Shown here: piece by piece, positions 1 through 64,000 of the stretch
How positions within the stretch are numbered: position 1 is the first letter of the stretch
How the letters are laid out: each line of letters starts with the position of its first letter
Source: Parvularculaceae bacterium
GTDB taxonomy: Bacteria > Pseudomonadota > Alphaproteobacteria > Caulobacterales > Parvularculaceae
Assembly (NCBI GenBank): GCA_021776475.1
Contig: JAJFFV010000005.1
Coordinates: 434,001 to 498,000 of the forward strand
Reading direction: 5' to 3'
DNA length: 64,000 bases
Program-made: the position numbers and the translations under genes
The notes under the pieces: model-generated
Seen by the model: the letters and a program-made list of their open reading frames with translations, nothing else
Database searches by the model: none
Told to the model about the DNA's origin: nothing

Positions 1-1
1 G

Positions 2-733
2 AACCTCGCCCGGCAAGTCGCTAAGGACAAAATCTCGGCGGAAGACGCCCAGGCGACACTCGGGCGCATCGGACGGTCCAATCAAATCAACGACCTCGCC
101 GATTGCCACATGGTCATCGAAGCTGCGACAGAAAATATCGATTTGAAAAAGAAAATCCTGGCGGATCTGTGCATGGCGCTGAACAAGGATGCGCTGGTCG
201 CCACTAATACGTCGTCGATTTCTATTACCGCTCTCGCCTCATCGACAGACCGGCCCGATAAGTTTATCGGCCTGCATTTCATGAACCCGGTGCCCGTGAT
301 GCAACTGGTCGAAGTTATCCGCGGGATCGCCACCAGCCGAGAGACCTTTGAGACCGGCAAGGCCTTGGTCACCCAACTCGGCAAGACCATGGCCGTATCC
401 GAAGATTTCCCGGCTTTTATTGTCAACCGGATCCTGATGCCGATGATCAACGAGGCAATCTTCACTTTGTACGAAGGGGTTGGCACCGTCTCCGCGATCG
501 ATACCGGCATGAAGCTTGGCACAAACCATCCAATGGGGCCGCTCGAACTTGCGGACTTTATCGGTCTTGATACCTGCCTCTCGATTATGCAGGTTCTGTA
601 TGAGGGACTATCAGATTCCAAATATCGCCCCTGCCCATTATTGATCAAATACGTCGAGGCTGGCTGGCTTGGCCGCAAGACTGGTCGTGGCTTTTATGAC
701 TATGCCGGTGACGTGCCGGTCGCGACGCGGTAG
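2..733 (+). CDS. 3-hydroxyacyl-CoA (3-hydroxybutyryl-CoA) dehydrogenase, 5' truncated by window edge
   Basis: The frame is open from base 2, so the N-terminal Rossmann GxGxxG lies outside the window. The visible 243 residues hold the conserved core of the short NAD-dependent 3-hydroxyacyl-CoA dehydrogenases: VIEAATEN, ATNTSSISIT, then GLHFMNPVPVMQLVEVI (catalytic His in the GLHFMNP motif), and the C-terminal helical dimerisation domain with DFPAFIVNRIL, NHPMGPLELADFIGLD and the closing GRKTGRGFYDY. Family members oxidise 3-hydroxybutyryl-CoA to acetoacetyl-CoA in butyrate, PHB or beta-oxidation metabolism. The C terminus is normal. A fadB-type fusion is excluded because the protein ends after the dehydrogenase domain. 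The exact chain-length preference cannot be read from sequence. Confidence 0.93.
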   Translation, partial: NLARQVAKDKISAEDAQATLGRIGRSNQINDLADCHMVIEAATENIDLKKKILADLCMALNKDALVATNTSSISITALASSTDRPDKFIGLHFMNPVPVMQLVEVIRGIATSRETFETGKALVTQLGKTMAVSEDFPAFIVNRILMPMINEAIFTLYEGVGTVSAIDTGMKLGTNHPMGPLELADFIGLDTCLSIMQVLYEGLSDSKYRPCPLLIKYVEAGWLGRKTGRGFYDYAGDVPVATR

Positions 734-830
734 GCCTGCAACCTATGCGCTAATCCTTCCAACAGGTGTCCCTTGACTGGCCTCAGTCGGCGCGCTTTGC
801 TTCTTTCTTGTCTACCCAAAGGAGAGATTT

Positions 831-1031
831 ATGGCCGTAGCACGCGTTACAGAAATTATCGCCTCATCCTCAAACAGTTTTGAAGATGCGGTTCGCAAAG
901 GCGTCAAGCGCGCCTCCAAAACCTTGAAAAATGTTACAGGTGCGTGGGTCAAGGATCAAAGGGTCGTCGTCAAGAAAGGCGAGATCGATGAGTATCGGGT
1001 TGTCCTCAAAGTTACCTTCATCCTTGAATAG
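831..1031 (+). CDS. Dodecin family flavin-binding protein
   Basis: A 66-residue protein with the dodecin pattern: MAVARVTEI at the start, then SFEDAVRKGVKRASKTL, GAWVKD and EYRVVLKVTFILE at the end. Dodecins form hollow dodecamers that bind and buffer riboflavin or FMN in the cytoplasm. The length is typical. An AAGGAGAG ribosome site lies 8 bases before the ATG. The gene stands alone and is followed within 25 bases by a strong intrinsic terminator, so it is probably monocistronic. Confidence 0.93.
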   Translation: MAVARVTEIIASSSNSFEDAVRKGVKRASKTLKNVTGAWVKDQRVVVKKGEIDEYRVVLKVTFILE

Positions 1032-1054
1032 CAACTTTGCTTCTATCACAGAAC

Positions 1055-1085
1055 AAAAAAGCCCGGCTGAAGTGCCGGGCTTTTC
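1055..1085. terminator. Bidirectional Rho-independent terminator between dodecin and lipoprotein genes
   Basis: A perfect 7-bp stem, GCCCGGC/GCCGGGC (1061-1067, 1074-1080), has a 6-base loop, is preceded by AAAAAA and followed by TTTTCTTG. It sits between two convergent genes and can serve both strands. Confidence 0.9.
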
Positions 1086-1103
1086 TTGTGACAGTAAGCT
1101 GAT

Positions 1104-2822
1104 TTATTCAGAGTGCGTCACACTTAGTTTGAGAACATCAGGCAAGCTCTCTGGGGCGGTCTGCCCCTGCGCTGCTAGATCAGCAAAGCTGACTGGCGCA
1201 TCAGGATCAACGCTGATTTCCAGCGAACCACCCGAACTGATCCAGCTAGAAAGAGCATTCAAATATCCCGGGAACGCAGGGTTCATCTGTGCAAACTGGG
1301 CACCGCCCATATTGATCATCAGCGGGGCGCTCGCTCGTAATTGAACTGCATCCTGTCCGGTCTGCATAGCGGCGACACCAAAAGCAAGATCAAGCAGTTT
1401 CTCATCATCAATGCGCAGGTTGAAGCCATTTATGGCGATTTCCTGGAACGCGGCTCCGTCATCACCATTTGATGCTGCAGTGTGCAGTGTTTCCAGAACA
1501 GCGTTGGACGCTTTGAAGTTGAGATCAATATTCGCAAAGCCGGTCAGATCGACATCATAGTCAAGCTCAGCATCGCCCTTCTTCTCATCATAGGTCCACA
1601 ACACTTCGCCGTCACCGGTCAGATTATTGAGGCCGTTATCCTGAAACAGGCTCATCATTTCAGGCTGGTCATCTGGCACGTATGCCGTCAGATCCATTTT
1701 TGTATCTTTGGAATAACTCCGGATCCGGGTTGGCACGAGCCAGGCAAACTCAATCGGGTCAAGGGCTGAGTAACCAGTCGTAGATGCCTTTTTGCCATTG
1801 ACAAACACTTCGGAGTTTTTGGCTTCGATTTTACCAAAAGACAAAAGGTTTTTTGCATCAAGCGGCGGTTGTTCACCGCTCTCAAGATAAGGCAGCATGC
1901 CGGCAAAGCTCATGCCATCCCAACTTATGCTTTCGATACTCGCCTGCTGGTTCGCCGGCATAACGATGTTACCAAGCGGGCCGGACAAAAGTGCCGCCAA
2001 TTGCGGATCAGCTTCAGCGATCAATTTTGCCTTGGCTTCAGTGGACTGGGTGATTGTGTAGTCCAGGTTCTTAAACAGCATCGAACCAACATTACCGCCG
2101 CTGAAGCCGCCATATCGCATATCGGCAACCGTCGCGCTGATCCCTGTGCCTTCGGATTCCATTCCCTGCAGGTTCAGGTCTTTCAAATAGATTCCGCCAA
2201 GATCAAAGGCCTTCATAATGGTCGCAAATTCGGCGCCGTCTTCCATGCCTTCCAGCTCATCTTCATTGACGCCGCCAAAAGACAGTCCATCAACTTCCAG
2301 CGCACCGATTGTCATGGTGCCTGATCCATCACTATCTCCAGCGCCGACAAATTCGAGATCGAACATCCGCACCTTACGGAAGATTTCGTCTTTGGTGTCG
2401 CTGATGTTGCCCGCCTTCAAAGCCTGAATATATGTGTCGTTGACACCATAAAGCTCCAAGCGGCCGATGGTCATCGTGCCGTCTTCGTCCGTAGTCGATA
2501 CCCCCTGAAGGATGGTCGCCCCTGATTTTGAATCGAACGAAGAAGACGCGTATTGAAAGTCGCTGCTGTCGTCTTCATCCGCCAGTAAGGTGATGAAGCC
2601 GTCAACGTCAAGTGGCTCAGCGCCTGAGAGCTTAAACGGCTTATCCAGCGGCGATTTGCCATCAAGGTCGAGATCGAGTTTTTTGGAATCTGATATCGTG
2701 ACCTGCACGTCGTCATCTGACGATTTGGTCCCGTCGTCTTGTTTCGTGCAACCTGCCAGAGCAAGTACCGTTGCGGCACTGGCTGCTAATAGTTTGAGTT
2801 TAAATGATCCCCGGTTTTCCAT
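1104..2822 (-). CDS. Large uncharacterised lipoprotein
   Basis: A 572-residue protein that begins MENRGSFKLKLLAASAA and has the lipobox LALAGC at about residue 24, so it should be lipidated and exported. I chose this start because GAGGAGGG lies 8 bases upstream; the frame runs 55 codons further but those residues read as non-coding. The mature part starts with a Ser/Asp-rich linker and then shows repeated segments of the form GTMTIG-x-LE (GTMTIGRLELYGV and GTMTIGALEVDGL) plus several DL-x-G-F/D-I-x-F-like strands, suggesting a beta-rich repeat fold. I do not recognise a named family. It is convergent with dodecin and lies 101 bases downstream of a TlpA-type gene on the same strand. Confidence 0.7.
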   Translation of the reverse strand: MENRGSFKLKLLAASAATVLALAGCTKQDDGTKSSDDDVQVTISDSKKLDLDLDGKSPLDKPFKLSGAEPLDVDGFITLLADEDDSSDFQYASSSFDSKSGATILQGVSTTDEDGTMTIGRLELYGVNDTYIQALKAGNISDTKDEIFRKVRMFDLEFVGAGDSDGSGTMTIGALEVDGLSFGGVNEDELEGMEDGAEFATIMKAFDLGGIYLKDLNLQGMESEGTGISATVADMRYGGFSGGNVGSMLFKNLDYTITQSTEAKAKLIAEADPQLAALLSGPLGNIVMPANQQASIESISWDGMSFAGMLPYLESGEQPPLDAKNLLSFGKIEAKNSEVFVNGKKASTTGYSALDPIEFAWLVPTRIRSYSKDTKMDLTAYVPDDQPEMMSLFQDNGLNNLTGDGEVLWTYDEKKGDAELDYDVDLTGFANIDLNFKASNAVLETLHTAASNGDDGAAFQEIAINGFNLRIDDEKLLDLAFGVAAMQTGQDAVQLRASAPLMINMGGAQFAQMNPAFPGYLNALSSWISSGGSLEISVDPDAPVSFADLAAQGQTAPESLPDVLKLSVTHSE

Positions 2823-2923
2823 AATATATCCCTCCTCGCGAAGCTTGGTTACTGCGCCCTGCCGCATGGAATGGCATTTCTGAGCGTAATCTTCAATGGC
2901 GGGCAGATAATTAATGTCACACA

Positions 2924-3577
2924 TTATGACAATTTTTGGCCTGCGATCGCTGCTCTGATCAGCGCTTGTGCCTCTGCGCTGCTCCAATCGGCGCCACCTT
3001 GCAATCGGCCGAGTTCATTGCCGTTTTTGTCATAGAGGATTGAAACCGGCAGACCGGCGATACTGCCAAGGGCAGTCCCGGCAAATTCGAGCCGCGGATC
3101 AGCGTAAAGAACCAGATTTTCGATCCCCAGGCGGTCAAAAAAGGCTGGTCCCCGCTTTGCCATTCGCGGCTCGGCGGCGATCGCAACAACCGCGAAATCA
3201 TCAAAATCGAAGCTTGCTTGCAGAGCGTCGAGCGATGGCAACTCCTCCACACAGGGTGGGCACCAAGTGGCCCAGAGATTGACCAGTACTACCTTGCCGC
3301 GAAAGTCTCTCAATGCAACCTCACCATCTGGTCCCTGAAACGGGGTCAAAGGCATCCCACGCGGCGGGAAGGCGCGTTCAAAATTCCGCATTTCTCCGGT
3401 CAACAGATCACGGGAAATGGTTTTCTCGGGCCCCGGTTTGCCCTTGGGGATCATCGCCGAAAAACTCATCCATAAGACAAACACAGTGCCGAGGCCGCCC
3501 CAAATGAACAGGAGCATCCGCGGTTGAAAAAGCTGCCTGATGATGGTGTTTGATGCATTTTGCGGTTGCTCGGTCAT
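2924..3577 (-). CDS. TlpA-family membrane-anchored thiol:disulfide oxidoreductase
   Basis: A 217-residue protein with an N-terminal membrane anchor (about residues 20-40, LLFIWGGLGTVFVLWMSFSAMI) followed by a periplasmic thioredoxin fold. The redox centre is WATWCPPC (about residues 102-109), preceded by FRGKVVLVNLW, and the cis-Pro loop is GLPVSILYD. TlpA/ResA proteins reduce periplasmic disulfides, often during cytochrome c or oxidase maturation. No cytochrome maturation genes are adjacent, so the client is unknown. It is transcribed divergently from lptM-lysA. In many alphaproteobacteria a tlpA gene lies divergent from the argH/lysA locus, which matches this arrangement. Confidence 0.92.
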   Translation of the reverse strand: MTEQPQNASNTIIRQLFQPRMLLFIWGGLGTVFVLWMSFSAMIPKGKPGPEKTISRDLLTGEMRNFERAFPPRGMPLTPFQGPDGEVALRDFRGKVVLVNLWATWCPPCVEELPSLDALQASFDFDDFAVVAIAAEPRMAKRGPAFFDRLGIENLVLYADPRLEFAGTALGSIAGLPVSILYDKNGNELGRLQGGADWSSAEAQALIRAAIAGQKLS

Positions 3578-3654
3578 ATCCAGCGGCTATCACATATCAG
3601 TGTCGGGGTATAACGTTTAAAGCGTGCCAGCCTGACAAGACAAAGGAATTCCTG

Positions 3655-3783
3655 ATGAGATTATTACTGATCGTCCTGCTGGCCTGTTTCAGCCTCGCTG
3701 CCTGCGGTAAAAAAGCGGATTTGAAAACGCCGCCGCTGCCCGGTGAGCAACAAGAAAAAGAGGATGCAGATCGCGCAAAATAA
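3655..3783 (+). CDS. lptM: LptM-like small lipoprotein (YifL family)
   Basis: A 42-residue lipoprotein: a signal peptide MRLLLIVLLACFSLAAC with the lipobox SLAAC, then GKKADLKTPPLPGE, the glycine/lysine-proline signature of the LptM/YifL family. In E. coli LptM assists oxidative maturation of the LPS translocon LptDE at the outer membrane. I chose the ATG at 3655 because AAGGAA lies 8 bases upstream and the signal peptide starts there. It sits 6 bases before lysA, the usual neighbour of this family in proteobacteria. Confidence 0.85.
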   Translation: MRLLLIVLLACFSLAACGKKADLKTPPLPGEQQEKEDADRAK

Positions 3784-3789
3784 GCCCTG

Positions 3790-5061
3790 ATGCACCACTT
3801 TTCGTACAAAAATGGCTCTCTGCATGCAGAAGATGTTTCTCTTACCTCAATTGTCGATGAGGTCGGGACGCCTTTTTATTGCTATTCGGCCGCCACTTTG
3901 CGCCGCCATTACCGGGTTTTTGCCGACGCTTTTGCCAGCCAGGACGCACTGGTCGCGTTTTCGGTGAAGTCACTTTCCAATCTCGCTGTTCTGAGGCTGC
4001 TCGCCAAAGAAGGCGCGGGCGCGGATGTTGTCTCCGGTGGTGAGCTGATGCGCGCGCAAAAGGCGGGTATTCCTGGGCCGAGAATTGTTTTTTCGGGCGT
4101 TGGTAAAACCAGAGAAGAAATGGCGAGCGCGCTCGACGCTGATATTTATCAGGTCAACGTTGAATCTGTTCCCGAATTGCGGGCCTTGAACGATGTCGCG
4201 CTCGCCTGCGGCAAACAGGCGCCCATCGCTCTACGGGTTAATCCTGATGTTTCTGCCGGCGCACATAACAAAATATCTACAGGCCGGGCAGAAGACAAAT
4301 TCGGCATCGCTTGGTCGCAAGCCCATGAGGTCTTTACGCTGGCTGCCAGTCTCGACGGGATAAATGTTGCCGGGATCGATGTTCACATAGGCTCACAGAT
4401 CACTGACCTGGCGCCATTTGAGCGAGCGTTTGGCAAAGTGACCAATCTTGTCCGTGAGCTGAGAAATGCTGGGCACAAGATTACGCGGCTGGATCTTGGT
4501 GGCGGATTGGGTATTCCCTATCAACACAGCAGCGATGCAAGCGTGCCGCCGCATCCGTCCGTTTATGCCGACATGATTAAAAAAATAGCCGGATCACTTG
4601 ATCTTCAACTGATTTTTGAGCCAGGCCGGATGATCGCCGGCAACGCCGGCATACTGGTCGCACGTGTAATTTATGTGAAACAGGGCGCAGCGAGGAAGTT
4701 TCTCATTCTTGACGCAGCGATGAACGACCTGATCAGGCCTGCTCTATACGATGCCTGGCACGACATCGTGCCGATTGATGAGCCAGAGGTGGGAGCTGGA
4801 AAAGTCTTGTATGATCTGGTTGGACCGGTGTGCGAGAGCGGCGACACTTTTGCCCGGGATCGGCCATTGTCGCCAACAGCTGAAGATGCTCTAATCGCTT
4901 TTTTGACCGCCGGTGCTTACGGTGCTGTTCAGTCCTCGGAGTATAATTCGAGGCCCCTGATCCCTGAGGTACTGGTGGAAGGCGATAAATTCAGCGTCAT
5001 TCGCAAGCGGCCCTCAATCGAAGAAATGTTGGCCAAGGAAGAGATACCTGACTGGCTTTAA
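3790..5061 (+). CDS. lysA: Diaminopimelate decarboxylase
   Basis: A 423-residue PLP enzyme of the alanine-racemase fold that converts meso-diaminopimelate to L-lysine, the last step of lysine synthesis. Visible marks are the PLP-lysine region AFSVKSLSNLAVLRLL (about residues 55-70), GADVVSGGELMRA, the HIGSQI motif, LGGGLGIPY, EPGRMIAGNAG and the C-terminal VGPVCESGDTF and AGAYGAVQSSEYNSRP active-site segments. Length is normal. The start ATG follows lptM by 6 bases, so the two are translated as a unit. It overlaps the convergent downstream gene by four bases. Confidence 0.97.
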   Translation: MHHFSYKNGSLHAEDVSLTSIVDEVGTPFYCYSAATLRRHYRVFADAFASQDALVAFSVKSLSNLAVLRLLAKEGAGADVVSGGELMRAQKAGIPGPRIVFSGVGKTREEMASALDADIYQVNVESVPELRALNDVALACGKQAPIALRVNPDVSAGAHNKISTGRAEDKFGIAWSQAHEVFTLAASLDGINVAGIDVHIGSQITDLAPFERAFGKVTNLVRELRNAGHKITRLDLGGGLGIPYQHSSDASVPPHPSVYADMIKKIAGSLDLQLIFEPGRMIAGNAGILVARVIYVKQGAARKFLILDAAMNDLIRPALYDAWHDIVPIDEPEVGAGKVLYDLVGPVCESGDTFARDRPLSPTAEDALIAFLTAGAYGAVQSSEYNSRPLIPEVLVEGDKFSVIRKRPSIEEMLAKEEIPDWL

Positions 5062-5453
5062 AAAAGCCCGGCAATGTTCAGATTGTTCCAGACAACCAAG
5101 GCTGTCATCAGCATCGAAACGGAGAAAATCGCCAAAACCAACCGGTGTGGAAACCACAGGATCATCGCGGTCACAAGCAACTGAAGGATGAGTTTTGCGG
5201 GGATCCATCCAGACGTCAAATTTTCCATCAACAGCCGGATGAACGGGTTGGCTTCTGCCCCCATCTGCGCCTGAAGCCCGGCAACCGTCGAGACGATATC
5301 AAGAGCCCCGAGAACGTTGTAGACAACAGCAATGATCGCAGATGCGATGAACAAAGAACGCTGCGATCTCGCGACCTTCGCGAACTCGGCAATACGCGAC
5401 CAACGGGCCCGAAAACCAGTCGAGCTGTCTTTGGTTGTTGTTGTGGAGCTCAT
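5058..5453 (-). CDS. Small integral membrane protein (DUF5658-like), function unknown
   Basis: A 131-residue protein with three hydrophobic segments: about residues 34-54, 88-105 and 105-122. Between the first two lies LDIVSTVAGLQAQMGAEANPFIR, resembling the D-x-x-x-T...GxxEANPF core of small DUF5658-type membrane proteins. There is a soluble Ser/Thr-rich N terminus. The stop overlaps the convergent lysA stop by four bases. No function can be assigned. Confidence 0.65.
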   Translation of the reverse strand: MSSTTTTKDSSTGFRARWSRIAEFAKVARSQRSLFIASAIIAVVYNVLGALDIVSTVAGLQAQMGAEANPFIRLLMENLTSGWIPAKLILQLLVTAMILWFPHRLVLAIFSVSMLMTALVVWNNLNIAGLF

Positions 5454-5585
5454 GGTTACCCGGTTCCCCGATCATACCCGTTAACGTTTTGTTTAGTTCT
5501 TGTGCAAGAGCTGGGCCGTTCTTGTTTGCGGCCAGATAAAATGCATGAAATAGGGAGTTAACCGTTGTCAAAATGAGTGTAGCTT

Positions 5586-8192
5586 GTGACTGATAAGATA
5601 ATCGACGCACGGCCTGGCGGCGGCTACCATACAGATCCAATGAGTGAAGACGCAGACAAAAGGCAGGTTAAGATAAAACCGGAACAAGCGGCACTAGTGC
5701 TGCTTGCGCGGCTTGTGATTTTTCTGGAGCGGCTGTGGCCAGCACTGTTGCCATTGCTCGGGGTCATTTCGGTGTTCGCGCTGGTCACCCTGTTCGATCT
5801 TTGGCAATTCATCCCTGGTCCAGTACACTACCTGTTGCTAGGGCTTTTTGCATGTATACTGATCTTTTTGATGGTTCGGGATCTCGCCGACCTGGAATGG
5901 CCAGGGCGACTGCAGGCACTGGCGCGGCTCGAGGCTGACAGTCAGCTTCCTCACGCACCATTGCAGGCCCTTGAAGACGTACCGTTTACGCCGGAAGATA
6001 GGGATCATCCGTTATGGATGGCACACCAGCAACGCATGGGCAGGCTTGTCACTCAAGTCTCCCTCGATAAGGGGCATGCAGCTGGCACGGAAGAGCGCGA
6101 CCCCTATGCTCTGCGCTATGGGGTTATCCTGCTTTTTGCCTTTGCTTTTTTTGTCGCCTGGGGCGACATGCGGCCTAGATTCTGGCAAGCGTTTTCGCCG
6201 CAAATTGGATCCGGTGCACCAGTGAGTGTTGATCTGTGGATTGATCCACCCGCCTATACCGGCAAGGCGCCGATCACCCTGTTGCAGTCGGCAGTCTCCC
6301 TTGAAGGCAGATCTGACCAAATCGCCGTCCCTGTCGGGTCCGTTTTGAACACCAGGATCGCTGGTGCCGGCAACAACAGGATCGGTCGGGCGCGAATCGA
6401 GATCAAGACCAGTGGAGGCAAAACCAGAGCGAACCTCCAGAAAACCGGCAGCACGCTAACCGGTGAAACCGTACTCGATGAAAATAGCGCGCTTATCTTG
6501 TCGGTTCAGGGTAAGCGCGCAAGCTGGCCTGTGATTGTCACCGCGGACAAGCAACCAGTTGTGATTTTTCGCGAGGTACCGTCCACGACCGACAGCAATC
6601 GTGTGCGGATGGTCGTCGAAATTGAGGATGACTACGGTATCACCTCCGCAAACGCCATTCTCAGGCTCGATCCTGATCAGGCGCGCGACGCTGACGCACC
6701 CGGCTTGTCTGATCGTGCCTTGCGCGAAGTTGAAACGATCTCGGTCGGCGGTATTAGTGGCACGACGGGCGGACGAGCAGTTGAGCTTGACCTGACAGAC
6801 CATCGCTGGGCCGGGCTTTCAGTATTGCTAAGGGTGAAGGTCAGCGACGGTGCTGGCAACGCCGCGGAAACCCTCAGCCAAAGGCTGACGCTACCAGAAC
6901 GGCCATTCTATAACCCTCTGGCGCAAGCGGTTATTTATGAGCGCCGCAGCCTCGCGGTGGCGCCAACAAGCTGGCCAACCACCAGCCGGGCGCTTGATGC
7001 GCTGACTTTTGCACCCGACCGGTTCTTCGATAAGCCGAAAGACTATCTTCTTTTGCGCACTGCTTATTGGGATGTCGCCAGCAGCCGCGGTGAATATCTG
7101 GAGGAGACGGTTGATCGTTTCTGGCCGCTCGCGCTGCAACTTGAAGATCAGGCGCTGGAACTCGCACGCCGGGCCCTGGCCGCTGCACAGCAAGCCTTGC
7201 GGGAAGCTCTCGAGCGCGGTGCCAGTCCCGGTGAAATTGCCAGTCTTGTTGAAGATCTGCGCCTGGCCATGCAGAACTATATTCAGGCTCTGGCAGAATC
7301 CGGTCAGGCGATGGCCGATGATGACGGACCACGTGAGGAACTGGGTGCCAGCGATCTCAACGAGATGCTGGATTCGATCAACAACCTCACAGAATCCGGT
7401 GCCAACAATGCTGCCCGGCAAATGTTGTCGCAGCTTGAGCAAATGCTCTCTGACCTGAAGATCAGCGGTGGCAGCTCGAGCGATGGTGCGACCGGAAGAG
7501 CGGGCGAGCAGTCGGGCGCCGGTGGCGGTGAGCCAAGTAGCGGCAGTGGCGCGGGAAACAGCGCGCCCGGCAGCCAGGCGATGGGTGCTGCCGGCGAGAT
7601 GATTGGTCGGCAACGGGAACTTGCTGATGAAACTTTCGACGCATTGCGAGAAGAATTTGGTCTTGATGGCACGGGCGGCGAAGCCCGACCGCTTTCTGAA
7701 CTAGGTCAGGACCAACAATCGCTCGCCGATGACCTTGAACAGTCGATCAGACAATTCGGCGGGCAGGATATGACCGACGCGGCGCAAGAAGTCATCGATG
7801 CCTTTGCTGAGGCGCTGGAGAAAATGCGCGCGGCAACAGATGCTCTGGAAGCGGCTAACCCGGATGCTGCGAGCTTGCTGCAAGAAGAAGCTCTGCAAAG
7901 TCTGCGCAATGGTGCTGACCGGATGAGTGAAGAGATCATGAAAGCGCAGGAAGAAATGGCCGCAAGTGACCCGGCACAAGGGGTCGGCGAGGCTGCTGCC
8001 GGTGAAGCTGCAGCGCTCGATCCCCTGGGTCGGCCTTATGGCGCTCGCCCTGGAAACGCGATTGGCATTCCCGACCTCGGCAATCCCGAAAAAGCGCGCG
8101 CGCTTGTGCAGGAATTACGCCGGCGGCTCGCCGAGCCAGGCCGCAGCGCGGAAGAAATCGAGTATCTGGAACGGTTGTTACAGCGGTTCTGA
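5586..8192 (+). CDS. TIGR02302 (DUF4175) family membrane protein
   Basis: An 868-residue protein of the alphaproteobacterial TIGR02302 family. Two N-terminal transmembrane helices (about residues 50-95) and a third near 180-200 precede a beta-rich region with an FG-like segment SVDLWIDPPAYTGKAP. A long charged helical part follows (QLEDQALELARRALAAAQQALREAL), then a Gly/Ser-rich linker (about 640-680), and the end is rich in Gln/Glu/Ala coiled coil. The function of the family is unknown; an envelope location is inferred. The frame begins with GTG at 5586; an ATG at 5640 (MSEDADKRQ) is an alternative start, and neither has a clear ribosome site. Confidence 0.85.
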   Translation: MTDKIIDARPGGGYHTDPMSEDADKRQVKIKPEQAALVLLARLVIFLERLWPALLPLLGVISVFALVTLFDLWQFIPGPVHYLLLGLFACILIFLMVRDLADLEWPGRLQALARLEADSQLPHAPLQALEDVPFTPEDRDHPLWMAHQQRMGRLVTQVSLDKGHAAGTEERDPYALRYGVILLFAFAFFVAWGDMRPRFWQAFSPQIGSGAPVSVDLWIDPPAYTGKAPITLLQSAVSLEGRSDQIAVPVGSVLNTRIAGAGNNRIGRARIEIKTSGGKTRANLQKTGSTLTGETVLDENSALILSVQGKRASWPVIVTADKQPVVIFREVPSTTDSNRVRMVVEIEDDYGITSANAILRLDPDQARDADAPGLSDRALREVETISVGGISGTTGGRAVELDLTDHRWAGLSVLLRVKVSDGAGNAAETLSQRLTLPERPFYNPLAQAVIYERRSLAVAPTSWPTTSRALDALTFAPDRFFDKPKDYLLLRTAYWDVASSRGEYLEETVDRFWPLALQLEDQALELARRALAAAQQALREALERGASPGEIASLVEDLRLAMQNYIQALAESGQAMADDDGPREELGASDLNEMLDSINNLTESGANNAARQMLSQLEQMLSDLKISGGSSSDGATGRAGEQSGAGGGEPSSGSGAGNSAPGSQAMGAAGEMIGRQRELADETFDALREEFGLDGTGGEARPLSELGQDQQSLADDLEQSIRQFGGQDMTDAAQEVIDAFAEALEKMRAATDALEAANPDAASLLQEEALQSLRNGADRMSEEIMKAQEEMAASDPAQGVGEAAAGEAAALDPLGRPYGARPGNAIGIPDLGNPEKARALVQELRRRLAEPGRSAEEIEYLERLLQRF

Positions 8193-8198
8193 CACTCG

Positions 8199-8885
8199 TT
8201 ACCACTGACTATATATATCTGACTCTAATACGCCTGCCTTTTTCAGTAACCGGAATACTTCCGCAACGTCGCTTTCAACCATTGCCGTGCCGGCCAGAGA
8301 AATTTCATTGTCGATCTTCGAGGCGGCGGTCTGGGGCTTATCCGCCGATACCGAGATCAGGCTCACTTGCTCGAGCAACCACTTCATAAAAGCGTCGCTA
8401 TAGCCAATCATAAACCCGAGTTCGCCAGCGAGCGAGCCCTTGGTAATACCACTAAAAGCCGTAACCACTCGCTGAACCGCAAACTGATCATTCTCCGCGA
8501 CGTAAACCGCGTTACCATGGGGACGAATTGCATTGAATTCGCTGAAGTCAAACTGATCTGGGTTCAGACCATCATTGTTGATGAACATCATCATATGCAG
8601 CGCAGGACACGTACCATTGTCACACCCAAAAGTCGTCAAAATCAAGTTGGTGTCCTGATAGGATAACAACACAAAGTCACCGTTTTCGGTCTCGGTCAGT
8701 TGTGCCCGAATACCGGTTTGGCGTGCGATGTCCATAACAGTGTCAAGATCGATCCCGTTCTTCATGACGATATCATACTCGGGAGCGCCACCAGATAGTT
8801 GATTGCTAATGCCCTGCCCGTTGGCAGCTCCGCTGACAGATAGTAAGATCGCCACCAAAATACTGGTCAGTTCCGTTTTTTTCAT
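8199..8885 (-). CDS. Exported YbjN-domain protein
   Basis: A 228-residue protein with a signal peptide (MKKTELTSILVAILLSVSGAANGQ) followed by a YbjN-like fold, which resembles type III secretion chaperones: LTETENGDFVLLSYQDTNLILTTFGC, then CPALHMMMFINN and a helical end. The start at 8885 is supported by GGAGGGG 5 bases upstream. YbjN proteins are linked to stress and motility regulation in enterobacteria, but this copy is exported and the role is unknown. It converges with the TIGR02302 gene 6 bases away. Confidence 0.75.
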   Translation of the reverse strand: MKKTELTSILVAILLSVSGAANGQGISNQLSGGAPEYDIVMKNGIDLDTVMDIARQTGIRAQLTETENGDFVLLSYQDTNLILTTFGCDNGTCPALHMMMFINNDGLNPDQFDFSEFNAIRPHGNAVYVAENDQFAVQRVVTAFSGITKGSLAGELGFMIGYSDAFMKWLLEQVSLISVSADKPQTAASKIDNEISLAGTAMVESDVAEVFRLLKKAGVLESDIYSQW

Positions 8886-9256
8886 TGTCGCCCCTCCTAC
8901 ACAGAACACCGACCTTGTGCGATAAGTGATTTCAGGTCAACCAGAGCAGTTTCAAGCAAGCGGGATCAGTTGCTTGAACTCAATCTTGCCATCGAATATT
9001 TAGGACCGGCGATCTGGAGCAGATCAAAGCACCATCCGCAAAATAGCAAAGATCCAACATGCAAGATCGGCGTGCGGGGTAGCCATGTTGGCGTCGCGCG
9101 ACAATGTGCATTTCATCCGTGCAGAGATGCTTGACGAGCCATCGTACCCACCGGCTATGAGAGGGTGTTACGGCGCCTCTGATTGAGCGCCTTGCCCGGG
9201 ACAAACTCGCCAAAGCAGCCTGACTGAGCCTGCAAAAACAAACGCGCCCTGACCCC
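8886..9256. other. Intergenic stretch, possible weak gene remnants only
   Basis: About 370 bases without a supported gene. On the plus strand, short open pieces read RDNVHFIRAEMLDEPSYPPA (near 9097-9156) and, in another frame, APLIERLARDKLAKAA ending at 9224. These could be the tail of a decayed gene, but they are too short to assign. No terminator or repeat was seen. Confidence 0.3.
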
Positions 9257-9285
9257 TTGACATTTAATCTGTTTTATCATACACT
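9257..9285 (+). promoter_or_regulatory. Sigma70-type promoter giving a predicted leaderless mRNA for the GbsR-like gene
   Basis: TTGACA at 9257-9262, a 17-base spacer and TACACT at 9280-9285. Normal spacing to the start of transcription puts +1 at or within a base or two of the ATG at 9292, and no ribosome site exists upstream of that ATG. Confidence 0.75.
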
Positions 9286-9300
9286 TCTGTTATGACAGAA
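9285..9300. promoter_or_regulatory. Operator TTCTGT-TATG-ACAGAA over the start codon of the GbsR-like gene
   Basis: A perfect 6-bp inverted repeat with a 4-base spacer that touches the -10 box and covers the ATG. The same repeat occurs at 9943-9958 before the next gene, so it is probably the binding site of the regulator encoded here (autorepression). Confidence 0.7.
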
Positions 9301-9894
9301 ATATCGAATCTTACAAACGAAACGAAACCCTTGCCCTTGGATCGATTACCAGCGGCGGTCCGTCGTTTTGTCCTGCAATGGGGCGATATGGGCGGCCAAT
9401 GGGGCGTTAACCGGTCGGTCGCACAAATTCATGCCCTTCTTTATATCTCCGAAAAGCCGATGACCGCGGAAGAGATCGCCGACACGCTCGGGATCGCTCG
9501 CTCTAATGTCTCCAATTCTCTTAAAGAATTACAAAACTGGAAAATCATTTCCCGCGAACCGGTGCCGGGCGACCGCCGGGATCATTTTGTCGCCGAGACT
9601 GATGTCTGGGACATGGCGATGAGAATTGCGGCCGTCCGGAAAGAAAAAGAAATCGACCCCGCGATCCGGGTGCTGGAGACATGCCTTGATGAAGCAGCAG
9701 AAGAAGGCGCGGTCAGTCCTGAAGTGACGCGACGGCTCAACAACATGCTCGATTTCACGCGCAGTATGGATCGTTGGTACAGGCAGATGCTGAGAATCCC
9801 AAATGCAACTCTCGTCAAGATGATCCGTATGGGCAACAAGATCGTCACCCTCGCCGGATTGACTGGAAATAAGTCTGACGGCAAGGCCGCTTGA
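9292..9894 (+). CDS. GbsR/MarR-family transcriptional regulator
   Basis: A 200-residue winged-helix regulator. The GbsR-type signature is seen in RRFVLQWGDMGGQWGVNRSVAQIHALLYISE, and the DNA-recognition helix in TAEEIADTLGIARSNVSNSLKELQNW (about residues 57-82), followed by the wing REPVPGDRRDHFVAETDVW. The C-terminal part is helical. GbsR proteins in bacilli sense choline; this branch is widespread in proteobacteria with unknown ligands. The gene is followed by a DUF4166 gene and a TIGR01777 fusion gene that probably form its target operon, because both the regulator and the DUF4166 gene carry the same inverted repeat. Confidence 0.9.
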   Translation: MTEISNLTNETKPLPLDRLPAAVRRFVLQWGDMGGQWGVNRSVAQIHALLYISEKPMTAEEIADTLGIARSNVSNSLKELQNWKIISREPVPGDRRDHFVAETDVWDMAMRIAAVRKEKEIDPAIRVLETCLDEAAEEGAVSPEVTRRLNNMLDFTRSMDRWYRQMLRIPNATLVKMIRMGNKIVTLAGLTGNKSDGKAA

Positions 9895-9942
9895 CAATAT
9901 TTTCGAGCGGTCAGGTTGGTGTCAAAAATTTTGAGTTGCAAT

Positions 9943-9958
9943 TTCTGTTGCTACAGAA
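9943..9958. promoter_or_regulatory. Second copy of the TTCTGT-N4-ACAGAA operator
   Basis: TTCTGT-TGCT-ACAGAA, with arms identical to the copy at 9285-9300, lies 23 bases before the ATG of the DUF4166 gene. No convincing promoter hexamers are seen here, so this may be an internal operator of a three-gene operon. Confidence 0.65.
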
Positions 9959-9980
9959 ATGTTCGAAAGAGAAGAAGGAA

Positions 9981-10703
9981 ATGCGGACCAAGATTGTCAC
10001 GAAATCTAACCTACCACTTGCTGCTCCCTGCCCGGCGCCAGAGGTTTTTGTTCCGGATGATACACCCTTTCGTTTGCTTCTCGGGAAGGCGGCGTGGAAT
10101 CGACTTGCGCCAGCGATCCGGGCCCGATTCAGCCAACATCTCGAGCCACATGAAAGTGTCACCTATCAAGGTGTAATTGTTGAGACACGGATGAGCCTCA
10201 GCGGTTGGTTGATTGCTCAACTTGCCCGCCTTGTCGGTGCTCCGTTGCCGCTTGAGCAAAACAATGGCGCTACTGCGGCGGTCGTGACGGTAACAGAAAT
10301 GCCGCCTGACGCCCATGGCTGTGGTGGTCAGTTCTGGACGCGGGTCTATGGCAGAGCCGGTCACTTTCCCCAAATCATAAGCAGCGTAAAGCGCTTTACT
10401 GGACCAACCGGTCTAGAGGAACAGGTTTGCGGCGGCATGGCAATGGCGCTGACCTTGAAGGCGGAGCGGGACACCCTCAGCTTTATCAGCACGGAATACT
10501 TCATCACCTTGGCAGGGTTACGCTTGAAATTGCCGCGATTTCTGGCACCAGGCGAGCTGAAAGTCATCCATGAAGATATTGGGCGCGGCTGGTTCTGCTT
10601 TATACTGACGATTATACATCCGCTGGTTGGTGAAATTCTCTACCAAAAATCTGTATTCACCGACCCGGTTCCGGCAACCGACAAGGAGGCCCCGAATGGA
10701 TAG
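9981..10703 (+). CDS. DUF4166 domain-containing protein
   Basis: A 240-residue protein matching the DUF4166 layout: FRLLLGKAAWNRLAPAIRARF near the start, the GVIVETRMSLSGWLIAQLARLVGAPLPL segment, GGQFWTRVYGRAGHFPQIISS, and the LRLKLPRFLAPGELKVIHED core. Such domains are often fused or adjacent to SDR/epimerase proteins, as here. I chose ATG 9981 because the family homology starts soon after it and a GAAGAAGGAA stretch lies directly upstream. The last 8 bases overlap the next gene, which suggests translational coupling. The biochemical role is unknown. Confidence 0.8.
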   Translation: MRTKIVTKSNLPLAAPCPAPEVFVPDDTPFRLLLGKAAWNRLAPAIRARFSQHLEPHESVTYQGVIVETRMSLSGWLIAQLARLVGAPLPLEQNNGATAAVVTVTEMPPDAHGCGGQFWTRVYGRAGHFPQIISSVKRFTGPTGLEEQVCGGMAMALTLKAERDTLSFISTEYFITLAGLRLKLPRFLAPGELKVIHEDIGRGWFCFILTIIHPLVGEILYQKSVFTDPVPATDKEAPNG

Positions 10704-12207
10704 CGCCTTACTCTGGACATTTCTGCTCCTGCAGATTTTCATGGGTGGATTAGACACCGTTTATCACCACGAGTTTACCGAGCGACTCGCCTGGCGACCG
10801 GCCCAAAGGCACGAATTGCAGCTTCACGGCATCCGCAACCTTGTCTATGGCTTGTTTTTCCTTGCTGTTGGCATTCTCGAACTTTACGGGATATTTGCGC
10901 TGCTGGTGCTGGTTTTTCTTGCCGCTGAAATGATCGTAACCCTGACTGATTTTGTTGAGGAAGACCAGACCCGAAAACTGCCCTGGACCGAACGGATATT
11001 GCACACACTCCTGACGCTTAACTACGGTGTGCTACTGGCGTTCCTAGTGCCCGTCCTGCTCGCCTGGGCAGGCAGACCGACTGGCATTGCCTTGACCTGG
11101 CATGGGGTTTTCAGTTTGTTGATGCTCCCCGCCGCGATCGGTGTTGCTGTTTTTGGCTTGCGTGATCTTGGTGCTGCCAAAAGGTTTAGCCGGCTCCATG
11201 AACGCCCCGCAGCTGATCTGGCCGGGGGGCTGGCTCACCAACAACATGTCCTTGTCACCGGCGGGACCGGCTTTATTGGCTCCCGGCTGGTTGATGCACT
11301 GGTGGCGGGCGGCCATGACGTAACCGTCCTGACACGGAATGCTGAAAACGCCGCGAAGCTGGCAACGCCGATTCGTATTATCACCGGCCTTAATCAACTC
11401 CGAAATGATACAAGGATCGACACAATCATTAACCTTGCCGGACAACCGCTGATCAGCGGCCTGTGGACGACACCGTTTCGACGCAAAGTTCTGTTCTCCC
11501 GGCTGCGGATGAGTGCGGCCCTGCGCTGCCTTGTCCGGCGCCTGGATCAGAAGCCAGAAGCTCTGATCAACGCGTCTGCCATCGGCTACTACGGTGTCGA
11601 CAAGGAGGACAAGGTGTTGACCGAATACTCACGCATTGATAGTGACGGCAGTTTTTCTCACCGCTCCTGCGCAGCTGTTGAACGTCATGCGGCGAAGTGT
11701 CGGCGGTTCGGTCTCCGGGTCGTCACCCTACGGATCGGTTTGGTACTTGATACCTCAGGCGGTGTCCTTGGCAATATGCTGTTCCCTTTCGAGTTCGGCC
11801 TAGGCGGACCATTCGGCAATGGCCGACAGTGGATGAGCTGGGTCAGCCGTGATGACACGGTGCGGATGATCGTCCACGCCATCGCCCGGCCCGAAATTGA
11901 AGGGCCGCTCAATGTCACTGCGCCAAACCCTGTTCGCAACTATGCGTTTGGCGCAGCGCTTGGCCGCGCGTTCCACCGTCCGGTCATTTTTGTCGTACCG
12001 GCCTTCGTTTTACAGCTGCTGGGGGATCTTGGCAGGGAAATTTTTCTGCATGGTCAGCGGGTGCTGCCGACCAGAGCCCTGGAGACCGGATTTATTTTTC
12101 TCGACCCCGATCTAAATCAAACGCTTGTTCGCCTGACAGGTGCAAAACAACCCGCTAGCACAACCGATGAGCCACAAGCGACAGGCTCTGCGGCCCTCGC
12201 GGAGTGA
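10696..12207 (+). CDS. Membrane domain fused to TIGR01777-family NAD(P)-dependent epimerase/oxidoreductase
   Basis: A 503-residue fusion. Residues 1-160 hold four hydrophobic segments (around 1-20, 45-85, 105-125 and 130-150). From about residue 188 an extended-SDR domain begins: VTGGTGFIGSRLVDAL (NAD(P)-binding GxxGxxG), IINLAGQPLISGLW, INASAIGYYGV, then RIGLVLDTSGGVLGNM and the DUF1731-like C terminus (GRAFHRPVIFVVPAFVLQLLGDLG, PTRALETGF). An AAGGAGG ribosome site precedes ATG 10696, which overlaps the DUF4166 stop by 8 bases. Known single-domain relatives are uncharacterised (YfcH/SULA-like). The membrane fusion and the DUF4166 partner suggest a lipid or envelope substrate, but that is inference. 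Confidence 0.85.
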   Translation: MDSALLWTFLLLQIFMGGLDTVYHHEFTERLAWRPAQRHELQLHGIRNLVYGLFFLAVGILELYGIFALLVLVFLAAEMIVTLTDFVEEDQTRKLPWTERILHTLLTLNYGVLLAFLVPVLLAWAGRPTGIALTWHGVFSLLMLPAAIGVAVFGLRDLGAAKRFSRLHERPAADLAGGLAHQQHVLVTGGTGFIGSRLVDALVAGGHDVTVLTRNAENAAKLATPIRIITGLNQLRNDTRIDTIINLAGQPLISGLWTTPFRRKVLFSRLRMSAALRCLVRRLDQKPEALINASAIGYYGVDKEDKVLTEYSRIDSDGSFSHRSCAAVERHAAKCRRFGLRVVTLRIGLVLDTSGGVLGNMLFPFEFGLGGPFGNGRQWMSWVSRDDTVRMIVHAIARPEIEGPLNVTAPNPVRNYAFGAALGRAFHRPVIFVVPAFVLQLLGDLGREIFLHGQRVLPTRALETGFIFLDPDLNQTLVRLTGAKQPASTTDEPQATGSAALAE

Positions 12208-12284
12208 GATTTCTGTATTCCCGAACTTTCTTTTGGCGTGCATTCACGGTATGCTTAACGAATAAAAAAGGGAGCGTTGGGGCT

Positions 12285-12644
12285 ATGATTTCTGAAATTT
12301 TTTCCGATATTTTCGGATCTGTGAGCTATGTCATTCAGTCGAGTTCGTATGTGATGTTAGGGGCGATTCTCGCGATTTCCATCTTTGGCGGGCTGCGCAT
12401 GACTAATATCAGTGCCGTTTTCGGCTGGATGTTTGAAAGTACACTGATCCTCGGGGTCATTCATTATTTGTGCAATTGGCTGTGTGCCGACGACCGGTTC
12501 ACTTTCGGTGTCTGGGAAACACAAACACTGGATTCCTGGAACGCCTTGATGGCGATCGATCTACAGCAGCTGATGGGCTATTTCGCCTTGTTCTTTCTGT
12601 TGATCCTGGCAATCCACATGGTCAAACGCTTCGCCAGAGGCTGA
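12285..12644 (+). CDS. Small membrane protein of unknown function
   Basis: A 119-residue protein beginning MISEIFSDIFGSVSYV, with three hydrophobic stretches (about 22-40, 50-65 and 98-113) and a short charged C terminus VKRFARG. I chose ATG 12285, behind a GGGAGCG stretch; the frame opens earlier (12204) and overlaps the preceding gene by 4 bases, but the extra residues look non-coding. No recognised family. It may be cotranscribed with the genes before it. Confidence 0.6.
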   Translation: MISEIFSDIFGSVSYVIQSSSYVMLGAILAISIFGGLRMTNISAVFGWMFESTLILGVIHYLCNWLCADDRFTFGVWETQTLDSWNALMAIDLQQLMGYFALFFLLILAIHMVKRFARG

Positions 12645-12734
12645 TCACCGGACTAACTTCAAACTGCCCACTTGAACCAGCCGCGGCCTCGCGGTAAAGG
12701 CCTCCTTTCGTGAGGTAACACCAAGAGGCGCGGC

Positions 12735-13481
12735 ATGGCCGGACATTCCAAATGGGCAAACATCCAGCACCGCAAAGGCCGGCAGGATAAGATTCGCTCG
12801 AAGCTTTTCTCACGCTTGTCGAAAGAGATAACCGTCGCCGCGAAAATGGGCATGCCTGATCCGGAGATGAATCCGCGTCTGCGCCTCGCCGTCCAGAACG
12901 CCAAATCGCTATCGATGCCCAAGGACAACATCGAGCGGGCGATCAAGAAAGCGGTCGCTGGCGAAGGCGATGACTATGAAGAGATCCGTTATGAGGGTTT
13001 CGGCCCGATGGGCGTCGGTATCATCGTCGAAGTGTTGACCGACAATCGCAACCGTTCTGCCTCCGATGTCCGCTTAACCTTCTCCAAAAATGGCGGCAAT
13101 CTCGGAGAGACCGGCGCCGTTTCATTCAGCTTTGACCGAGTTGGTCAGATCACTTACGGGACCGACAAGGTCAGCGAAGACGAAATGATGGAGGCGGCAG
13201 TTGAGGCGGGCGCTGAAGATGTTGCGTCCGACGATGACGGCCATGAAATTTTTACTGCCGGTGACGAATTGATGGATGTCGCCAAATCGCTGGAAGAAAA
13301 GCTCGGTGACGCCGCCAGCACCAAGCTGATCTGGAAGCCGCACAATTTGATCGAAGTCACAGGCAACAAGGTTGGCTCCTTGATGAAACTGATGAACGCT
13401 CTCGAAGATCTTGATGATGTTCAGAACATCTACGCCAATTTCGATATCTCTGACGCCGACATGGAGCAGTTTGCCGAGTGA
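12735..13481 (+). CDS. yebC: YebC/PmpR family transcriptional or translational regulator
   Basis: A 248-residue protein with the full YebC signature: [18 protein letters not shown] at the start, then [54 protein letters not shown] and [18 protein letters not shown]. YebC proteins bind DNA in some species and have recently been linked to ribosome function at polyproline-type stalls in others. That is of note because efp lies elsewhere in this window. It usually precedes ruvC in alphaproteobacteria; here ruvC is not adjacent. Length is normal. Confidence 0.95.
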
Positions 13482-13642
13482 GCAGTCGCTCCCTTTATGC
13501 AACCTGCTGTTTTGTTGAATGTCATTTCAAAAAAGAGTTGCCGCCCGAGATTTTTCACGAATTTAGCGGCTCGCAATTTTTCTGATGGTATACGAATTAT
13601 TTTGTAATAACACAAATGGTGCGCCAGAACCACCCAGCCTGC

Positions 13643-14299
13643 TCACCGGCGGCTCACCCGGTAGGCGCATCGTCTGGCGCCCTGGAGAATGTGTTCTTCG
13701 CGCTCTACCTTCAGGTCCTCTCCAAGCACCTGCTGAAAGACTCTTAACTCGTTGGCGCATAGGCCGGTACAGGTTCTTGCCGCAGCACAAATCGGGCAGT
13801 GGTTCTCGATCAAGAGCCAATCACGGCCATCTTTTTTGGCTTCGGCCATATAGCCTTCATCGGACCTCGCTCTGGCAAGGCGTCTGATGCGGTCTGCAGT
13901 CCCGCGCGTATTCGCAAGAAGCTCTGTATACGCGGCGCGTTGAACCGCACTGTGTTTGTTGACCACTTTTTCGAGGCCCTCAGCACCAAAAAGACTCTCC
14001 ACGGACTTGATCAATTCAACGGCGAGGCCCTGATGTGCATCAGGGAAAATGCGGGCCGCTTCCTCGGTCAGACGCCAGTATTTCAATGGCCGGCCCCTGC
14101 CCTCAGCCTGGGAGCGCGCAGTCACCAATCCTTCTTCCTGCAAATCATAAAGCTGAAGGCGGACGGCCATTGGCGTGATACTCAGGTGTTTGCCTAAATC
14201 CGTGGCAGATAATTCCCCCAGCCGCTTCAGACGGTCGAGGATGGCGGCTCTGGTGCTGGGCATAGCGGCGTGGCGCGACGGCTTGGCTGGTTTTGTCAT
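13643..14299 (-). CDS. SufR-like winged-helix regulator with a Cys-rich (probable Fe-S) C terminus
   Basis: A 218-residue regulator. The N-terminal winged helix (about residues 16-78) reads RAAILDRLKRLGELSATDLGKHLSITPMAVRLQL. The C terminus carries NHCPICAAARTCTGLC (Cys168, 171, 177, 181) and a further Cys211 in RRCAYRV, the pattern of DeoR/ArsR-like SufR regulators that sense iron-sulfur or redox status through a cluster. It lies divergent from a VOC/flavodoxin-reductase/DUF1203 group with a 90-base AT-rich gap holding an inverted repeat, so it probably controls these genes. No suf genes are adjacent, so a sulfur-cluster biogenesis role is not implied by context. Confidence 0.85.
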   Translation of the reverse strand: MTKPAKPSRHAAMPSTRAAILDRLKRLGELSATDLGKHLSITPMAVRLQLYDLQEEGLVTARSQAEGRGRPLKYWRLTEEAARIFPDAHQGLAVELIKSVESLFGAEGLEKVVNKHSAVQRAAYTELLANTRGTADRIRRLARARSDEGYMAEAKKDGRDWLLIENHCPICAAARTCTGLCANELRVFQQVLGEDLKVEREEHILQGARRCAYRVSRR

Positions 14300-14305
14300 T
14301 CTTTT

Positions 14306-14329
14306 TTATAAAAGGTATTGCTTTTAAAA
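14306..14329. promoter_or_regulatory. Candidate operator between SufR-like gene and VOC gene
   Basis: TTATAAAAG (14306-14314), a 6-base spacer and CTTTTAAAA (14321-14329) form an inverted repeat with 8 of 9 bases paired, located 7 bases upstream of the regulator's start. The position suits autoregulation and control of the divergent genes. Confidence 0.5.
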
Positions 14330-14388
14330 ACAAGTTATATTAAACAAAGAATGCACTTTTTTAAATCACAACACGAAGGAGTGATACG

Positions 14389-14808
14389 ATGGCCAAACTT
14401 GAACACGCGAACCTCGTTGTGACAGATATTGAACCAACTCTGACTTTTTTAAAAGCTGCCTTCCCAGCGTGGCGGGTGCGCGGCGGCGGCGATGGTCACT
14501 GGTATGGCACGCCGCGGCGCTGGCTGCATTTCGGCAGTGATGATTCCTATATCACGTTGAACGCCCCCGGCGACGGCGAACAACGCAACCTTAAAGGCAA
14601 TACACCTGGCCTCGCGCATCTCGGTTTTGAAGTTGCGTCTGTCGAGCGGATGATCGATCGGCTGAGGGAAGCGGGCTATGAGCCTTCGCATCTCGGCGAG
14701 ACCCATCCGCATCGGCGCAATGTCTATTACATCGACCCGGAAGGGCTTGAGTTCGAGTTCATCGAATATATGAGCGATATGCCCGCAGAAAAGAACTTGT
14801 ATGCCTGA
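14389..14808 (+). CDS. VOC (glyoxalase/dioxygenase) superfamily protein
   Basis: A 139-residue protein with the paired beta-alpha-beta-beta-beta modules of the VOC fold: KLEHANLVVTDIEPTLTFLKAAFP at the start (His5 in the first metal position), YITLNAPG, LAHLGFEVASVERMIDRLREAGY and the closing YYIDPEGLEFEFIEYM with the acidic metal ligand. The substrate is not predictable. GAAGGAG lies 7 bases before the ATG. The stop overlaps the next gene's ATG by 8 bases, so the two are coupled. Confidence 0.85.
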   Translation: MAKLEHANLVVTDIEPTLTFLKAAFPAWRVRGGGDGHWYGTPRRWLHFGSDDSYITLNAPGDGEQRNLKGNTPGLAHLGFEVASVERMIDRLREAGYEPSHLGETHPHRRNVYYIDPEGLEFEFIEYMSDMPAEKNLYA

Positions 14809-15355
14809 GCCCGCCCGCTCAGCGCAACTCGATGGGTCGGTATTGTGTCTTATAGGCACGAGCCGGCCCGACGGCGACACAACTTATCTGGTCGATCACC
14901 TATCACAAAATGTGGATGGTACCCGCCAGATAAATATCGGTAGCCTGACAATGGCCCCCTACGACTATGAACACCGTCATGAGGCAGACGGGTTTTCTTG
15001 TGTCGCTGAGGCGATGGATGCTGCTCGTGTGATCATCTTTGCCACTCCGGTCTACTGGTATTCCATGAGTGCCCAGATGAAAACGGTGTTCGACCGGCTC
15101 AGTGACCTGACGCAGACCCGCAAAGAGATCGGCAAACGGCTTGCCGGCAAAACTGCCTTTGCGGTGATTAATGGTGAAGACTTGCCGGAAGGGTTTGTCC
15201 TACCCTTTGAAAAAACCGCCGGCTATTTCAACATGCGCTGGGGCGGGGCGCTTACGTTGTTGTCTGAGAGAGGTAAGGCTTTTGCAGATTCGGCCAAGAC
15301 AGAGCTGGCAGCTTTCGCCGACATGATTGCCGATGCGCGGGATGGCAAAATTTGA
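14801..15355 (+). CDS. NAD(P)H-dependent flavodoxin-like oxidoreductase
   Basis: A 184-residue flavodoxin-fold protein: VLCLIGTSRPDGDTTYLVDHL (phosphate-binding loop for FMN), AMDAARVIIFATPVYWYSMSAQMKTVFDRLSDL (the PVYW-S-M signature of NADPH-dependent FMN reductases) and GKTAFAVINGED. Family members reduce FMN, azo dyes, quinones or nitro compounds. It is the second gene of a probable operon under the divergent SufR-like regulator, which supports a redox-stress role, though this is inference. Confidence 0.85.
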   Translation: MPEPARSAQLDGSVLCLIGTSRPDGDTTYLVDHLSQNVDGTRQINIGSLTMAPYDYEHRHEADGFSCVAEAMDAARVIIFATPVYWYSMSAQMKTVFDRLSDLTQTRKEIGKRLAGKTAFAVINGEDLPEGFVLPFEKTAGYFNMRWGGALTLLSERGKAFADSAKTELAAFADMIADARDGKI

Positions 15356-15424
15356 AAGCCAGAATCGGATAGCGCGGGTGGCCACCGTTGATCTATAGAA
15401 GGCAAAAGCAGCGGAAGTCACATC

Positions 15425-15892
15425 ATGTCGTTTCAGATCTACGCATTGCCAGCCGAGAAATTCCAGCATCTGTTTGCGCTTTCCGACGCCGAGTTGTCGC
15501 AGCACCACGCCCGACGGATGCTGGCGACCGTCAACCCAGGCTTTCCCTGCCGCATCAGCCTAGAAGATGCGGCGATTGGGGAGGAAGTCATTCTGGCAAA
15601 TTTTGAACACCAGCCTGGAGCATCACCCTATCGCGCCAGCCACGCTATTTTTGTGCGGCCAGGCGTTGCGCAGGCAACACCTGGCGCTGGTGAAATTCCT
15701 GAATCGATCAGTTTAAGGCTGATGTCGGTGCGGGCTTTTGACGAGAACCATAACATCGTCGACGCCGACGTCGTCAAAGGCCGCGATCTCGAGGCTTCAA
15801 TCGACGCCATGTTTGAAAATAACGCGGTTGCTTACCTCCATCTCCACAACGCCAAGCCCGGCTGTTACGCTGCAAAAGTGACGCGGGCGTAA
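15425..15892 (+). CDS. DUF1203 domain-containing protein
   Basis: A 155-residue protein with the DUF1203 pattern: FQIYALPAEKFQHLFALSDAEL, then NPGFPCRISLEDAAIGEEVILANFEHQ, SPYRASHAIFVRPG and DAMFENNAVAYLHLHNAKPGCY. The conserved Cys in PGFPCR and Cys in KPGCYA are present. Function unknown; many relatives accompany small regulators. It follows the flavodoxin-like gene by 69 bases on the same strand. Confidence 0.85.
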   Translation: MSFQIYALPAEKFQHLFALSDAELSQHHARRMLATVNPGFPCRISLEDAAIGEEVILANFEHQPGASPYRASHAIFVRPGVAQATPGAGEIPESISLRLMSVRAFDENHNIVDADVVKGRDLEASIDAMFENNAVAYLHLHNAKPGCYAAKVTRA

Positions 15893-16047
15893 CACCGCCA
15901 TCCAGCGCCGATTCGATCTCCAGCTGCCAATCACTGACCAGTGTTGTTAACACTATGGCGGTGGTCGGGGTTGTTCGACCAGTCAAGGCTGCGACGCAGG
16001 CATTCTGGTTAGTCTCGGCGCTCGCCAGAAGCAGATCAGGTCGCTAT

Positions 16048-16167
16048 TCAATCCGCCGGTGTACCGTCCTCATTCAGGCCGATCGTGCCGCGCAGCCGTT
16101 CGACGCCGCGGAGTTCAAGGGCCTGGATATACTCATCTGTCGCCTTGCAAACGCCAGTTGTCGGGTT
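16048..16167 (-). pseudogene. Possible C-terminal remnant of an unidentified gene
   Basis: The minus strand reads about 39 codons, including KATDEYIQALELRGVERLRG and GTIGLNEDGTPAD, with coding-like codon use and then a stop, but no start codon and an in-frame stop directly upstream. It sits in the 300-base gap between the DUF1203 gene and a membrane protein gene. It looks like the tail of a lost protein; no family is recognised. Confidence 0.3.
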
Positions 16168-16192
16168 TTAATTGTGTGCATTTTCTTGCCGC

Positions 16193-16594
16193 TCACACCC
16201 TCTCGCCAATCAGATACCTTATGACATCTGCATAGTCGAACAGGAGGGATATAGAGATTGTCAGGGTAAAAAGCGCGAGCCACTTGCCGCCGATGCTCTC
16301 TTTCACCCGCCATTTGTCGCGTCGGGCGAGGAGATAAACCAGCAATGGGGTCCAGTATGGGATGTGGCCAAGGCCGAGAATACGCTGATAGCCAAATTGT
16401 GCGTACAAGAACATCATGGTCGGGAAAATCAAAAGCATCGCGAGGACAGCCCAGCGCGCCTCCACCCGGACAAAGGCGAACGGGATCGTCAACACCATCA
16501 TGAGGGCCATCCAGTTGACCCAGATCTGCACCCATAAAGGACCTTGCCGGATTTCTTCACTAAAGGCTGCCGCCAGTTCGGTAAATTGCTCCAT
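16193..16594 (-). CDS. Integral membrane protein of unknown function
   Basis: A 133-residue protein with three or four hydrophobic segments (about residues 28-44, 48-64, 76-90 and 106-122) separated by basic loops (VRVEARW, ARRDKWRVKES). It lies 5 bases downstream of the large metalloprotease gene on the same strand and is probably cotranscribed with it. No named family recognised. Confidence 0.65.
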   Translation of the reverse strand: MEQFTELAAAFSEEIRQGPLWVQIWVNWMALMMVLTIPFAFVRVEARWAVLAMLLIFPTMMFLYAQFGYQRILGLGHIPYWTPLLVYLLARRDKWRVKESIGGKWLALFTLTISISLLFDYADVIRYLIGERV

Positions 16595-16599
16595 TGTTC

Positions 16600-19074
16600 C
16601 TACTCCTCACAGTGCCAGCAGGTTTCGTAGGCGCCCATGGATCCGCCAATGGGACTGCCCGGGGGCGTTTTGGGACCCTTGGCCGGCAGTGCCAATTCTG
16701 GTACCGGGCGGCTCAAATGGGCGTTGATCTGATCAGCCAGCCACAGACGGTGGCTCTTTTCTTCGGGCCTGGCACCCATATTTTTGAGAAACCGCTGTTC
16801 GAGTTGGATCAGGCGCGCCCGCACTTTTGCTTTGACATTCTGGGATGACGGGCCTTTTTCAAGGTCGATCAGTGTGAAAACATATCGTCCGCGAATGGTG
16901 CGTGCGACTTCGCCTCCCATGGGGCCCGTTTCCTCAGTAGCGAAAATCTTTTTCTCAACGCCGTTCATAATCTCCTCTAGCGAGGGCGCTAAATTCTGAG
17001 CATGGGACTGAACAATCCTTTCTACCCGAGCTGGGTGAAACAAGGCCGAGAATGTCAAATCCGCTGACGTCTCGATCGCCGACGTCATGTCGAAGATCGG
17101 GCGGGATCTGCTGCTGAGTGTTTCGCTCTGTACCCTGAAGTCGTATGACTGAGAACCCGGCACCATAAGCTCAAGGACGGATGGCGGCAGGATAAACTCA
17201 TCGACACTCAGGGTCGCAATTAGAACATCAATCGCACGGTTCTGTTCAGCCAAGGGCACCGGCACTATTTCGGCCTCATCCTCACCACGCTTGCCGTATT
17301 GGTATGACATACCACCGATTGATTTTGCCGCCGCGTTCACCTGATAGCGATGGTAGAGATAGATCGGCGTGATCACTTCTCGCAATGCCGACAAGGGCCT
17401 GCCTTCGGCGATCCGTGTCTCGTCGAAATTGGCAAGCGCGATGCGGCGCACATCCATAACGTTTTGAAGCTCGCTTACCGGATCCGATCCGTTGTCCCAG
17501 ACGGCAGCCTCCGGGTGCGCGGTCCCCGGCGAGCGGCCATCCTGATCGGCGATAAAGAGCAGCCCGGCTTCGCGCGCTTCGGCGACGACAATGTCAAGAT
17601 CCTGTTGTTCCGTTACCGGATCATATTCACCGTAGAGCCACTTGACAGCGGCAATATCCCAGTTGCCAATACCCTTGTCGTAGGCGACAGAGAAATCGAG
17701 ACTGCCGTCCGGCCGCGCGATGACCCATGGGGCCGGATAATCAGCCACTGAGGAGCGGCCGGTGGCCGACGCTGCAAAATTGTGCCCGAACCCAAGTGCG
17801 TGGGTGACCTCATGCGCAGCGAGTTGTCTGATCCGGTCGAGCGAAAGCTCAATCGGATCATCGATAGAGCCGGAGCCGGTTTTTGCCGTGCCAGCGAGGC
17901 CTTCAAAAATCATCCGATCCTGGCGAACTCGCTGGGAGCCAAGGATAACGTGGCCCTTGATATATTCTCCGGTACGCGGATCAATGACGCCGCCGCCATA
18001 AGACCAGCCCCGTGTCTGCCGGTGCACCCACTGAACGACATTATAGCGAATATCAAGAGGATGTGCCCCTTCTGGCAGGACTTCGACGCGGAAACCTCCC
18101 GCAAAGCCCGCTGCTTCGAAAGCTTCAGACCACCAAGAAATACCGTCGATCAGCGCCTCGCGGATCTGTTCTGGTGCGCCACGGTCAACGTAAAAGACGA
18201 TCGGCTCAATGATCGGACTGTCCGGATTACCGAGCTCTTCGTGCTGCAGCCGATGGCGTATGGCGTAAGATTGCAGGACCTGGCCATCCAGCGGGGCGGA
18301 GTAGTCATAAAAATCAAGCGAAAAAGTGCCGACGCGCGGATCCGCGGTACGCGGACGGTACCCATCATCCGGCAAGCGCACAAATGAATGGTGGACCGTC
18401 AGCGTCACGGCATTGGCCCAGGCAGCGGTTGCGTCTACTTCCGGACCGGGGGTTGACGAAGTGAACGTCAGATGCGCTTCAAGCTCGACATTGTCCGGGA
18501 ACGCAAGCGCTGCGCCTGCTGCCGGCACTGAGAGATCCGGCGAGAGGGAAAAACCAGCACCATCCTCGGCCATGGCATCAGCAAGACCTAAAAGATCCTT
18601 GGTCAGCAGGCTTGAAATATCAATCAGCAATTCGCCGTCTGGCGAAACCGCTTCTACCGGTGCTGACCAAATCAACGACCTGGCGAATGACTGACTGACC
18701 GCCTGTTGTTCAAGAGGGTTGTCGGCGCTGGCGCGATAGCGATGATTTTCAACCTCAGCGAAGACTTTACCACCGATTTCACGGAAGCGGATTATGACGC
18801 CGGAATTGCCCCAGCCGCGATCAAGCCCGATGGGATTTGATCCAAGCCCTGCAGCGAGCCGCATGGCGTGAATCGACCTGAGCGAGGTGCCATCTTCTGC
18901 TGGTGCTGGCAGCAGGGCCATGACCTTGCCAGCGCTGGCGTTTACGAAAATATCGAAGAAGCCGTCATGGCGTTCATATCCGGCAACAGCGCTGTCAAAA
19001 CCGTCCGACAGGTGTTCGCTCTCAGCACAGGCGACGAGCCCCACTATGATGAACACACTCAGAATGTATCTCAT
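16600..19074 (-). CDS. Zinc-dependent metalloprotease lipoprotein (metzincin, DUF5117-type)
   Basis: An 824-residue secreted protein. The signal peptide MRYILSVFIIVGLVAC ends in a lipobox, so it should be membrane-anchored in the envelope. After an N-terminal beta domain (about 30-290) comes the met-zincin catalytic core HEVTHALGFGH at 421-431 (three zinc His and catalytic Glu), preceded by YNVVQWVHRQTRGWSYGGGVIDPRTGEYIKGHVILG. The C-terminal helical part (about 560-800) ends with ETCWHCEE. The start at 19074 has GGGAGGGGG 3-12 bases upstream. Family members (DUF5117/DUF4953) are abundant in Bacteroidetes and marine proteobacteria and are presumed peptidases. Confidence 0.92.
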   Translation of the reverse strand: MRYILSVFIIVGLVACAESEHLSDGFDSAVAGYERHDGFFDIFVNASAGKVMALLPAPAEDGTSLRSIHAMRLAAGLGSNPIGLDRGWGNSGVIIRFREIGGKVFAEVENHRYRASADNPLEQQAVSQSFARSLIWSAPVEAVSPDGELLIDISSLLTKDLLGLADAMAEDGAGFSLSPDLSVPAAGAALAFPDNVELEAHLTFTSSTPGPEVDATAAWANAVTLTVHHSFVRLPDDGYRPRTADPRVGTFSLDFYDYSAPLDGQVLQSYAIRHRLQHEELGNPDSPIIEPIVFYVDRGAPEQIREALIDGISWWSEAFEAAGFAGGFRVEVLPEGAHPLDIRYNVVQWVHRQTRGWSYGGGVIDPRTGEYIKGHVILGSQRVRQDRMIFEGLAGTAKTGSGSIDDPIELSLDRIRQLAAHEVTHALGFGHNFAASATGRSSVADYPAPWVIARPDGSLDFSVAYDKGIGNWDIAAVKWLYGEYDPVTEQQDLDIVVAEAREAGLLFIADQDGRSPGTAHPEAAVWDNGSDPVSELQNVMDVRRIALANFDETRIAEGRPLSALREVITPIYLYHRYQVNAAAKSIGGMSYQYGKRGEDEAEIVPVPLAEQNRAIDVLIATLSVDEFILPPSVLELMVPGSQSYDFRVQSETLSSRSRPIFDMTSAIETSADLTFSALFHPARVERIVQSHAQNLAPSLEEIMNGVEKKIFATEETGPMGGEVARTIRGRYVFTLIDLEKGPSSQNVKAKVRARLIQLEQRFLKNMGARPEEKSHRLWLADQINAHLSRPVPELALPAKGPKTPPGSPIGGSMGAYETCWHCEE

Positions 19075-19279
19075 TGGCCCCCTCCCTGGGATATCATGTT
19101 TTCGGTTCTCTTTTTTTGCGGCACAATGGCGCAGGCGAACCGCTCCGGACAAGAGAAATGTCCCGGATTCGCCCTCCGGTTGTAAAAGTGACGCCTCTGA
19201 AAGGCAGGATTTAGCCCTTGCACTAGCCCGGCATATAGCCTCAGATGCCTGTTGGGCGTAGATTAGAGGAGAGATCCGG

Positions 19280-20338
19280 ATGAAACGAGGAGGCAGATTT
19301 TACCTTGTTGCGGGCGCGCTTTTGGGCGCAGCATCCTTTACACCAGCTTGGGCTGAAGCAGAAACAAGCGAGTTTCCAGGCACAAATACCCTAGTGCTAC
19401 GGGACTTCATCGCCACCGTCAGTGTTGTGACCGATGATGTCAAAGATATCTCTGTGACGATTGACAATGGCGATGCCGGCAAAGAGCCAGTGCTTGTCCG
19501 CCAAACCGGCAATAGCGTTGAGGTCTACAGCGTAGATGAACCAGACCAGAGGGCATTTTGGAAACAAATGAACTGGCATCGTCACGGTGAAGACACATTC
19601 AAGGTCTTCCTCGAGGATCGTCCTATCGTTCAGATCACCGTCCCACAGGGTACCTCTGTGGAGCTCGATGGTCTCGCGTCGCATTTGTCCGTCGGGAATA
19701 CCGATGGTGCTTTCGATGTAACCAGCACACTTTACGTTGAAGGAAATATCGGCAATGTGAGTTCCGCCAAGGTTCGGATCACAGATGCCGGTGAGCTTAA
19801 CTTTGCTTCCGTTGCAGGTGCCCTCGATGCAACAATCGCCGGCTCTGGTACGCTCTCGTTTAACAAGGTGAAAACAGCCGAGATCGGTATCGCCGGCTCC
19901 GGTGACATACAAATCAATTCGATCGACGGTCCGCTGAGCGCCGACATCAGAGGCTCAGGCGACATTGACGTCGGCGATGTTGTAGGAAAAACCGATTTGC
20001 GGATAGCCGGATCAGGCGACATTGAGGTCGGCAAGATCCGCGGCGGCGCCGATATTTCGATCCGCGGATCAGGCGACATCATCGTCAATGAAATTAACGG
20101 GCCGTCGTCCGTCGCAATTACCGGCAATGGCGACGTTGAAATCAAAAACGGCAAAGCCGAAAATCTTAAAGTCCGTATTACTGGTTCCGGCGATTTCGAT
20201 TTTAACGGGCTCGCGACCAATCCGGATATACGCCTTTCCGGCAATGGGGACGTGTTCATAAAGGATTATGAAGGCAGCCTCTCCACGAAGGGTAGTAGCG
20301 GCGATATTACGATTGGGGACGTCCAAATCGACAATTGA
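19280..20338 (+). CDS. DUF2807 (GIN domain) exported repeat protein
   Basis: A 352-residue protein with a signal peptide (MKRGGRFYLVAGALLGAASFTPAWA). From about residue 195 to the end it consists of short near-repeats built around I-x-GSGDI: GSGDIQINSIDGPLSADIR, GSGDIDVGDVVGKTDLRIA, GSGDIEVGKIRGGADISIR and so on, about 18-20 residues each, which should fold as a right-handed beta-helix. Matches the DUF2807/GIN 'putative auto-transporter adhesin head' family. It is envelope-exposed by inference. The gene is single, divergent from the metalloprotease, and followed by a hairpin at 20415-20446. Confidence 0.85.
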   Translation: MKRGGRFYLVAGALLGAASFTPAWAEAETSEFPGTNTLVLRDFIATVSVVTDDVKDISVTIDNGDAGKEPVLVRQTGNSVEVYSVDEPDQRAFWKQMNWHRHGEDTFKVFLEDRPIVQITVPQGTSVELDGLASHLSVGNTDGAFDVTSTLYVEGNIGNVSSAKVRITDAGELNFASVAGALDATIAGSGTLSFNKVKTAEIGIAGSGDIQINSIDGPLSADIRGSGDIDVGDVVGKTDLRIAGSGDIEVGKIRGGADISIRGSGDIIVNEINGPSSVAITGNGDVEIKNGKAENLKVRITGSGDFDFNGLATNPDIRLSGNGDVFIKDYEGSLSTKGSSGDITIGDVQIDN

Positions 20339-20410
20339 TCCGCGCTGGACCGCCGCTGTTTATTCGCGAACGGATGAACCGTCAGATATTCTGTGAAAAT
20401 CAATACAACA

Positions 20411-20446
20411 AAAAACCGGACCGCGCTAAGATAGCAGCGGTCCGGT
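20411..20446 (-). terminator. Strong minus-strand intrinsic terminator with no annotated gene feeding it
   Basis: ACCGGACCGC (20415-20424) pairs perfectly with GCGGTCCGGT (20437-20446), and an inner GCTA/TAGC adds four pairs around an AGA loop. On the plus strand a run of A precedes it (20408-20414) and no T run follows. So the U-tract exists only for transcripts read on the minus strand. Confidence 0.7.
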
Positions 20447-20494
20447 AAATTTCGGCAGTTTCCTACCCTCATTTTTTTCGCACCAATTATTATA
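20415..20494 (-). ncRNA. Candidate small RNA on the minus strand upstream of efp
   Basis: A perfect TATAAT (20494-20489 on the minus strand) with GCGACA 16 bases upstream (20516-20511) points toward the terminator at 20411-20446. Transcription would give an RNA of roughly 70 bases. No convincing open frame exists in this stretch. This is inference from promoter-like and terminator sequences only. Confidence 0.35.
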
Positions 20495-20700
20495 ATTTTT
20501 TTTGGCGCTCTGTCGCCGGGATTAGCATCAACAGGCGCCGCAAAACAACCAAATTCGTTGCTGCAACGCAACATTCAGTGTTTGTGTCAGGTTGCAGCGC
20601 ACAAAATAACATGCCAAAAGGCGCGCTCACAAGCGCATTCTCCTTAAGGTTGATACTCGCAGAGAATAAACACGCACGAATTTGAAGGACCCCCTAAATC

Positions 20701-21264
20701 ATGAAGATCAACGGAAATGAAATCCGTCCCGGCAATGTTGTGCAGCACCAGAATTCTTTGTGGGTTGCGGTTAAAACCGACGCTGTCAAACCCGGCAAAG
20801 GGCCAGCCTACGCACAGGTCGAGTTAAAAAACCTGCTCGATGGCCGCAAGCTCAACGAACGGTTCCGAGCGTCTGAAACGGTTGAGCGCGTGCGCCTTGA
20901 ACAGAAAGATCATACTTATCTTTATGCGGAGGGTGCTGATCATGTATTCATGGACGCCGAGAGCTATGAGCAGATCAACATCAGCGGCGACATGCTGGGT
21001 GATCGCGCTGCGTTTTTGCAGGACGGTATGAAGGTTGTCGTTGAGAGCCACGAAGGACGGGCGATCAGTGTACAGATGCCGGAGCAGGTCGTACTGGAAG
21101 TGACCGAAACCGAACCAACCGTAAAAGGCCAAACTGCCTCCGGTTCATACAAGCCAGCTGTGCTTGACAATGGGCTCCGGGTTATGGTGCCGCCCTACAT
21201 GACAGTTGGCGAAAGGGTCGTCGTCAACACAACAACCGTCGAATATGTGAAGCGGGCTGATTAG
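20701..21264 (+). CDS. efp: Elongation factor P
   Basis: A 187-residue [48 protein letters not shown], with the modifiable lysine in PGKGPAYA (Lys34), followed by the two OB domains and the closing [32 protein letters not shown] binds between the P and E sites and relieves stalling at polyproline. The Lys-type loop suggests EpmAB-style or no modification rather than rhamnosylation (Arg). AAGGACC lies 11 bases upstream. The 360-base upstream gap holds the hairpin and small-RNA candidate described separately. Confidence 0.97.
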
Positions 21265-21390
21265 TGGCCGCTTAAGGCTGTCTTATGAGGTAACTGCCTT
21301 AAAAAAAAAAGCAAGACAGACAGATGACAGAGTTGTTCCCAACGGGTACTTTTAGACGAACACACAATTTCTTGAAGACGCGGAGAATGT

Positions 21391-22164
21391 ATGCGCCTGG
21401 CTTTGATCTGCTTTTTGTGGACGGTATCCGCCTGTGCACAAGCACCGGACACAATTCGACCTGAGCGGTCGACGAATACTGTCGAGTTTCGACAACTTGC
21501 CGACAATGTCTGGCTGCATACAAGCTATCGCGACCTGCCCGAATGGGGACCGGTTCCCTCCAACGGTCTGGTAGTCGTCACCCCACGCCAGGTCCTATTG
21601 GTGGATACGGCCTGGGACGATGATCAGACAGCGAAAGTTCTCGCCTGGGCACAGACAACGCTTGGTCGCCCCGTTACCCACGCTGTTTTTACGCACGCCC
21701 ATGATGACAAGATGGGCGGCGTTGGCTTGACTATAGAGCGTGGGATTGAAACCTATGCGCATGAACTCTCCAATGGGATCGCGCCGATCAAAGGGCTGGT
21801 CCCGGCAGAAAACAATCTCGAATTCGATAATCGAAATGTCGCCGATCCTGTTGCCGGGATCGAAATCTTCTACCCTGGACCAGGACACACGGCAGATAAC
21901 GTCGTTGTATATATAGTGGAGCATAGCATCTTGTTTGGCGGTTGCTTGATCCGCCCGAAGGGAGCCAAAACCCTCGGAAACACAGCTGATTCTGATATCG
22001 CTAACTGGAGTGATGCTGTAGAAAACGTTGCTTCGCGCTACCCGGACGCATCGCTCGTGATCCCCAGCCATGGGCTTCCGGGAGATCACGGGTTGCTCTC
22101 AGCAACGATTGAGCTTGCCCGCGAGCGACAATCCCGCGGTACGGGCGACCGGCAGGACGATTAG
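21391..22164 (+). CDS. Subclass B1 metallo-beta-lactamase, predicted lipoprotein
   Basis: A 257-residue enzyme with all B1 zinc ligands: THAHDDKMGG gives His102, His104 and Asp106, GHTADN gives His166, FGGCLI gives Cys185 and IPSHG gives His227. The Lys of RPKGAKTLGNTADSD (substrate-carboxylate binding) and WGPVPSNGLVVV (flexible loop region) are also visible. The signal MRLALICFLWTVSAC has a lipobox-like VSAC, so it may be lipid-anchored as NDM enzymes are. B1 enzymes hydrolyse penicillins, cephalosporins and carbapenems in the periplasm; activity here is predicted, not shown. A BlaI repressor and an M56 protease lie 0.7 kb downstream, separated by a decayed gene. CGGAGA lies 5 bases before the ATG. 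Confidence 0.9.
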   Translation: MRLALICFLWTVSACAQAPDTIRPERSTNTVEFRQLADNVWLHTSYRDLPEWGPVPSNGLVVVTPRQVLLVDTAWDDDQTAKVLAWAQTTLGRPVTHAVFTHAHDDKMGGVGLTIERGIETYAHELSNGIAPIKGLVPAENNLEFDNRNVADPVAGIEIFYPGPGHTADNVVVYIVEHSILFGGCLIRPKGAKTLGNTADSDIANWSDAVENVASRYPDASLVIPSHGLPGDHGLLSATIELARERQSRGTGDRQDD

Positions 22165-22207
22165 GTTTTGTTTTGCCCCGTTCAGCCATGAGCCGGCCAA
22201 CCTTTGC

Positions 22208-22775
22208 TCAGTCGCCGGTGACTAATTCCAGACCGCCGCCCAAATGTGCTTTGCCGTAGAGGCGTAGTGCCCCCTTTGGGTTAACGATGCCAATGGGATC
22301 AAACAGTTTCCGTTGAGCATACCCGGGCACCGGGTCGCCGGTTCGATGATTTCGCCAATTAACTGTGCACCAGCAATGCACTAGGAAAAAAGCCGATCGA
22401 AGCCGCTAGGACGGGCGGTTTTTGATCGGCAGCTCCTTCAAAAGAAAGCGGACCAATCTTCAACAAGATAGATGCGTTCTTCGCACCATGCCGGTAACCG
22501 GTTTCCCAACGCTTCGGGTGTTGTGTAATCAGCTTTGGCTTGGTCCTCGAAAATAGCCCTCAAACAAGACTTCTAATCCACAGACTAGAAACCGCATATT
22601 TCCCCGCTTCAACAGCGGTCGAAAGCACTTCAACCTCAGCGTCGCTGCAGCAGAAATCCTGCGCACTGCTTTCCCCGCAGGACGACAATAACGCCAGATA
22701 TAGGATCGCTGCAGCCAAAACTACTAGTCGCTCATACCTCCAGTTAACCGCAACCCTTGCCCTTGCTTTCAACAT
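22208..22775 (-). pseudogene. Decayed gene with several frameshifts, possible lipoprotein or FAD-oxidase-like tail
   Basis: The minus strand carries consecutive coding-like pieces in shifting frames. 22775-22560 starts with a hydrophobic run and LALLSSCGES (lipobox-like). About 22560-22438 reads DYTTPEALGNRLPAWCEERI and ends DWSAFF-stop. About 22455-22362 reads EGAADQKPPVLAASIGFFPS; dropping one T in the run near 22440 would join it to the previous piece. 22345-22208 ends with AQRKLFDPIGIVNPKG and GALRLYGKAHLGGG. The DPxGIVNPxG part resembles the C terminus of FAD-linked oxidases, but the match is weak. At least three frame changes in 570 bases indicate decay, or poor assembly. Confidence 0.45.
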
Positions 22776-22783
22776 TAAATATT

Positions 22784-22797
22784 ACTAATTTTATAGT
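22784..22797. promoter_or_regulatory. Weak candidate BlaI operator
   Basis: ACTA-ATTTTA-TAGT, an inverted repeat in an AT-rich tract 52 bases before the blaI start. BlaI/MecI boxes in other bacteria contain TACA/TGTA half sites, so the match to the known motif is only partial. Confidence 0.25.
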
Positions 22798-22848
22798 TTG
22801 AAGCCCAACCCCGAAGCAGTACGCTTCTAAAAGAATGAGCAGGTAGCC

Positions 22849-23226
22849 ATGCCGAGAAAACCGTCCGTCGCTCTGACCGAAGCAGAACAGCGTGTGATGC
22901 AGGTTCTTTGGGAAACCAAAGAAGCCTCCGTGCGCGATGTCCACGAAAAGCTCAATAAAAAACGGAAGCTCGCCTACACGACGGTGCTGACTATTTTGAA
23001 AATCCTGCATGACAAGGGATATGCCGGCAATCGCAAGGAAGGCCGGGCGTTTATATATATCCCACTGATCACACAGCAAGAAGCGCAGCAAAAAGCGCTG
23101 TCGCATTTGGTAAAACGATTTTTCGGCGGCTCACCACAGGCGTTGGCACAACATCTGGTCGAGCTTGAGGATATTGATCTCGAAGATCTCGCAGCGTTGC
23201 GAGAAGAAATCGAAACACAAAAATAA
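22849..23226 (+). CDS. blaI: BlaI/MecI/CopY-family transcriptional repressor
   Basis: A 125-residue winged-helix repressor: LTEAEQRVMQVLWETKEASVRDVHEKL, then KLAYTTVLTILKILHDKGYAGNRKEGRAFIYIP, the wing and DNA-reading helix of the family, and a C-terminal dimerisation helix with QKALSHLVKRFFGGSPQALAQHLVE. In staphylococci and bacilli BlaI represses beta-lactamase genes until the partner protease BlaR1 triggers its cleavage. Here it lies 31 bases upstream of an M56 protease gene, the standard regulator/protease pair. Confidence 0.93.
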   Translation: MPRKPSVALTEAEQRVMQVLWETKEASVRDVHEKLNKKRKLAYTTVLTILKILHDKGYAGNRKEGRAFIYIPLITQQEAQQKALSHLVKRFFGGSPQALAQHLVELEDIDLEDLAALREEIETQK

Positions 23227-23257
23227 CAAGACTGACATCGGCAAAAGGGGATGAAGC

Positions 23258-25030
23258 ATGGAAGGGTTACAATGGATCGCAGAGATTGCGTTTCGTCATC
23301 TCTGGCAAGGTGCTTTGATACTTGGTATCGTTAGCACGCTTCTTCTCTATAAAGACAAATGGAGCGCCGAACACCGCTCATGGATCTGGGCGGCAGCTGT
23401 TCTGCTAATCGGAACAATGCCGGTAGTCACTCTGATACCAACCCCAAGCCTGGGCACGATGCCAACGCTTATTTCAGGCAGTAATGTTATTTCTGGTTCG
23501 TCCGGTGCACCGCTCACGGACGTGGTCAACAACGCGTATAATTACCCCGCCACACTTCTGTCGCCGGTGACTGAAACAATCGACCGCTCGTTCATGAGCC
23601 GCGAAATGCTGTTCTATACAATAATCGGCCTATGGGCGATTTTCACGATCCGTGCCCTGACGACACTTTATATGGCGTGGCAACGCACGCGCGATTTGCG
23701 TCTTAATGCTGAACCACTCAAAGAAAAACATGCGTTCTTACCAGGCGACTGGCCGGCATCTGTGACGGTCGCGGTCAGCGACAAAATCGAAGGACCAATG
23801 GCCGTAGGACTACTGACGCCTTATGTGATGTTGCCGGGCAAGCTCATTCATACGCTTTCCACCGAACAATTGCGGCATGTGCTCGCGCATGAACTGGCGC
23901 ACATAAAACGCGGTGATCTTTTGTGCGCGTTCGCCCAACGGATATTGCTTGCGGTCTATTGGTGGAGCCCGTTCATGCATATGGCCTGTAACAATCTGCG
24001 CACTGAGCGCGAGATGGCCTGCGATGATCGTGCCGTTCGCATGGCCGGCTGTTCAAAGAACTACGCAACCTCACTGTTAGACAGTGCAGAATCACTGATC
24101 GTCGGACATCGGACAGCCACCAACCTGATGGCTGTTGGTGCGTTTGAACGCGGTAAGGACAACTTCTTCTCACGGCGCATCAAACGACTTATCAATGCCG
24201 ACTATCGTGACGACCTCAAGCTTGGCCGGCCGCATCTTGCCGGCCTCACAAGTGCTACCGCCATCATCGCATTACTGTTCGTCCTGTCACCACGGACCAC
24301 ATTTTCCGCGGTCTGGCCGGGCGAAGAAGAGGGTGTTTGCTGCGATGAGTTCATCGAAGCCATTCTTAATCAAGACCACAAACGTAAAGTTGAACTTGTC
24401 GAAGAAGGCGCTGACCTCAACTGCATTGGCGAGGAAGGATTATCCCCTCTTGTTGCCGCGACGCATACCGGGGATATCTCAATGGTCGCATGGCTGATTG
24501 AAAGAGGCGCGGATGTTAATCTTGTAACGCCGTCTGACGGGACGCCGTTGATGGAAGCTGTAGCGCACGGCCGTACGATGATCGCCAATAAACTAATCAC
24601 AGCCGGCGCGGATATCAATGTGGTTGCAGATGGTGATGGCACCGCGTTGATCAACGCTGCCCATAAGGGCGATGCTGATATGGTGCATTGGCTGCTTGAG
24701 AAAGGGGCCAATGTAAATCTAGTCACCGCCGGGAATGGTACCGCGCTTGTTGAGGCTGCTGCCCACGGACATACTACTGTGGTCAAGAAACTACTCGCCG
24801 CTGGCGCTGATCCTAACCTGTTTGTTGAAGGCGGAGAAACCGCATTGATCGCAGCAGCGCGCGAGGGCCACTACACTATCGTCAAATATCTGGTCAAATA
24901 TGAAGCCGACATCAGCTTCTCCGCCTGGCAAGGCAGCGAAGAAATCTCAGCAATCTCTGAGGCCAAACACCACGGCCACAACAAAATCGCGTCGTATCTA
25001 AAAGCACAAGCAGAAGATCGGCGGGGCTAG
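23258..25030 (+). CDS. M56 (BlaR1-like) membrane metalloprotease fused to C-terminal ankyrin repeats
   Basis: A 590-residue protein. Residues 1-145 contain three hydrophobic segments (12-31, 42-61 and 118-140). The cytosolic gluzincin domain carries HELAHIKRGD (211-220, zinc His211/His215, catalytic Glu212) and NLRTEREMACDDRAV (downstream acidic zinc ligand). A fourth helix (330-345) precedes a Cys pair (361-362) and about six ankyrin repeats (395-580), for example GTALINAAHKGDADMVHWLL and GTALVEAAAHGHTTVVKKLL. In BlaR1 the segment after this helix is the extracytoplasmic penicillin-binding sensor, so the ankyrin array should face the periplasm. No transpeptidase-like SxxK sensor is present. 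It follows blaI by 31 bases and overlaps kdsB by 4 bases at the convergent ends. Confidence 0.9.
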   Translation: MEGLQWIAEIAFRHLWQGALILGIVSTLLLYKDKWSAEHRSWIWAAAVLLIGTMPVVTLIPTPSLGTMPTLISGSNVISGSSGAPLTDVVNNAYNYPATLLSPVTETIDRSFMSREMLFYTIIGLWAIFTIRALTTLYMAWQRTRDLRLNAEPLKEKHAFLPGDWPASVTVAVSDKIEGPMAVGLLTPYVMLPGKLIHTLSTEQLRHVLAHELAHIKRGDLLCAFAQRILLAVYWWSPFMHMACNNLRTEREMACDDRAVRMAGCSKNYATSLLDSAESLIVGHRTATNLMAVGAFERGKDNFFSRRIKRLINADYRDDLKLGRPHLAGLTSATAIIALLFVLSPRTTFSAVWPGEEEGVCCDEFIEAILNQDHKRKVELVEEGADLNCIGEEGLSPLVAATHTGDISMVAWLIERGADVNLVTPSDGTPLMEAVAHGRTMIANKLITAGADINVVADGDGTALINAAHKGDADMVHWLLEKGANVNLVTAGNGTALVEAAAHGHTTVVKKLLAAGADPNLFVEGGETALIAAAREGHYTIVKYLVKYEADISFSAWQGSEEISAISEAKHHGHNKIASYLKAQAEDRRG

Positions 25031-25812
25031 GCGTTGGCCGTTGTGCAGTACCGTTTGACGAACGCCGTATAGTCTTCCGGCGTATCGATACCGGGCGGCG
25101 CGTTCTCCACAACGGACGCTGCAATAGATTGGCCCGCTTCCAGGATACGAAGTTGCTCCAGCTTTTCGACGTCTTCCAGACTACCTATCGGCAGCTGCGT
25201 GAATTGTTGCAGGCTTTCCCGACTGAAGGCATAAATACCGATATGCAAGAAGTGCCCGGTTGGATCAATCACCATACCGGCCGCCTCCCTTGGGTAGGGC
25301 ACAACTGCGCGTGAGAAATAAAGCGCCCTGCGGATGCCTGCCGGATCGCGTGACAGCACCACTTTGACGCAAGCGGAATCCTCGGGCGACCCTGATCCCG
25401 ATATAGGCGTCGCAGCAAACGGACATACCAGAGTGGAGGCAAAGGCCGGGACTGAAGCATTCATCGCGTTTGCGTGCAGATCAATCAGCTGATTGAGGTG
25501 ATCTGGATTTGTCTCCGGCTCATCGCCCTGCATATTAATAATAATTTCGGCGGAAAGATCGCGCGCTGCTTCAGCAACACGGGCCGTCCCACTTTCATGG
25601 GATGCAGACGTCATCACCGCATCCCCGCCAAAACCTGCCACCGCCTCGGCGATACGCGCATCATCGGTTGCGACTATCACCCTTTCAGCAACTGACTTTT
25701 TCGCTCTTTCATACGTGTGCTGAATAAGCGGTTTGCCGGTTTCATTGAGCAGGGGTTTGCCGGGCAGGCGGCTGGATGCATAACGGGCCGGAATAATAAT
25801 TACCGCGTTCAT
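25027..25812 (-). CDS. kdsB: 3-deoxy-manno-octulosonate cytidylyltransferase
   Basis: A 261-residue CMP-Kdo synthetase that activates Kdo with CTP for lipid A/LPS inner core assembly. Visible signatures are IIIPARYASSRLPGKPLL (nucleotide binding), ERVIVATDDARIAEA, AVMTSASHESGTARVAEA, IINMQGDEPE and HIGIYAFSRESLQQF. The start was set at 25812 because IIIPARYASSRLPGKPL begins the family. ATGA overlap with the upstream vanZ-like gene shows an operon galE-vanZ-kdsB. Confidence 0.96.
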   Translation of the reverse strand: MNAVIIIPARYASSRLPGKPLLNETGKPLIQHTYERAKKSVAERVIVATDDARIAEAVAGFGGDAVMTSASHESGTARVAEAARDLSAEIIINMQGDEPETNPDHLNQLIDLHANAMNASVPAFASTLVCPFAATPISGSGSPEDSACVKVVLSRDPAGIRRALYFSRAVVPYPREAAGMVIDPTGHFLHIGIYAFSRESLQQFTQLPIGSLEDVEKLEQLRILEAGQSIAASVVENAPPGIDTPEDYTAFVKRYCTTANA

Positions 25813-26264
25813 GCCGGCAGGTTCCTCGAAGTGTGCTGGGCCTGGGCGGCGAGAATCAGGCAACCAGCGATCACGCCGCCGGCAGCAACCCCTGTACCAT
25901 TGGCAACAAAATCAAGCCAGTCAGGCATGCGCGAGGAGACGAGACCTTGTGCCAGTTCCAGCAAGCCACTTAACAACAGCATCGCCAGCGGTAGCAACAG
26001 CGATCTGCCCAGCGGCCTGATGAAGGCTAAAAGCCCGACGCCCGTTAAGGTCCCATAGGCAAGGAAGTGCGATACCTTGTCGGAATACTCCGCATCACCT
26101 AGAAATATTTCTGCGAGCCAGCGGAACACATCTGTCGTGCCCGGCAGGTCTTCCTGTGTCGGGATCAAGCTCAGGACAATCACCACGAGCAAAAGAATTC
26201 CGTAAAGCCAGCGCATGATTTTGATAAACACCGGGGTGAGCAGCAGCGAAAGTAGTGATTTCAT
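25809..26264 (-). CDS. VanZ family membrane protein
   Basis: A 151-residue protein with four hydrophobic segments and the VanZ motifs KVSHFLAYGTLTGVG and LSGLLELAQGLVSSRMPDWLDFVANGTGVAAGG. VanZ domains are linked to glycopeptide resistance in Gram-positives but in proteobacteria they accompany surface polysaccharide genes, as here. It overlaps both neighbours by ATGA, so all three should be cotranscribed. Specific role unknown. Confidence 0.85.
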   Translation of the reverse strand: MKSLLSLLLTPVFIKIMRWLYGILLLVVIVLSLIPTQEDLPGTTDVFRWLAEIFLGDAEYSDKVSHFLAYGTLTGVGLLAFIRPLGRSLLLPLAMLLLSGLLELAQGLVSSRMPDWLDFVANGTGVAAGGVIAGCLILAAQAQHTSRNLPA

Positions 26265-27247
26265 TGAACCGATTCGTCTTTGCAGTGTTTTTCCCAGTCG
26301 ATTGCCGAACGAACAATGAAGTCGAGATCGTCATATCGCGGCGCCCAGTCGAGAACTGTGCGAATCTCTGCGTTGTCCGCGATGAGCAGAGGCGGGTCGC
26401 CTGGACGGCGCAAAGTGTCTTCCGTTTCAATCTTCTGACCGGTCACCCGCTCGGCCGCCGAGATAACTTCACGGACAGAAGCGCCATATCCATAGCCCAC
26501 ATTAAGGGTTACCGATGCCCCGCCGTCGCGCAAATATTTGAGCGCTTCGAGGTGAGCGTCTGCCATGTCGGAAACATGCACATAATCTCGGATGCAGGTG
26601 CCATCAGGTGTCTCGTAATCGTTGCCGTAAATTTGTAGCTTCTCCTTTCGCGTTCCCACAACGATCTGGGCGACGACCTTAATCAAATGACGCGGTCGCC
26701 CTCTCTCCCCTGCCCGACAATCAGGATCAGCTCCGGCAAGATTGAAATATCTCAATATGGCAATTTCAAGGTTTCCGGCGGCAGCAACATCGCTGGCGAT
26801 ACGCTCGGCCATCGCCATCGACGATCCGAATGGCGAAATCGGCTCAAGCGGTGTCGCCTCATTGATCGGCATCCGCGCGGGTACGCCATAAACTGACGCC
26901 GTTGAAGACAACACAAGCCGCTCAACGCCGGCCCGTATACAAGCTGTCATCAGAGTATAAGCCGTTAGCGTATTGTCGCGGTAATATGTAAGCGGATCAT
27001 CTATTGATGCGGGCACGAAACCACCACCGGCAAAATGAATAACTTCTTTGACTTTGTGATCAACAAATTTTTCCGCCAGTGCCGCGCCATTATCCATACG
27101 ATCGACAATTACGTCAGCGTTTTCCTTTTGCGTTCGTTTCAGCATGCGCATGCTGTCAAACGCCACAAATGCCTCGCCCGCTCCCGCCAGACAAAGCAGC
27201 ATGTGAGTACCCGGATAGCCTGTCGCGCCCGTTACTGCGATCACCAT
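26261..27247 (-). CDS. GalE-like UDP-glucose 4-epimerase homologue with substituted active site
   Basis: A 328-residue extended SDR of the GalE type. The Rossmann motif is VTGATGYPGTH (residues 5-15), with HFAGGGFVPASIDDPLTYYRDNT, LSSTASVYG, RYFNLAGADPD, the sugar-binding TPDGTCIRDYVHVSDMADAH and TLNVGYGYGASVREV. The catalytic YxxxK reads FGSSM (Phe140, Met144): both the proton-transfer Tyr and the Lys are replaced, confirmed in the nucleotide sequence. The fold and nucleotide-sugar contacts look intact, but normal epimerase chemistry is doubtful. It heads an operon with vanZ and kdsB, which points to surface polysaccharide or LPS. Confidence 0.85.
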   Translation of the reverse strand: MVIAVTGATGYPGTHMLLCLAGAGEAFVAFDSMRMLKRTQKENADVIVDRMDNGAALAEKFVDHKVKEVIHFAGGGFVPASIDDPLTYYRDNTLTAYTLMTACIRAGVERLVLSSTASVYGVPARMPINEATPLEPISPFGSSMAMAERIASDVAAAGNLEIAILRYFNLAGADPDCRAGERGRPRHLIKVVAQIVVGTRKEKLQIYGNDYETPDGTCIRDYVHVSDMADAHLEALKYLRDGGASVTLNVGYGYGASVREVISAAERVTGQKIETEDTLRRPGDPPLLIADNAEIRTVLDWAPRYDDLDFIVRSAIDWEKHCKDESVQ

Positions 27248-27396
27248 TCATCAGCCCTTTATGATCACGCCTGAGTGTAGGGCGATTGTGGTCAAACATA
27301 AACCTTTTCAGCGAAGGAGCGGGCCGAAAATTTGACTGGCGTTTTGCAGCCGGCCGTCGGAAGCTTATGTTAACCGGGCAACGATAAAATGGGACT

Positions 27397-28143
27397 ATGG
27401 CGAAACTGAAGCAGGAAATAACCGAAGCAAAGCCAGGACCGCGTGCGCCAAACGGAGTGAGAGTGTACGCTGTCGGTGACACCCACGGCCGGGCCGATTT
27501 GCTAGCCCAATTGTGCGACCGCTTTGAAATCGAGGCAGAAGCGGAAGACCTTAAACATCAATTTGTCTTTCTCGGCGATTATGTGGACCGGGGGGCTAAT
27601 TCTGCCGGCGTGATCGACCAGCTGCTTGCCTTTGGCCAAAAGCATCCAAAGACGGTGTTCTTGAAAGGTAATCATGAAGAAGCGATGCTGGACTTCCTCG
27701 CCGACCCCGAAGGGATGGAAGGCTGGATTGAATGGGGAGGACTGCAAACGTTGGAAAGCTATGGCCTTGCCAGTGTCGACACGCGCTCACCTCACTCGCT
27801 GCGGGATGAACTCGCCGAAAAACTGCCCGATGATCACTTCCGATTTCTTCTTGACCTCGGCATCTATCATGAAGCCGGAGACTACATATTCGTTCACGCC
27901 GGCCTGCGCGCCGGGATCGCGCTGGAACAGCAGAGCGAGCGGGATCTTTTGTGGATTCGCGGGGAGTTTTATAACACCTCGGCGGACGATTGGGGCACGC
28001 GTTGCATCGTTCATGGACACACACCACAAAATAGCCCGATAAATATCAGCTGGCGGATTAATGTGGATACCGGGGCATTTAACTCGGGCAAGTTGACCGC
28101 CGTCGTCCTCGAAGGAGAAGACCGGCGCTTTGTCTCTACGTGA
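27397..28143 (+). CDS. Calcineurin-like (PPP family) serine/threonine phosphatase
   Basis: A 248-residue metallophosphoesterase with the five PPP motifs: VGDTHGRADLL (GDxHG), FLGDYVDRG (GDxxDRG), FLKGNHEE (GNHE), FVHAGL and HGHTPQ. The order and spacing match the bacterial PPP phosphatases (PrpA/PrpB, PP-lambda type), cytosolic and Mn-dependent. The target is not known. It is divergent from the galE-like gene across 149 bases and convergent with a methyltransferase 14 bases downstream. Confidence 0.92.
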   Translation: MAKLKQEITEAKPGPRAPNGVRVYAVGDTHGRADLLAQLCDRFEIEAEAEDLKHQFVFLGDYVDRGANSAGVIDQLLAFGQKHPKTVFLKGNHEEAMLDFLADPEGMEGWIEWGGLQTLESYGLASVDTRSPHSLRDELAEKLPDDHFRFLLDLGIYHEAGDYIFVHAGLRAGIALEQQSERDLLWIRGEFYNTSADDWGTRCIVHGHTPQNSPINISWRINVDTGAFNSGKLTAVVLEGEDRRFVST

Positions 28144-28157
28144 TGCAGTAATGCAAA

Positions 28158-29498
28158 CTACGCTTCCAGCGCTTCGTTGACAGCAACCAGCCTTGGACGC
28201 CGGACTGTCGACAGTACCGCTTTTAGTGTCTCAACACTGCCGGGACCATCGGTTACGGCCAACGCCTTGCCGAGTTCAGCACCGTAATTCTGGTCATCAA
28301 CAATTTCCAGTTCCGGTGTGAGAAAAATAACCTTGACGCCATCAAAAATTGCTTCACGCCAGTGTTCAAGAATTTCGCGGCGCTGCGAGCCAAAACCGAT
28401 CAGATAATCTGGCAGTGCAAGACGTACATCTTCTTCAGCGACAATTTCTACATGGCCACTGCCGACCACCATATTTCGACGAACAGTTTTGTTGTTCTTG
28501 TCGCGACTGACGATAAACGAAACATGCTCTCCCGTGATGCTGAAGAAATCCAACATTGCTTTCATTGACATATCCGCACCAAGGACATGTGCATGCTCGC
28601 CATATTTCCGCATTTCGGTGAAAACATGTTGAACTGCGCGGCGGTTGGCGTCGACTCGCTGGGCGAACGCCTGATAGGTCTGGCGACTGGTAAGACACAG
28701 AACGTTTTCTTCATCCCACAACCGTGCCAGTTGTTCCAGCCAAGGCACGTAATCATGCCCGGTGTAATCAGCGTGGGTCAGGAACAAGCGGATCGAACCA
28801 CCCTCTGTCTCTGTCATCGCGCCGCGGACGATTTTGAGGCCAGCCTTTCGGGCTTCGGCTTCAAGAATTGTCAGTGTATAGATAGAAATTGCTCGGTCAT
28901 GAAAGACGCCAACATTATTACGCATTAGGGCGAGTGAAGCATAGGGGGTCTCAATAATCGCAACACCGTCATCGGCGAGCAGATCCTTGATGCTCATCAG
29001 GAACGGTCCCGGCAGGTCCTGTTCGCCAAGAACAGATATCGCCGTGATGATATCAAAGCGACGTGTACCGGTGTGGCTCTTCAACTTGTTAAGGGAAGAT
29101 TTCTCAGGAAATGCACCAACAACGGCGGTGCCCCAGTCTTTCACTCTGGGATCCGGTTCGACCTGGTCAACACCGAAGGCTTCAACCCATCTTGGGTAAA
29201 ATGACATCAGTGTGCCATCGCCGCAGCCGATATCCAGCGCAGTCCCATCTCGGGTCGTGATCATTTCCATTGCCTCGGTCACTGCAGCGCGCAGGCGATG
29301 GCGGTGGGTACGGGAGACCGGTTCAGCCGGCGATGGAACACCCGCATCATCTCTTGTTATGCGTTGCAGAAGGCCGCAGGCTGTCACGTCCTTATCCGGA
29401 TCGCAGAAGACATATTCTGCACTCTCGCCAAGGGAGAATGCCGGGCTTAACGCCTTAGACCCACATGCCCTACACCGTGTTACCAACTGACCTGTCAC
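28158..29498 (-). CDS. SAM-dependent C-methyltransferase (zinc-finger N terminus)
   Basis: A 446-residue protein with three parts. The N terminus has CRACGSKAL and further Cys (FCDPDKDVTAC) of the zinc-binding domain of Methyltransf_13 proteins. The core has ALDIGCGDGTLMSFYP (SAM motif) and DIITAISVLGEQDLPGPFLMSI. The C terminus (about 310-446) resembles the 'C-methyltransferase C-terminal' domain, with HAHVLGADMSMKAMLDFF. Relatives add methyl groups to NDP-hexoses or small metabolites. GTG is the start (29498), with GGGAG 8-12 bases upstream. The sugar-related galE operon lies 0.9 kb away, but on the far side of the phosphatase gene. Confidence 0.8.
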   Translation of the reverse strand: MTGQLVTRCRACGSKALSPAFSLGESAEYVFCDPDKDVTACGLLQRITRDDAGVPSPAEPVSRTHRHRLRAAVTEAMEMITTRDGTALDIGCGDGTLMSFYPRWVEAFGVDQVEPDPRVKDWGTAVVGAFPEKSSLNKLKSHTGTRRFDIITAISVLGEQDLPGPFLMSIKDLLADDGVAIIETPYASLALMRNNVGVFHDRAISIYTLTILEAEARKAGLKIVRGAMTETEGGSIRLFLTHADYTGHDYVPWLEQLARLWDEENVLCLTSRQTYQAFAQRVDANRRAVQHVFTEMRKYGEHAHVLGADMSMKAMLDFFSITGEHVSFIVSRDKNNKTVRRNMVVGSGHVEIVAEEDVRLALPDYLIGFGSQRREILEHWREAIFDGVKVIFLTPELEIVDDQNYGAELGKALAVTDGPGSVETLKAVLSTVRRPRLVAVNEALEA

Positions 29499-29671
29499 GA
29501 ACTAACTCCCAAAAAGAATTCTGAACAAGCAGAACCGTGCGCAGGCTGGCGTTAATTGCGGGTAAAACAGATAAGGTTTTTGCTCCGTTTCCGGATTTTT
29601 TTTGTAACGAAAGAATTAATCCGACGTTGTTTTTCATACCTTGTTGAGACAGATGAAAAGTCGGTTAAATA

Positions 29672-30829
29672 TTATGCCGTCATTCGCTCTATGAGACGGC
29701 GGATGAATAGGGTGCCCGCTTTAATCTGGTCACCGGAAATGAACTCATTTGGCTGGTGCGCCTGATCGATCGAGCCTGGGCCGCAGATGACAGCTGCAAA
29801 ACCTGCACCCTGGAACTGGCCACCCTCGGTACCGTAGGAGACGACTTCCGTATGGTTTTGACCGGTCAGGGATTTAGCAAGATTCGCAGCGGCGTTGTCT
29901 GCCTGCGGCGCAAGGCAAGGTGCGCTGGCGTTCCAATCGCTGATGATAGAACACCCATCGTGTTTTTGCTTCATTTCAGCTTCCAGCTCGCTTGCGTAAT
30001 CGAGAACGCGCTGGAAAATCACCGACGTGTCATCGGCTGGCACATTGCGTATGTCCCAGTCGAAGGAACAGGTGCCGGCCATGATATTCAACTGTGTGCC
30101 GCCGTTCACGACATTGACCGTCATCGTCGTTTGAGGTGGGTCAAATGGACCATCCGCAGGTGCTATCTGTTCAAGTTTGTTGGCAAGATCTTCGATGAAG
30201 GTGATCAGTTTAGCTGCCACCATGACCGCTGAGACGCCGCGATTCGATTGGCTTGAATGCGTCGTATACCCTGTAACTGTAGTTCGAAATGTATTGACGC
30301 CCTTGTGCCCGTCGATCACCCTCATCATGCTCGGCTCACCAACGATGACGGCGGATGGTGCTGGTACCTGCTTTCTGATTTCTGCAATCATGTCCGGTGC
30401 CCCAAGGCAACCAACTTCCTCGTCATATGACAGTGCAAAAATCAGCGGGCGTTTTAGCCCGGCCGTCAGCATCTCCGGTACCAACGACAAACCAATCGCC
30501 GAAAACGCTTTCATATCGCAGGTACCGCGGCCGTAAAAAAGGTCGTCTTTTTCGGTCAGTGTAAACGGATCAGTATGCCAGTCCTGTCCGGCCACCGGAA
30601 CGACATCTGTATGCCCGGAAAGAACAACGCCGCCATCGACTTTCGGACCAACCACCGCATAGAGATTGGCCTTCGTCCCATCTTTATTGGCGATCCGGTG
30701 GGCCCTGATCCCAAATCCCGCAAGGTAGCGTTCGACGTCCAAAATCAGATCGAGATTGGATCTGGACGACGTGGTATCATAGGCAACGAGGCGTGCGAGC
30801 CAGTCAATCTGTGCGCTAATGTCTGTCAT
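29672..30829 (-). CDS. argE: Acetylornithine deacetylase-like M20 amidohydrolase
   Basis: A 385-residue M20 zinc hydrolase: SGHTDVVPVAGQDW (first zinc His and catalytic Asp), YGRGTCDMKAF (bridging Asp), ALSYDEEVGCLGAPDMI (catalytic Glu and ligand), VNTFRTTVTGYTTHSSQ (dimer lid) and the terminal zinc His in CGPGSIDQAHQPNEFI. This is the ArgE pattern, hydrolysing N-acetyl-L-ornithine to ornithine in arginine synthesis. Other M20 members (DapE, peptidases) share the motifs, and no arg genes are adjacent; length and the CGPGSIDQAHQPNE ending favour ArgE. Confidence 0.85.
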   Translation of the reverse strand: MTDISAQIDWLARLVAYDTTSSRSNLDLILDVERYLAGFGIRAHRIANKDGTKANLYAVVGPKVDGGVVLSGHTDVVPVAGQDWHTDPFTLTEKDDLFYGRGTCDMKAFSAIGLSLVPEMLTAGLKRPLIFALSYDEEVGCLGAPDMIAEIRKQVPAPSAVIVGEPSMMRVIDGHKGVNTFRTTVTGYTTHSSQSNRGVSAVMVAAKLITFIEDLANKLEQIAPADGPFDPPQTTMTVNVVNGGTQLNIMAGTCSFDWDIRNVPADDTSVIFQRVLDYASELEAEMKQKHDGCSIISDWNASAPCLAPQADNAAANLAKSLTGQNHTEVVSYGTEGGQFQGAGFAAVICGPGSIDQAHQPNEFISGDQIKAGTLFIRRLIERMTA

Positions 30830-30940
30830 GCCTGCCTTCTACCGCACGGCGCCTGGTGCGTCATCCCCGACATTACGGGCTTTATAGTTGTTGCCGGGCA
30901 GCCCACGGCCTACGTTTTCAGCAGGGCGGAAAGGAACGAC

Positions 30941-31978
30941 ATGACAAGCCAACCTTCACCAATCTCACGGCGCACTTTCGCCGTCGCTTCGGGCGCCTCT
31001 ATATTGACAGCCATGGTCGCAACGCGATCTTTCGCCTTTGAGGATAAACCCTCATGGGAGGCGCGGACCGCAATGCTCTATAAGGTACAAGAAATTTACC
31101 CTGCCGTACTAGACGGGAAAATTCATGTGGCTGGCGGTTTTCTCGCTGCTGGAAACAAGATCGGTGGCAGCACATTTTATCACATCGCTTATGATCCGGT
31201 GACAGATACCTGGGAAGGAAAGGCATCCTTGTTGTCGGATCGACACCATCCGAATCTCGTTGCCCATCAGGGGATGCTCTACGCATTGGGCGGTTTCAAG
31301 GTAAAATCAGCCCGCGAAGTCTGGTCGATGCAATCGCAGACCTGGGTTTATGATCCGACAGCGGATCGCTGGTCTGAAGGACCGTTCGCACCCGAACGCC
31401 ACGGTGAGACTGTTTGCGCAAGTATCGGCGATCTTATTCATGTTGTCGGCGGACGCGGCCTCAAAGGCACCCGCAACAAGAGTTACGGCGATCATGACGA
31501 TACGGATCGCCATCTGGTATTTGATGCCGTGACCGCCGCCTGGACAAACGCGGCCCCGGCCCTGAGCAAGAGGAACAGTGCCGCTGGTGCCCTTATCGAT
31601 GGACTGTTTTATGTGGCTGGCGGCCGCACCGTTGAAGGCGGCAATGTTGCCGATCTTGAAATATACGACCCGCAGGAAGACAAATGGCGTTCTGGCGCGC
31701 CAATGCCACAGGCACAAGGTGGGCTCGCAGCAGCGGCCCTGGGCGACAAACTCTATGCCTTTGGCGGCGAATATTTCAACGATGGCGGGGGTGTCTATCC
31801 GGATAGCTGGGTTTATGATCCTGCTACGGATCAATGGCAGGCATCCTCACCTATGCTGACACCGCGTCACGGATTAGGCGGTGTGGCCCTAGATGGCTGG
31901 ATTTACGCGATCGGCGGTGGTGAAAAAGCGAGCGGGAATGCGACGAGTGACAAGCTCGAGCGGTTCCGGCCAGCTTAA
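30941..31978 (+). CDS. Tat-exported kelch-repeat protein
   Basis: A 345-residue protein with a twin-arginine signal (SPISRRTFAVASGASILTAM) and at least five kelch blades, for example VLDGKIHVAGGFLAAG, HQGMLYALGGFK, IGDLIHVVGGRG, IDGLFYVAGGRT, LGDKLYAFGGEY and LDGWIYAIGGGE, closing a beta-propeller. The Tat signal suggests folding before export to the periplasm. ATG 30941 has AAGGAA 6 bases upstream. No catalytic residues are recognised; relatives include N-acetylneuraminate epimerase and galactose oxidase-like propellers, but no copper or catalytic site is evident. Confidence 0.85.
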   Translation: MTSQPSPISRRTFAVASGASILTAMVATRSFAFEDKPSWEARTAMLYKVQEIYPAVLDGKIHVAGGFLAAGNKIGGSTFYHIAYDPVTDTWEGKASLLSDRHHPNLVAHQGMLYALGGFKVKSAREVWSMQSQTWVYDPTADRWSEGPFAPERHGETVCASIGDLIHVVGGRGLKGTRNKSYGDHDDTDRHLVFDAVTAAWTNAAPALSKRNSAAGALIDGLFYVAGGRTVEGGNVADLEIYDPQEDKWRSGAPMPQAQGGLAAAALGDKLYAFGGEYFNDGGGVYPDSWVYDPATDQWQASSPMLTPRHGLGGVALDGWIYAIGGGEKASGNATSDKLERFRPA

Positions 31979-32025
31979 GTAAATCGTTGGAGGGCATGCT
32001 TGCGACCAAACTGATGATGTACCGG

Positions 32026-32054
32026 CACCCAAAACTATCTGCGAGTTTTGGGTG
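32026..32054. terminator. Hairpin between convergent kelch and antiporter genes
   Basis: CACCCAAAAC (32026-32035) and GTTTTGGGTG (32045-32054) form a perfect 10-bp stem with a 9-base loop. There is no T-run directly after either side, so terminator strength is uncertain, but it lies exactly between converging ends. Confidence 0.5.
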
Positions 32055-32057
32055 AAG

Positions 32058-34031
32058 TTATCCCTGATCTTGTAGATCATATCGCAACAAATTGTTGCTT
32101 ACGATCAGTTCACCGAGCGTTGCTGTATACTCCTTGGCGTCGCCTGACACGTAGCCACCGACAAGCGGCGCCAATGCTTCGCCGGTAGCAATGATGCCCG
32201 CGTCTGCAGCGGATGCCCGCTCGCGACGAAAATCTTCAAACACTGAATGGCTATTGAGAAGCCGTGCGTAGTCACGTGTTGCCTCAATGATGGTGTCGAA
32301 GGTCGCACCGGCGCGACCTCCATAAATGGCATTGCGTCGCATCAAGGCGTCCGAACTGCCCCATCCGGTCGCGAGAACGGATTGGGCAACCGCCAGCGAT
32401 GGCGGGATCTGGTTGATCCTGGCAAGCAAATCTTCCGGCGCACCATATCGGCCCTTATATTTGCGGGCGAGAATGTCGCGCCGCGTCTGTTCTTCCAGGG
32501 ACAACACCTTCTCACTTTCTTCCTTACGCAATATGGAAAGCAGTTCCTGTCTGTCGGCCATGATTTCGGCATTTACTCTTTTCATGGCCAACGCCACTAC
32601 GTCGGCATAAACCGGCTGGCGATTGTCCACCGCGAGGCCCGCAAAGTCGTCAGGGAAAGCAGCAATTGTTTCACCAGTTGCCATTTGATCCTGATCCATC
32701 GTATCAATCATGGCAATAAGATCCGATGTATTTTCGGGTGCAACCAGGATGTTGCGGATCGGCATATTGGCAGCTGCAAACCAGACACCCGCCAGCAACA
32801 CCACACTCATCGAACCAAGGCGGGATATTACTTCCCGGCGATCAGGGGGCGATGTTACTTCACACAGATGCAGTTGCCGGGCGACCAGCGGCGCGGTCCA
32901 TCCTTGCACCACCAAAGAAACGAGTACCACGGCCAGGGCGACCGAAAGATAGAGGCTCGCATTCGGTGCGCCGCCCAGCAGCGGCATGATACCGAGGAAC
33001 ACCGGGGTCGCGCCGCGCAAGCCAGTCCAGGCAATGAAGCCCTTTTCGGGCATTGAAAACTTGAACGGTGCCAACAGAAAAAAACTTGCAGCAGGCCGGG
33101 CAATCGCAAACAGAGCAATCGCCGTCACTGTTGCGGGGAGCGCGACAACGGCAATATGAGACGGCGTCACATAAAGGCCGAGCATGAAAAAGAGCCCGGT
33201 TTGTGCAAGCCAGGCAAGGCCATCAACACCAGGCGCAGCATCGCGCGCTGTAGACGGTGCCTTCCAGGCCAAGGTGACGCCGGTGATGTAGATCGCAAGA
33301 AAACCGCTGCCGCCGATAAGGTCAGCCACCCCGAATGTAAGAAGCCCAAGCACCATGGTCAATATTGCTTTCAGCCCCACGGGCAACCGCACATGCCGGA
33401 ACAACCACGCCGACAAGAGCCCGACGCCGTAACCGATGAAAGCTCCGGATACCAACATATAAATCGGCGACGTGATCCAATGCCACCAGATAAGCGGGTC
33501 GCCGGACAGTGTTTGAACCAGACCCAGGACCAAAATGATCGCAATTGGATCATTGAATCCGCTTTCAACTTCCAGAGTTGAAACAACTTTCTCCGGTAAT
33601 TTAATCCCGCTTGCCGCCAGCGCGAAGACCGCTGCCGCATCGGTTGAAGAGACAATCGCACCGAGCAGCAACGCATTCGCGAAATCCATCCCGAACAGCC
33701 ACATCGCCACGGGCGCAACGATGAATGCGGTCATCACCGTGCCGGCCACTGCCAAGGTTGCGCCAGGCCTTAACCCCTGTTGCAGGATCCTTGGTTTGGT
33801 GCGCAGCCCCCCTTCAAACAGGATCACCGCAATCGCCGCTGATCCCAGGTAAAACGCGAGTGCAGATTGATCGAAGTCGATACCGCCCGGTCCTTCGCGA
33901 CCAGCAAGCATGCCGGCCATCAAAAAGATCAGCAGCATCGGTGCACCGAGGCGGCTCCCGGCTGCGCCGACAAGGATGCCGCCGGCGGCAAACAAGGCAA
34001 GTGTAAAAAAAATCGGTCCGGTATCGGGCAT
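32058..34031 (-). CDS. CPA1 cation/proton antiporter (NhaP2-like) fused to a Bax-like glucosaminidase domain
   Basis: A 657-residue fusion. Residues 1-385 are a 12-13-helix antiporter of the potassium/proton NhaP2 (CvrA) type, with SSTDAAAVFALAASG (128-142) and ESGFNDPIAI (156-165) forming the ion site. An extra helix (404-420) leads into an extracytoplasmic part. From about 470 the sequence follows the Bax family: YADVVALAMKRVNAEIMADR, LARKY, INQIPPSLAVAQSVLATGWGSSDALMRRNAIYG, EATRDYARLLNSHSVFEDFR and GYVSGDAKEYTATLGELI. Bax-type glucosaminidases have a catalytic Glu in LESGWG; here the motif is LATGWG, with Ala554. The usual TrkA-C cytosolic regulatory domain of NhaP2 is absent. I chose the ATG at 34031; the upstream open frame is non-coding in character. 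Confidence 0.85.
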   Translation of the reverse strand: MPDTGPIFFTLALFAAGGILVGAAGSRLGAPMLLIFLMAGMLAGREGPGGIDFDQSALAFYLGSAAIAVILFEGGLRTKPRILQQGLRPGATLAVAGTVMTAFIVAPVAMWLFGMDFANALLLGAIVSSTDAAAVFALAASGIKLPEKVVSTLEVESGFNDPIAIILVLGLVQTLSGDPLIWWHWITSPIYMLVSGAFIGYGVGLLSAWLFRHVRLPVGLKAILTMVLGLLTFGVADLIGGSGFLAIYITGVTLAWKAPSTARDAAPGVDGLAWLAQTGLFFMLGLYVTPSHIAVVALPATVTAIALFAIARPAASFFLLAPFKFSMPEKGFIAWTGLRGATPVFLGIMPLLGGAPNASLYLSVALAVVLVSLVVQGWTAPLVARQLHLCEVTSPPDRREVISRLGSMSVVLLAGVWFAAANMPIRNILVAPENTSDLIAMIDTMDQDQMATGETIAAFPDDFAGLAVDNRQPVYADVVALAMKRVNAEIMADRQELLSILRKEESEKVLSLEEQTRRDILARKYKGRYGAPEDLLARINQIPPSLAVAQSVLATGWGSSDALMRRNAIYGGRAGATFDTIIEATRDYARLLNSHSVFEDFRRERASAADAGIIATGEALAPLVGGYVSGDAKEYTATLGELIVSNNLLRYDLQDQG

Positions 34032-34119
34032 AACCAGGAAAAGTTCTCCTCCGTGACCCCGTCTACAGTGTTTTCGGAATGAGAGAAAGAATCTTGGACG
34101 CGAACTTTGTGGTCGACGG

Positions 34120-35190
34120 CTAGCTCGCGAGCTTGACCGGTTCCAGCCCCGAAAGGCGCATCGCAATATCAAGTTCGGGCAATTTGCGTGGTGCGACACC
34201 CTCGGCAGCCTTGGCAAAAGCTGCAATATGGGCCGGCGTCGTGCCACAGCAGCCGCCAATAATATTCAGCAGGCCGCTTTCCAGCCACTCAGCCATATGC
34301 TCGACCATGCTTTCCGGTGTCTCCTCATACTCGCCCATTGTGTTAGGCAGCCCGGCATTGGGGTAAGCGGAAACATAGACATCAGCAACGCGCGACAGTT
34401 CCGCAACATATGGCCGCATCAAATCTGGCCCCAGCGAGCAATTGACCCCAATCGACAGGGGTTTTGCGTGCGAGACCGAATTCCAGAAGGCTTCCACTGT
34501 TTGCCCGGAAAGGGTACGCCCCGACTGATCAGGGATCATCACGGAAACCATCAGCGGCAGGTGAATGCCGGTCTCGTCTGATATTTCTTCCATCGCAAAA
34601 ATCGCAGCCTTGGCATTCAGTGTATCCGTGATGGTTTCAAGCAGCAGGAGATCGGCGCCACCGCCGACCAATGCCTCAATCTGCTCTTTGTACGATGCTT
34701 TAAGGCCATCAAAATCGACATTGCGGGCGCCCGGATCATTAACATCTGGTGACAACGAGGCAGCCCGGTTGGTTGGCCCGAGGGCGCCGGCAACAAAACG
34801 GGGTTTTTCCGGTGTAGAGAACTGATCTGCTGCTGCCCGGGCGAGGCGCGCGCCTTCAACATTCATCTCCCGGGCAATTTCCTCCATACCGTAATCAGCT
34901 TGCGCAATTGAGGTTGAAGAAAAAGTGTTCGTTTCAATAATATCAGCGCCGGCTTTCAGGTATGCTGCGTGCATGTCGCGGATTATCTGCGGCTGCGTGA
35001 TCTGCAGCAGATCGTTGTTCCCGCGCAGCTCTTTGTTCCAGTCACGAAACGGGTCACCCCTGAAATCTTCCTCTTCAAGTCTGTAGTCCTGAATAAAGGT
35101 GCCAGCGGCACCATCAAGAACCAATACCCGTTTCTGCAACGCCGATGACAGCGCATCAAGGCGTTCAGCTCTGTTGTCATCAAATGTCAT
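34120..35190 (-). CDS. metH: Homocysteine S-methyltransferase domain protein (MetH N-terminal module)
   Basis: A 356-residue protein that equals the homocysteine-binding first module of cobalamin-dependent methionine synthase: [53 protein letters not shown] (zinc Cys) and [20 protein letters not shown] (two zinc Cys). Alphaproteobacteria often split MetH into this unit and a second folate/B12 unit; the second gene is not in this window. The start at 35190 has AAGGA 9 bases upstream; an ATG at 35214 overlaps the palindromic control region and is less likely. Confidence 0.9.
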
Positions 35191-35211
35191 GGCTTGTCTG
35201 TCCTTGAAACA

Positions 35212-35258
35212 CATATAAGGATTTCTTTATGTCTTACATATAAAGAAATCCTTATATG
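35212..35258. promoter_or_regulatory. Long perfect inverted repeat upstream of metH, two palindromic operator-like units
   Basis: Arms 35212-35230 and 35240-35258 are 19-base perfect reverse complements with a 9-base spacer. Each arm is itself a near palindrome (ATAAGGA-TT-TCTTTAT). The AT-rich ATAAxGAxxTCxTTAT type resembles boxes of ArsR-family SahR/SamR regulators of methionine genes. It lies 21 bases upstream of the chosen metH start, where a regulator would block transcription. Confidence 0.7.
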
Positions 35259-35274
35259 ATGCAACAAAAAAGAC

Positions 35275-35901
35275 TTATGAATCCCGAACAGATTTAAATC
35301 CCAGCAAAACTGCAGCGCCTATCAGGCAGGCGCCGGCGGCGCGATCGAGCCAGTTTCTCATCGGGCCTTGAAGTTTTTTGGCGATCGATCCGGCACCCGC
35401 CCCATAGGCCGAAAGAAACGCTGCATCAATCGCGACATATGTACTGCCCAGTACCAGCATCTGTGGCCAGATGTTCTGTTCACTGTTAATGAATAGCGGA
35501 AACAGCGCAGCAAAAAAAACCACCGCCTTTGGGTTGGCGGCCGAAGTAACGAAACCCTGCAGCCACAATTTTCGCAAAGAGGTGCGCGCGGCCTCAACCG
35601 CCCGCACGTCGCCGCGAAATGAACGACGAATTTGCCGAACACCGAGCCACACGAGATAGGCCACGCCAGCCCATTTAATGATCGCAAAGCCATACCTGGT
35701 TGTCGCCAGGATCGTCGCCAGACCCAGCCCCGCTGCCAGCATTTGCAAAACATTCGCCGTCAAGTCCCCCGCAGCCGTGGCGACCGAGCGTTGGAAACCG
35801 TTAGCCATGCTGTTGGAGACCATCAAAAGGTGACTTGGCCCCGGGGTACTCATCAAGGTCAGGACAGTTGCGACGTAAGCGAGCCATAGATCGACTGACA
35901 C
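35275..35901 (-). CDS. LysE/RhtB family amino-acid exporter
   Basis: A 208-residue membrane protein with six hydrophobic segments and the family signature near the start: YVATVLTLMSTPGPSHLLMVSNSMANG (the TPGP motif), and later FVTSAANPKAVVFFAALFPLFI (NPKA). RhtB/LysE proteins export amino acids such as homoserine, threonine or lysine. The substrate is unknown; metH lies on the same strand downstream across the palindromic region, so a homoserine or methionine-related substrate is possible. GTG is the start; the gene follows the GST gene by one base. Confidence 0.9.
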   Translation of the reverse strand: MSVDLWLAYVATVLTLMSTPGPSHLLMVSNSMANGFQRSVATAAGDLTANVLQMLAAGLGLATILATTRYGFAIIKWAGVAYLVWLGVRQIRRSFRGDVRAVEAARTSLRKLWLQGFVTSAANPKAVVFFAALFPLFINSEQNIWPQMLVLGSTYVAIDAAFLSAYGAGAGSIAKKLQGPMRNWLDRAAGACLIGAAVLLGFKSVRDS

Positions 35902-35902
35902 T

Positions 35903-37003
35903 TCAAGCCACCGTTTCTCTGACCAGCTTGAAGTCTCTCAGAGCAACCCGGTTTCGGATTTCGATTTGCCGAATCCCCTCGCCGCCCGTATCATCCAATA
36001 GCTCATCCGCTGCGCCACGCTCGTCGCCTGTCAGGCTCGCGTAAAAATCGACCGCACGCTGAAACAGCCACTGGCTGTAAGTCATGATCACACGGTTTTC
36101 AACCATGTCGCCAATAACATACTCGTGAAATCCAATACCGCGCGGGATGTCCGCGTTCGGATTCTCACCAAACCAATGTTCGAGTTTAAGAACTGTACTG
36201 GCCAATACAGGCAATTGTTCACGCATCATCCGCCGCAGGACAGGCAAAAGAGTTTCCGGTACCACGTCATGATCAAAAAACTCGCCAGCAAGAGGCTCAG
36301 ATGGTTCATGCAGACGTTCAACCCAGCGTGCGACGTTCGGCCCATGCCGTTCCATAGTGTCACGCGACGCCGGGTCGCGATACAAGTGGGCATAAAGCGG
36401 ACCAATCAACCCATAATCACCAATAGAAGGTCGTGAACCAAACAAAAAAGGATGCATTAAGAAGTGTGCGTCCAGCTCCGCCAATAACTCAGTATAGGAT
36501 GTTTCAATCGCCGCTATTGATTTTTCAGTGATCCCAAGGGGCAGGCAGAAACCGCGAAACCGCTCCGACAGTTTTTGACCAAGAGCAATCTGCTCATCAC
36601 GACTTGCATTGGGCAGCGAATTTTTTCCGAACTGCTCAATCGCCCAGTCTTTGTTATAACTCCACCGATAGTGCATTGCCGGGATGACAAGCCAATCATC
36701 GCCGTAGATTTCCAGGAGAAGGGCAGCAAGTTTCTGCCGCGGCCCTTGCGGATAGACCGACGGTCCACCAATGCTTTGTTCAAAGTGATCAATAATGACG
36801 GTCGTATCCTGAAGCGTTTGATCATCAGGTGTCACAACAATCGGAACGACGGGGAAGCCGACACGCGGGACGATAATGTCTTTGTACACCGCCATCGAAG
36901 CTGGCACTTCTTCAAAGTCGATCCCCTTCCAGCGTAAATACGCGCGTGCCTTACCGCTGAAAAGGGAAATATCGCTGCCGTAAAGTGTATGTGCCCCGGA
37001 CAT
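35903..37003 (-). CDS. Glutathione S-transferase family protein, extended
   Basis: A 366-residue protein, longer than typical GSTs (about 200-230). The N-terminal thioredoxin-like domain shows TLYGSDISLFSGKARAYLRWKGIDFEEV and FPVVPIVVTPDDQTLQDTTVIIDH (the cis-Pro in VVPIV and acidic-Ser-like DT glutathione contact). The helical GST_C region follows (HPFLFGSRPSIGDYGLIGPLYAHLYRDP). The extra C terminus (about 250-366) is a conserved extension seen in a subset of proteobacterial GST-like proteins. The start overlaps no gene but is 3 bases before the SDR stop, so SDR-GST-LysE form a probable operon. Confidence 0.85.
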   Translation of the reverse strand: MSGAHTLYGSDISLFSGKARAYLRWKGIDFEEVPASMAVYKDIIVPRVGFPVVPIVVTPDDQTLQDTTVIIDHFEQSIGGPSVYPQGPRQKLAALLLEIYGDDWLVIPAMHYRWSYNKDWAIEQFGKNSLPNASRDEQIALGQKLSERFRGFCLPLGITEKSIAAIETSYTELLAELDAHFLMHPFLFGSRPSIGDYGLIGPLYAHLYRDPASRDTMERHGPNVARWVERLHEPSEPLAGEFFDHDVVPETLLPVLRRMMREQLPVLASTVLKLEHWFGENPNADIPRGIGFHEYVIGDMVENRVIMTYSQWLFQRAVDFYASLTGDERGAADELLDDTGGEGIRQIEIRNRVALRDFKLVRETVA

Positions 37004-37005
37004 AC

Positions 37006-37791
37006 TTAATCCCAAGATCTCGCGCCAATGACAAAGCCGCCGTCAAGCGGGATTACGGCACCCGTGATGTAGTCTGAAGCACGCGATGCGAGGAAGGCAG
37101 ACAGACCGACCATGTCGTCGGGCATACCTATCCGGCCGAGAGGCATTGCTGCGCCAACCGCCGCCTTTCCGGCATCATTTGCAAGGACAAATGCCGTCAT
37201 CTTGCTTTCGAATGGTCCTGGGGCAATCGCGTTGACCGTAATCTTGTCCTTTGCTAACCGGTTCGCGAGCACTTTGGTCATTTGATGAACGGCCGCCTTG
37301 CTGATCGGGTACGCGTAATTGTCCCAGGCGGGTGTCGTAAGCCCCTCGACCGAGCCAATATTGATCACCCGGCCCCGACCGGTCACGCTGACAGCTGCGC
37401 GCAATTGTGGCAGCAGCTTCTGCGTCAAGAAGAAAACAGATTTCACATTCAGGTCGATTGTCCTGTCCCACCCTTCCTCAGTATACAACTCGAGAGGTTC
37501 CGCCCACAGCGCACCGGCATTGTTGACGAGAATATCGATTTTTTCTTCACGCTCGGCAACATACTCGGCGAACCCTTCAACACCGTCCATCGTTGAGAGA
37601 TCAAACGGCGCCGCCTCGCAGCCGAGTTTCTCCTTAATCGCATCACAGGCACCCGCTTTGCGAGACGTCACATAGGTTTTGACACCCATGTTGACGAAAC
37701 CCGTGGCGATCATCTCACCAATTCCGCGTGTCCCACCCGTTACCACCGCTGTTTTACCGGCGAGACTGAAAAGATCTGAATAATCGTTCAT
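37006..37791 (-). CDS. SDR family oxidoreductase (FabG/RhlG-like)
   Basis: A 261-residue short-chain dehydrogenase: GKTAVVTGGTRGIGEMIATGF (NADP-binding TGxxxGIG), DILVNNAGALWAEP (NNAG), INIGSVEGL (catalytic Ser), YAYPISKAAVHQMTK (YxxxK, Tyr and Lys) and ITVNAIAPGPFESKM. The YPISK and overall length resemble RhlG/FabG-type 3-oxoacyl reductases. Its specific substrate cannot be told. It is followed tightly by the GST gene and the LysE exporter. It is divergent from the kinase/aminotransferase gene across about 160 bases. Confidence 0.9.
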   Translation of the reverse strand: MNDYSDLFSLAGKTAVVTGGTRGIGEMIATGFVNMGVKTYVTSRKAGACDAIKEKLGCEAAPFDLSTMDGVEGFAEYVAEREEKIDILVNNAGALWAEPLELYTEEGWDRTIDLNVKSVFFLTQKLLPQLRAAVSVTGRGRVINIGSVEGLTTPAWDNYAYPISKAAVHQMTKVLANRLAKDKITVNAIAPGPFESKMTAFVLANDAGKAAVGAAMPLGRIGMPDDMVGLSAFLASRASDYITGAVIPLDGGFVIGARSWD

Positions 37792-37949
37792 TTGGCATCC
37801 TCAAAATTGTTGTCAGCGACGGACCCGTACGCGATCCGTTTTTGGACTGTAGCAAGCCTGCCCTCCTTGTCACCGTTTTCAAGCACCTTGCGCTGCCGAC
37901 AGAAAAATATCGTTTACGAATCCACGACCCCTGCTGCATAAATGTTCTC

Positions 37950-40280
37950 ATGCGACAAGTCCCCCCATTTATTGAAGGTGTTCTGCAAGAACATTACGGC
38001 ATCAAGGGACGCATTCGCTCGCTGCCGGGCGAGCTTGATCTCAATTTCGACGTCGAGACCGATGACAGCCGCTACGTGTTCAAAGTGATGCGGCTAGGCT
38101 GCACGGCAGAATTCGTCGACCTGCAAGTCAAGGCGATGGAACATGTAAGAAAGCGTGGCCTTGCTCAGTACATACCTGCGGTCGTCTGCACCACGAACAA
38201 CAAATCTTACATAAGTGCAATGGATGCCGATGGTCACAACCGGCTGGCATGGCTGATATCATTTTTGCCGGGCACTTTGCTGACGAACATCGAGCCCTGG
38301 ACGCTGCAACTTGCCAACAATATCGGTCGGGTGCTCGGGCATCTCAGCAACGCGCTGAAAGCCTTTGACCATCCGCTGCTTGATCGCCCCCTCAAGTGGG
38401 ATTTGCGCCAGGCCGGATGGATCGACGCCCATCTCGGTGCCTTCGAAGAGGCATGCCGTCGTAAAACCGTTGGCGCAATTGCAACCCGGTTTACGGATGA
38501 AATTTCACCGCTTTTGGAAACACTGCCGCGTGTGCCCATCTATGGCGATGCCAATGATATGAATATCTTGGTCAAGGCAACAAATGACCGTCCGAACGAG
38601 GTTGCGGGCATCATAGATTTTGGTGACATGATCCGGACACCCCGTGTTTGTGAACCTGCTATCGCGATGGCCTATGTCATGATGGGAGACGGCGATCCGA
38701 TAGCCCGCGGTGCGGCACTCGCTTCAGGGTTTCATGCAGTTTCACCATTGAACAAGGCCGAAATCTCTCTCCTGTTACCGCTGGTGAAACTGCGTCTTGC
38801 GGTCAGCGTCACAAACGCCGTAGTGGAATCCAGGCGCCATCCTGGCAATGAATACCTCTCGATTAGTGAAGCACCCGCATGGCATCTGCTGGACCAGCTC
38901 TCCGCGCTCAAAGAGAGGTCAGCGACAGCGCCTATCCTTTCAGCTTGCGTGGCAGCCAAAGTACATCGCGCCGCGCGAGACAGTAGTACCGAACAACTAC
39001 GCGCGCGCCGCCGACGTGTTACGCCCTCGAACCAGGTGCTTAGTTACGACACGCCGCTGCACCTTGTTCGAGGGAAAAAGCATTTTGTCTACCATGCAGA
39101 CGGCAGCGAGTACCTTGATGCCTATAACAACGTGCCACACGTCGGTCACGCGCATCCTGTCGTCAACGACGCGGTTACAAAACAGTTGTCCCTGTTGAAT
39201 ACCAATACGAGATATTTGCAGGATGTGCATGTCGACTATGCCGAAGCGATGTTGGCGTTGTTGCCGGACCAGCTGTCAAAAATCATTTTTTTGAATTCAG
39301 CCAGCGAAGCAAATGAACTCGCCCTGCGTCTCGTCCGGGCTGCAACCGGTGCCCGCGACATGTTGGTGATGGATCATGGCTATCATGGGGGCACAACCGG
39401 CGCGATGGATATCAGTCCGTACAAGTTTAATCATGCTAAGGGTACCAGAACACCACCCGACTGGGTGCATGTCACATTGCAGCCAGATTGTTATCGCGGA
39501 CAGTATCGCGGGCCGGACGTGACCTCGCGATTTATCTCAAATATCGATAATATGCTTGACGATCTTGCCGCAAAAAAGCGCCCGCTCGCCGGATTTATCT
39601 CGGAATGCCTGCCCAGCGTGGGCGGGCAGATTGTTCTTCCCGATGGATACCTGAAAGCTGTCTACAAAATGGTCCGTGCCGGTGGCGGTGTTTGTATCGC
39701 AGACGATGTGCAAACTGCCCTAGGGCGATTGGGGGAATTTTTCTGGGGATTCGAACAGCAAGATGCAGTTCCGGATATCGCCGTCTTCGGAAAACCTCTG
39801 GGCAATGGCTACCCGCTCGCAGCTGTTGCGATGACGGAGGAGATATCGAACGCCTTTACTGCCGGGCCTGAATTTTTCTCGACCTTTGGCGGGTCAAGCG
39901 CGGCCTGTGCAGCAGGCAACGCGGTACTGGATGTACTTGCCGCAGAAAAACTGCCAACCAATGCCCACAATGTTGGCGCCATAACGCTCGCTGAACTTCG
40001 TTCTTTGGCCCGGCAATACGAGATAATCGGTGAGGTCCGCGGATCCGGTTTCTTTTTGGGTGTCGATCTTGTGACAGATAGAGAAGAAAGATCAGCTGCC
40101 GCGGCACAAGCAGCTTACATCAAAAACCGGATGGCAGAGGAACGGGTGCTCATTGGCGTGGAGGGGCCGGACAACAATGTCCTGAAAATTCGTCCACCGA
40201 TGACTTTCGACGAAGCTGCTGCCGACAGACTTCTGTCAACTCTCGACGGAATCTTATCAGAACGAGGGGCGCGCGTTTAG
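37950..40280 (+). CDS. Aminoglycoside-phosphotransferase-like kinase fused to class III aminotransferase (phospho-lyase type)
   Basis: A 776-residue fusion. Residues 1-330 are an APH-fold kinase: YVFKVMRLG (ATP-site Lys), IYGDANDMNILV (198-209; the usual catalytic HGD appears as YGD) and IIDFGDM (metal-binding DFGD). From about 350 on is a PLP-dependent class III aminotransferase: NNVPHVGHAHP, MDHGYHGGTTGAMDISPYKF, ISECLPSVGGQIVLPDGYL, CIADDVQTALGRLG and VFGKPLGNGYPLAAV with the PLP Lys at about 615. Eukaryotic homologues are separate: hydroxylysine kinase, and phospho-lyases for phosphoethanolamine or phosphohydroxylysine. The fusion suggests phosphorylation then elimination of an amino alcohol. 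The start is uncertain; no clear ribosome site is seen and the frame opens at 37842. Confidence 0.85.
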   Translation: MRQVPPFIEGVLQEHYGIKGRIRSLPGELDLNFDVETDDSRYVFKVMRLGCTAEFVDLQVKAMEHVRKRGLAQYIPAVVCTTNNKSYISAMDADGHNRLAWLISFLPGTLLTNIEPWTLQLANNIGRVLGHLSNALKAFDHPLLDRPLKWDLRQAGWIDAHLGAFEEACRRKTVGAIATRFTDEISPLLETLPRVPIYGDANDMNILVKATNDRPNEVAGIIDFGDMIRTPRVCEPAIAMAYVMMGDGDPIARGAALASGFHAVSPLNKAEISLLLPLVKLRLAVSVTNAVVESRRHPGNEYLSISEAPAWHLLDQLSALKERSATAPILSACVAAKVHRAARDSSTEQLRARRRRVTPSNQVLSYDTPLHLVRGKKHFVYHADGSEYLDAYNNVPHVGHAHPVVNDAVTKQLSLLNTNTRYLQDVHVDYAEAMLALLPDQLSKIIFLNSASEANELALRLVRAATGARDMLVMDHGYHGGTTGAMDISPYKFNHAKGTRTPPDWVHVTLQPDCYRGQYRGPDVTSRFISNIDNMLDDLAAKKRPLAGFISECLPSVGGQIVLPDGYLKAVYKMVRAGGGVCIADDVQTALGRLGEFFWGFEQQDAVPDIAVFGKPLGNGYPLAAVAMTEEISNAFTAGPEFFSTFGGSSAACAAGNAVLDVLAAEKLPTNAHNVGAITLAELRSLARQYEIIGEVRGSGFFLGVDLVTDREERSAAAAQAAYIKNRMAEERVLIGVEGPDNNVLKIRPPMTFDEAAADRLLSTLDGILSERGARV

Positions 40281-40676
40281 TAAGAGGTGATCGCACCCGA
40301 AAACGCGCGCGCCTCAACTATTACAATCCCGGACAACTACCACAGCATACGTATCTGTCTTGTGACGTGGCCGGTAGGGGACTCCCTCTGGCGGGTTTTG
40401 GGCGAGCCAATAGCGCCCGCCGCTGGCTGCCGGTCCCGGCGGATAGACATTACCGCATTCATTATGGAACCATTCGACCTCGGCAGAATCAGGTCGACGC
40501 TGACACCATCATGGATGATGGTGTCAGAACCGGCGTGCATCACCTTGACGACATACTGCAAACTCACTCATAATATTTGAGGTCAAAACACGCAAAATCG
40601 ATGAATTCGGTTCGTGCCCGGCGGTTGTCGCTAGCGATGCTGAAACTTATGAGCTGACAGAGGCAGGAAAATCATC
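40281..40676. other. 396-base intergenic region holding a 13-bp perfect palindrome
   Basis: No supported gene. CTGACACCATCAT (40500-40512) and ATGATGGTGTCAG (40515-40527) form a perfect inverted repeat separated by GG. Short frames exist on both strands but lack start signals and homology. Confidence 0.5.
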
Positions 40677-41072
40677 ATGCCGCCAAAGGTCGAGACCTCA
40701 ACACCAGCAAATACGATGAAACCGGTCGGCCCCTATAGCCATATTGCCAAAACCGGCCAATTCATCACGATCAGCGCCACCGCAGGTGTTGATCCGGCGA
40801 CCGGCAAACTTGCCGGGCCAGACATCGCGTCTCAGACCAAACAAATCATCGACGCATTGGAGGTGATGCTCACCTCAGCCGGATCTGATCTCGATCATAT
40901 CATGCATGTGAATGTGTTTCTTGCCGACATGGCGGATTTCAGCGCAATGAATGAAGCGTATGCGGAAAGAATGGGTGATCGACGGCCAGCGCGGACGGCG
41001 ATTGCCGTGACCGGATTACCTAAGCCCGGGGCACTCATCACCATGAATCTGAGCGCCGTCACAAGAGACTGA
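40677..41072 (+). CDS. RidA family protein (enamine/imine deaminase)
   Basis: A 131-residue YjgF/RidA protein: PVGPYSHIAKTGQFITISATAGVDPATGKL, then SAGSDLDHIMHVNVFLADMADFSAMNEAYAERMG and RPARTAIAVTGLPKPGALITMNLSAVTRD, with the conserved Arg of RPARTA that binds the substrate carboxylate. RidA hydrolyses reactive 2-aminoacrylate and imines released by PLP enzymes, trimeric in the cytosol. The PLP aminotransferase gene lies just upstream on the same strand (396 bases away), which fits such a role. Confidence 0.93.
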   Translation: MPPKVETSTPANTMKPVGPYSHIAKTGQFITISATAGVDPATGKLAGPDIASQTKQIIDALEVMLTSAGSDLDHIMHVNVFLADMADFSAMNEAYAERMGDRRPARTAIAVTGLPKPGALITMNLSAVTRD

Positions 41073-41092
41073 AGATCCCTTGACCGTAGCAA

Positions 41093-42442
41093 CTAATTGG
41101 CGATCTTTTGTAACAATGCTTCCACGGTCCGCATCGGTTCGAGAGGATCGTTGCTAATTTCAATCTCGGGGATCACACCGCGGCGAGAACTGTCACCACT
41201 CGCACGCGTAAAAATGTAAATTGGCGCTAACACTTGCATGCCGGTGTTTGGTAACCGCGTGGCCTGAACCTGACCAGTCTGATTTGCTGGTCCTTCGGTT
41301 TCTTCGCCGACGATGGTCGCAATTTCGAAATCCTGCAACGTCGAGGCGAACACAATTGCTTGTGAATATGTTCGCCCACCAACAATCGCGTAGACATCCC
41401 CGTTAAACCTTAGCGCGTTCTCCACTGGCGGTGTGACAAATTGGTGAAAAGGTATTGTGACGACGTCACCGAGTTCGGAACCAGGAATCAGGTTGATATT
41501 TTCGTCCGTGATGCGCGCTGTCACACCTGAAATTGCAGAGTAAGGCTCACTCGTCAGATATGCCATCAACAAATCGCTGACATCATGGGCACCGCCCGTG
41601 TTCTCCCGCAAATCAATGATCAGTTTGTCGATGCCATCGTTCTTGATTGATTTAAAAGCATCGGCGAGAAAAGCCTCAACTGTCTCCAGTTGCTTAATGT
41701 CAAAACTGGTGACATTGAGATATCCAACATTTTCACCTAGTTTTTTATACGTGTATTGATTAATATCATTCCTTGGTTCGGTATTATCCTGAGGCATTAA
41801 CTCGACATTTCGTATACCGTTTTGATTTCGGACCCGAACGACATACCGCTCATAACCGCCATGGGCGAGCCAGAAATATTGTGAGAAATACAATTCCATG
41901 ACGAGGCGTCCGAGGACTTCAGATTCGCCGCGCATCCGCGGCATCAGCTTGTCATAAATCTCACGCGCATCAACGCCATTGATAGACAGAATTTCGTCTC
42001 CAGGCGAGACCCCAAGGCTCGCAGATGTAGATGCTGAGATCTGCATTTTGCCCACGGCATCAAAGACAACGGATGCAGGAAATAACTGCCCGCCACTTTC
42101 TTCATATGCTGCCAAAGCGTTTATTGGCCGGCGCAAGCCAATATGGGCGTCTGCAAAGACCGGGTTTATGACCGCCATTGCCATCCAGGCGTTGCGGATG
42201 GTCATATCATCCCTTAAAGAGGTACGAACCGCATCGGCGGCAGCCTCCAGATCGAGAAGATCAGCAGAGTATTCCAGATCCGGATGGGTCGTTTTGACAA
42301 ACTCAATAAACGCCTCAAAGTCTTCTTCGACTTCTGCGCGCGTGAAGAGCGCTTCTTCGATCTCAACAGGCATATAGGTGGCGCACGAAGCAATGCTCAG
42401 TACCGTGACGGCACAGCCGATCAATTTTATCACGTTACGCAT
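41093..42442 (-). CDS. S41 family peptidase lipoprotein
   Basis: A 449-residue envelope peptidase. A signal with lipobox SIASC (MRNVIKLIGCAVTVLSIASC) starts it, then a helical region, a PDZ-like segment (VSPGDEILSINGVDAREIYDKLM) and the S41/CtpA core: VGYLNVTSFD, KLIIDLRENTGGAHDVSDLL and VYAIVGGRTYSQAIVFASTLQDF, where Ser of RTYS is the presumed nucleophile. The usual catalytic Lys of Ctp proteases is not evident in the expected position, so catalysis may follow the tricorn-like type. It lies 12 bases into overlap with the marR gene (42430-42442), same strand, so it is probably the second gene of that operon. Confidence 0.85.
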   Translation of the reverse strand: MRNVIKLIGCAVTVLSIASCATYMPVEIEEALFTRAEVEEDFEAFIEFVKTTHPDLEYSADLLDLEAAADAVRTSLRDDMTIRNAWMAMAVINPVFADAHIGLRRPINALAAYEESGGQLFPASVVFDAVGKMQISASTSASLGVSPGDEILSINGVDAREIYDKLMPRMRGESEVLGRLVMELYFSQYFWLAHGGYERYVVRVRNQNGIRNVELMPQDNTEPRNDINQYTYKKLGENVGYLNVTSFDIKQLETVEAFLADAFKSIKNDGIDKLIIDLRENTGGAHDVSDLLMAYLTSEPYSAISGVTARITDENINLIPGSELGDVVTIPFHQFVTPPVENALRFNGDVYAIVGGRTYSQAIVFASTLQDFEIATIVGEETEGPANQTGQVQATRLPNTGMQVLAPIYIFTRASGDSSRRGVIPEIEISNDPLEPMRTVEALLQKIAN

Positions 42443-42987
42443 GGGCTCTTGTTCCTTTGTGTTGTCCGTCGCCCTTGTAAAATTGCCTGTGTGTTGTCAG
42501 ACCAGTTCGCACCAAACCGGTCCTGTAGCGAATTGTCGGCCAGGGCTAGTATTGCCCGCTGGGTAATTTTCGAGAGATTTACACCGATCTCATCGTAAAG
42601 CTCTGCAAACACCTGCTCAGCTCTGTTCAGGCAGGCATGCAAGACGATTGCCTCGCGCGCGCCTTTCGCGGTTAGCGCCAGTATCTTTCGCCTGCCATCC
42701 TGCTGGTCACTCCGGCGCTCCACCAATCCGAGATCGATCAAAAGATCGATGCGTTGTGTCACCAGCTGGTGCGGCTGCCCAAGCAGTCGCGCGATATCCG
42801 CCGTTGACAGATTTTCGTATTCTTCAATGAGCAACACGGCAGAAGAGGCGCGCGCCGGAAAACTGATGCCGCCTTGCCGAAGCAGACCATCGCCCTGCTC
42901 GACAATTAGATCGACGAGACGCGAAAGCCGGTTCCCGAGGAAAGCTTCGGATGCTGAGTGGATGTCAACATAAGTCATTGTTTTCAT
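42430..42987 (-). CDS. MarR family transcriptional regulator
   Basis: A 185-residue winged-helix regulator: SAVLLIEEYENLSTADIARLLGQPHQLVTQRIDLLIDLGLVERRSDQQDGRRKILALTAKG, the MarR HTH, wing and DxR motif. I chose ATG 42987 (MKTMTYVD) behind GGAAG. The upstream 43000-43054 region has several TTGTA-rich palindromes likely to be its operators. The gene is followed by the S41 peptidase with a 13-base overlap. Confidence 0.88.
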   Translation of the reverse strand: MKTMTYVDIHSASEAFLGNRLSRLVDLIVEQGDGLLRQGGISFPARASSAVLLIEEYENLSTADIARLLGQPHQLVTQRIDLLIDLGLVERRSDQQDGRRKILALTAKGAREAIVLHACLNRAEQVFAELYDEIGVNLSKITQRAILALADNSLQDRFGANWSDNTQAILQGRRTTQRNKSPCVT

Positions 42988-43000
42988 TATACTTCCATCT

Positions 43001-43053
43001 ATACAGTCAATTGTACAATTCATTGTATATCATTATAGAGAACGATATACAAT
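43001..43053. promoter_or_regulatory. Cluster of TTGTA-containing palindromes between marR and a divergent small ORF
   Basis: AATTGTACAATT (43009-43020) is a perfect palindrome. ATTGTATAT (43022-43030) and ATATACAAT (43045-43053) are inverted copies separated by 14 bases, and ATACA (43001-43005) adds a half site. Four related half sites within 53 bases upstream of a MarR gene indicate an autoregulatory operator. Confidence 0.65.
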
Positions 43054-43192
43054 GGTTAACTTAGCGACAGATAACCAGATCTACTTCGGAGACCGGCCGG
43101 CCTCAATGCTCACCGACCTGTTTTCGGCCAAGCTGACTGGTTGGCGATGGCGCGACCGCGCCATCGGGTACGCTATGCACCAGCCGGTATGA
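43052..43192 (+). CDS. Short open frame, 46 residues, function unknown
   Basis: Reads MVNLATDNQIYFGDRPAS then MLTDLFSAKLTGWRWRDRAI and ends YAMHQPV. It starts inside the rightmost operator half site and has no ribosome site. Codon use looks normal. It could be a real small protein under the divergent MarR, or the truncated start of a lost gene. No family recognised. Confidence 0.35.
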   Translation: MVNLATDNQIYFGDRPASMLTDLFSAKLTGWRWRDRAIGYAMHQPV

Positions 43193-43241
43193 TCATCCGG
43201 AATCTTAGGCTAGACTTCGAACAGGATATTGGAGGATGCGA

Positions 43242-43667
43242 ATGAGGCTTTTTATATTTACCTGCGTTTCAGGCCTTTTTTTGAACGCTTCAGCAATTGC
43301 CGGCCCGCTTGATGTGAACGGGTTGTGGCTGACGCAATCGCGCAGTGCCCATATTGAAGTTGCTGATTGTGGCGATGGCACCCCCTGCGGCACGCTTGTC
43401 TGGATTGACTTCAAAGCAGGCGACAGCGGGCTCGATGATCGCAATCCTGATACAACACTGCACACTCGCCCGTTGCTCGGATTGCTCATGCTCCGTGAAT
43501 TCAAGGAAGGCGGATCGTCGTGGCGCGGCGGCAAGATTTATGATCCAGAGAAAGGCAAGACCTACCGCTCCAACCTGAAATTGAAGAAAGATGACACACT
43601 ACAGGTCAAGGGATGTGTCGGTCCGATTTGTCAGGCGCAGATTTGGACACGCGTCAGCACTGAGTAA
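43242..43667 (+). CDS. DUF2147 domain-containing exported protein
   Basis: A 141-residue protein with a signal peptide (MRLFIFTCVSGLFLNASAIA) and the DUF2147 layout: GPLDVNGLWLTQSRSAHIEVADCGDGTPCGTLVWIDF, PLLGLLMLREFKEGGSSWRGGKIYDPEKGKTYRSNLKLK and LQVKGCVGPICQAQIWTRV. Cys pairs at the start and end are conserved. Function unknown; periplasmic lipocalin-like. GGAGG lies 6 bases before ATG 43242; an ATG at 43236 is too close to it. Confidence 0.88.
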   Translation: MRLFIFTCVSGLFLNASAIAGPLDVNGLWLTQSRSAHIEVADCGDGTPCGTLVWIDFKAGDSGLDDRNPDTTLHTRPLLGLLMLREFKEGGSSWRGGKIYDPEKGKTYRSNLKLKKDDTLQVKGCVGPICQAQIWTRVSTE

Positions 43668-43686
43668 CCAGCAAAGCGCACCCAAT

Positions 43687-44043
43687 ATGCTTGAAACCTC
43701 CAACCTGCGCAAAGTTCTCCTGGCCCTGGAACAACGCCTTCTCGACCCTGCGGTTCGCAGATCACCCGATCTTGCAGCAGAACTGCTTGCGGATGACTTT
43801 GTCGAAATTGGCAGTTCCGGGAGAACTTTTGACAAAACGGCAATACTGGATCTGTTCACGCTAGAGGAGCAAAATCCGTCTGTACTCACCATTATTGATT
43901 TTAGTGTAAGGTGCCTGTCATCGTCGATCGTCCTTGCCACCTATCAAATTCCTGAAACTAGGAGCAAAAGAAGCTCTCTTTGGAAGTTATGCGGAAGCCA
44001 ATGGCAGATCGTGTTCCACCAGGGAACAATCGTCCCAGGTTGA
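43687..44043 (+). CDS. DUF4440 (NTF2-like) domain protein
   Basis: A 118-residue protein with the DUF4440 pattern: LLALEQRLLDPAVRRSPDLAAELLADDFVEIGSSGRTFDKTAILDLF, SSIVLATYQIPE and LWKLCGSQWQIVFHQGTIVPG. Cone-shaped NTF2-like fold; ligand unknown. It follows DUF2147 by 19 bases. Confidence 0.85.
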   Translation: MLETSNLRKVLLALEQRLLDPAVRRSPDLAAELLADDFVEIGSSGRTFDKTAILDLFTLEEQNPSVLTIIDFSVRCLSSSIVLATYQIPETRSKRSSLWKLCGSQWQIVFHQGTIVPG

Positions 44044-44373
44044 CACCTGCATCGATTGTACCTGCTCCAAACCATGCAGTAGTGTTCCGTATGCTCCAGC
44101 CAGTATGCGCCATAGCCGAGAGAAATGGCTTCCAGTGTTTTTGCCGGATTTTTTTGATACCGGATTTTTTTGCGCACTCAGGACAATCATATCCGAATTC
44201 TGGGCCGTGTCTGGTTAGCTGTTGGTCTGCTTGTGCTCCTTGGCTCGGTTTCTGAGCTCATCCATTGCTCCATCGCTGTTGACCGAATTGATCCTCTTTC
44301 CCGCGCTGGGCTTTTGGCTGTTTTGTGCCAGGCATATGCGCCGTTAACACCGTGCATATATGACCGTGATGGA
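44044..44373. other. 330-base intergenic region with a hydrophobic open piece
   Basis: On the plus strand the frame from 44170 reads RVWLAVGLLVLLGSVSELIH before running into the antisense of the marR gene. It could be a fragment of a membrane protein, but has no ribosome site or homology. No terminator seen. Confidence 0.25.
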
Positions 44374-44856
44374 TTATTTATTGGTTTTTCTCTGCTCAAG
44401 AAAAACCCGCATGCGTGTCAGCGCCGGCAACAATCCATCCAAATCAACAAATGGTGCCTCTGCCTTTACCATCTCAAAATACGGATCCAGGGCACGAACA
44501 GCCTTGTTCCTGACCGCGCGTCCGCTGCGAGTTACCCGGACACGTTTCAGGCGCCGGTCCTCCGTATCCGGTACAAACGTCGAATAGCCTTTCGCCTCGA
44601 GCCGCTTCAAGGTTGATGACATCGTCGGCTGTGTCACCTGAAAGGCGTCAGCAAGCTCACCGATGGTTTCCTGCGCCTCAAGGCGCATCAAGCGATTCAA
44701 CACACCGAACTGGGCCTGCGTCAAACCGTCCGGCATATGTTTTTCAAACTCATTGCCGGCCATATGGGCAATCATATCGATCTCGGTCATGACTTTGAAA
44801 AATGTCGAATCCCCAGGCACGCCTGGACTTGTCGGTACTCGCTCATCCTTGCTCAT
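44374..44856 (-). CDS. MarR family transcriptional regulator (paired with Acg-type nitroreductase)
   Basis: A 160-residue MarR protein: GLTQAQFGVLNRLMRLEAQETIGELADAFQVTQPTMSSTLKRLEAKGYSTFVPDTEDRRLKRVRVTRSG, with the HTH and wing complete. Its ATG overlaps the stop of the upstream nitroreductase gene (ATGA), so the two are one operon and the regulator is the second gene. The perfect palindrome at 46037-46048 upstream of the operon is its probable operator. Confidence 0.9.
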   Translation of the reverse strand: MSKDERVPTSPGVPGDSTFFKVMTEIDMIAHMAGNEFEKHMPDGLTQAQFGVLNRLMRLEAQETIGELADAFQVTQPTMSSTLKRLEAKGYSTFVPDTEDRRLKRVRVTRSGRAVRNKAVRALDPYFEMVKAEAPFVDLDGLLPALTRMRVFLEQRKTNK

Positions 44857-46013
44857 GCCGCGTCAATGATCCTTGTAGTGAGTGGCCAGCGCGGCGCAGG
44901 CGCAGGGAACTTTGCATATCCAAACCGAAACAAGCCTTGAAGGCGGGCCGGTGTCGATACGCCCGTAAAGTCGTGAATTTTCGCAAACTGTCCACGCATT
45001 TCTGGGAACTCTTGCAACACTTGGCTGAGCGGGTGCATCGCGAGGCCTTCCAGCGTCGCTGCGAGTTGCAGGCGAACCCAATCGGCACCAGTCTTCAACT
45101 GATCCAGGCGCGAATTGCCAGTGGTTGAAAGCCAGCCAAACGCCATCGCAGTATCGATCGCACCATTATAAAAGTTATTCCCCTCCTCAAACGCTCGCGA
45201 TTCAGGGTCGTCAAACTTTTCGCGTGTGAGAATGCCTGCGGTACTCAACGCTTCCATCACAGGACCGTGCAACGAGATACCATCCGGTTTGGCATTGACT
45301 TCCTTTTGCCCGATGCGCGTAAGCTCAGTGCTTTCGTGATGCGTGCGCGGTGTGCTGGCTTCAATGTACCAACCGTCGCGACATATCTGCTTGATTTCTG
45401 CTACTTGCTCCTCATTATTGGTCCAGCCATATTTGGTGTTGTCGGCACCTACTGCCCGGCCGATCTTGGTCAGCATGCCGTCGGTGACTGGCCGATCCTG
45501 ATCAAACGGCGTGCGCACAGTCCGGCGATCCAGCACGGCGCCAAACAGCGGATCCTGATCGATATTTTCCCGCCGGACAAACGTGACGTTTGCAACAGGT
45601 CTTGTATCGAGCCTCGGATGTGGCTCACCGTCTCGAAACGGCGTTATTTCGAGATCATACCCTTGTGCTGCTGCTGCTTGGCGCAACAGCTCCAGGAACG
45701 CGCCGAGCCCGATCACGATCTGCCGGTTTGGCGGGTCAGTCTCAGGCAACAGCCGGTTCATGTCACAAAACAGCGTAAGCTGATCATCTCCCTCAAGACG
45801 CACCAGCCACGGCTGGCGGTTATGCGGGTTTGGCGCCAACACAGCGTATGACAAGGCATCGAGCCGTGGATCGCCAAAGCCCTGCCCTGCATCTCTCCAA
45901 GGTTGCCGGGCCACCGTCAGATCCGAATGCAGTGTCTTAAAAAGTGCCGCAGCCCCCCCGAGCAAGACAATGCTTGCCCCTCCGGTCATCAATAATTTGC
46001 GTCGTGAAACCAT
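44853..46013 (-). CDS. Acg-family FMN-binding nitroreductase-like protein with Tat-like signal
   Basis: A 386-residue protein. The N terminus VSRRKLLMTGGASIVLLGGAAAL resembles a Tat or uncleaved membrane signal. The body follows the Acg nitroreductase-like family: LDALSYAVLAPNPHNRQPWLVRL (FMN phosphate-binding region), ETDPPNRQIVIGLGAFLELLRQAAAAQGY, DRRTVRTPFDQD and a second nitroreductase half (ADWVRLQLAATLEGLAMHPLSQVLQEFPEMR). In mycobacteria Acg sequesters flavin. A MarR partner and the exported N terminus suggest a stress-inducible function. GGAGGTGA lies just before ATG 46013. Confidence 0.88.
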   Translation of the reverse strand: MVSRRKLLMTGGASIVLLGGAAALFKTLHSDLTVARQPWRDAGQGFGDPRLDALSYAVLAPNPHNRQPWLVRLEGDDQLTLFCDMNRLLPETDPPNRQIVIGLGAFLELLRQAAAAQGYDLEITPFRDGEPHPRLDTRPVANVTFVRRENIDQDPLFGAVLDRRTVRTPFDQDRPVTDGMLTKIGRAVGADNTKYGWTNNEEQVAEIKQICRDGWYIEASTPRTHHESTELTRIGQKEVNAKPDGISLHGPVMEALSTAGILTREKFDDPESRAFEEGNNFYNGAIDTAMAFGWLSTTGNSRLDQLKTGADWVRLQLAATLEGLAMHPLSQVLQEFPEMRGQFAKIHDFTGVSTPARLQGLFRFGYAKFPAPAPRWPLTTRIIDAA

Positions 46014-46036
46014 GTTCACCTCCATCGTGATATTAC

Positions 46037-46048
46037 ATAGATATCTAT
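46037..46048. promoter_or_regulatory. Palindromic operator ATAGATATCTAT upstream of the Acg-marR operon
   Basis: A perfect 12-bp palindrome in an AT-rich stretch 23 bases before the operon start. This is a typical MarR-type site and its position fits autorepression. Confidence 0.6.
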
Positions 46049-46156
46049 TTAATTGATGTCAATATACTTACCCCGAACGGGCCCGCCCATAGTTGACGTT
46101 TGCGCTCAGGCGGTTATGTCGTAGGCATTGATTTGCTGATAGAGAGAGGACCAATC

Positions 46157-46759
46157 ATGTCTGTAACCCTGCCCGCGCTGCCTTATAGCGAAGACGCCCT
46201 GAGCCCCCATATTTCCGCCAACACGCTTTCTTTTCACTACGGCAAACACCATCAGGCCTATGTCGACAACCTCAACAAAATGATCCACGGCACTGCACAT
46301 GACGATGCGAGCCTTGAAGACATCATCCAGGCGAGTGCCGGTAAAGCGGAGATGGCTGGCATTTTCAATAACGCCGCCCAGATCTGGAACCACACCTTTT
46401 ACTGGCATTCCATGAGCCCGAATGGCGGCGGCGGTCCCAACGGTAAAGTCGCCGAGCTGATCAACCGCGATCTCGGGTCTTATGACGATTTCAAAACCGC
46501 CTTTGCCGGCGCAGGCGCGACCCAGTTTGGGTCCGGCTGGGCCTGGCTCGTCTCCAACAAAGGCAAACTCGAAGTGCGCAAGACGCCGAACGCCGAGACG
46601 CCGTTGACCGAAAAAGGCGTTACACCCCTCTTGACGATGGACGTCTGGGAACACGCTTATTATCTCGACTTCCAGAACAAGCGTCCGGTTTATATCAGCA
46701 GCTTCCTCGACAATCTGGTCAACTGGGATTTTGCCAACAAGAACCTCGCTAATGCCTGA
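46157..46759 (+). CDS. sodB: Iron superoxide dismutase
   Basis: A 200-residue Fe/Mn-[39 protein letters not shown] (metal His26 region and gateway), [11 protein letters not shown] (metal His), [15 protein letters not shown] (iron-type Gln in [10 protein letters not shown]) and [31 protein letters not shown] (metal Asp and His). The GATQFGSGW form and the length indicate the iron enzyme. Cytosolic by absence of a signal. ATG 46157 has AGAGAGGA 6 bases upstream. It is followed by a clear terminator. Confidence 0.96.
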
Positions 46760-46782
46760 CACAGTCTGAAATGCAGATAGCA

Positions 46783-46810
46783 AAACCCCGGCCTCTGTGC
46801 CGGGTTTTTT
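46783..46810 (+). terminator. Terminator after sodB
   Basis: CCCGGC (46787-46792), loop CTCTGT, GCCGGG (46799-46804) and then TTTTTT (46805-46810). Confidence 0.85.
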
Positions 46811-46939
46811 GTGATCGCGAAATCATCGGCTCAGGTGCCCGTTAATATTTTGTTGTTTTTTTGTTGACATAAATAACCGTTGAGGTGAAATGTCACTCTG
46901 GTACGGAAATAAATCCGTGTAAGTAAAATTGAAGATCTG

Positions 46940-47044
46940 ATGAAACATCTAATGCCACTTCTTGGATATATTGCGCCGATGCCGGCAATCGGCATTCGAG
47001 TGATCCGTCGCGATGCGCAACCGGGAGCCTGGAACCAGATGTAG
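46940..47044 (+). CDS. Possible 34-residue small protein before a terminator
   Basis: Reads MKHLMPLLGYIAPMPAIGIR then VIRRDAQPGAWNQM and stops 29 bases before the terminator at 47073. The upstream region has TTGACA at 46864-46869 but only a weak -10. No clear ribosome site. It may be a small protein or part of a small RNA that ends at the terminator. Confidence 0.3.
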   Translation: MKHLMPLLGYIAPMPAIGIRVIRRDAQPGAWNQM

Positions 47045-47072
47045 CTACCACCTCATCAAAGAAAATTCCAAG

Positions 47073-47102
47073 CCCTCCCGGTCCAGCTGCGGAGGGTTTT
47101 TT
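47073..47102 (+). terminator. Intrinsic terminator upstream of the crystallin J1-like gene
   Basis: CCCTCC (47073-47078) and GGAGGG (47091-47096) followed by TTTTTT (47097-47102). It ends a transcript from the 46811-47072 region, separate from sodB, which has its own terminator. Confidence 0.75.
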
Positions 47103-47125
47103 GTTGTGAAAAAAGGATAGGAAAA

Positions 47126-47542
47126 ATGAAGCTTTGGCGACCGATTGGTGAACAGGAACTTGGCAAGATCGAAGCATCAGGCATGCGCGCGTTCCCGGTC
47201 ACCACCCGCCATGAACCAATCTTTTTTCCGGTCCATAGCTTCGAATACGCCGACAAGATTGCGCGCAGCTGGAATTCTGTGGAGGAAGATTATCAGTTTC
47301 TGAAATTTATTGTGATGTTTAGTCTCACCGATAAATTCCTTGCCCGCTACGCCACCCAATCAGCCTGCGAAGGCAGATACGTAGAGTACTGGATACCGCC
47401 GGAAGACCTTGACGAGGTGAACGAAAACATCATCGGACAGATAGAAGTCGTCGCGGAATACAAGAAAGCGAGCAGGATTTCGCGTCCGGTACATGCAGCA
47501 ATCCATGATGCAGATTTGGAGAATGTCCTGCTTTCAGCATAA
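47126..47542 (+). CDS. 'ADP-ribosylation/crystallin J1'-annotated small protein
   Basis: A 138-residue protein that matches, from memory, the family often named ADP-ribosylation/crystallin J1: KLWRPIGEQELGKIEASGMRAFP at the start, PIFFPVHSFEYADKIARSWNSVEEDY, then FLARYATQSACEGRYVEYWIPPEDLDEVNENIIGQIEVVAEY. The name is historical and no enzymatic function is established. AAAAGGA lies 9 bases before the ATG. Confidence 0.75.
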   Translation: MKLWRPIGEQELGKIEASGMRAFPVTTRHEPIFFPVHSFEYADKIARSWNSVEEDYQFLKFIVMFSLTDKFLARYATQSACEGRYVEYWIPPEDLDEVNENIIGQIEVVAEYKKASRISRPVHAAIHDADLENVLLSA

Positions 47543-47601
47543 AAGCAGGCTCGCAATACACATATCGACGCTCTAACAAACGGCGCAAATGCAATACTGA
47601 G

Positions 47602-48621
47602 TCAGGTTGATCTGGATGCAGTCAACAAACGCAACAAATCAGCACCCGCCAGCTCCGGCGATTGCCCGACGGTGAACGCCTCTTTCACCAACCGCATGAT
47701 GGCCTCGTTTACGGGCGTTGCAACCCCAACCTCGCGGCCAAGATCCACAATCGCGCCGTTGATATAATCGATTTCCGGTTCACGGCCAGCCTGCAGATCT
47801 TCCCACATGGAAGAGCGGGCTTTTTCATCAATCTTTGATAACCCTTTGGCGATCCGTAGCAGAATAAAATTTGGCAGCCCTATGATTTTTGAAAACAGAA
47901 CAGGGTCCAGTTCGCCTGACGCTACGGGCTCAATGCCGGCGGCCTTCAATACGCGCCTACCCTCCTTGATGCTCATCGCCCAGACGCGACGATAGTTGAT
48001 ATCAAAAAGCTCATCTTTTAACGGCACGCCTGACAACATATTAAGCGCATTGTTGAGGTTGATCAGCAGCTTGCCCCACAAGATGCCCTCAATATTGCGC
48101 CGCTGAACAGTATCAAGACCCGTATCATTCATGGCGCTGACAACGGCTTCGGTTTCCGACATTTCTTCAACGATCAACCCGCCCGGCACGCCGCGATGAA
48201 AATGTCCCGCACCCAAATTAACGACGTTGTACGCCACCATGCCGCCAGCTATCGTCCAGCCTGGCAACAATTCGCGCAACGTGCTGGCATTGGAAACGCC
48301 GTTCTGCAGGCTGATAACAATCGCGCCTGGCTTTCCGTGCAAACGGATCGCCTGCGCCGCTTCGGCGCTTGCCATGCTTTTGACACAGACCAGAATAACG
48401 TCAGCCTCGCTCAAGACTTCGGGATCGATTGAGAAACGAACCTTGTCCGCCGGGATGGTGTCGCTGGCACCTTCATAGTCGGTCAGTTTCAGCCCATGTA
48501 CACCTAGTACGTCCGCCATGCGCGGTCGGCCCACAAAAACGACATCTGCACCGCCATTGATCAGCTTGCCACCCGCATAACAGCCGACAGATCCGGCTCC
48601 AAAAACCGCGAACACCGTCAT
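47602..48621 (-). CDS. panE: 2-dehydropantoate 2-reductase
   Basis: A 339-residue NADPH-dependent reductase: FAVFGAGSVGCYAGGKLINGGADVVFVGRP (Rossmann), VKSMASAEAAQAIRLHGKPGAIVISLQNGVSN (LQNG motif), GLDTVQRRNIEGILWGKLLINLNNALNMLSG (catalytic Lys in WGKLLINL) and SSMWEDLQAGREPEIDYINGAIVDLG. It reduces ketopantoate to pantoate for CoA synthesis. ApbA/PanE paralogues exist for other 2-oxoacids. Its ATG overlaps the upstream hydrolase stop by four bases. Confidence 0.9.
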   Translation of the reverse strand: MTVFAVFGAGSVGCYAGGKLINGGADVVFVGRPRMADVLGVHGLKLTDYEGASDTIPADKVRFSIDPEVLSEADVILVCVKSMASAEAAQAIRLHGKPGAIVISLQNGVSNASTLRELLPGWTIAGGMVAYNVVNLGAGHFHRGVPGGLIVEEMSETEAVVSAMNDTGLDTVQRRNIEGILWGKLLINLNNALNMLSGVPLKDELFDINYRRVWAMSIKEGRRVLKAAGIEPVASGELDPVLFSKIIGLPNFILLRIAKGLSKIDEKARSSMWEDLQAGREPEIDYINGAIVDLGREVGVATPVNEAIMRLVKEAFTVGQSPELAGADLLRLLTASRST

Positions 48622-49697
48622 TGGCCCGCGCCTTCAATATAAAAGAACATGGCATCGAGTGCAGCGAACAGAGATCGCCGCGTTGGCTCAGGTTCTGAAA
48701 TCGTGCAGTGGCCGGAATCTTCAAGCACGAACACAGTGCATTTGGGAAACTGCCTCTTGCAAAGCTCCGTTGACAGATCAGCCTCGACAATCGTGTCACT
48801 ATCCCCTGTCGCAACGAAAACCGGCAATTCGATTTCTTCAAGATATGCCGGTTTTGTAATGTGCTCCGTTGATTCCATAATCTCGCCGAGCCACTGGTTT
48901 GTTACCCCGCCAACCCGCAACTCTGGCCGCACCGTGTAGAGTGTGTCCTTGAGGTGAATGCGCTCAAGATTTTCGCCGCAATAGTTCCCTTGCTCAAAAT
49001 CAGTTCGGTAAGGTTGCCAGTCCTGCTGGCTCATGGCGTAGCGTTTTGAAAACCCCAGCGCCCGTGAAATATCCACGATCCGGCGGGTCAGGTTATACGA
49101 TTGATCGCCGGTCTTGATTTTGATGGCCGGCGTTGCCAAAAACAACCCGTCAATCGGCAAGTCGTGATCCCCAACCGCGCGCAAGGCAACGTGCCCACCA
49201 AAACTCTCCCCCATCAGGACGAGCGGCCCGTCGACTTCTTCGCGCACCTGACGCACAAAATCAGCTAAGTCATCCGAGTACACACTGAAATCTTCAACCC
49301 AGTGCTTTTCTGGGTTCTGCAGCATCCGCGCTGAGCCACCCTGGCCGCGTAAATCGAATCCATATACACGGTAATATCTCGTCAGCATTTCATGGTGATA
49401 ATCTGCATACATCTCCAGGGCGCCGGTAAAACCCGGTACGAAAATCACCGTGCCCCGAACAGGACCTTCAGGCGCGACCACGCCCCAGCGCATCTTGTTC
49501 CCGTCACCCGCCTCAAAGTAATCCCAGCGCCAGCCTTCCGGCATCGCCGTCAGGTTGCGGGTGCGATAGGCCGCCGCCGCCACGACATATTCAGCCGAAG
49601 GCTGATGCGGGTCATAGGCCGGCTGTGGCCAGGCAAGCGCAGCTATCCAGGCAAGCAGCGGCAGTGCGGCCAGTCCTAAAAAAACTTTCCTGATCAT
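48618..49697 (-). CDS. Alpha/beta hydrolase (monoglyceride lipase/lysophospholipase-like), membrane-anchored
   Basis: A 359-residue serine hydrolase with an N-terminal hydrophobic anchor (MIRKVFLGLAALPLLAWIAALAW). Domain marks are GTVIFVPGFTGALEMYADYHHEMLTRYYRVYGFDLRGQGGS (oxyanion region), VLMGESFGGHVALRA (nucleophile Ser in GESFGG), VATGDSDTIVEADL (Asp) and EDSGHCTISEPE (His). GAGGGGTGAG lies just before ATG 49697. It is coupled to panE. Substrates are probably esters of acylglycerol or phospholipid type. Confidence 0.87.
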   Translation of the reverse strand: MIRKVFLGLAALPLLAWIAALAWPQPAYDPHQPSAEYVVAAAAYRTRNLTAMPEGWRWDYFEAGDGNKMRWGVVAPEGPVRGTVIFVPGFTGALEMYADYHHEMLTRYYRVYGFDLRGQGGSARMLQNPEKHWVEDFSVYSDDLADFVRQVREEVDGPLVLMGESFGGHVALRAVGDHDLPIDGLFLATPAIKIKTGDQSYNLTRRIVDISRALGFSKRYAMSQQDWQPYRTDFEQGNYCGENLERIHLKDTLYTVRPELRVGGVTNQWLGEIMESTEHITKPAYLEEIELPVFVATGDSDTIVEADLSTELCKRQFPKCTVFVLEDSGHCTISEPEPTRRSLFAALDAMFFYIEGAGQ

Positions 49698-49793
49698 CTC
49701 ACCCCTCATGAATCGCGGCTTTGCCACGGACGCTACAGAAAAGGCGGCCGCCGGGGAAGCCGCCTCGGACAGCTCAAAAAGTCGCCGCCGCCT

Positions 49794-50084
49794 TTAAGAA
49801 CATCCCTCGACAATCACCACGTCGGCTTCAGCTGCGTCAAAGCGGAGTTTCGCCGCCGACTGGTAATCGCCCGACGCGTAACAAGCCTGCGCCGCCGCAT
49901 AGTCAGGAAACTCAACGATCACATGGCGCTCCTTGAGCGCACCTTCCGACAGCTCCGACGTGCCGCCACGGGCGAGAAACCTGCCGCCAAATCGCTCGAC
50001 GATTGGCGTGTCGAGCCGCACATATTCCTGGAAGCGTCCAGCATTATGTACCGTGACGTGCAGGATCCAATAGCCCTTAGCCAT
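49794..50084 (-). CDS. DUF1330 domain-containing protein
   Basis: A 96-residue protein of the dimeric alpha/beta-barrel DUF1330 group: MAKGYWILHVTVHNAGRFQEYV, FGGRFLARGGTSELSEG, ERHVIVEFPDYAAAQACYASGDYQSA and the closing EADVVIVEG. Its ATG overlaps the FKBP stop by 8 bases, so it is translated as the second gene of that operon. Function unknown. Confidence 0.9.
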   Translation of the reverse strand: MAKGYWILHVTVHNAGRFQEYVRLDTPIVERFGGRFLARGGTSELSEGALKERHVIVEFPDYAAAQACYASGDYQSAAKLRFDAAEADVVIVEGCS

Positions 50085-51117
50085 TTTCCGGTGCACCCGG
50101 CTCTTTCACATCCACCAACTCGACGTCAAAGATCAATAATTCGTTCGGCCCAATCGGGCCTTTGCCATTGGGTCCATAGGCAAGCGACGGTGGGATAAAG
50201 AAGCGGTATTTGTCGCCCTCTTTCATCAGCTGAAGGCCTTCGGTCCAACCGGCGATCACGTTGGCCAGCGGGAAGGTCGTGGTCTCACCGCGTGAGTACG
50301 AGGAATCAAACTCCGTCCCATCGATTAGTTGCCCACGATAGTGCACTTCAACCCGGTCTGTTGCCGCCGGTGAAACCGAACCTGCACCAGTTTTCAACAC
50401 CTGATACTGCAGGCCGCTTTCGGTTACCTGAACACCGTCACTACCGGCGTTTTGGTCGAGGAAGGCCGTGGCCGTCGCGGCGTTTGCATCGCCCAACGCT
50501 TTGATTTTGGCCGCATAGCGCTCGGCGTTTGCCTGCTGGATTTCCTGCAGGCGCGCTTGATTGTCGGCCGCAATAATCTCGATCAGTTCAACTTCAAACG
50601 AAATCGCTTCATTCGGCCCAATCGTGCCATCACCCGTGCCATCTGCACCATAAGCGAGCGCTGGTGGCATAGTGAACTTCGCCTTGCCTCCCTCGCTCAT
50701 CAGCATCAGGCCTTCCTTCCAGCCGGGGATCACCTGATCAAGTGGAAAGGTCACTGATTCGTCACGTGCAACGGACGAATCGAACACGGTGCCATCCATC
50801 AGTGTACCGGTGTAATGCACCGTCACGAAGTCAGCCTCGCTAGGCTTCACGCCTTCACCATCAACAAGACTGATAAACTGCAAGCCCGATTCGGTCAGCG
50901 TGATCCCGGCAGTCTTGGCGTTCTTGGCGAGGAAATCTTCAGAACGTTTCAGCGCGGCAGCAGCCAGTGCCTCGGCACTTTCCTTTGCAGCCTTTTCTAC
51001 CTCCTCAACCGAAGGGATCGCCGCATCAGTTCCATCCACAGCTTCTTCAGCTTTTTGGCCGCACGCAGCCAGTGCCATGGCGCCGGCCCCCGCCAGCATA
51101 AGTGTTCTCATCGACAT
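50077..51117 (-). CDS. Tandem-FKBP peptidyl-prolyl isomerase lipoprotein
   Basis: A 346-residue lipoprotein with a signal ending in ALAAC, then an Ala/Glu-rich helical linker and two FKBP domains (about residues 85-175 and 245-335). Each has the VHYTGTL/VHYRGQL, FDSSV/FDSSY, VIPGWKEGL/VIAGWTEGL and LAYGADG/LAYGPNG active-site segments. Both look complete, so both could be active. FKBP lipoproteins assist folding at the periplasmic face. GAGGAG lies 6 bases before ATG 51117. Promoter sequences for this strand overlap the NrdR-like box region at 51213-51255. Confidence 0.92.
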   Translation of the reverse strand: MSMRTLMLAGAGAMALAACGQKAEEAVDGTDAAIPSVEEVEKAAKESAEALAAAALKRSEDFLAKNAKTAGITLTESGLQFISLVDGEGVKPSEADFVTVHYTGTLMDGTVFDSSVARDESVTFPLDQVIPGWKEGLMLMSEGGKAKFTMPPALAYGADGTGDGTIGPNEAISFEVELIEIIAADNQARLQEIQQANAERYAAKIKALGDANAATATAFLDQNAGSDGVQVTESGLQYQVLKTGAGSVSPAATDRVEVHYRGQLIDGTEFDSSYSRGETTTFPLANVIAGWTEGLQLMKEGDKYRFFIPPSLAYGPNGKGPIGPNELLIFDVELVDVKEPGAPENG

Positions 51118-51212
51118 GAAGTACTCCTCGAATAATAGCCTGGTCCGAACACCAGAACTTGATGAAATCGCGCGCACCATAGGGGGGATTGAGAACCGGG
51201 GGAACCGGCCAG

Positions 51213-51228
51213 TGACTAAATATAGTGT
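51213..51228. promoter_or_regulatory. NrdR-like box A
   Basis: TGACTAAATATAGTGT matches the NrdR consensus ACACTATATATAGTGT at 13 of 16 positions by my count. A weaker related sequence starts 27 bases downstream (51240). It lies 366 bases before nrdA and 96 before the divergent FKBP gene, so the gene it serves is unclear. Confidence 0.45.
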
Positions 51229-51404
51229 CATTTCCGAGCCTACTACATGTTGTGGTATGGCGTATCATTGATGAAAAAAATTCATACCTATCCGCAGCCG
51301 AAACGATATTGAAATTTCGCCGGGAAAAATTAACACAGCGCACTAAATGCGCCTATATTAAGACCCTGTTAATAAAAAACTCGCCCTATTCAACTTACAG
51401 CATA

Positions 51405-51433
51405 TTGACGAACCAACCATCTCCAGTCACTAT
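51405..51433 (+). promoter_or_regulatory. Candidate nrdA promoter
   Basis: TTGACG (51405-51410), a 17-base spacer and CACTAT (51428-51433). The -10 lies inside NrdR-like box C. The RNA leader would be about 140 bases. Confidence 0.45.
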
Positions 51434-51442
51434 ATGTTGTGT
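51427..51442. promoter_or_regulatory. NrdR-like box C over the nrdA promoter
   Basis: TCACTATATGTTGTGT matches the NrdR consensus at 13 of 16 positions. A weak partner lies 32 bases upstream (51395-51410), the usual spacing of NrdR box pairs. NrdR represses ribonucleotide reductase genes when dATP is high. Confidence 0.55.
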
Positions 51443-51578
51443 CAGACGGGAATTCTGACCCCATTCAGGAACCAACAGAATGCCGCACTGGAAGCGGAGG
51501 ATCGCCTCTTTCCGGCAAGGGATATCTGCGCCTTGAGCAGGGATAAAAAGAAACGCAAGATATAGGGACGAGTACAAG

Positions 51579-53498
51579 ATGTCGCCACTGGATACCGCCA
51601 ACGCTGTCGCAAAAGACCTCGCCGAGAACCTTGAGATCATAACGCCCGAAGCAGCGCAGCCGACCGGGTCAGCGGGCAAGCCGGCCCTCCGCGTTGTCAG
51701 GGATGTCGAGGTTGACCGCTCCCGCGATGCGCTCCTCACTGAGTTCGGCAAAACCACGATGATTGACCGCTATCTCCTTGCAGGCGAGTCGTTCCAGGAC
51801 ATGTTTGCCCGTGTCGCGACCGCTTATGGCGACGATGCCGACCACGCCCAGCGCATCTATGATTACATCTCGAAACTCTGGTTCATGCCGGCAACGCCGG
51901 TCCTCTCCAATGGCGGCGCTGAGCGGGGCCTGCCGATCTCCTGCTTCCTCAACGGCGTCAGCGATTCGCTCGACGGCATCGTCGGCACCTGGAACGAGAA
52001 TGTCTGGCTCGCCTCAAATGGCGGCGGCATTGGCACCTATTGGGGTGGCGTCCGCTCCATCGGTGAAAAAGTCAAAGGCGCCGGCGCCACGTCGGGCATC
52101 ATCCCGTTCATCCGGGTGATGGATTCGCTGACCTTGGCGATTTCGCAAGGCTCGCTGCGCCGGGGCTCAGCTGCCTGCTACCTTGACATCCATCACCCGG
52201 AAATCGAAGAGTTCCTCGAAATCCGCAAACCATCCGGTGATTTCAATCGCAAATCCCTCAACCTGCATCACGGCCTCAACATCACTGACGCGTTCATGCA
52301 AGCGGTTGCCGAGGGCAAGGAATTCGGCCTGCGTTCGCCAAAGAACGATGAAATCCTCCGCACCGTGAATGCTCGCAAGCTGTGGCAGAAAATCCTCGAA
52401 GTTCGCATGGCCACGGGCGAGCCCTATTTAGTCTTCTCAGACACGGTCAACCGTCAGCTTGCCAAGCACCAGCGCGATCTCGGCCTCAAAGTCTCGACCT
52501 CCAACCTCTGTTCAGAGATCATGCTGCACACCGGCACAGATCACCTGGGCAACGAGCGCACCGCCGTCTGCTGCCTGTCCTCGGTCAACGCCGTCAAATA
52601 CGACGAATGGAAAGACCAGCCGCAATTCATCGAAGACATCATGCGCTTCCTCGACAATGTCCTGCAGGACTTTATCGACCATGCACCGCCGGAAATGGCC
52701 AAGGCCGTTTACTCCGCAAAGAGAGAGCGCTCGGTCGGCCTCGGGCTGATGGGCTACCACACCTTCCTGCAAGAGCGGAACATCCCGTTTGAAAGCGCCA
52801 TGGCCAAATCATGGAACAATCGCCTGTTCAAACATATTCGCATGGGCGCGGATGCTGCCTCGGTCAAACTTGCCGAAGAAAAAGGCGCCTGCCTGGACGC
52901 TAAAGAGCGCGGCATCAAACAGCGCTTCTCGCACAAAATGGCGATCGCCCCGACCGCCTCAATCTCGATCATCTGCGGCGGCACCAGCCCTTGCATTGAG
53001 CCGATCCCGGCCAATGTCTACACCCATAAAACTTTGTCCGGCTCGTTCACTGTCAAGAACGAAGCGCTTGAAAAACTGTTCGATGAAAAAAATATCAACA
53101 CGGACGAAATCTGGTCGTCGATCATCGAGCATGAAGGCTCGGTCCAGCATCTTGACTGCCTCACGCAGGACGAAAAGGATGTCTTCAAGACCGCCTTCGA
53201 AATCGACCAGCGCTGGGTGATCGAGCTTGCCGCTGACCGCGCGCCCTATGTCTGCCAGGGCCAGTCGGTCAATGTCTTCCTCCCCGGCGACATCGACAAA
53301 TGGGACCTGCACATGCTGCACTGGACCGCCTGGGAAAAAGGCGTGAAGTCACTCTACTACTGCCGCTCAAAAAGCGTTCAGCGCGCCGGCTTTGCCGGTG
53401 CTGAGAAAGCGGCCGCGAATGACGAAGCTTCTGGTGCCGAAGCGATGATGCTGGCCGCGGCCAAGACAGATTATGATGAATGCTTGGCTTGCCAGTGA
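51579..53498 (+). CDS. nrdA: Ribonucleoside-diphosphate reductase large (alpha) subunit, short form
   Basis: A 639-residue class I alpha subunit, shorter than the 760-residue E. coli NrdA: the N-terminal ATP-cone (overall activity site) is missing. Catalytic parts are complete: ISCFLNG (Cys122), STSNLCSEI (Cys310 radical site, Glu312), AVCCLSSVN (Cys330/331), KSLYYCRS (radical-transfer Tyr pair) and a CLACQ end (redox Cys pair). It reduces ribonucleoside diphosphates to deoxy forms with a small subunit (NrdB) and thioredoxin. No nrdB is found in the window; the downstream gene is on the other strand. ATG 51579 has AGGGACGAG 7-15 bases upstream. Confidence 0.95.
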   Translation: MSPLDTANAVAKDLAENLEIITPEAAQPTGSAGKPALRVVRDVEVDRSRDALLTEFGKTTMIDRYLLAGESFQDMFARVATAYGDDADHAQRIYDYISKLWFMPATPVLSNGGAERGLPISCFLNGVSDSLDGIVGTWNENVWLASNGGGIGTYWGGVRSIGEKVKGAGATSGIIPFIRVMDSLTLAISQGSLRRGSAACYLDIHHPEIEEFLEIRKPSGDFNRKSLNLHHGLNITDAFMQAVAEGKEFGLRSPKNDEILRTVNARKLWQKILEVRMATGEPYLVFSDTVNRQLAKHQRDLGLKVSTSNLCSEIMLHTGTDHLGNERTAVCCLSSVNAVKYDEWKDQPQFIEDIMRFLDNVLQDFIDHAPPEMAKAVYSAKRERSVGLGLMGYHTFLQERNIPFESAMAKSWNNRLFKHIRMGADAASVKLAEEKGACLDAKERGIKQRFSHKMAIAPTASISIICGGTSPCIEPIPANVYTHKTLSGSFTVKNEALEKLFDEKNINTDEIWSSIIEHEGSVQHLDCLTQDEKDVFKTAFEIDQRWVIELAADRAPYVCQGQSVNVFLPGDIDKWDLHMLHWTAWEKGVKSLYYCRSKSVQRAGFAGAEKAAANDEASGAEAMMLAAAKTDYDECLACQ

Positions 53499-53766
53499 GA
53501 TAGGCCCAAAGAGATACCTTCTGAACGATCGACCGAAGAAATCGATCAGATCCAGCGGATAGAATTTCCTCCACCGACACCAGCATTGTGGTGTTGGCTT
53601 GGTTGTTGATATTTGTCCTGGTTGCGCACGAGGCAATATCTGGTTCTGGGTTGGGATTGTTTCTTGTAGCGCAACAGCGCCTCTGCTCCGCCTGATTCTG
53701 CCTGGTGGTTGCCGCATCTCGAAAGGTCGTCGCTGCAACGACGCCGGCAGCAAGCGTGCCCTACGT
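53499..53766. other. 268-base region after nrdA, no gene seen
   Basis: Between the convergent nrdA and GGDEF genes. It holds an imperfect hairpin around 53573-53595 (CACCA/TGGTG arms) but no T-run and no reading frame with a start and homology. An nrdB gene is not present here. Confidence 0.5.
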
Positions 53767-54849
53767 CTAAGCCGCCTCGGCGTTGGAAAGATCCATTTTG
53801 ATCTTGTTGCCACCACAGCCCTTGGCGTCTGCCAGCTTTTCTTCCGCGCGCAGGATCAGTTTCGCCATGTCAATTCCCGGACGCAGCATGCTGATCCCGA
53901 ACGACGCCGTGACATTGCCGACCGCTTCTCGTGTGCTGGCGACCACCAGCCACGATTCTTCAAGCTCCTTGCTCAGCCGTTTGACGAGCTGGGCCGCGCC
54001 TTCAAGATTGGTCTGTGGCAAGATGAAAGCGAACTCGGTCGCGCTGTAACGCGCCGCAGTGTCCTGCCCTTTAATGTTCTTGACGATAAGGTTTGCATAG
54101 TTCTGTAAAACGCCATCAGCAACCTGATGACCATATTCATCATTGATCTTGCCGAAATCATCCAGCTCCGCCATCACCAGGCACAAATGCGTGCCGTTTT
54201 TGAGGGCGCTGTCAATTTCCCCGGTCAATTTCTCATCGAAACTGTGGCGGTTGGCAAGGCCGGTCAGCTTGTCCTGCATGTTGACAGCGCGGGCTTTGGA
54301 GAGTTGATCATTAAGCTGAGTTATTTCAGACTGTGACTGTTTCAGGCCGTCATTGAGCGTGTCGGCCATTTGTTTGACTTCACGGTTCTGCTTCACCAGT
54401 GTTGTCACCACGTCACGAATTTTTTCCGGAGTCACGGCGTCAGGCAATGTCTTTTCAGTTTTGTCGAGCGCGGAGGAATAGGCGTTGTTGCCGGTGATAG
54501 TGTCTTGAACCAGTGACATGACGCTGGCCATTTCTTTTTGAAATTCCTCACCGATTCTGTCGAAACGTTGTTCCTGCTGCGGGTCCTTGGCGAGACAGGT
54601 TTCGTAAAGGTGATTTATCACTTGCAAAGGCACGTCGCCGGACCTCTCCAGTGCCGCGTCAAGTTTTCCGACCAGTTCCTTGTTGGTTTTACCCACATAA
54701 GCGTACCAGACCGCTAAAGTGTTCGGCACAGCCGGCAAACGGTGTTGAACAATCAGCTCCAGCGCCTTGCCGGCCACGTGGTGAGTTTTGAGGATCGTGC
54801 GGCGGTTTTTCTCTGCCGCGGTTGGACCCTTTTTCTCTTCTTCAGCCAT
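53767..54849 (-). CDS. GGDEF-domain protein with degenerate SATEF signature
   Basis: A 360-residue cytosolic protein: an alphaproteobacterial N-terminal helical domain (about 20-130; HRLPAVPNTLAVWYAYVGKTNKELV), a linker and coiled coil (150-190; MADTLNDGLKQSQSEITQLNDQL), and a GGDEF fold (192-355). The fold keeps DKLTGLANRHSFDE, FGKINDEYGHQVADGVLQ and the closing LILRAEEKLADAKGCGGNKI, but the catalytic GGDEF reads SATEF (269-273), confirmed in the DNA. This change should abolish diguanylate cyclase activity; it may instead bind GTP or act as a c-di-GMP or partner-binding scaffold. No downstream EAL domain. Confidence 0.9.
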   Translation of the reverse strand: MAEEEKKGPTAAEKNRRTILKTHHVAGKALELIVQHRLPAVPNTLAVWYAYVGKTNKELVGKLDAALERSGDVPLQVINHLYETCLAKDPQQEQRFDRIGEEFQKEMASVMSLVQDTITGNNAYSSALDKTEKTLPDAVTPEKIRDVVTTLVKQNREVKQMADTLNDGLKQSQSEITQLNDQLSKARAVNMQDKLTGLANRHSFDEKLTGEIDSALKNGTHLCLVMAELDDFGKINDEYGHQVADGVLQNYANLIVKNIKGQDTAARYSATEFAFILPQTNLEGAAQLVKRLSKELEESWLVVASTREAVGNVTASFGISMLRPGIDMAKLILRAEEKLADAKGCGGNKIKMDLSNAEAA

Positions 54850-54942
54850 GCGTATTCACTCATAGGTTGTGTTATTTCGATACACTACCCAGAATTGTAT
54901 TGCTAATGGCTTAACCGACGACAAGGGTTCAACAGGCCTGTC

Positions 54943-55464
54943 TTAGTTGGTTGCCTCGTTCAACTTAGTCGTCAGGGCCCTGGTCACATTGTGATAGTTG
55001 TTGCTGTGATAGATCGCCTCGGCCTTGAACAAGAGGGAGATATTCTGCTCATCAACAATCTCCTCCAGCGCCTTCCTGGCAACCGGCTCTAGGGCCTGCA
55101 TTACACCGGCGATAACCGACTGTTCCTGCACTTGAATCTGTTCTGCCACCGCCTGCATTTCGGTCTGCTTGGTGGTTGCTTGCGCCAGCAAATCCCTTTT
55201 TTGAGCGTCGTTCATTGTTATCCCGTCTCTCTGCATCTGTTCCGACAGCGCTTTTAGTTCGGACTGGAGAGTTTGATATTGTGCCAACAAGTCCTTGAAG
55301 TCCGCTCTTGACCGCATTTTGTCACTTTCAGATTTGGCCAGATCGGTTTGCAAGATGGCACTGCGCACATCCACCACCGAGATTTTGCCTTCCTGTGCCA
55401 GCGCCGGTCCGCTCATCAGCACCGCCCAGACAAAAAAAATGCCGCCCACTATCAATTTCCGCAT
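54943..55464 (-). CDS. OmpH/Skp family periplasmic chaperone
   Basis: A 173-residue protein with a cleavable signal (MRKLIVGGIFFVWAVLMSGPALA) and the Skp layout: KISVVDVRSAILQTDLAKSESDKM, a long helical tentacle region (FKDLLAQYQTLQSELKALSEQMQRDG, TEMQAVAEQIQVQEQSV) and the strand VARKALEEIVDEQNISLLFKAEAIYHSN. Skp trimers hold outer-membrane proteins in the periplasm. It is not beside bamA or lpxD here. GGAGG lies 5 bases before ATG 55464. Confidence 0.88.
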   Translation of the reverse strand: MRKLIVGGIFFVWAVLMSGPALAQEGKISVVDVRSAILQTDLAKSESDKMRSRADFKDLLAQYQTLQSELKALSEQMQRDGITMNDAQKRDLLAQATTKQTEMQAVAEQIQVQEQSVIAGVMQALEPVARKALEEIVDEQNISLLFKAEAIYHSNNYHNVTRALTTKLNEATN

Positions 55465-55574
55465 GCTTGCCTCCATCCGCGTCACACCGCCGCGATCAGG
55501 CATTCAGTGACACAAAGATCAGGCGCTGACCAGCATATGGCGGGCAGGCCGGCTTAAATTGGGCCCTTTGCGAT

Positions 55575-55612
55575 AGAAAAAGCCACCCGCACGGGAGGAG
55601 TGCGGATGGCTT
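55575..55612 (-). terminator. Terminator of the 31-residue membrane peptide gene
   Basis: Arms GCCACCCGCAC (55582-55592) and GTGCGGATGGC (55600-55610) pair at 10 of 11 positions, the remaining pair being a wobble, with a 7-base loop, and AAAAA at 55577-55581 gives the U-run on the minus strand. Confidence 0.85.
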
Positions 55613-55660
55613 CATTTGGGTCTGCGGCGGCGGGGGGATGCCGCGGACCTGGGATTAAGA

Positions 55661-55756
55661 TTAGCCGAGCATCAGCATGGTGTAGGCAGGGGCCGCTGTA
55701 ATCGCGAGAACGATGAAACTGATGGCAACTAAGCGGGTTGAAGTGAAATTGGTCAT
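55661..55756 (-). CDS. 31-residue single-helix membrane peptide
   Basis: Reads MTNFTSTRLVAISFIVLAIT then AAPAYTMLMLG, a short polar start followed by one hydrophobic helix. AAGGAA lies 8 bases upstream and a strong terminator lies 50 bases downstream, so it has the full layout of a real, separately transcribed small gene. It is divergent from the LysR gene across 108 bases. Function unknown. Confidence 0.7.
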   Translation of the reverse strand: MTNFTSTRLVAISFIVLAITAAPAYTMLMLG

Positions 55757-55864
55757 TTCTTCGTTTTCCTTGGAATGATGGGTTTGGTGTCTCTCTACAG
55801 TGAGCAGATAGGAACGGAACCATGATCATTGAAATGGATAAATCATATATGCTATATTTAGATC

Positions 55865-56779
55865 ATGAATTTAGCCAGTATCGATCTCAACCTCCTTCTG
55901 GTCTTCGACGCGGTAATGCGCGAGCGCAATGTCACAAGGGCCGGTGAACGGATCGGCCTGTCACAGCCGGCGGTCTCCAACGCCCTCGGCCGTCTGCGCT
56001 ACCACTTGAAAGACGAGTTGTTCATCCGCTCGCCAGAAGGGATGAAGGCCACGCCCCGCGCCCTTGAACTGGCGGAGCCGGTGCGCGAAGCATTGCATCA
56101 CCTCGAAGAAGCGCTCGATCCGGCAAGTTTCGATCCGGCAACCTCAACGCGGTCGTTTCGCATCGCGGCGATCGACTACGCGCTAGCAGTGCTGGTGCCG
56201 ATTGTCGTTGACCGCTTCGCCCAACATGCACCCGCCATTGATTTGAGGTTTTTGCCAGTGCTCGGCCCGGTGTTACCACAACTCGACGCGCATGAAGTTG
56301 ACTTCGCAATCACCCTCGTACCAGATTTGCCGGAGCGCTTTGACAGTTTCGTACTCGGTGAGGACGACTATGTGATCTTGATGCGGATGGGTCATCCACT
56401 TGCAACCGGTGAAATTACGCTGGAGCGGTTTGCTGCCGCCAATCATCTGCTCGTCTCGGCGCGCGGTGATGATCGCGGTTTTGTCGATGAAGCGCTTGAA
56501 AAAAAAGGACTGAAGCGCCGCGTTGCCATGTCAGTGCCGCAATTTTCAGTGACCCCGTCGATCATTGCAGCATCAGACATGGTATTAACCGCTCCTAGAA
56601 GGCTGGCGCAGACATTTGCGCAAGCCTATGATTTATGTTTGCGGCCAGCACCAGTTCCAGGTCCGCCTTTGTTTTCAAAATCGCAACTCATCTGGCATCG
56701 CCGGCTTGCTTCTCATCCCGCACATGACTGGTTCAGAGAAGAAATCCGTGCGTTGATTCCTGGACCAAGCCTGACGTGA
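55865..56779 (+). CDS. LysR family transcriptional regulator
   Basis: A 304-residue LTTR: the winged helix MNLASIDLNLLLVFDAVMRERNVTRAGERIGLSQPAVSNALGRLR (residues 1-45) and a periplasmic-binding-like effector domain from about 90. It belongs to the NodD/PnbR-like branch by the N-terminal 'DLNLLLVFDAVMRERNVTRAGE' form. The 110-base gap before it holds a divergent small membrane peptide gene and TGATCAT/ATCATGA sequences (55823-55829 and 55861-55867) that could be part of its operator. Ligand unknown. Confidence 0.92.
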   Translation: MNLASIDLNLLLVFDAVMRERNVTRAGERIGLSQPAVSNALGRLRYHLKDELFIRSPEGMKATPRALELAEPVREALHHLEEALDPASFDPATSTRSFRIAAIDYALAVLVPIVVDRFAQHAPAIDLRFLPVLGPVLPQLDAHEVDFAITLVPDLPERFDSFVLGEDDYVILMRMGHPLATGEITLERFAAANHLLVSARGDDRGFVDEALEKKGLKRRVAMSVPQFSVTPSIIAASDMVLTAPRRLAQTFAQAYDLCLRPAPVPGPPLFSKSQLIWHRRLASHPAHDWFREEIRALIPGPSLT

Positions 56780-57518
56780 ACAAAATTTTTGTATGCGACC
56801 ACTCGCAGATCAACGTTTGTAAAAAAAAATGCGTTACAAACTTCGCATGATATCGTTGACGGCAGACAAAAAACTTTAAGCGAAAGAATGGCAATACTTT
56901 GAGACAAGTGATTCGTTTTGCGCGTGATAACGCAAAAACAGCTAAAATTTATCCTGAAGGCAAAAAAAAATTTTCAGTCGGCGATAAAGGAATCTGGCGG
57001 TCAACCGGTGCACACCTATTCGCAATTGAATTGCATTGATGTGAAGCATCAATGCTGAATATCGAATCTGTCTAGAGTGAAAAATTGACAAAGATGCAAC
57101 TAATCGTTTTATAGCTCCTTCATATTTCCTATGTTCTATATAGAAAATATGTCTATTTTCATCGCCATGACTTCGATACTATCCGTACCGTGATTGATCA
57201 AACAACGAATGCCGGAATGCCGTTTGTGGAATCGCAAATATTTTTCAGATTGAATAAATCGCGCGCGCGCATCGACAATTGCAAGCAGGGTTGTGGAAAA
57301 ACACGAACAGGGTGACATATCATGCACTTGACAGCTGTTCGAACAGAGTCAAGCATCGTTGCGTCGTAAGTCTGTCAAGAAAGATTTGCGCCAATAGGGA
57401 GAAAATCGGGGGAGAAATCCTCGCAAGGAAAGAAGTTCAGTTGGTCGGTGTTGTTACCCGGTGCGGGTGAAAAATGCCTCAGCAAAAACGAAGCGATAGC
57501 CGCGAAGGAGAAAACTCA
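56780..57518. other. 740-base AT-rich non-coding region before the histone-like gene
   Basis: No supported gene. It contains an inverted repeat GCATTGATG-TGAAG-CATCAATGC (57033-57055) and a second hairpin built on CTTGAC and CTGTTCGAACAG (57327-57353). Several poly-A runs (56821-56829, 56963-56971) make it bend-prone. It may hold control elements of the histone-like gene. Confidence 0.5.
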
Positions 57519-57899
57519 ATGGCGAGATCCACGAAAAAGAAAGCTACGAAGAAAAAGACCGCAAAATCAAAGGCCAAGAAGAAGGTCGTGAAGAAAAAAG
57601 TAGCTGCCAGAAAAAAAGTAGCGAAGAAAACCACGAAGAAGAAAGCTGCGAAGAAGAAAGCCACGAAGAAGAAAGCCGCAAAACGGAAAACCGCGAAGAA
57701 AAAAGTAGCGAAGAAAACCACGAAGCGGAAAACTGCAAAGAAAAAAGTAGCGAAGAAAAAGACCAAAAAGAAAGCCGCGAAGAAAAAAACGGCTACAAAA
57801 AAACGCAAAACAGCCACAAAAAAGAAAAAAGCCACGAAAAAGAAAAAGGCTGTGAAGAAAAAACCGGCAAAACGGAAAGCCGCGAAAAAAAGACGCTAG
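57519..57899 (+). CDS. Lysine/alanine-rich histone H1-like protein
   Basis: A 126-residue protein made almost only of Lys, Ala, Thr and Arg in repeated KKAAKKK/KKTAKKK units, as in bacterial histone H1-like and HU C-terminal extensions; there is no globular domain. It should bind DNA or RNA through charge and probably compacts the nucleoid. GAAGGAG lies 8 bases before ATG 57519. The repeated Lys-Ala codons (AAG AAA, GCG) give long low-complexity A-rich DNA that reads as Phe-rich frames on the opposite strand, which are not genes. Confidence 0.85.
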   Translation: MARSTKKKATKKKTAKSKAKKKVVKKKVAARKKVAKKTTKKKAAKKKATKKKAAKRKTAKKKVAKKTTKRKTAKKKVAKKKTKKKAAKKKTATKKRKTATKKKKATKKKKAVKKKPAKRKAAKKRR

Positions 57900-57917
57900 C
57901 ACGACCTGAATTTACAG

Positions 57918-57951
57918 AAACCACTTCCGCAGGAGCGGGGGTGGTTTTTTT
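57918..57951 (+). terminator. Terminator of the histone-like gene
   Basis: CCACTTCCGC (57921-57930) and GCGGGGGTGG (57935-57944) pair over 10 positions including two G-T pairs, with a 4-base AGGA loop and TTTTTTT (57945-57951). Confidence 0.88.
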
Positions 57952-58099
57952 GTGCCTCATGAAAACCCCGACCATCGCATCGCAACATCAGCCCTGACCA
58001 GGCGCGCCGACGGGCGGAAAAACAAAAATTTTTGCGAACATGAAGCCGAGCAAAATCAATCCTTTAGGGAAATGAGGCGGAATCGCTCGCAGCTTCAAT

Positions 58100-58312
58100 T
58101 TAGCCGGCAAGCAGGCTCGAGAAAATCAGCGTCAGCCCGCCAACAACCGGCAACGCCGCATAAATCGCGATGTGACCGATGAGTGCTTGTGTCGTACCAT
58201 GGGTCTTTTTCATCTCTTCCAGATGATCAAAAAACGCTGGATTCGCGAACGTCACCCACAAGTTGAAAAGTCCAAGCCCCATAATGCCAACCCCGAGAAA
58301 AATGATCCACAT
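58100..58312 (-). CDS. Small two-helix membrane protein
   Basis: A 70-residue protein with two hydrophobic helices (about 2-22 and 45-67) joined by a charged loop (ANPAFFDHLEEMKKTHGTTQ). It follows the lipoprotein gene by 21 bases on the same strand and is probably cotranscribed. No family recognised. Confidence 0.65.
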   Translation of the reverse strand: MWIIFLGVGIMGLGLFNLWVTFANPAFFDHLEEMKKTHGTTQALIGHIAIYAALPVVGGLTLIFSSLLAG

Positions 58313-58333
58313 GACTGACGCCTCAAAAAACCG

Positions 58334-59377
58334 CTAATTTACGAGCTGCTGGTATCGATCATACTCTTCGTTCCAAACCTGCAATTCATCGCTGGTGAAA
58401 CTAAAATACAGCTCCCACATTTTCTGCCTCTCTGGATCACCATCTGACAGTTCCTCGACGGTGAGGATCTTTGAGGTCGCAAGCCAACCCGGGCTGTCCC
58501 GATTTGTCCGGGTTACATTCATACCAGCTTGAAACCGGTCGCCGGTTGCCAACCAGTCGTCCAGAGTAGCAAACCCGTAGTCGACGACAAATTCCTCAAC
58601 GTCCTTGATCTTGGCCGGATAGGCCTTTTTGTAATAGGCAACGTAACTCGTCAAAGGCCGAAGGGGGTTAAAACCACTCCGCATAGCTGCCTGGTCTGCT
58701 TCAGTCGGGTCAGGGAAAAGGTCCGCATCCTGCGCCAGGGCGAGTGTTTCCATGAACATGTAATAAAGGTCTCTATCAATCGGCGCGTTGAACGCAGCTG
58801 TATATTTTGCATAGCTGTCCGCTTCGTCCGCCGGCGTGATGCCCAGGGCAACCATTTCACGCTCTACCCGGTCGCTGTTACTCTGTAAACAAAAGGCAAT
58901 CAGCTCTCGCTTGTCTTCTGAGATGTCGAACACCGCCGCCAGCGGTTCGCTGTCGCTTGGCTGCAATTCAACGAACACGCGCTCAGCCAGCGCCAGTGAT
59001 CGCATGAACGCAATCCCAAAGCCAACTTCATAGGCCTGAAGCTCTTCGTCAAAGGTCCACCAATCCTGCCCGACATCGCCAAGCTCCAACGCCGTTCGAA
59101 ATTTTTCATCTGCGCCGCCACCTTGAAACCTAATCCGAGCGAGTACAGAAAAATCGTCGGTCGTCCCGGCGCTCATCACGACGTCCGGCGGCGCCTGCGT
59201 ACAATCCACATTTAGCACCGCACCTGACGTATCAACAAAATTCATATTCAACGGGTCACTGACAACCGGGTCGAGATGAGTTTCCTTGTCTGTGTCAGTT
59301 TCCGCTGCGCAGGCCGCAAGCCCGCTAACAGCAATTGCCGCGATGAACAGGCGAGAGAATGAGAAACGCGCGGTCAT
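58334..59377 (-). CDS. Uncharacterised lipoprotein
   Basis: A 347-residue exported protein: signal MTARFSFSRLFIAAIAVSGLAAC with lipobox LAAC, then a region rich in acidic residues (AAETDTDKETHLDP). Conserved-looking parts are ALELGDVGQDWWTFDEELQAYEVGFGIAFMRSLALAE and WELYFSFTSDELQVWNEEYDRYQQLV. AGGAGGC lies 7 bases before ATG 59377. No function recognised. Confidence 0.7.
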   Translation of the reverse strand: MTARFSFSRLFIAAIAVSGLAACAAETDTDKETHLDPVVSDPLNMNFVDTSGAVLNVDCTQAPPDVVMSAGTTDDFSVLARIRFQGGGADEKFRTALELGDVGQDWWTFDEELQAYEVGFGIAFMRSLALAERVFVELQPSDSEPLAAVFDISEDKRELIAFCLQSNSDRVEREMVALGITPADEADSYAKYTAAFNAPIDRDLYYMFMETLALAQDADLFPDPTEADQAAMRSGFNPLRPLTSYVAYYKKAYPAKIKDVEEFVVDYGFATLDDWLATGDRFQAGMNVTRTNRDSPGWLATSKILTVEELSDGDPERQKMWELYFSFTSDELQVWNEEYDRYQQLVN

Positions 59378-59764
59378 ACCAGCCGCCTCCTTTTTTAGTT
59401 CGACGCAGGAGTATAGCCGCATCCGCGCCCACGTCACCCTACTGCAAGTATTGATTTCGGTAAGAATCCAAAAGCTTACGCAACTCCCGCCGCGAGCCGG
59501 TATGATGTTTGCCGCTGTCAGAGATCGCAGGCTCATTGAATTTGTGATTTTTTCAGGAGGTGTTTGGCGAGGAACCCCGGTCAACAACCAACCTGCATCC
59601 ACTGGCACTTGGATAACCCTGCTTCAGCCCCGGTATCCTGCGGGCCAGGCAACGCTTGTTGGCGATCAGTTGACAAATTTCTGATGAGCACCATCATTTG
59701 ACCGCTGGATCACCGCAATCCTTTGGCAGAAAAACTTTTCTACAGGGCACCCACGGCTACCGGA
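59378..59764. other. About 390 bases between divergent genes, no clear gene
   Basis: A plus-strand frame from 59505 to 59684 reads 59 residues, including RDRRLIEFVIFSGGVW and GTPVNNQPASTGTW. It has no ribosome site and no recognised homology, so it is not called a gene. No terminator or repeat seen. Confidence 0.3.
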
Positions 59765-60763
59765 ATGGAAAATATGAAACAGACACTGCGCATCTGCGTT
59801 TCAGCCTGCGTCGTTTTGATCGCGATCATCTGGGCGATCAACACACCAATCTTCGCGCCAAAGTTTATTAACGAGCACCCGAAAATCATTGCCCATCGCG
59901 GCGTTCACCAGGATTTTGATCGCACCGGCCTGACCAACACGACCTGCACGGCTGCGCGGACAATCCATTCCGAGCACGACTACCTTGAAAACACGCTGCC
60001 GTCGATGGCGGCGGCGTTCGACCTTGGCGCCGAGATTGTCGAGATCGACATTCATCTGACTACGGATGGAGAGCTGGCCATTTTCCACGACTGGACACTG
60101 GACTGCCGTACGGACGGGACAGGAGAGACACGCGCCGCATCAATGACCTACCTTAAAACACTTGATATCGGTTTTGGATACACTGCCGATGACGGTGAGA
60201 CCTATCCGTTTCGCGGCAAGGGCATCGGCATGCTGCCAACTCTTGACGAAGTCATGACGCGGTTTCCTGAAAAGCAGTTTCTAATTGATATCAAAAGCAA
60301 CGACCCTGAGGTCGGCTATGCACTTGTCGCAAGATTGCAGGAAAACTTGTCCTGGCAAACAAATGTCTGGAGCCTCTATGGCGGCAGAAAGCCGGTGGCA
60401 GTTGTTAACGAGGCGCTTCCCAATATCCAGACTTTCACCGCGCGCTCGGTGAAAAACTGCTTAAAAAAATATCTGTCCCTCGGCTGGTCAGGTTATATGC
60501 CCGAAGCCTGCCGCGGCGCGACGATCTACATCCCGGTAAACTATGCGCGTATCTTATGGGGTTGGCCCAACCGGCTTGTGGCCCGGGTTGAATATCATGG
60601 TGGCACTGTCGTCCTGATCGGGCCACATAAACGCAGCAATGTTGGCGCGCGCGGCCTTGATGCACCAGAACAGCTGGAACGGGTGCCAGCGAATTTCCCC
60701 GGCTACATCCAGACCGACAAGATTGAAATCATGGCGCCGTGGCTGAGGGAACACGCCCGATAA
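59765..60763 (+). CDS. Glycerophosphodiester phosphodiesterase
   Basis: A 332-residue GDPD: an N-terminal hydrophobic anchor (about residues 4-28), then KIIAHRGVHQ (catalytic His-Arg), YLENTLPSMAAAFDLGAEIVEIDIHLTTDGELAIFHDWTLDCRTDGTG (metal-binding Glu/Asp and HD) and the IDIKSNDPE strand. It hydrolyses glycerophosphodiesters to glycerol 3-phosphate plus an alcohol; the anchor places it in the envelope. I prefer ATG 59765 or the ATG at 59774 over the TTG at 59723. Confidence 0.9.
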   Translation: MENMKQTLRICVSACVVLIAIIWAINTPIFAPKFINEHPKIIAHRGVHQDFDRTGLTNTTCTAARTIHSEHDYLENTLPSMAAAFDLGAEIVEIDIHLTTDGELAIFHDWTLDCRTDGTGETRAASMTYLKTLDIGFGYTADDGETYPFRGKGIGMLPTLDEVMTRFPEKQFLIDIKSNDPEVGYALVARLQENLSWQTNVWSLYGGRKPVAVVNEALPNIQTFTARSVKNCLKKYLSLGWSGYMPEACRGATIYIPVNYARILWGWPNRLVARVEYHGGTVVLIGPHKRSNVGARGLDAPEQLERVPANFPGYIQTDKIEIMAPWLREHAR

Positions 60764-60860
60764 AACGACCAACAATTCTTAAGGGTCACCTAAATAGCTC
60801 TAAATCTCGTATTATATCAATAAAATCAATGGAATAGTTCTTTGCATTTTTATTTTAGTA

Positions 60861-60874
60861 AGTGAGCGCTCACT
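60861..60874. promoter_or_regulatory. Perfect 14-bp palindrome AGTGAGCGCTCACT
   Basis: A perfect palindrome of the TetR-operator type. It directly adjoins the CRP-type site at 60874-60889, before the small secreted protein gene. Confidence 0.6.
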
Positions 60875-60889
60875 GTGATCTACGTCACA
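60874..60889. promoter_or_regulatory. CRP/FNR-family site TGTGA-N6-TCACA
   Basis: TGTGATCTACGTCACA is a perfect match to the symmetric CRP consensus half sites, 59 bases before the ATG at 60948. It should respond to a CRP-like (cAMP) regulator. Confidence 0.75.
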
Positions 60890-60947
60890 GCGAACATGGT
60901 TAATGGCCCCTATGGTGAAATGGTCAACACCAACCGGGAGAGAGAAA

Positions 60948-61280
60948 ATGACAAACTTTATAGCAAAAACAGTAAGTGTTTTGATCTTCGCCAGCGTTGC
61001 AATGACCGCAACAGCAAACGCGGAAAGCGCCAACCACATGACGGCCGATGCTTTCGACGTAAATGGTTACGTAATGTCGCTGAACGAACTGACCGCCATG
61101 ACAATTGAAGCAAGCGTGATGCAGGCAGCAGAGGCAATCGTCGCCGCTGAAATTGTAACCCTCAGCGAAATGACCATGGAACCTCCGGTGCAATTTGCTG
61201 CAGTTGCAACAGAAACATCTGGTGTACAAATGACTTACGGCAACGTACCGGCCTTCTTCCTTGTTCCAGTTGCAGACTAA
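60948..61280 (+). CDS. Small secreted protein of unknown function
   Basis: A 110-residue protein with a signal peptide (MTNFIAKTVSVLIFASVAMTATANA) and a mature part of about 85 residues rich in Ala, Glu, Met and Val (TIEASVMQAAEAIVAAEIV). No Cys and no family recognised. GGGAGAGAG lies just before ATG 60948. The tandem operator sites upstream show it is a regulated gene. Confidence 0.7.
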   Translation: MTNFIAKTVSVLIFASVAMTATANAESANHMTADAFDVNGYVMSLNELTAMTIEASVMQAAEAIVAAEIVTLSEMTMEPPVQFAAVATETSGVQMTYGNVPAFFLVPVAD

Positions 61281-61575
61281 GCGCCGGGAAAATCAGGGAA
61301 TAAAACGACAGTTGCTTAAAAATTCGGAGAATATGACCGGAGGCTGAGATAACAGCCCCGGTCCTTTACTTGTATGAATGCCTGCCGCGGGGCCGAACTT
61401 GAAAGTATCGTCCACAGCGCATTGATCAAGGACCTGAAAGTTAAAAGGTGCTCCGCCGTCGTCAAAGTCGGCACCACGGTACAAAAATTTTTGTCTCGTC
61501 GATCGTGACCACAATAATGATTGCCGCATCGATGGCATCCGCCATGAAACCGAAATCCGAATTTGTAAAGAAGAT
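61281..61575. other. 295 bases, no supported gene
   Basis: The minus strand shows short coding-like pieces in two frames, FMADAIDAAIIIVVTIDE (near 61550-61500) and NFQVLDQCAVDDTFKFGPAA (near 61446-61387), which could be a decayed gene. There is not enough to name it. Confidence 0.3.
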
Positions 61576-62136
61576 CTAGTCGGCTGGGTTAGCCCGGGCC
61601 CATTTGTTGATCGCGCGGACGATGCGCTCTTTGCGCTCGAAGCTGAAAACAGAATCCGAGCCTGCCGTCATCGAGATTTCGTGCGGTGCGCGGCCGGCTT
61701 GTGCTGATTGATGTTTGTGTTTCTCCAGCGCCTCAGCGTCAAATGCTTCCGGATCAAACATGATCCGTTGGTTGAACACCAGCACCACTTCCCATTGCAA
61801 GTCATCACCCTGCAAAGTGTGAACTTTTGCGTGGCGAAAAAAATCGAGCGGAAACACACGTCGCTCGCGCCAGAAAATATTTCTTGTGAGAAGAATGACC
61901 TTGCCCCTGCGCCGTGAAAATGTTGCCCGGCTGGTCGTCAGCATCAGAACAAACCCGAAGATCGCACATAAGATGATGATAGGCGCCATGATATACAAAA
62001 AAAATAGTGTGCCTTTTTGCAAGCTTGTATAGACGCCGAACCCGATCACCGAGGCGAGCACCAGAGTAAGCAGGAAAAGCCCGCGGGAGAAGGCGGAAAT
62101 CACCAGTTCCTTTTCGGTATTCTTGATCACCCGCAT
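61576..62136 (-). CDS. Membrane protein with PH-like cytosolic domain
   Basis: A 186-residue protein: two hydrophobic helices (about 15-35 and 46-68), then a beta-rich part (SRRRGKVILLTRNIFWRERRVFPLDFFRHAKVHTLQGDDLQWEVVLVFNQRIMF) of the kind seen in bacterial PH-like domains, and a basic helical end. Function unknown; inner membrane. It stands alone, 320 bases from its neighbours. Confidence 0.65.
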   Translation of the reverse strand: MRVIKNTEKELVISAFSRGLFLLTLVLASVIGFGVYTSLQKGTLFFLYIMAPIIILCAIFGFVLMLTTSRATFSRRRGKVILLTRNIFWRERRVFPLDFFRHAKVHTLQGDDLQWEVVLVFNQRIMFDPEAFDAEALEKHKHQSAQAGRAPHEISMTAGSDSVFSFERKERIVRAINKWARANPAD

Positions 62137-62289
62137 TTTTGCAACGGCCCTTTATGTCAGTTCAGCAAGTCTAGCGGGTATAGCATTCATGGCAAAGGGC
62201 GAGTGTGACTGAGGTCACTGCTTCCGAACTCCAGGCATACGCAGCATTTGGGTTGCAGAGGCGGGATTGCATCGGGGGCGTGGTGCCTC

Positions 62290-62428
62290 ATCTTCCGGCC
62301 ATCACCGGGACTGTCAAAATGATCTTATTCCGCAAAGCGCCCACGCTCATGATCCCGACTGGCGCGACCAACTGATCGCGGCAACCGGCGGCCGGCCAAT
62401 CGGCTTTGTACAGATTATCGAGACGTGA
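62290..62428 (+). pseudogene. Truncated GNAT acetyltransferase fragment
   Basis: In one frame the plus strand reads HAHDPDWRDQLIAATGGRPI then GFVQIIET and stops. This is the mid-part of a GNAT (aminoglycoside AAC(6')-like) N-acetyltransferase, PIGFVQI being the acetyl-CoA-site strand, but the N-terminal and C-terminal parts are missing and no start is present. Confidence 0.45.
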
Positions 62429-62455
62429 AGATTGCCCTCCAACGGCGATGGGTGC

Positions 62456-63052
62456 TTACACGGGCTTCCGGGCGACGACAAAGGCGACCTTTTGCTTGCT
62501 CATGCGCATGTCGTGTTCGATCTCGAAACCGGCGCCACTGATCGCGTCGATAAGCGCTGCGTGCTTCAAGGCGTCAACGACCGGTGGCGCCTGACCGACA
62601 AGCTTCATGGCCCCAATTGCGATGGACCAGAAGAACGCCATTTCTGCGAGGCAGATGGTGGAAGAGACAAAGACCCCGCCCGGCTTCAGCCATTTATAGA
62701 CCTTGGCCATGACAGCTTCCCTGTCGCCAATCAGATGCAGAATGCTCATGGCAAGGACGGCATCGTAACTCTCTGCAGCCGCGTCAAAGCCAGCGATGTC
62801 ATGCCGCTCAAACGAGACGTTGTCGATGGCCTGGTCTTTGGCCTTGCCTCGGGCAATCTCGAGCATCTTGTCGGAAATGTCCGTTGCCAGAATATGCTTC
62901 ACATGGGTTGCATGATGCAGCGCCGTGGTGCCGGTGCCGCAACCGAATTCGAGGACGTTTGCTTCAAGCGTGAAATAGCCACGCGTGAGCTCAAGCTTCT
63001 TCTGGTAGGCAGCTTCGTCCTTCACCGGCATTTTCGAATAGCGTGTCGCCAT
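62456..63052 (-). CDS. Class I SAM-dependent methyltransferase
   Basis: A 198-residue protein of the UbiE/Methyltransf_25 type: VLEFGCGTGTTALHHATHVKHILATDISDKMLEIAR (motif I with SAM-binding GCGTGT), FERHDIAGFDAAAESYDAVLAMSILHLI (motifs II/III) and VYKWLKPGGVFVSSTICL. It methylates an unknown small molecule. It stands alone between two gaps. Confidence 0.9.
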   Translation of the reverse strand: MATRYSKMPVKDEAAYQKKLELTRGYFTLEANVLEFGCGTGTTALHHATHVKHILATDISDKMLEIARGKAKDQAIDNVSFERHDIAGFDAAAESYDAVLAMSILHLIGDREAVMAKVYKWLKPGGVFVSSTICLAEMAFFWSIAIGAMKLVGQAPPVVDALKHAALIDAISGAGFEIEHDMRMSKQKVAFVVARKPV

Positions 63053-63387
63053 CCGGTCCCAGAATTTTGCAGAATGCGGTATAGAGGTTCCTGACGTAAG
63101 TTGTAGGCAACGTATTGACTAGGGTTTCAATTGAATTCTTGTTGAGCGCTATTGAATGCCTTTTCGCATTCGGAGAAAAGGAAAATCGCCGTTAAAACCA
63201 TTTTCTCCGCGCCGCGCTACGCAATCAATATTTATGCTTTTTCCATTCGGATTCGCCCCCTGCCGTCTTCAGGCGGATTTGCCTCAGCTATCTCAAGACC
63301 ATTTTCGATTATTTTGAAGTTCGGCTATCTCCATGAAGATAGTAATCGGGTAGCTTGGCTCTCGTTTGTGAGCTGCTGACCACCAAC
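63053..63387. other. 335 bases without a gene
   Basis: The AT-rich part near 63150-63260 and short inverted segments (CTGCCGTCTTCAGGCGG at 63261-63277) are the only marks. No coding frame, terminator or RNA gene is recognised. Confidence 0.4.
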
Positions 63388-63999
63388 TCACAACCCCAGC
63401 TCTGTCCACATCTGATCCACCCGCTGCTTCACCTCTTCATCCATCTCGATCACCCGGCCCCATTCGCGTTTGGTTTCCGGCACCCATTTGTCAGTGGCAT
63501 CGAGGCCAATCTTGCTTCCCAAACTGGAATCAGGCGAGGCAAAATCGAGATAGTCGATCGGTGTGTTCTCGATCAAGGTGATGTCCCGCGCCGGGTCCAT
63601 CTTGGTACTGATCGCCCACATAACATCTTTCCAATCACGCGCATTGACGCAATCATCGACGACGATGACCCATTTGGTATACATGAACTGGCGCAGATAG
63701 GACCACGCCCCCAGCATCATCCGCTTGGCGTGGCCGGGATAGGCCTTCTTCATGGAAATTACGGCAATGCGGTAGGAGCAACCCTCGGGCGGCAGCCAGA
63801 AATCAGTGATCTCCGGGAACTGCTGCTGCAGCAGCGGGATGAACACCTCGTTCAGCGCTTCGCCCAGAATGCTCGGTTCATCCGGCGGCCGGCCCGTAAA
63901 CGTCGAGAGATAAATCGGTTCACGCCGCATGGTGATCGCGGTGATGGTGAAGACCGGGAATTGCTCGACCGAATTATAGTACCCCGTGTGATCACCATA
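63388..63999 (-). CDS. ubiD: UbiD family decarboxylase, 3' part (start beyond window)
   Basis: The last 203 residues of UbiD, the prenylated-FMN-dependent 4-hydroxy-3-polyprenylbenzoate decarboxylase of ubiquinone synthesis. The open frame enters from the window edge and includes [20 protein letters not shown] (the active-site loop), [59 protein letters not shown] and [10 protein letters not shown]. Sequence and gene end are intact. The N-terminal prFMN-binding part lies outside the window. Confidence 0.93.
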
Positions 64000-64000
64000 C

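Follow-up and report, generated by a model that had tools for sequence, protein, structure and literature searches.

What does a BlaR1-like membrane protease sense when ankyrin repeats stand where the penicillin sensor should be? BlaR1 itself is familiar from antibiotic resistance, where it acts as a sensor, and the question is raised by a gene found in the genome of a marine bacterium, an Aquisalinus (Parvularculaceae), within a window of 64,000 nucleotides (the whole stretch of DNA that was analysed). The gene encodes an M56 metalloprotease followed by an ankyrin array and lies next to a repressor gene of the BlaI type (Table 1).

Table 1. Features of the M56-ankyrin locus, in coordinates of the window
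Feature	Position	Strand	Basis
Subclass B1 metallo-beta-lactamase gene, without operator upstream	21391..22164	+	NF033088, 248.1 bits (cut-off 200)
Putative BlaI operator, TTACTAATTTTATAGTTT	22782..22799	+	Inverted repeat, conserved upstream of blaI in 6/6 Aquisalinus genomes
blaI-type repressor gene, 125 aa	22849..23226	+	PF03965; matches to MecI and BlaI structures
M56 metalloprotease with C-terminal ankyrin repeats, 590 aa	23258..25030	+	ORF list, Pfam, phmmer, AlphaFold
Peptidase_M56 (PF05569) match, residues 30-282; HELAH 211-215, E252xxxD256	23345..24103	+	Pfam
Predicted fourth transmembrane helix, about residues 324-343	24227..24286	+	AlphaFold secondary structure; hydropathy peak 327-345
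Ankyrin repeat array, about residues 360-590; Cys-Cys 361-362, Cys 389	24335..25027	+	Pfam, AlphaFold model, structure alignment
kdsB-like gene, convergent, ends the operon	25027..25863	-	ORF list; syntenic in relatives; name by eye

The protease core and its kinship with BlaR1

An earlier note on this DNA had described a membrane protease of the M56 type that keeps the HELAH motif and the fourth helix of BlaR1, and both points hold. The Peptidase_M56 match (E 1.8e-29, 103.3 bits against a curated cut-off of 31) and the presence of the gluzincin motifs make the protein a member of peptidase family M56; the catalytic residues H211, E212, H215, E252 and D256 are unchanged in all 30 aligned M56 rows, and the fourth helix appears both in the AlphaFold model and as a hydropathy peak. 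As described in PMC9834060, BlaR1 carries the motifs H201EXXH and E242XXXD and an Arg294-Asp246 bridge, cleaves itself in cis between Ser283 and Phe284, and has an N-out, C-out topology. The counterparts of its motif residues here are H211, H215, E252, D256 and R307, the last of which aligns with BlaR1 R294 and is likewise unchanged in 30 of 30 rows; the autocleavage site aligns with Ala295-Phe296.

At the level of sequence the match to BlaR1 is weak (residues 128-324 against S. aureus BlaR1, 8exs: E 5.6e-7 with phmmer). Because re-ranking with the full AlphaFold model was filled by ankyrins, a second model was made of residues 1-358 alone, that is, of the M56 part. Six BlaR1 chains are the only Foldseek matches to this model at E < 0.001, the best having an E of 2.3e-7, a TM score of 0.49 on the query and an rmsd of 17.5 Å, which means that the superposition on BlaR1 is loose. 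The NCBIfam models for BlaR1 score far below their cut-offs (NF000326, 81 bits against 400; NF033108, 22 bits against 1200), and Pfam finds no penicillin-binding domain in the 590-residue protein, nor any transpeptidase or beta-lactamase family at E <= 0.01. With no penicillin sensor and such low scores on the curated models, the protein, judged by its sequence, falls outside the BlaR1 sensor family; it probably works like BlaR1.

The ankyrin array and its predicted topology

The C-terminal part holds about six or seven ankyrin repeats. The families PF12796 and PF00023 match at about residues 392-560 (Ank_2: E 1.1e-43, 148.2 bits against a cut-off of 27.3), and the full AlphaFold model, with a mean pLDDT of 83, shows the repeat array after the fourth helix. 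Residues 358-590 of this model superimpose on DARPin and ankyrin chains with a best Z of 29.0 and an rmsd of 2.7 over 223 aligned residues. With several repeats over the cut-off and the ankyrin fold in the model, the protein belongs among the ankyrin repeat proteins. The earlier note had about six ankyrins, at residues 395-580, replacing the penicillin sensor: Pfam and the model bear out the ankyrins and move their start from 395 to nearer 360. It had also allowed for transpeptidase motifs that it might have overlooked; two SxxK strings are found in the C-terminal part, at residues 567 and 579, neither in a transpeptidase context. The Cys-Cys pair at 361-362 and Cys 389 are conserved in four Aquisalinus ankyrin versions.

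On which side of the membrane the array lies can be judged from several predictions. AlphaFold places helices at residues 2-34, 37-57, 115-150 and 324-343. Hydropathy profiles show four hydrophobic segments in three close orthologues (G012, G013 and G014) and three above threshold in the window protein, the first helix of which falls below it. Lysine and arginine number 2 in loop 2 (residues 61-116) and 26 in loop 3 (136-326), and the part after the last helix is acidic (19 K+R against 36 D+E). Hydropathy, charge pattern and modelled helices agree with four membrane helices in an N-out, C-out arrangement. The ankyrin repeats probably face the periplasm, as the prediction of an ankyrin part outside the cytosol had it.

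The same genome encodes a stand-alone ankyrin protein of 273 residues (L142, 765-1586, plus strand), whose repeats are of the type seen in the M56-ankyrin proteins. It has an apparent export signal, recognized by eye, and a DUF2975 gene lies nearby.

The BlaI repressor and its putative operator

The partner blaI gene, reported earlier as lying directly upstream, is indeed there, 31 bp from the M56-ankyrin gene. Its product is a member of the BlaI/MecI family (PF03965: E 3e-34, 118.3 bits against a cut-off of 22.6), matches the MecI structure 1okr with an E of 2.8e-12, and has a Leu at what we take to be the position of the scissile Phe of MecI.

The putative operator was scanned for with up to two mismatches. 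The window genome (G000), G010 and G011 contain a single match each, always before blaI; weaker extra matches number three in G012, three in G013 and two in G014, about as many as the reversed control gives, and the one examined (L054) falls inside a reading frame. The operator stands at blaI in 15 of 15 further genomes, with a second site beside it in eight and five stray matches in total. In many relatives two operator sites flank the likely promoter, and the first runs into a TTGA(C) sequence that, by eye, could be a -35 element. Sites of the classical BlaI/MecI type, TACA-N0-4-TGTA, are found neither across the whole window nor near blaI in 13 loci. Since the operator is present at blaI and almost nowhere else, BlaI has no apparent target beyond the operon that encodes it: on the evidence of this putative site, the BlaI-M56 pair regulates its own operon.

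The adjacent metallo-beta-lactamase gene

The earlier account of the upstream region, right about blaI, had overlooked a subclass B1 metallo-beta-lactamase gene, which looks complete and ends 684 bp upstream of blaI. In the PDB its product is nearest to FIM-1 and also close to NDM. The best operator match in its upstream region has 7 mismatches, which is also the value that random stretches, 400 of which were scored, give most often. Of the family's 62 genomes, 15 have a B1-like match at 1e-20, and only the window genome has it beside the sensor; at the same threshold the enzyme is absent from all five other Aquisalinus genomes (G010-G014), in three of which the sensor protein is 63% identical across the M56 part. 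The neighbourhood made of EF-P, BlaI, M56 and kdsB/VanZ/galE is largely kept in these five genomes (names given by eye except for the scanned genes; the contig of L036 is short and lacks the EF-P end). The slot before blaI is occupied by a divergent hybrid histidine kinase gene in G012-G014, domain-scanned in G013 and recognized in G012 and G014 by its place and length, and by nothing in G010 and G011. No remnant of the kinase is found between the B1 gene and blaI (the only match has an E of 2.3 over 10 residues). Because the operator is lacking and the neighbourhood is not conserved, regulation of the B1 enzyme by BlaI was set aside as improbable.

Upstream of EF-P, the window encodes a DUF2807/DUF4097 protein (19280-20338, plus strand), found at the same position in several relatives.

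Distribution and exchange of the C-terminal part

A search for the M56-ankyrin architecture in other genomes, as the earlier note had proposed, shows that it recurs in several families and phyla. A search with a BlaI alignment gave 440 candidate loci, from which the nearest 80 were taken, Aquisalinus, Marinicaulis and Maricaulis among them; M56 frames were found beside BlaI at 73, the other 7 having no frame by the pattern used. An ankyrin tail is present in 24 of the 73 M56 genes, a proportion that is not a population frequency because the 80 loci are the nearest of 440. The hosts are Aquisalinus, Maricaulis, Marinicaulis, other Alphaproteobacteria, one acidobacterium and, in the Xanthomonadales/Lysobacterales, Lysobacter, Pseudoxanthomonas, Luteimonas, Tahibacter, Oleiagrimonas and another Lysobacterales MAG. 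The ankyrin profile was small and rested on three repeats that had been selected with a narrow pattern, so that weak ankyrins may be missed; Pfam finds none in the proteins of A. flavus and A. luteolus (L039, L040), nor in L068, L069, L081, L083 and L088.

The M56-ankyrin profile has matches at 1e-40 in 47 of the 249 genomes sampled across the order; as read by eye from the ranges, 32 of the 47 span both parts. A class-wide sample gave one genome out of 289 at E <= 1e-40, which is a weak negative because up to four candidates were scored per genome. A protein search of genome contigs brought no relative; the BlaI alignment search did. Among plasmids, 260 of 72,556 records match, none across 80% of the query, and the 15 matches listed each cover only one part of it. 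A second M56 subfamily with ankyrins (L176-L184) occurs in other families of the order, and BlaI was found upstream in eight of its nine loci. No description of M56 proteins with ankyrins was found in the open-access literature, to which the search was confined.

A tree of 76 M56 cores places 26 of the 27 ankyrin rows in a single clade of 33 rows (support 95/87), in which seven rows have no ankyrins; the ankyrin label changes 7 times on this tree, against 22.5 times in shuffles. As the tree reads, the C-terminal part is lost or swapped several times inside the clade. A. flavus (L039, 6818-8509, plus strand) and A. luteolus (L040, 6972-8669, minus strand) carry the syntenic M56 gene with a His/Asp-rich tail, which indicates that the tail was replaced at one locus within Aquisalinus. 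Charged, coiled-coil-like tails are found in two Ponticaulis and in one Kordiimonadaceae MAG, L083 and L088 have short tails, and one member of the clade, 359 residues long, has almost none. A clade with one operator, one apparent target and natural sensor swaps offers a clean system for the study of M56 switching and sensing.

The window genome itself has four BlaI and four M56 genes over the cut-off, in matching places, and the four M56 tails differ: ankyrin, M23 (L003), repeat-like and without an assigned family (L001), and charged (L004). Among the BlaI-M56 proteins that were scanned in their C-terminal part, none showed a penicillin sensor, so that it is probably a mistake to take a BlaI/BlaR1 annotation of these proteins as a sign of beta-lactam sensing. 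In the M23 case (L003, 895-2283, minus strand), the M56 protease is fused to an M23 peptidase domain and lies beside another BlaI of the genome.

Hydrolases as operon partners

At 9 of 23 ankyrin loci, the M56 gene is followed on its strand by a gene for a PF00144-type serine hydrolase, and at 5 of 23 by one for an S41-type peptidase. Such a partner thus comes after 14 of the 23 ankyrin loci and after 1 of the 43 non-ankyrin loci, with a Fisher p of 1.3e-7 that is overstated because the loci are related. Seven loci short of downstream sequence (1 ankyrin, 6 non-ankyrin) were excluded from the count; the partner profiles came from reference genes of ankyrin loci, and Pfam was run on a subset of the partners. 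Among ankyrin loci that had no part in building the profiles, five of seven have a PF00144-type gene. As a check on the non-ankyrin side, 20 of the 30 downstream genes in the same orientation were scanned with Pfam, which found one PF00144, no S41 and five HtrA-like genes, the sole PF00144 being that of L083, itself inside the ankyrin clade.

The partner proteins look exported. The five PF00144 partners scanned with NCBIfam reach 63-74 bits, where the cut-off for class C is 415; by that measure they are not class C beta-lactamases. The PF00144 or S41 partner is absent at the nine M56-ankyrin loci of the second subfamily, in Maricaulis maris (L070) and in Aquisalinus, where the operon ends after the sensor. 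An HtrA-like gene lies downstream of the M56-ankyrin gene in G052. Several acidobacterial BlaI-M56 pairs (L093, L097, L127, L131 and L140) are followed on the same strand by a gene for an HtrA-like protein with trypsin and PDZ domains. As HtrA genes come after non-ankyrin pairs too, a hydrolase after BlaI-M56 appears to be a wider theme.

A proposed BlaR1-type relay with an exchanged input

The locus shares with the BlaR1/MecR1 and BlaI/MecI systems of S. aureus and B. licheniformis the M56 gluzincin core with its HEXXH and ExxxD motifs, an adjoining BlaI-family repressor, a predicted sensor after the fourth membrane helix and a self-regulated operon. It differs from them in having ankyrin repeats in place of the penicillin-binding domain, another operator sequence, weak sequence similarity and no beta-lactamase in the operon of the window genome. 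With the acidobacterial BlaI-M56-HtrA operons it has the BlaI-M56 chassis in common, whereas the C-terminal tail and the partner enzyme differ. Read from core, repressor, putative operator and position of the tail, this would be a BlaR1-type relay in which the input has been exchanged.

The domain make-up, the catalytic residues, the conservation and near-uniqueness of the operator, the operon partners and the clade are computed results. The reading that best accommodates them, and one that we consider reasonably probable, is a two-gene relay of the BlaI-BlaR1 type with a periplasmic ankyrin input that senses a protein or peptide. BlaI would bind the inverted-repeat operator, which would cover the promoter of the operon to which blaI itself belongs. 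The M56 protein would span the inner membrane, its zinc site facing the cytosol and the ankyrin array reaching into the periplasm. When a protein or peptide of the periplasm binds to the ankyrin surface or leaves it, the fourth transmembrane helix would change; the M56 protease would then cut BlaI, and repression of the operon would be lifted. Most relatives that have this sensor would produce from the operon the sensor and an exported hydrolase (PF00144 or S41); in the operon of Aquisalinus only the sensor pair is left. The topology, the cleavage of BlaI, the class of ligand and the direction of the signal are what we infer in this scheme. Since ankyrins are, in general, protein-binding repeats, a protein or peptide is the likeliest ligand, and the hydrolase partners suggest a response that concerns the envelope or the processing of peptides. 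Several points weigh against the relay: the window operon has no hydrolase gene, the similarity to BlaR1 is weak in sequence and loose in structure, the nine loci of the second subfamily have no PF00144 or S41 partner, the partner statistics draw on related loci and on profiles from ankyrin loci, and BlaI has Leu in the presumed place of the scissile Phe.

Regulated proteolysis of the DegS/RseP type carries a periplasmic signal through a membrane protease to transcription. The proposed relay, if true, would resemble it in passing a periplasmic peptide or protein signal through a membrane protease; the protease families are unrelated, and the presumed substrate here is the repressor itself. Both DegS and RseP are listed in PMC7593790.

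The system might still answer to beta-lactams, the ankyrin receptor reporting damage, directly or via a periplasmic partner, and controlling the adjacent B1 gene. The proximity of a complete-looking B1 gene and the frequent sharing of an operon, in relatives, with a protein of PF00144, the family to which class C beta-lactamases and AmpH also belong, speak for this; the random-like operator score before the B1 gene, the absence of the enzyme from the other Aquisalinus genomes, its position beside the sensor in only one of the 15 B1-bearing genomes and the low class C scores of the PF00144 partners speak against it, and we consider it improbable. Somewhat less improbable, but still unlikely, is that the ankyrin part serves as a scaffold or anchor, for example by docking the operon hydrolase or a cell-wall complex, the membrane part sensing the trigger. 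This would suit the protein-binding character of ankyrins, a tail that in the clade can be exchanged or missing, and the exported look of the partner proteins. Against it, the equivalent position, after the fourth helix, is occupied by the sensor in BlaR1 and MecR1, according to PMC9834060 and PMC7593790. The conservation of the repeat type across families also suggests a specific role.

A further alternative has the ankyrin part in the cytosol, through a different number of membrane helices for instance, where it would act as an adaptor of the protease that binds BlaI or another cytosolic protein. Ankyrins are known mostly from the cytosol, and the first helix of the window protein is below the hydropathy threshold; yet the charge bias, the four hydrophobic segments of the close orthologues, the four modelled helices and an apparently exported protein with the same repeats in the window genome make this alternative very improbable.

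Seen beyond this locus, the recurrence of the M56-ankyrin design in many bacteria suggests that the BlaI-M56 pair serves as a general chassis for signalling across the membrane, into which different periplasmic inputs can be fitted; the penicillin sensor would be a special case among these, and the ankyrin branch a protein or peptide receptor of the envelope. We put this wider reading forward tentatively, as somewhat short of an even chance. The ligand of the ankyrins would then possibly be the PF00144 or S41 hydrolase of the operon, or its product, which would close a sensing loop.

Follow-up and report, generated by a model that had tools for sequence, protein, structure and literature searches.

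The window analysed here is a stretch of 64,000 nucleotides, and the gene studied lies on its minus strand; no open frame was found on the plus strand at 32058-34031. The initial annotation had described, without naming a strand, one continuous frame joining an antiporter to a Bax-like domain. This frame was present, and SSTDAAAVFA and LATGWG with Ala554 were found at the residue positions given there (Table 1). A Kelch-repeat protein gene (30575-31978, plus strand) is convergent with the antiporter gene. Its first ATG is probably too early, since a Tat-like SRRTFAVASG starts near residue 130 of that frame. Elsewhere in the window, positions 37842-40280 (plus strand) encode an 812-aa protein with an APH-type kinase domain (PF01636) and a class-III aminotransferase (PF00202), an arrangement known from annotated proteins.

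Table 1. Coordinates of the antiporter gene and of its domains and motifs in the window.
Feature	Coordinates	Strand	Basis
Complete 657-aa gene, CPA1 antiporter plus Bax-like pseudo-glucosaminidase domain	34031..32058	minus	Translation, Pfam/NCBIfam, orthologues intact in 27 further genomes
Antiporter membrane domain, residues 1-392, 13 TM helices, NhaP fold	32856..34031	minus	VIA-align, NF003715
SSTDAAAVFA (residues 128-137), ion-site motif with Thr130-Asp131	33621..33650	minus	T130, D131 in 28/28 fusions
Asn160-Asp161, ND motif of CPA1 antiporters	33549..33554	minus	28/28 fusions; N160/D161 in MjNhaP1 (PMC4381896)
TM14, an additional transmembrane helix (residues 398-421) following a short basic linker	32769..32840	minus	Hydropathy, AF2
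Predicted periplasmic stem, residues 422-467, variable sequence	32631..32768	minus	Alignment, AF2 model
Bax/GH73-like all-helical domain, residues 468-657	32061..32630	minus	NF007681 protein bax, PF01832, profile search
LATGWG (553-558), Ala554 (codon 32370-32372) in place of the catalytic Glu of ESGWG	32358..32375	minus	Alignment with stand-alone homologues
GRAGAT (572-577), remnant of the active-site beta-hairpin, no carboxylate, 6 residues	32301..32318	minus	Alignment

The N-terminal part was matched by Pfam Na_H_Exchanger over residues 21-383 (E 8e-44). The NCBIfam potassium/proton antiporter model NF003715 scored 411 bits against a cut-off of 309 and NF003716 scored 362.8 bits against 355, both over the membrane part only, and the cut-off of NF003714 was not reached. 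Residues 3-388 were superposed on PaNhaP (4cz9) with a VIA-align Z score of 46 (382 residues, 2.6 A) and on MjNhaP1 with a Z score of 44. These solved Na+/H+ antiporters share the membrane fold and the ND motif with the window protein, but they are archaeal and have no C-terminal domain. The Na_H_Exchanger match, the NF003715 score and the NhaP fold agree with the earlier claim of a complete CPA1 antiporter; as judged from profiles and model, this half is of the NhaP/YcgO (PRK05326) type and has the complete 13-helix fold. T130, D131, N160, D161, R312 and R339 were present in all 28 fusions described below; the invariance of D131, N160, D161 and the arginines leads us to expect antiport. The transported ion is most likely K+ rather than Na+, an assignment that rests on the NCBIfam name and the comparison with YcgO. 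Beyond the window, the source genome has a second CPA1-like antiporter match, a distant one that is crossed by one in-frame TAG (G000:C1:204008-205105). It may be a decayed gene, or the alignment may overrun the gene end.

The C-terminal part was matched by Pfam PF01832 over residues 537-646. The score was 28.5 bits when the whole protein was scanned, slightly below the curated cut-off of 30.2, and 31.4 bits, slightly above it, when the C-terminal part was scanned alone. The fusion gene was the single PF01832 match in the source genome. The NCBIfam model NF007681 (protein bax) matched residues 470-646 with an E-value of 3.5e-9, far below its equivalog cut-off. Moreover, a profile built from the fused domains retrieved stand-alone alphaproteobacterial Bax-like proteins with E-values down to 8e-39, so that the Bax homology goes beyond chance. 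The HMM searches suggested by the initial annotation thus upheld the glucosaminidase relationship. In a viral-structure library, phage muramidases were retrieved with a probability of 1.00 but an E-value of 0.05-0.08, a supportive but weak result.

A structure model, another check proposed earlier, was computed with AF2 from 74 sequences (mean pLDDT 90.9, pTM 0.82) and recovered the NhaP fold for the membrane half; a model from 8 sequences was too poor to use, at a pLDDT of 58. The model contained a helix at residues 398-421, with a confidence of about 70-78 around the linker and TM14, and the hydropathy peak of TM14 was seen in 28 of 28 fusions. Lys and Arg were richer before TM14 than after it in most fusions, and about equal in some. 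For this fold, an outside N-terminus and a cytosolic C-terminus have been shown by PhoA/GFP in MjNhaP1 (PMC4381896) and by cysteine labelling in YcgO (PMC11808508). Together with TM14, the 13-helix fold gives an even number of spans, from which we infer that the Bax-like domain is periplasmic. This prediction, drawn from sequence, model and homology, agrees with the extracytoplasmic position first proposed.

To the membrane domain, the antiporter relatives from outside the order add a cytosolic module: CorC_HlyC was found in all three that were scanned and TrkA_C in two of them. No match to TrkA_C or CorC_HlyC was found in the window protein or in the five other fusions scanned, and the view that the Bax-like domain stands in place of a TrkA-C type module was therefore sustained. 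Among the closest known systems is YcgO (CvrA/NhaP2 type, PRK05326/NF003715-6), which resembles the fusion in its 13-TM membrane domain and its TD and ND motifs, and whose two equivalog cut-offs are passed by the fusion. In E. coli YcgO, a cytosolic RCK and CorC region controls K+/H+ antiport; the RCK domain is the proposed activator of the exchange, and PtsN on CorC is the proposed inhibitor (PMC11808508). The fusion has instead an extra TM helix and a predicted periplasmic Bax-like domain, and any regulation through the RCK/CorC module is therefore lost. Its obvious substitute would be the predicted periplasmic pseudoenzyme, acting as an anchor or as a regulator that binds a ligand. Some relatives of the same order (L060, L061 and L065) had no C-terminal module at all, which indicates that the module is dispensable for some homologues.

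In total, 28 intact full-length fusions were found in three families of one alphaproteobacterial order. The fusion was present in 6 of 6 genomes examined of the source genus and in 3 of another genus of the same family; within a 398-genome sample of the order, a second and a third family added 1 and 18 genomes, respectively. The source genome belongs to the genus of Aquisalinus, which NCBI assigns to Parvularculaceae; among named relatives, Aquisalinus flavus NZ_CP042288.1 and two Aquisalinus MAGs show 69-78% identity. Outside the order, the fusion was not found among samples of 385 genomes of the class and 398 genomes of the phylum (the set from the order being likewise a sample), and the matching antiporters there aligned only up to about residue 400. 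One further candidate, a long frame in G120/L039, was rejected because the encoded protein, long and rich in Pro and Ala, has a Bax domain of the active type but is not an antiporter. The initial annotation had asked whether the fusion recurs, and its occurrence in 27 further genomes rules out a frameshift or an assembly join. Among the 28 fusions, no frameshift or loss of the C-terminal domain was seen.

In the computed trees, the fusions formed one side of a fully supported branch, both for the C-terminal domain (100/100) and for the antiporter domain (100/99). The simplest explanation is that the fusion arose once, long ago, and that its two halves have since descended together. No conserved gene neighbourhood was seen across genera, a weak result because the antiporter went unrecognised in 8 of the 19 loci. 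In the third family (L132, L139 and L140), genes of a molybdate-type ABC ATPase and DNA polymerase I were located near the fusion gene, as was an SLC13-like anion transporter in some loci; these neighbours are not common to the source genus. Regarding the earlier remark that no antiporter of this kind had been described, the open-licence articles yielded no relevant account of an antiporter fused to a glucosaminidase or peptidoglycan-binding domain.

The distribution of Bax domains was also compared between the order and the class. A Bax-type profile matched 18 of 215 genomes of the order, and every match was a fusion; no stand-alone Bax-like protein was found in this 215-genome sample. In the class, by contrast, 167 of 385 genomes (43%) had a match, mostly in frames of about 300-400 aa. 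In all 28 fusion genomes, the fusion was the only PF01832 match.

The alignment of the fused domains with stand-alone homologues revealed the loss of the catalytic residue. At position 554, the fusions had Ala (26), Ser (1) or Thr (1) and never Glu, whereas Glu occupied the equivalent position in 29 of 29 stand-alone alphaproteobacterial Bax-like proteins. The initial annotation had noted this loss in the LATGWG of the window gene, and the result is stronger than what it had claimed, since the loss is general to the fusions and not peculiar to this gene. Its statement that the surrounding fold motifs were kept agrees with the alignment: 18 columns were conserved with the same residue in both groups, and GWG, N567, G571, Y627 and Y635 of the Bax/GH73 motif set were retained. 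Only three columns were conserved in each group but differed between them, namely 554 (E>A), 555 (S>T) and 598 (Y>F). The fusions therefore share the fold, GWG and these 18 columns with the stand-alone alphaproteobacterial proteins and E. coli Bax (PF01832/GH73), but differ in being joined to the membrane, in the replaced Glu of ESGWG, in a shortened hairpin and in the change of Tyr598 to Phe.

A similar relation was found to the GH73 domain of Salmonella FlgJ (5dn4/5dn5), in which Glu184 of LESGWG, the putative general acid/base, aligns with Ala554 (PMC4752226). FlgJ is an active hydrolase in which a mobile beta-hairpin, carrying a second Glu (Glu223), makes up one half of the groove (PMC4752226); the window protein lacks counterparts of both Glu184 and this hairpin Glu. 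The active-site hairpin segment was 3-17 residues long in the fusions (median about 7) vs 9-25 in the stand-alone proteins. Its length and acidic residues also vary among the stand-alone homologues, and the hairpin alone is therefore not diagnostic; in the window protein, its GRAGAT remnant is free of acids. The shortening of this half of the cleft makes ordinary substrate binding somewhat less certain, and the glycan site may have been lost in the fusions.

The selection acting on the two parts was estimated from pairs of near relatives. The dN/dS of the Bax part was about 0.07-0.25 compared to 0.01-0.06 for the membrane part, some of these values being rough because synonymous sites were saturated, and the Bax part evolves several times faster. 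The lost Glu, the 18 retained fold positions and the low computed dN/dS indicate a pseudoenzyme under purifying selection. By every sequence criterion, the fused domain is constrained yet appears noncatalytic. No intermediate fusion retaining the Glu was found in the 398 genomes of the order.

The loss of the Glu in all 28 fusions points to a present role of the domain in controlling the pump or anchoring it at the wall. We tentatively favour, at a little short of even, a reading in which a periplasmic ligand is bound without being cut and the antiporter is thereby regulated or positioned, a glycan being the first candidate for the ligand. In this mechanism, an antiporter of the inner membrane, exchanging protons for a monovalent cation that is most likely K+, would have given up its cytosolic RCK/CorC control module for TM14 and a periplasmic pseudoenzyme. 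The pseudoenzyme would derive from a Bax-type N-acetylglucosaminidase, with the fold and GWG kept and the GH73 acid/base Glu no longer usable. The leading candidate for its ligand is a glycan strand or a muropeptide, and the next is a periplasmic protein; by way of the stem and TM14, the pseudoenzyme would either regulate the antiporter or keep it at certain sites in the envelope. The architecture, the single origin, the loss of the Glu and the purifying selection come from computation, whereas the ion, the ligand and both the fact and the direction of regulation are inferred. Peptidoglycan binding, wall sensing and tethering, as proposed in the initial annotation, are candidate roles. Several observations weigh against the favoured reading: the shortened hairpin half, the faster evolution of the Bax part, the relatives of the order that have no C-terminal module and the lack of a conserved neighbourhood in an incomplete set of loci. 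A more specific version is a wall-gated antiporter, in which the pseudo-glucosaminidase would read the state of peptidoglycan or its muropeptides and set K+/H+ exchange through the added helix; we regard this version as possible but less likely than not.

The domain could instead be a periplasmic protein-protein module that has lost its contact with peptidoglycan and acts as a dimer stabiliser or as a dock for a wall-synthesis or envelope protein. This is quite possible, considering that CPA1 antiporters are dimers (PMC4381896), that the substrate cleft has been shortened in its hairpin half, and that L512 and R523, conserved in the fusions only (28/28 each), are located outside the GWG motif. 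However, the retained motif residues from GWG to Y635 exceed the needs of a neutral scaffold. A noncatalytic wall-enzyme fold on a stem of variable sequence would also be a plausible anchor, and the domain might be a pure tether that fixes the antiporter at the wall or at a single site in the cell and leaves the transport rate unaffected; this is unlikely, since the domain replaced a regulatory module, which favours regulation. The least probable of the explanations is residual glycan cleavage by another carboxylate or by substrate-assisted catalysis. A single carboxylate has been proposed to suffice in some GH73 enzymes (PMC4752226), but that carboxylate is the very Glu that is missing from all fusions, and the hairpin remnant of the window protein offers no acid. 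A decaying relic or artefact, that is, a chance gene join without function, is very improbable as well. The PF01832 scores near or under the curated cut-off in several members would fit a relic, but the single ancient origin, the 28 intact frames, the dN/dS far under 1 and the invariant fold residues argue against it.

What is known of how CPA1 antiporters are controlled comes mainly from cytosolic modules. The fusion is a conserved natural case of an antiporter that lacks such a module and has instead a former wall enzyme predicted to face outward, and it offers a concrete, testable candidate for a protein that links the cell wall directly to the control of K+, pH and turgor. It also adds another lineage to the pseudoenzymes derived from wall enzymes, with a clear before-and-after residue signature. 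If the antiporter were indeed wall-gated, the status of the wall would be coupled directly to the control of ions, pH and turgor in one protein, and this would be the only role left to the Bax fold in this order.
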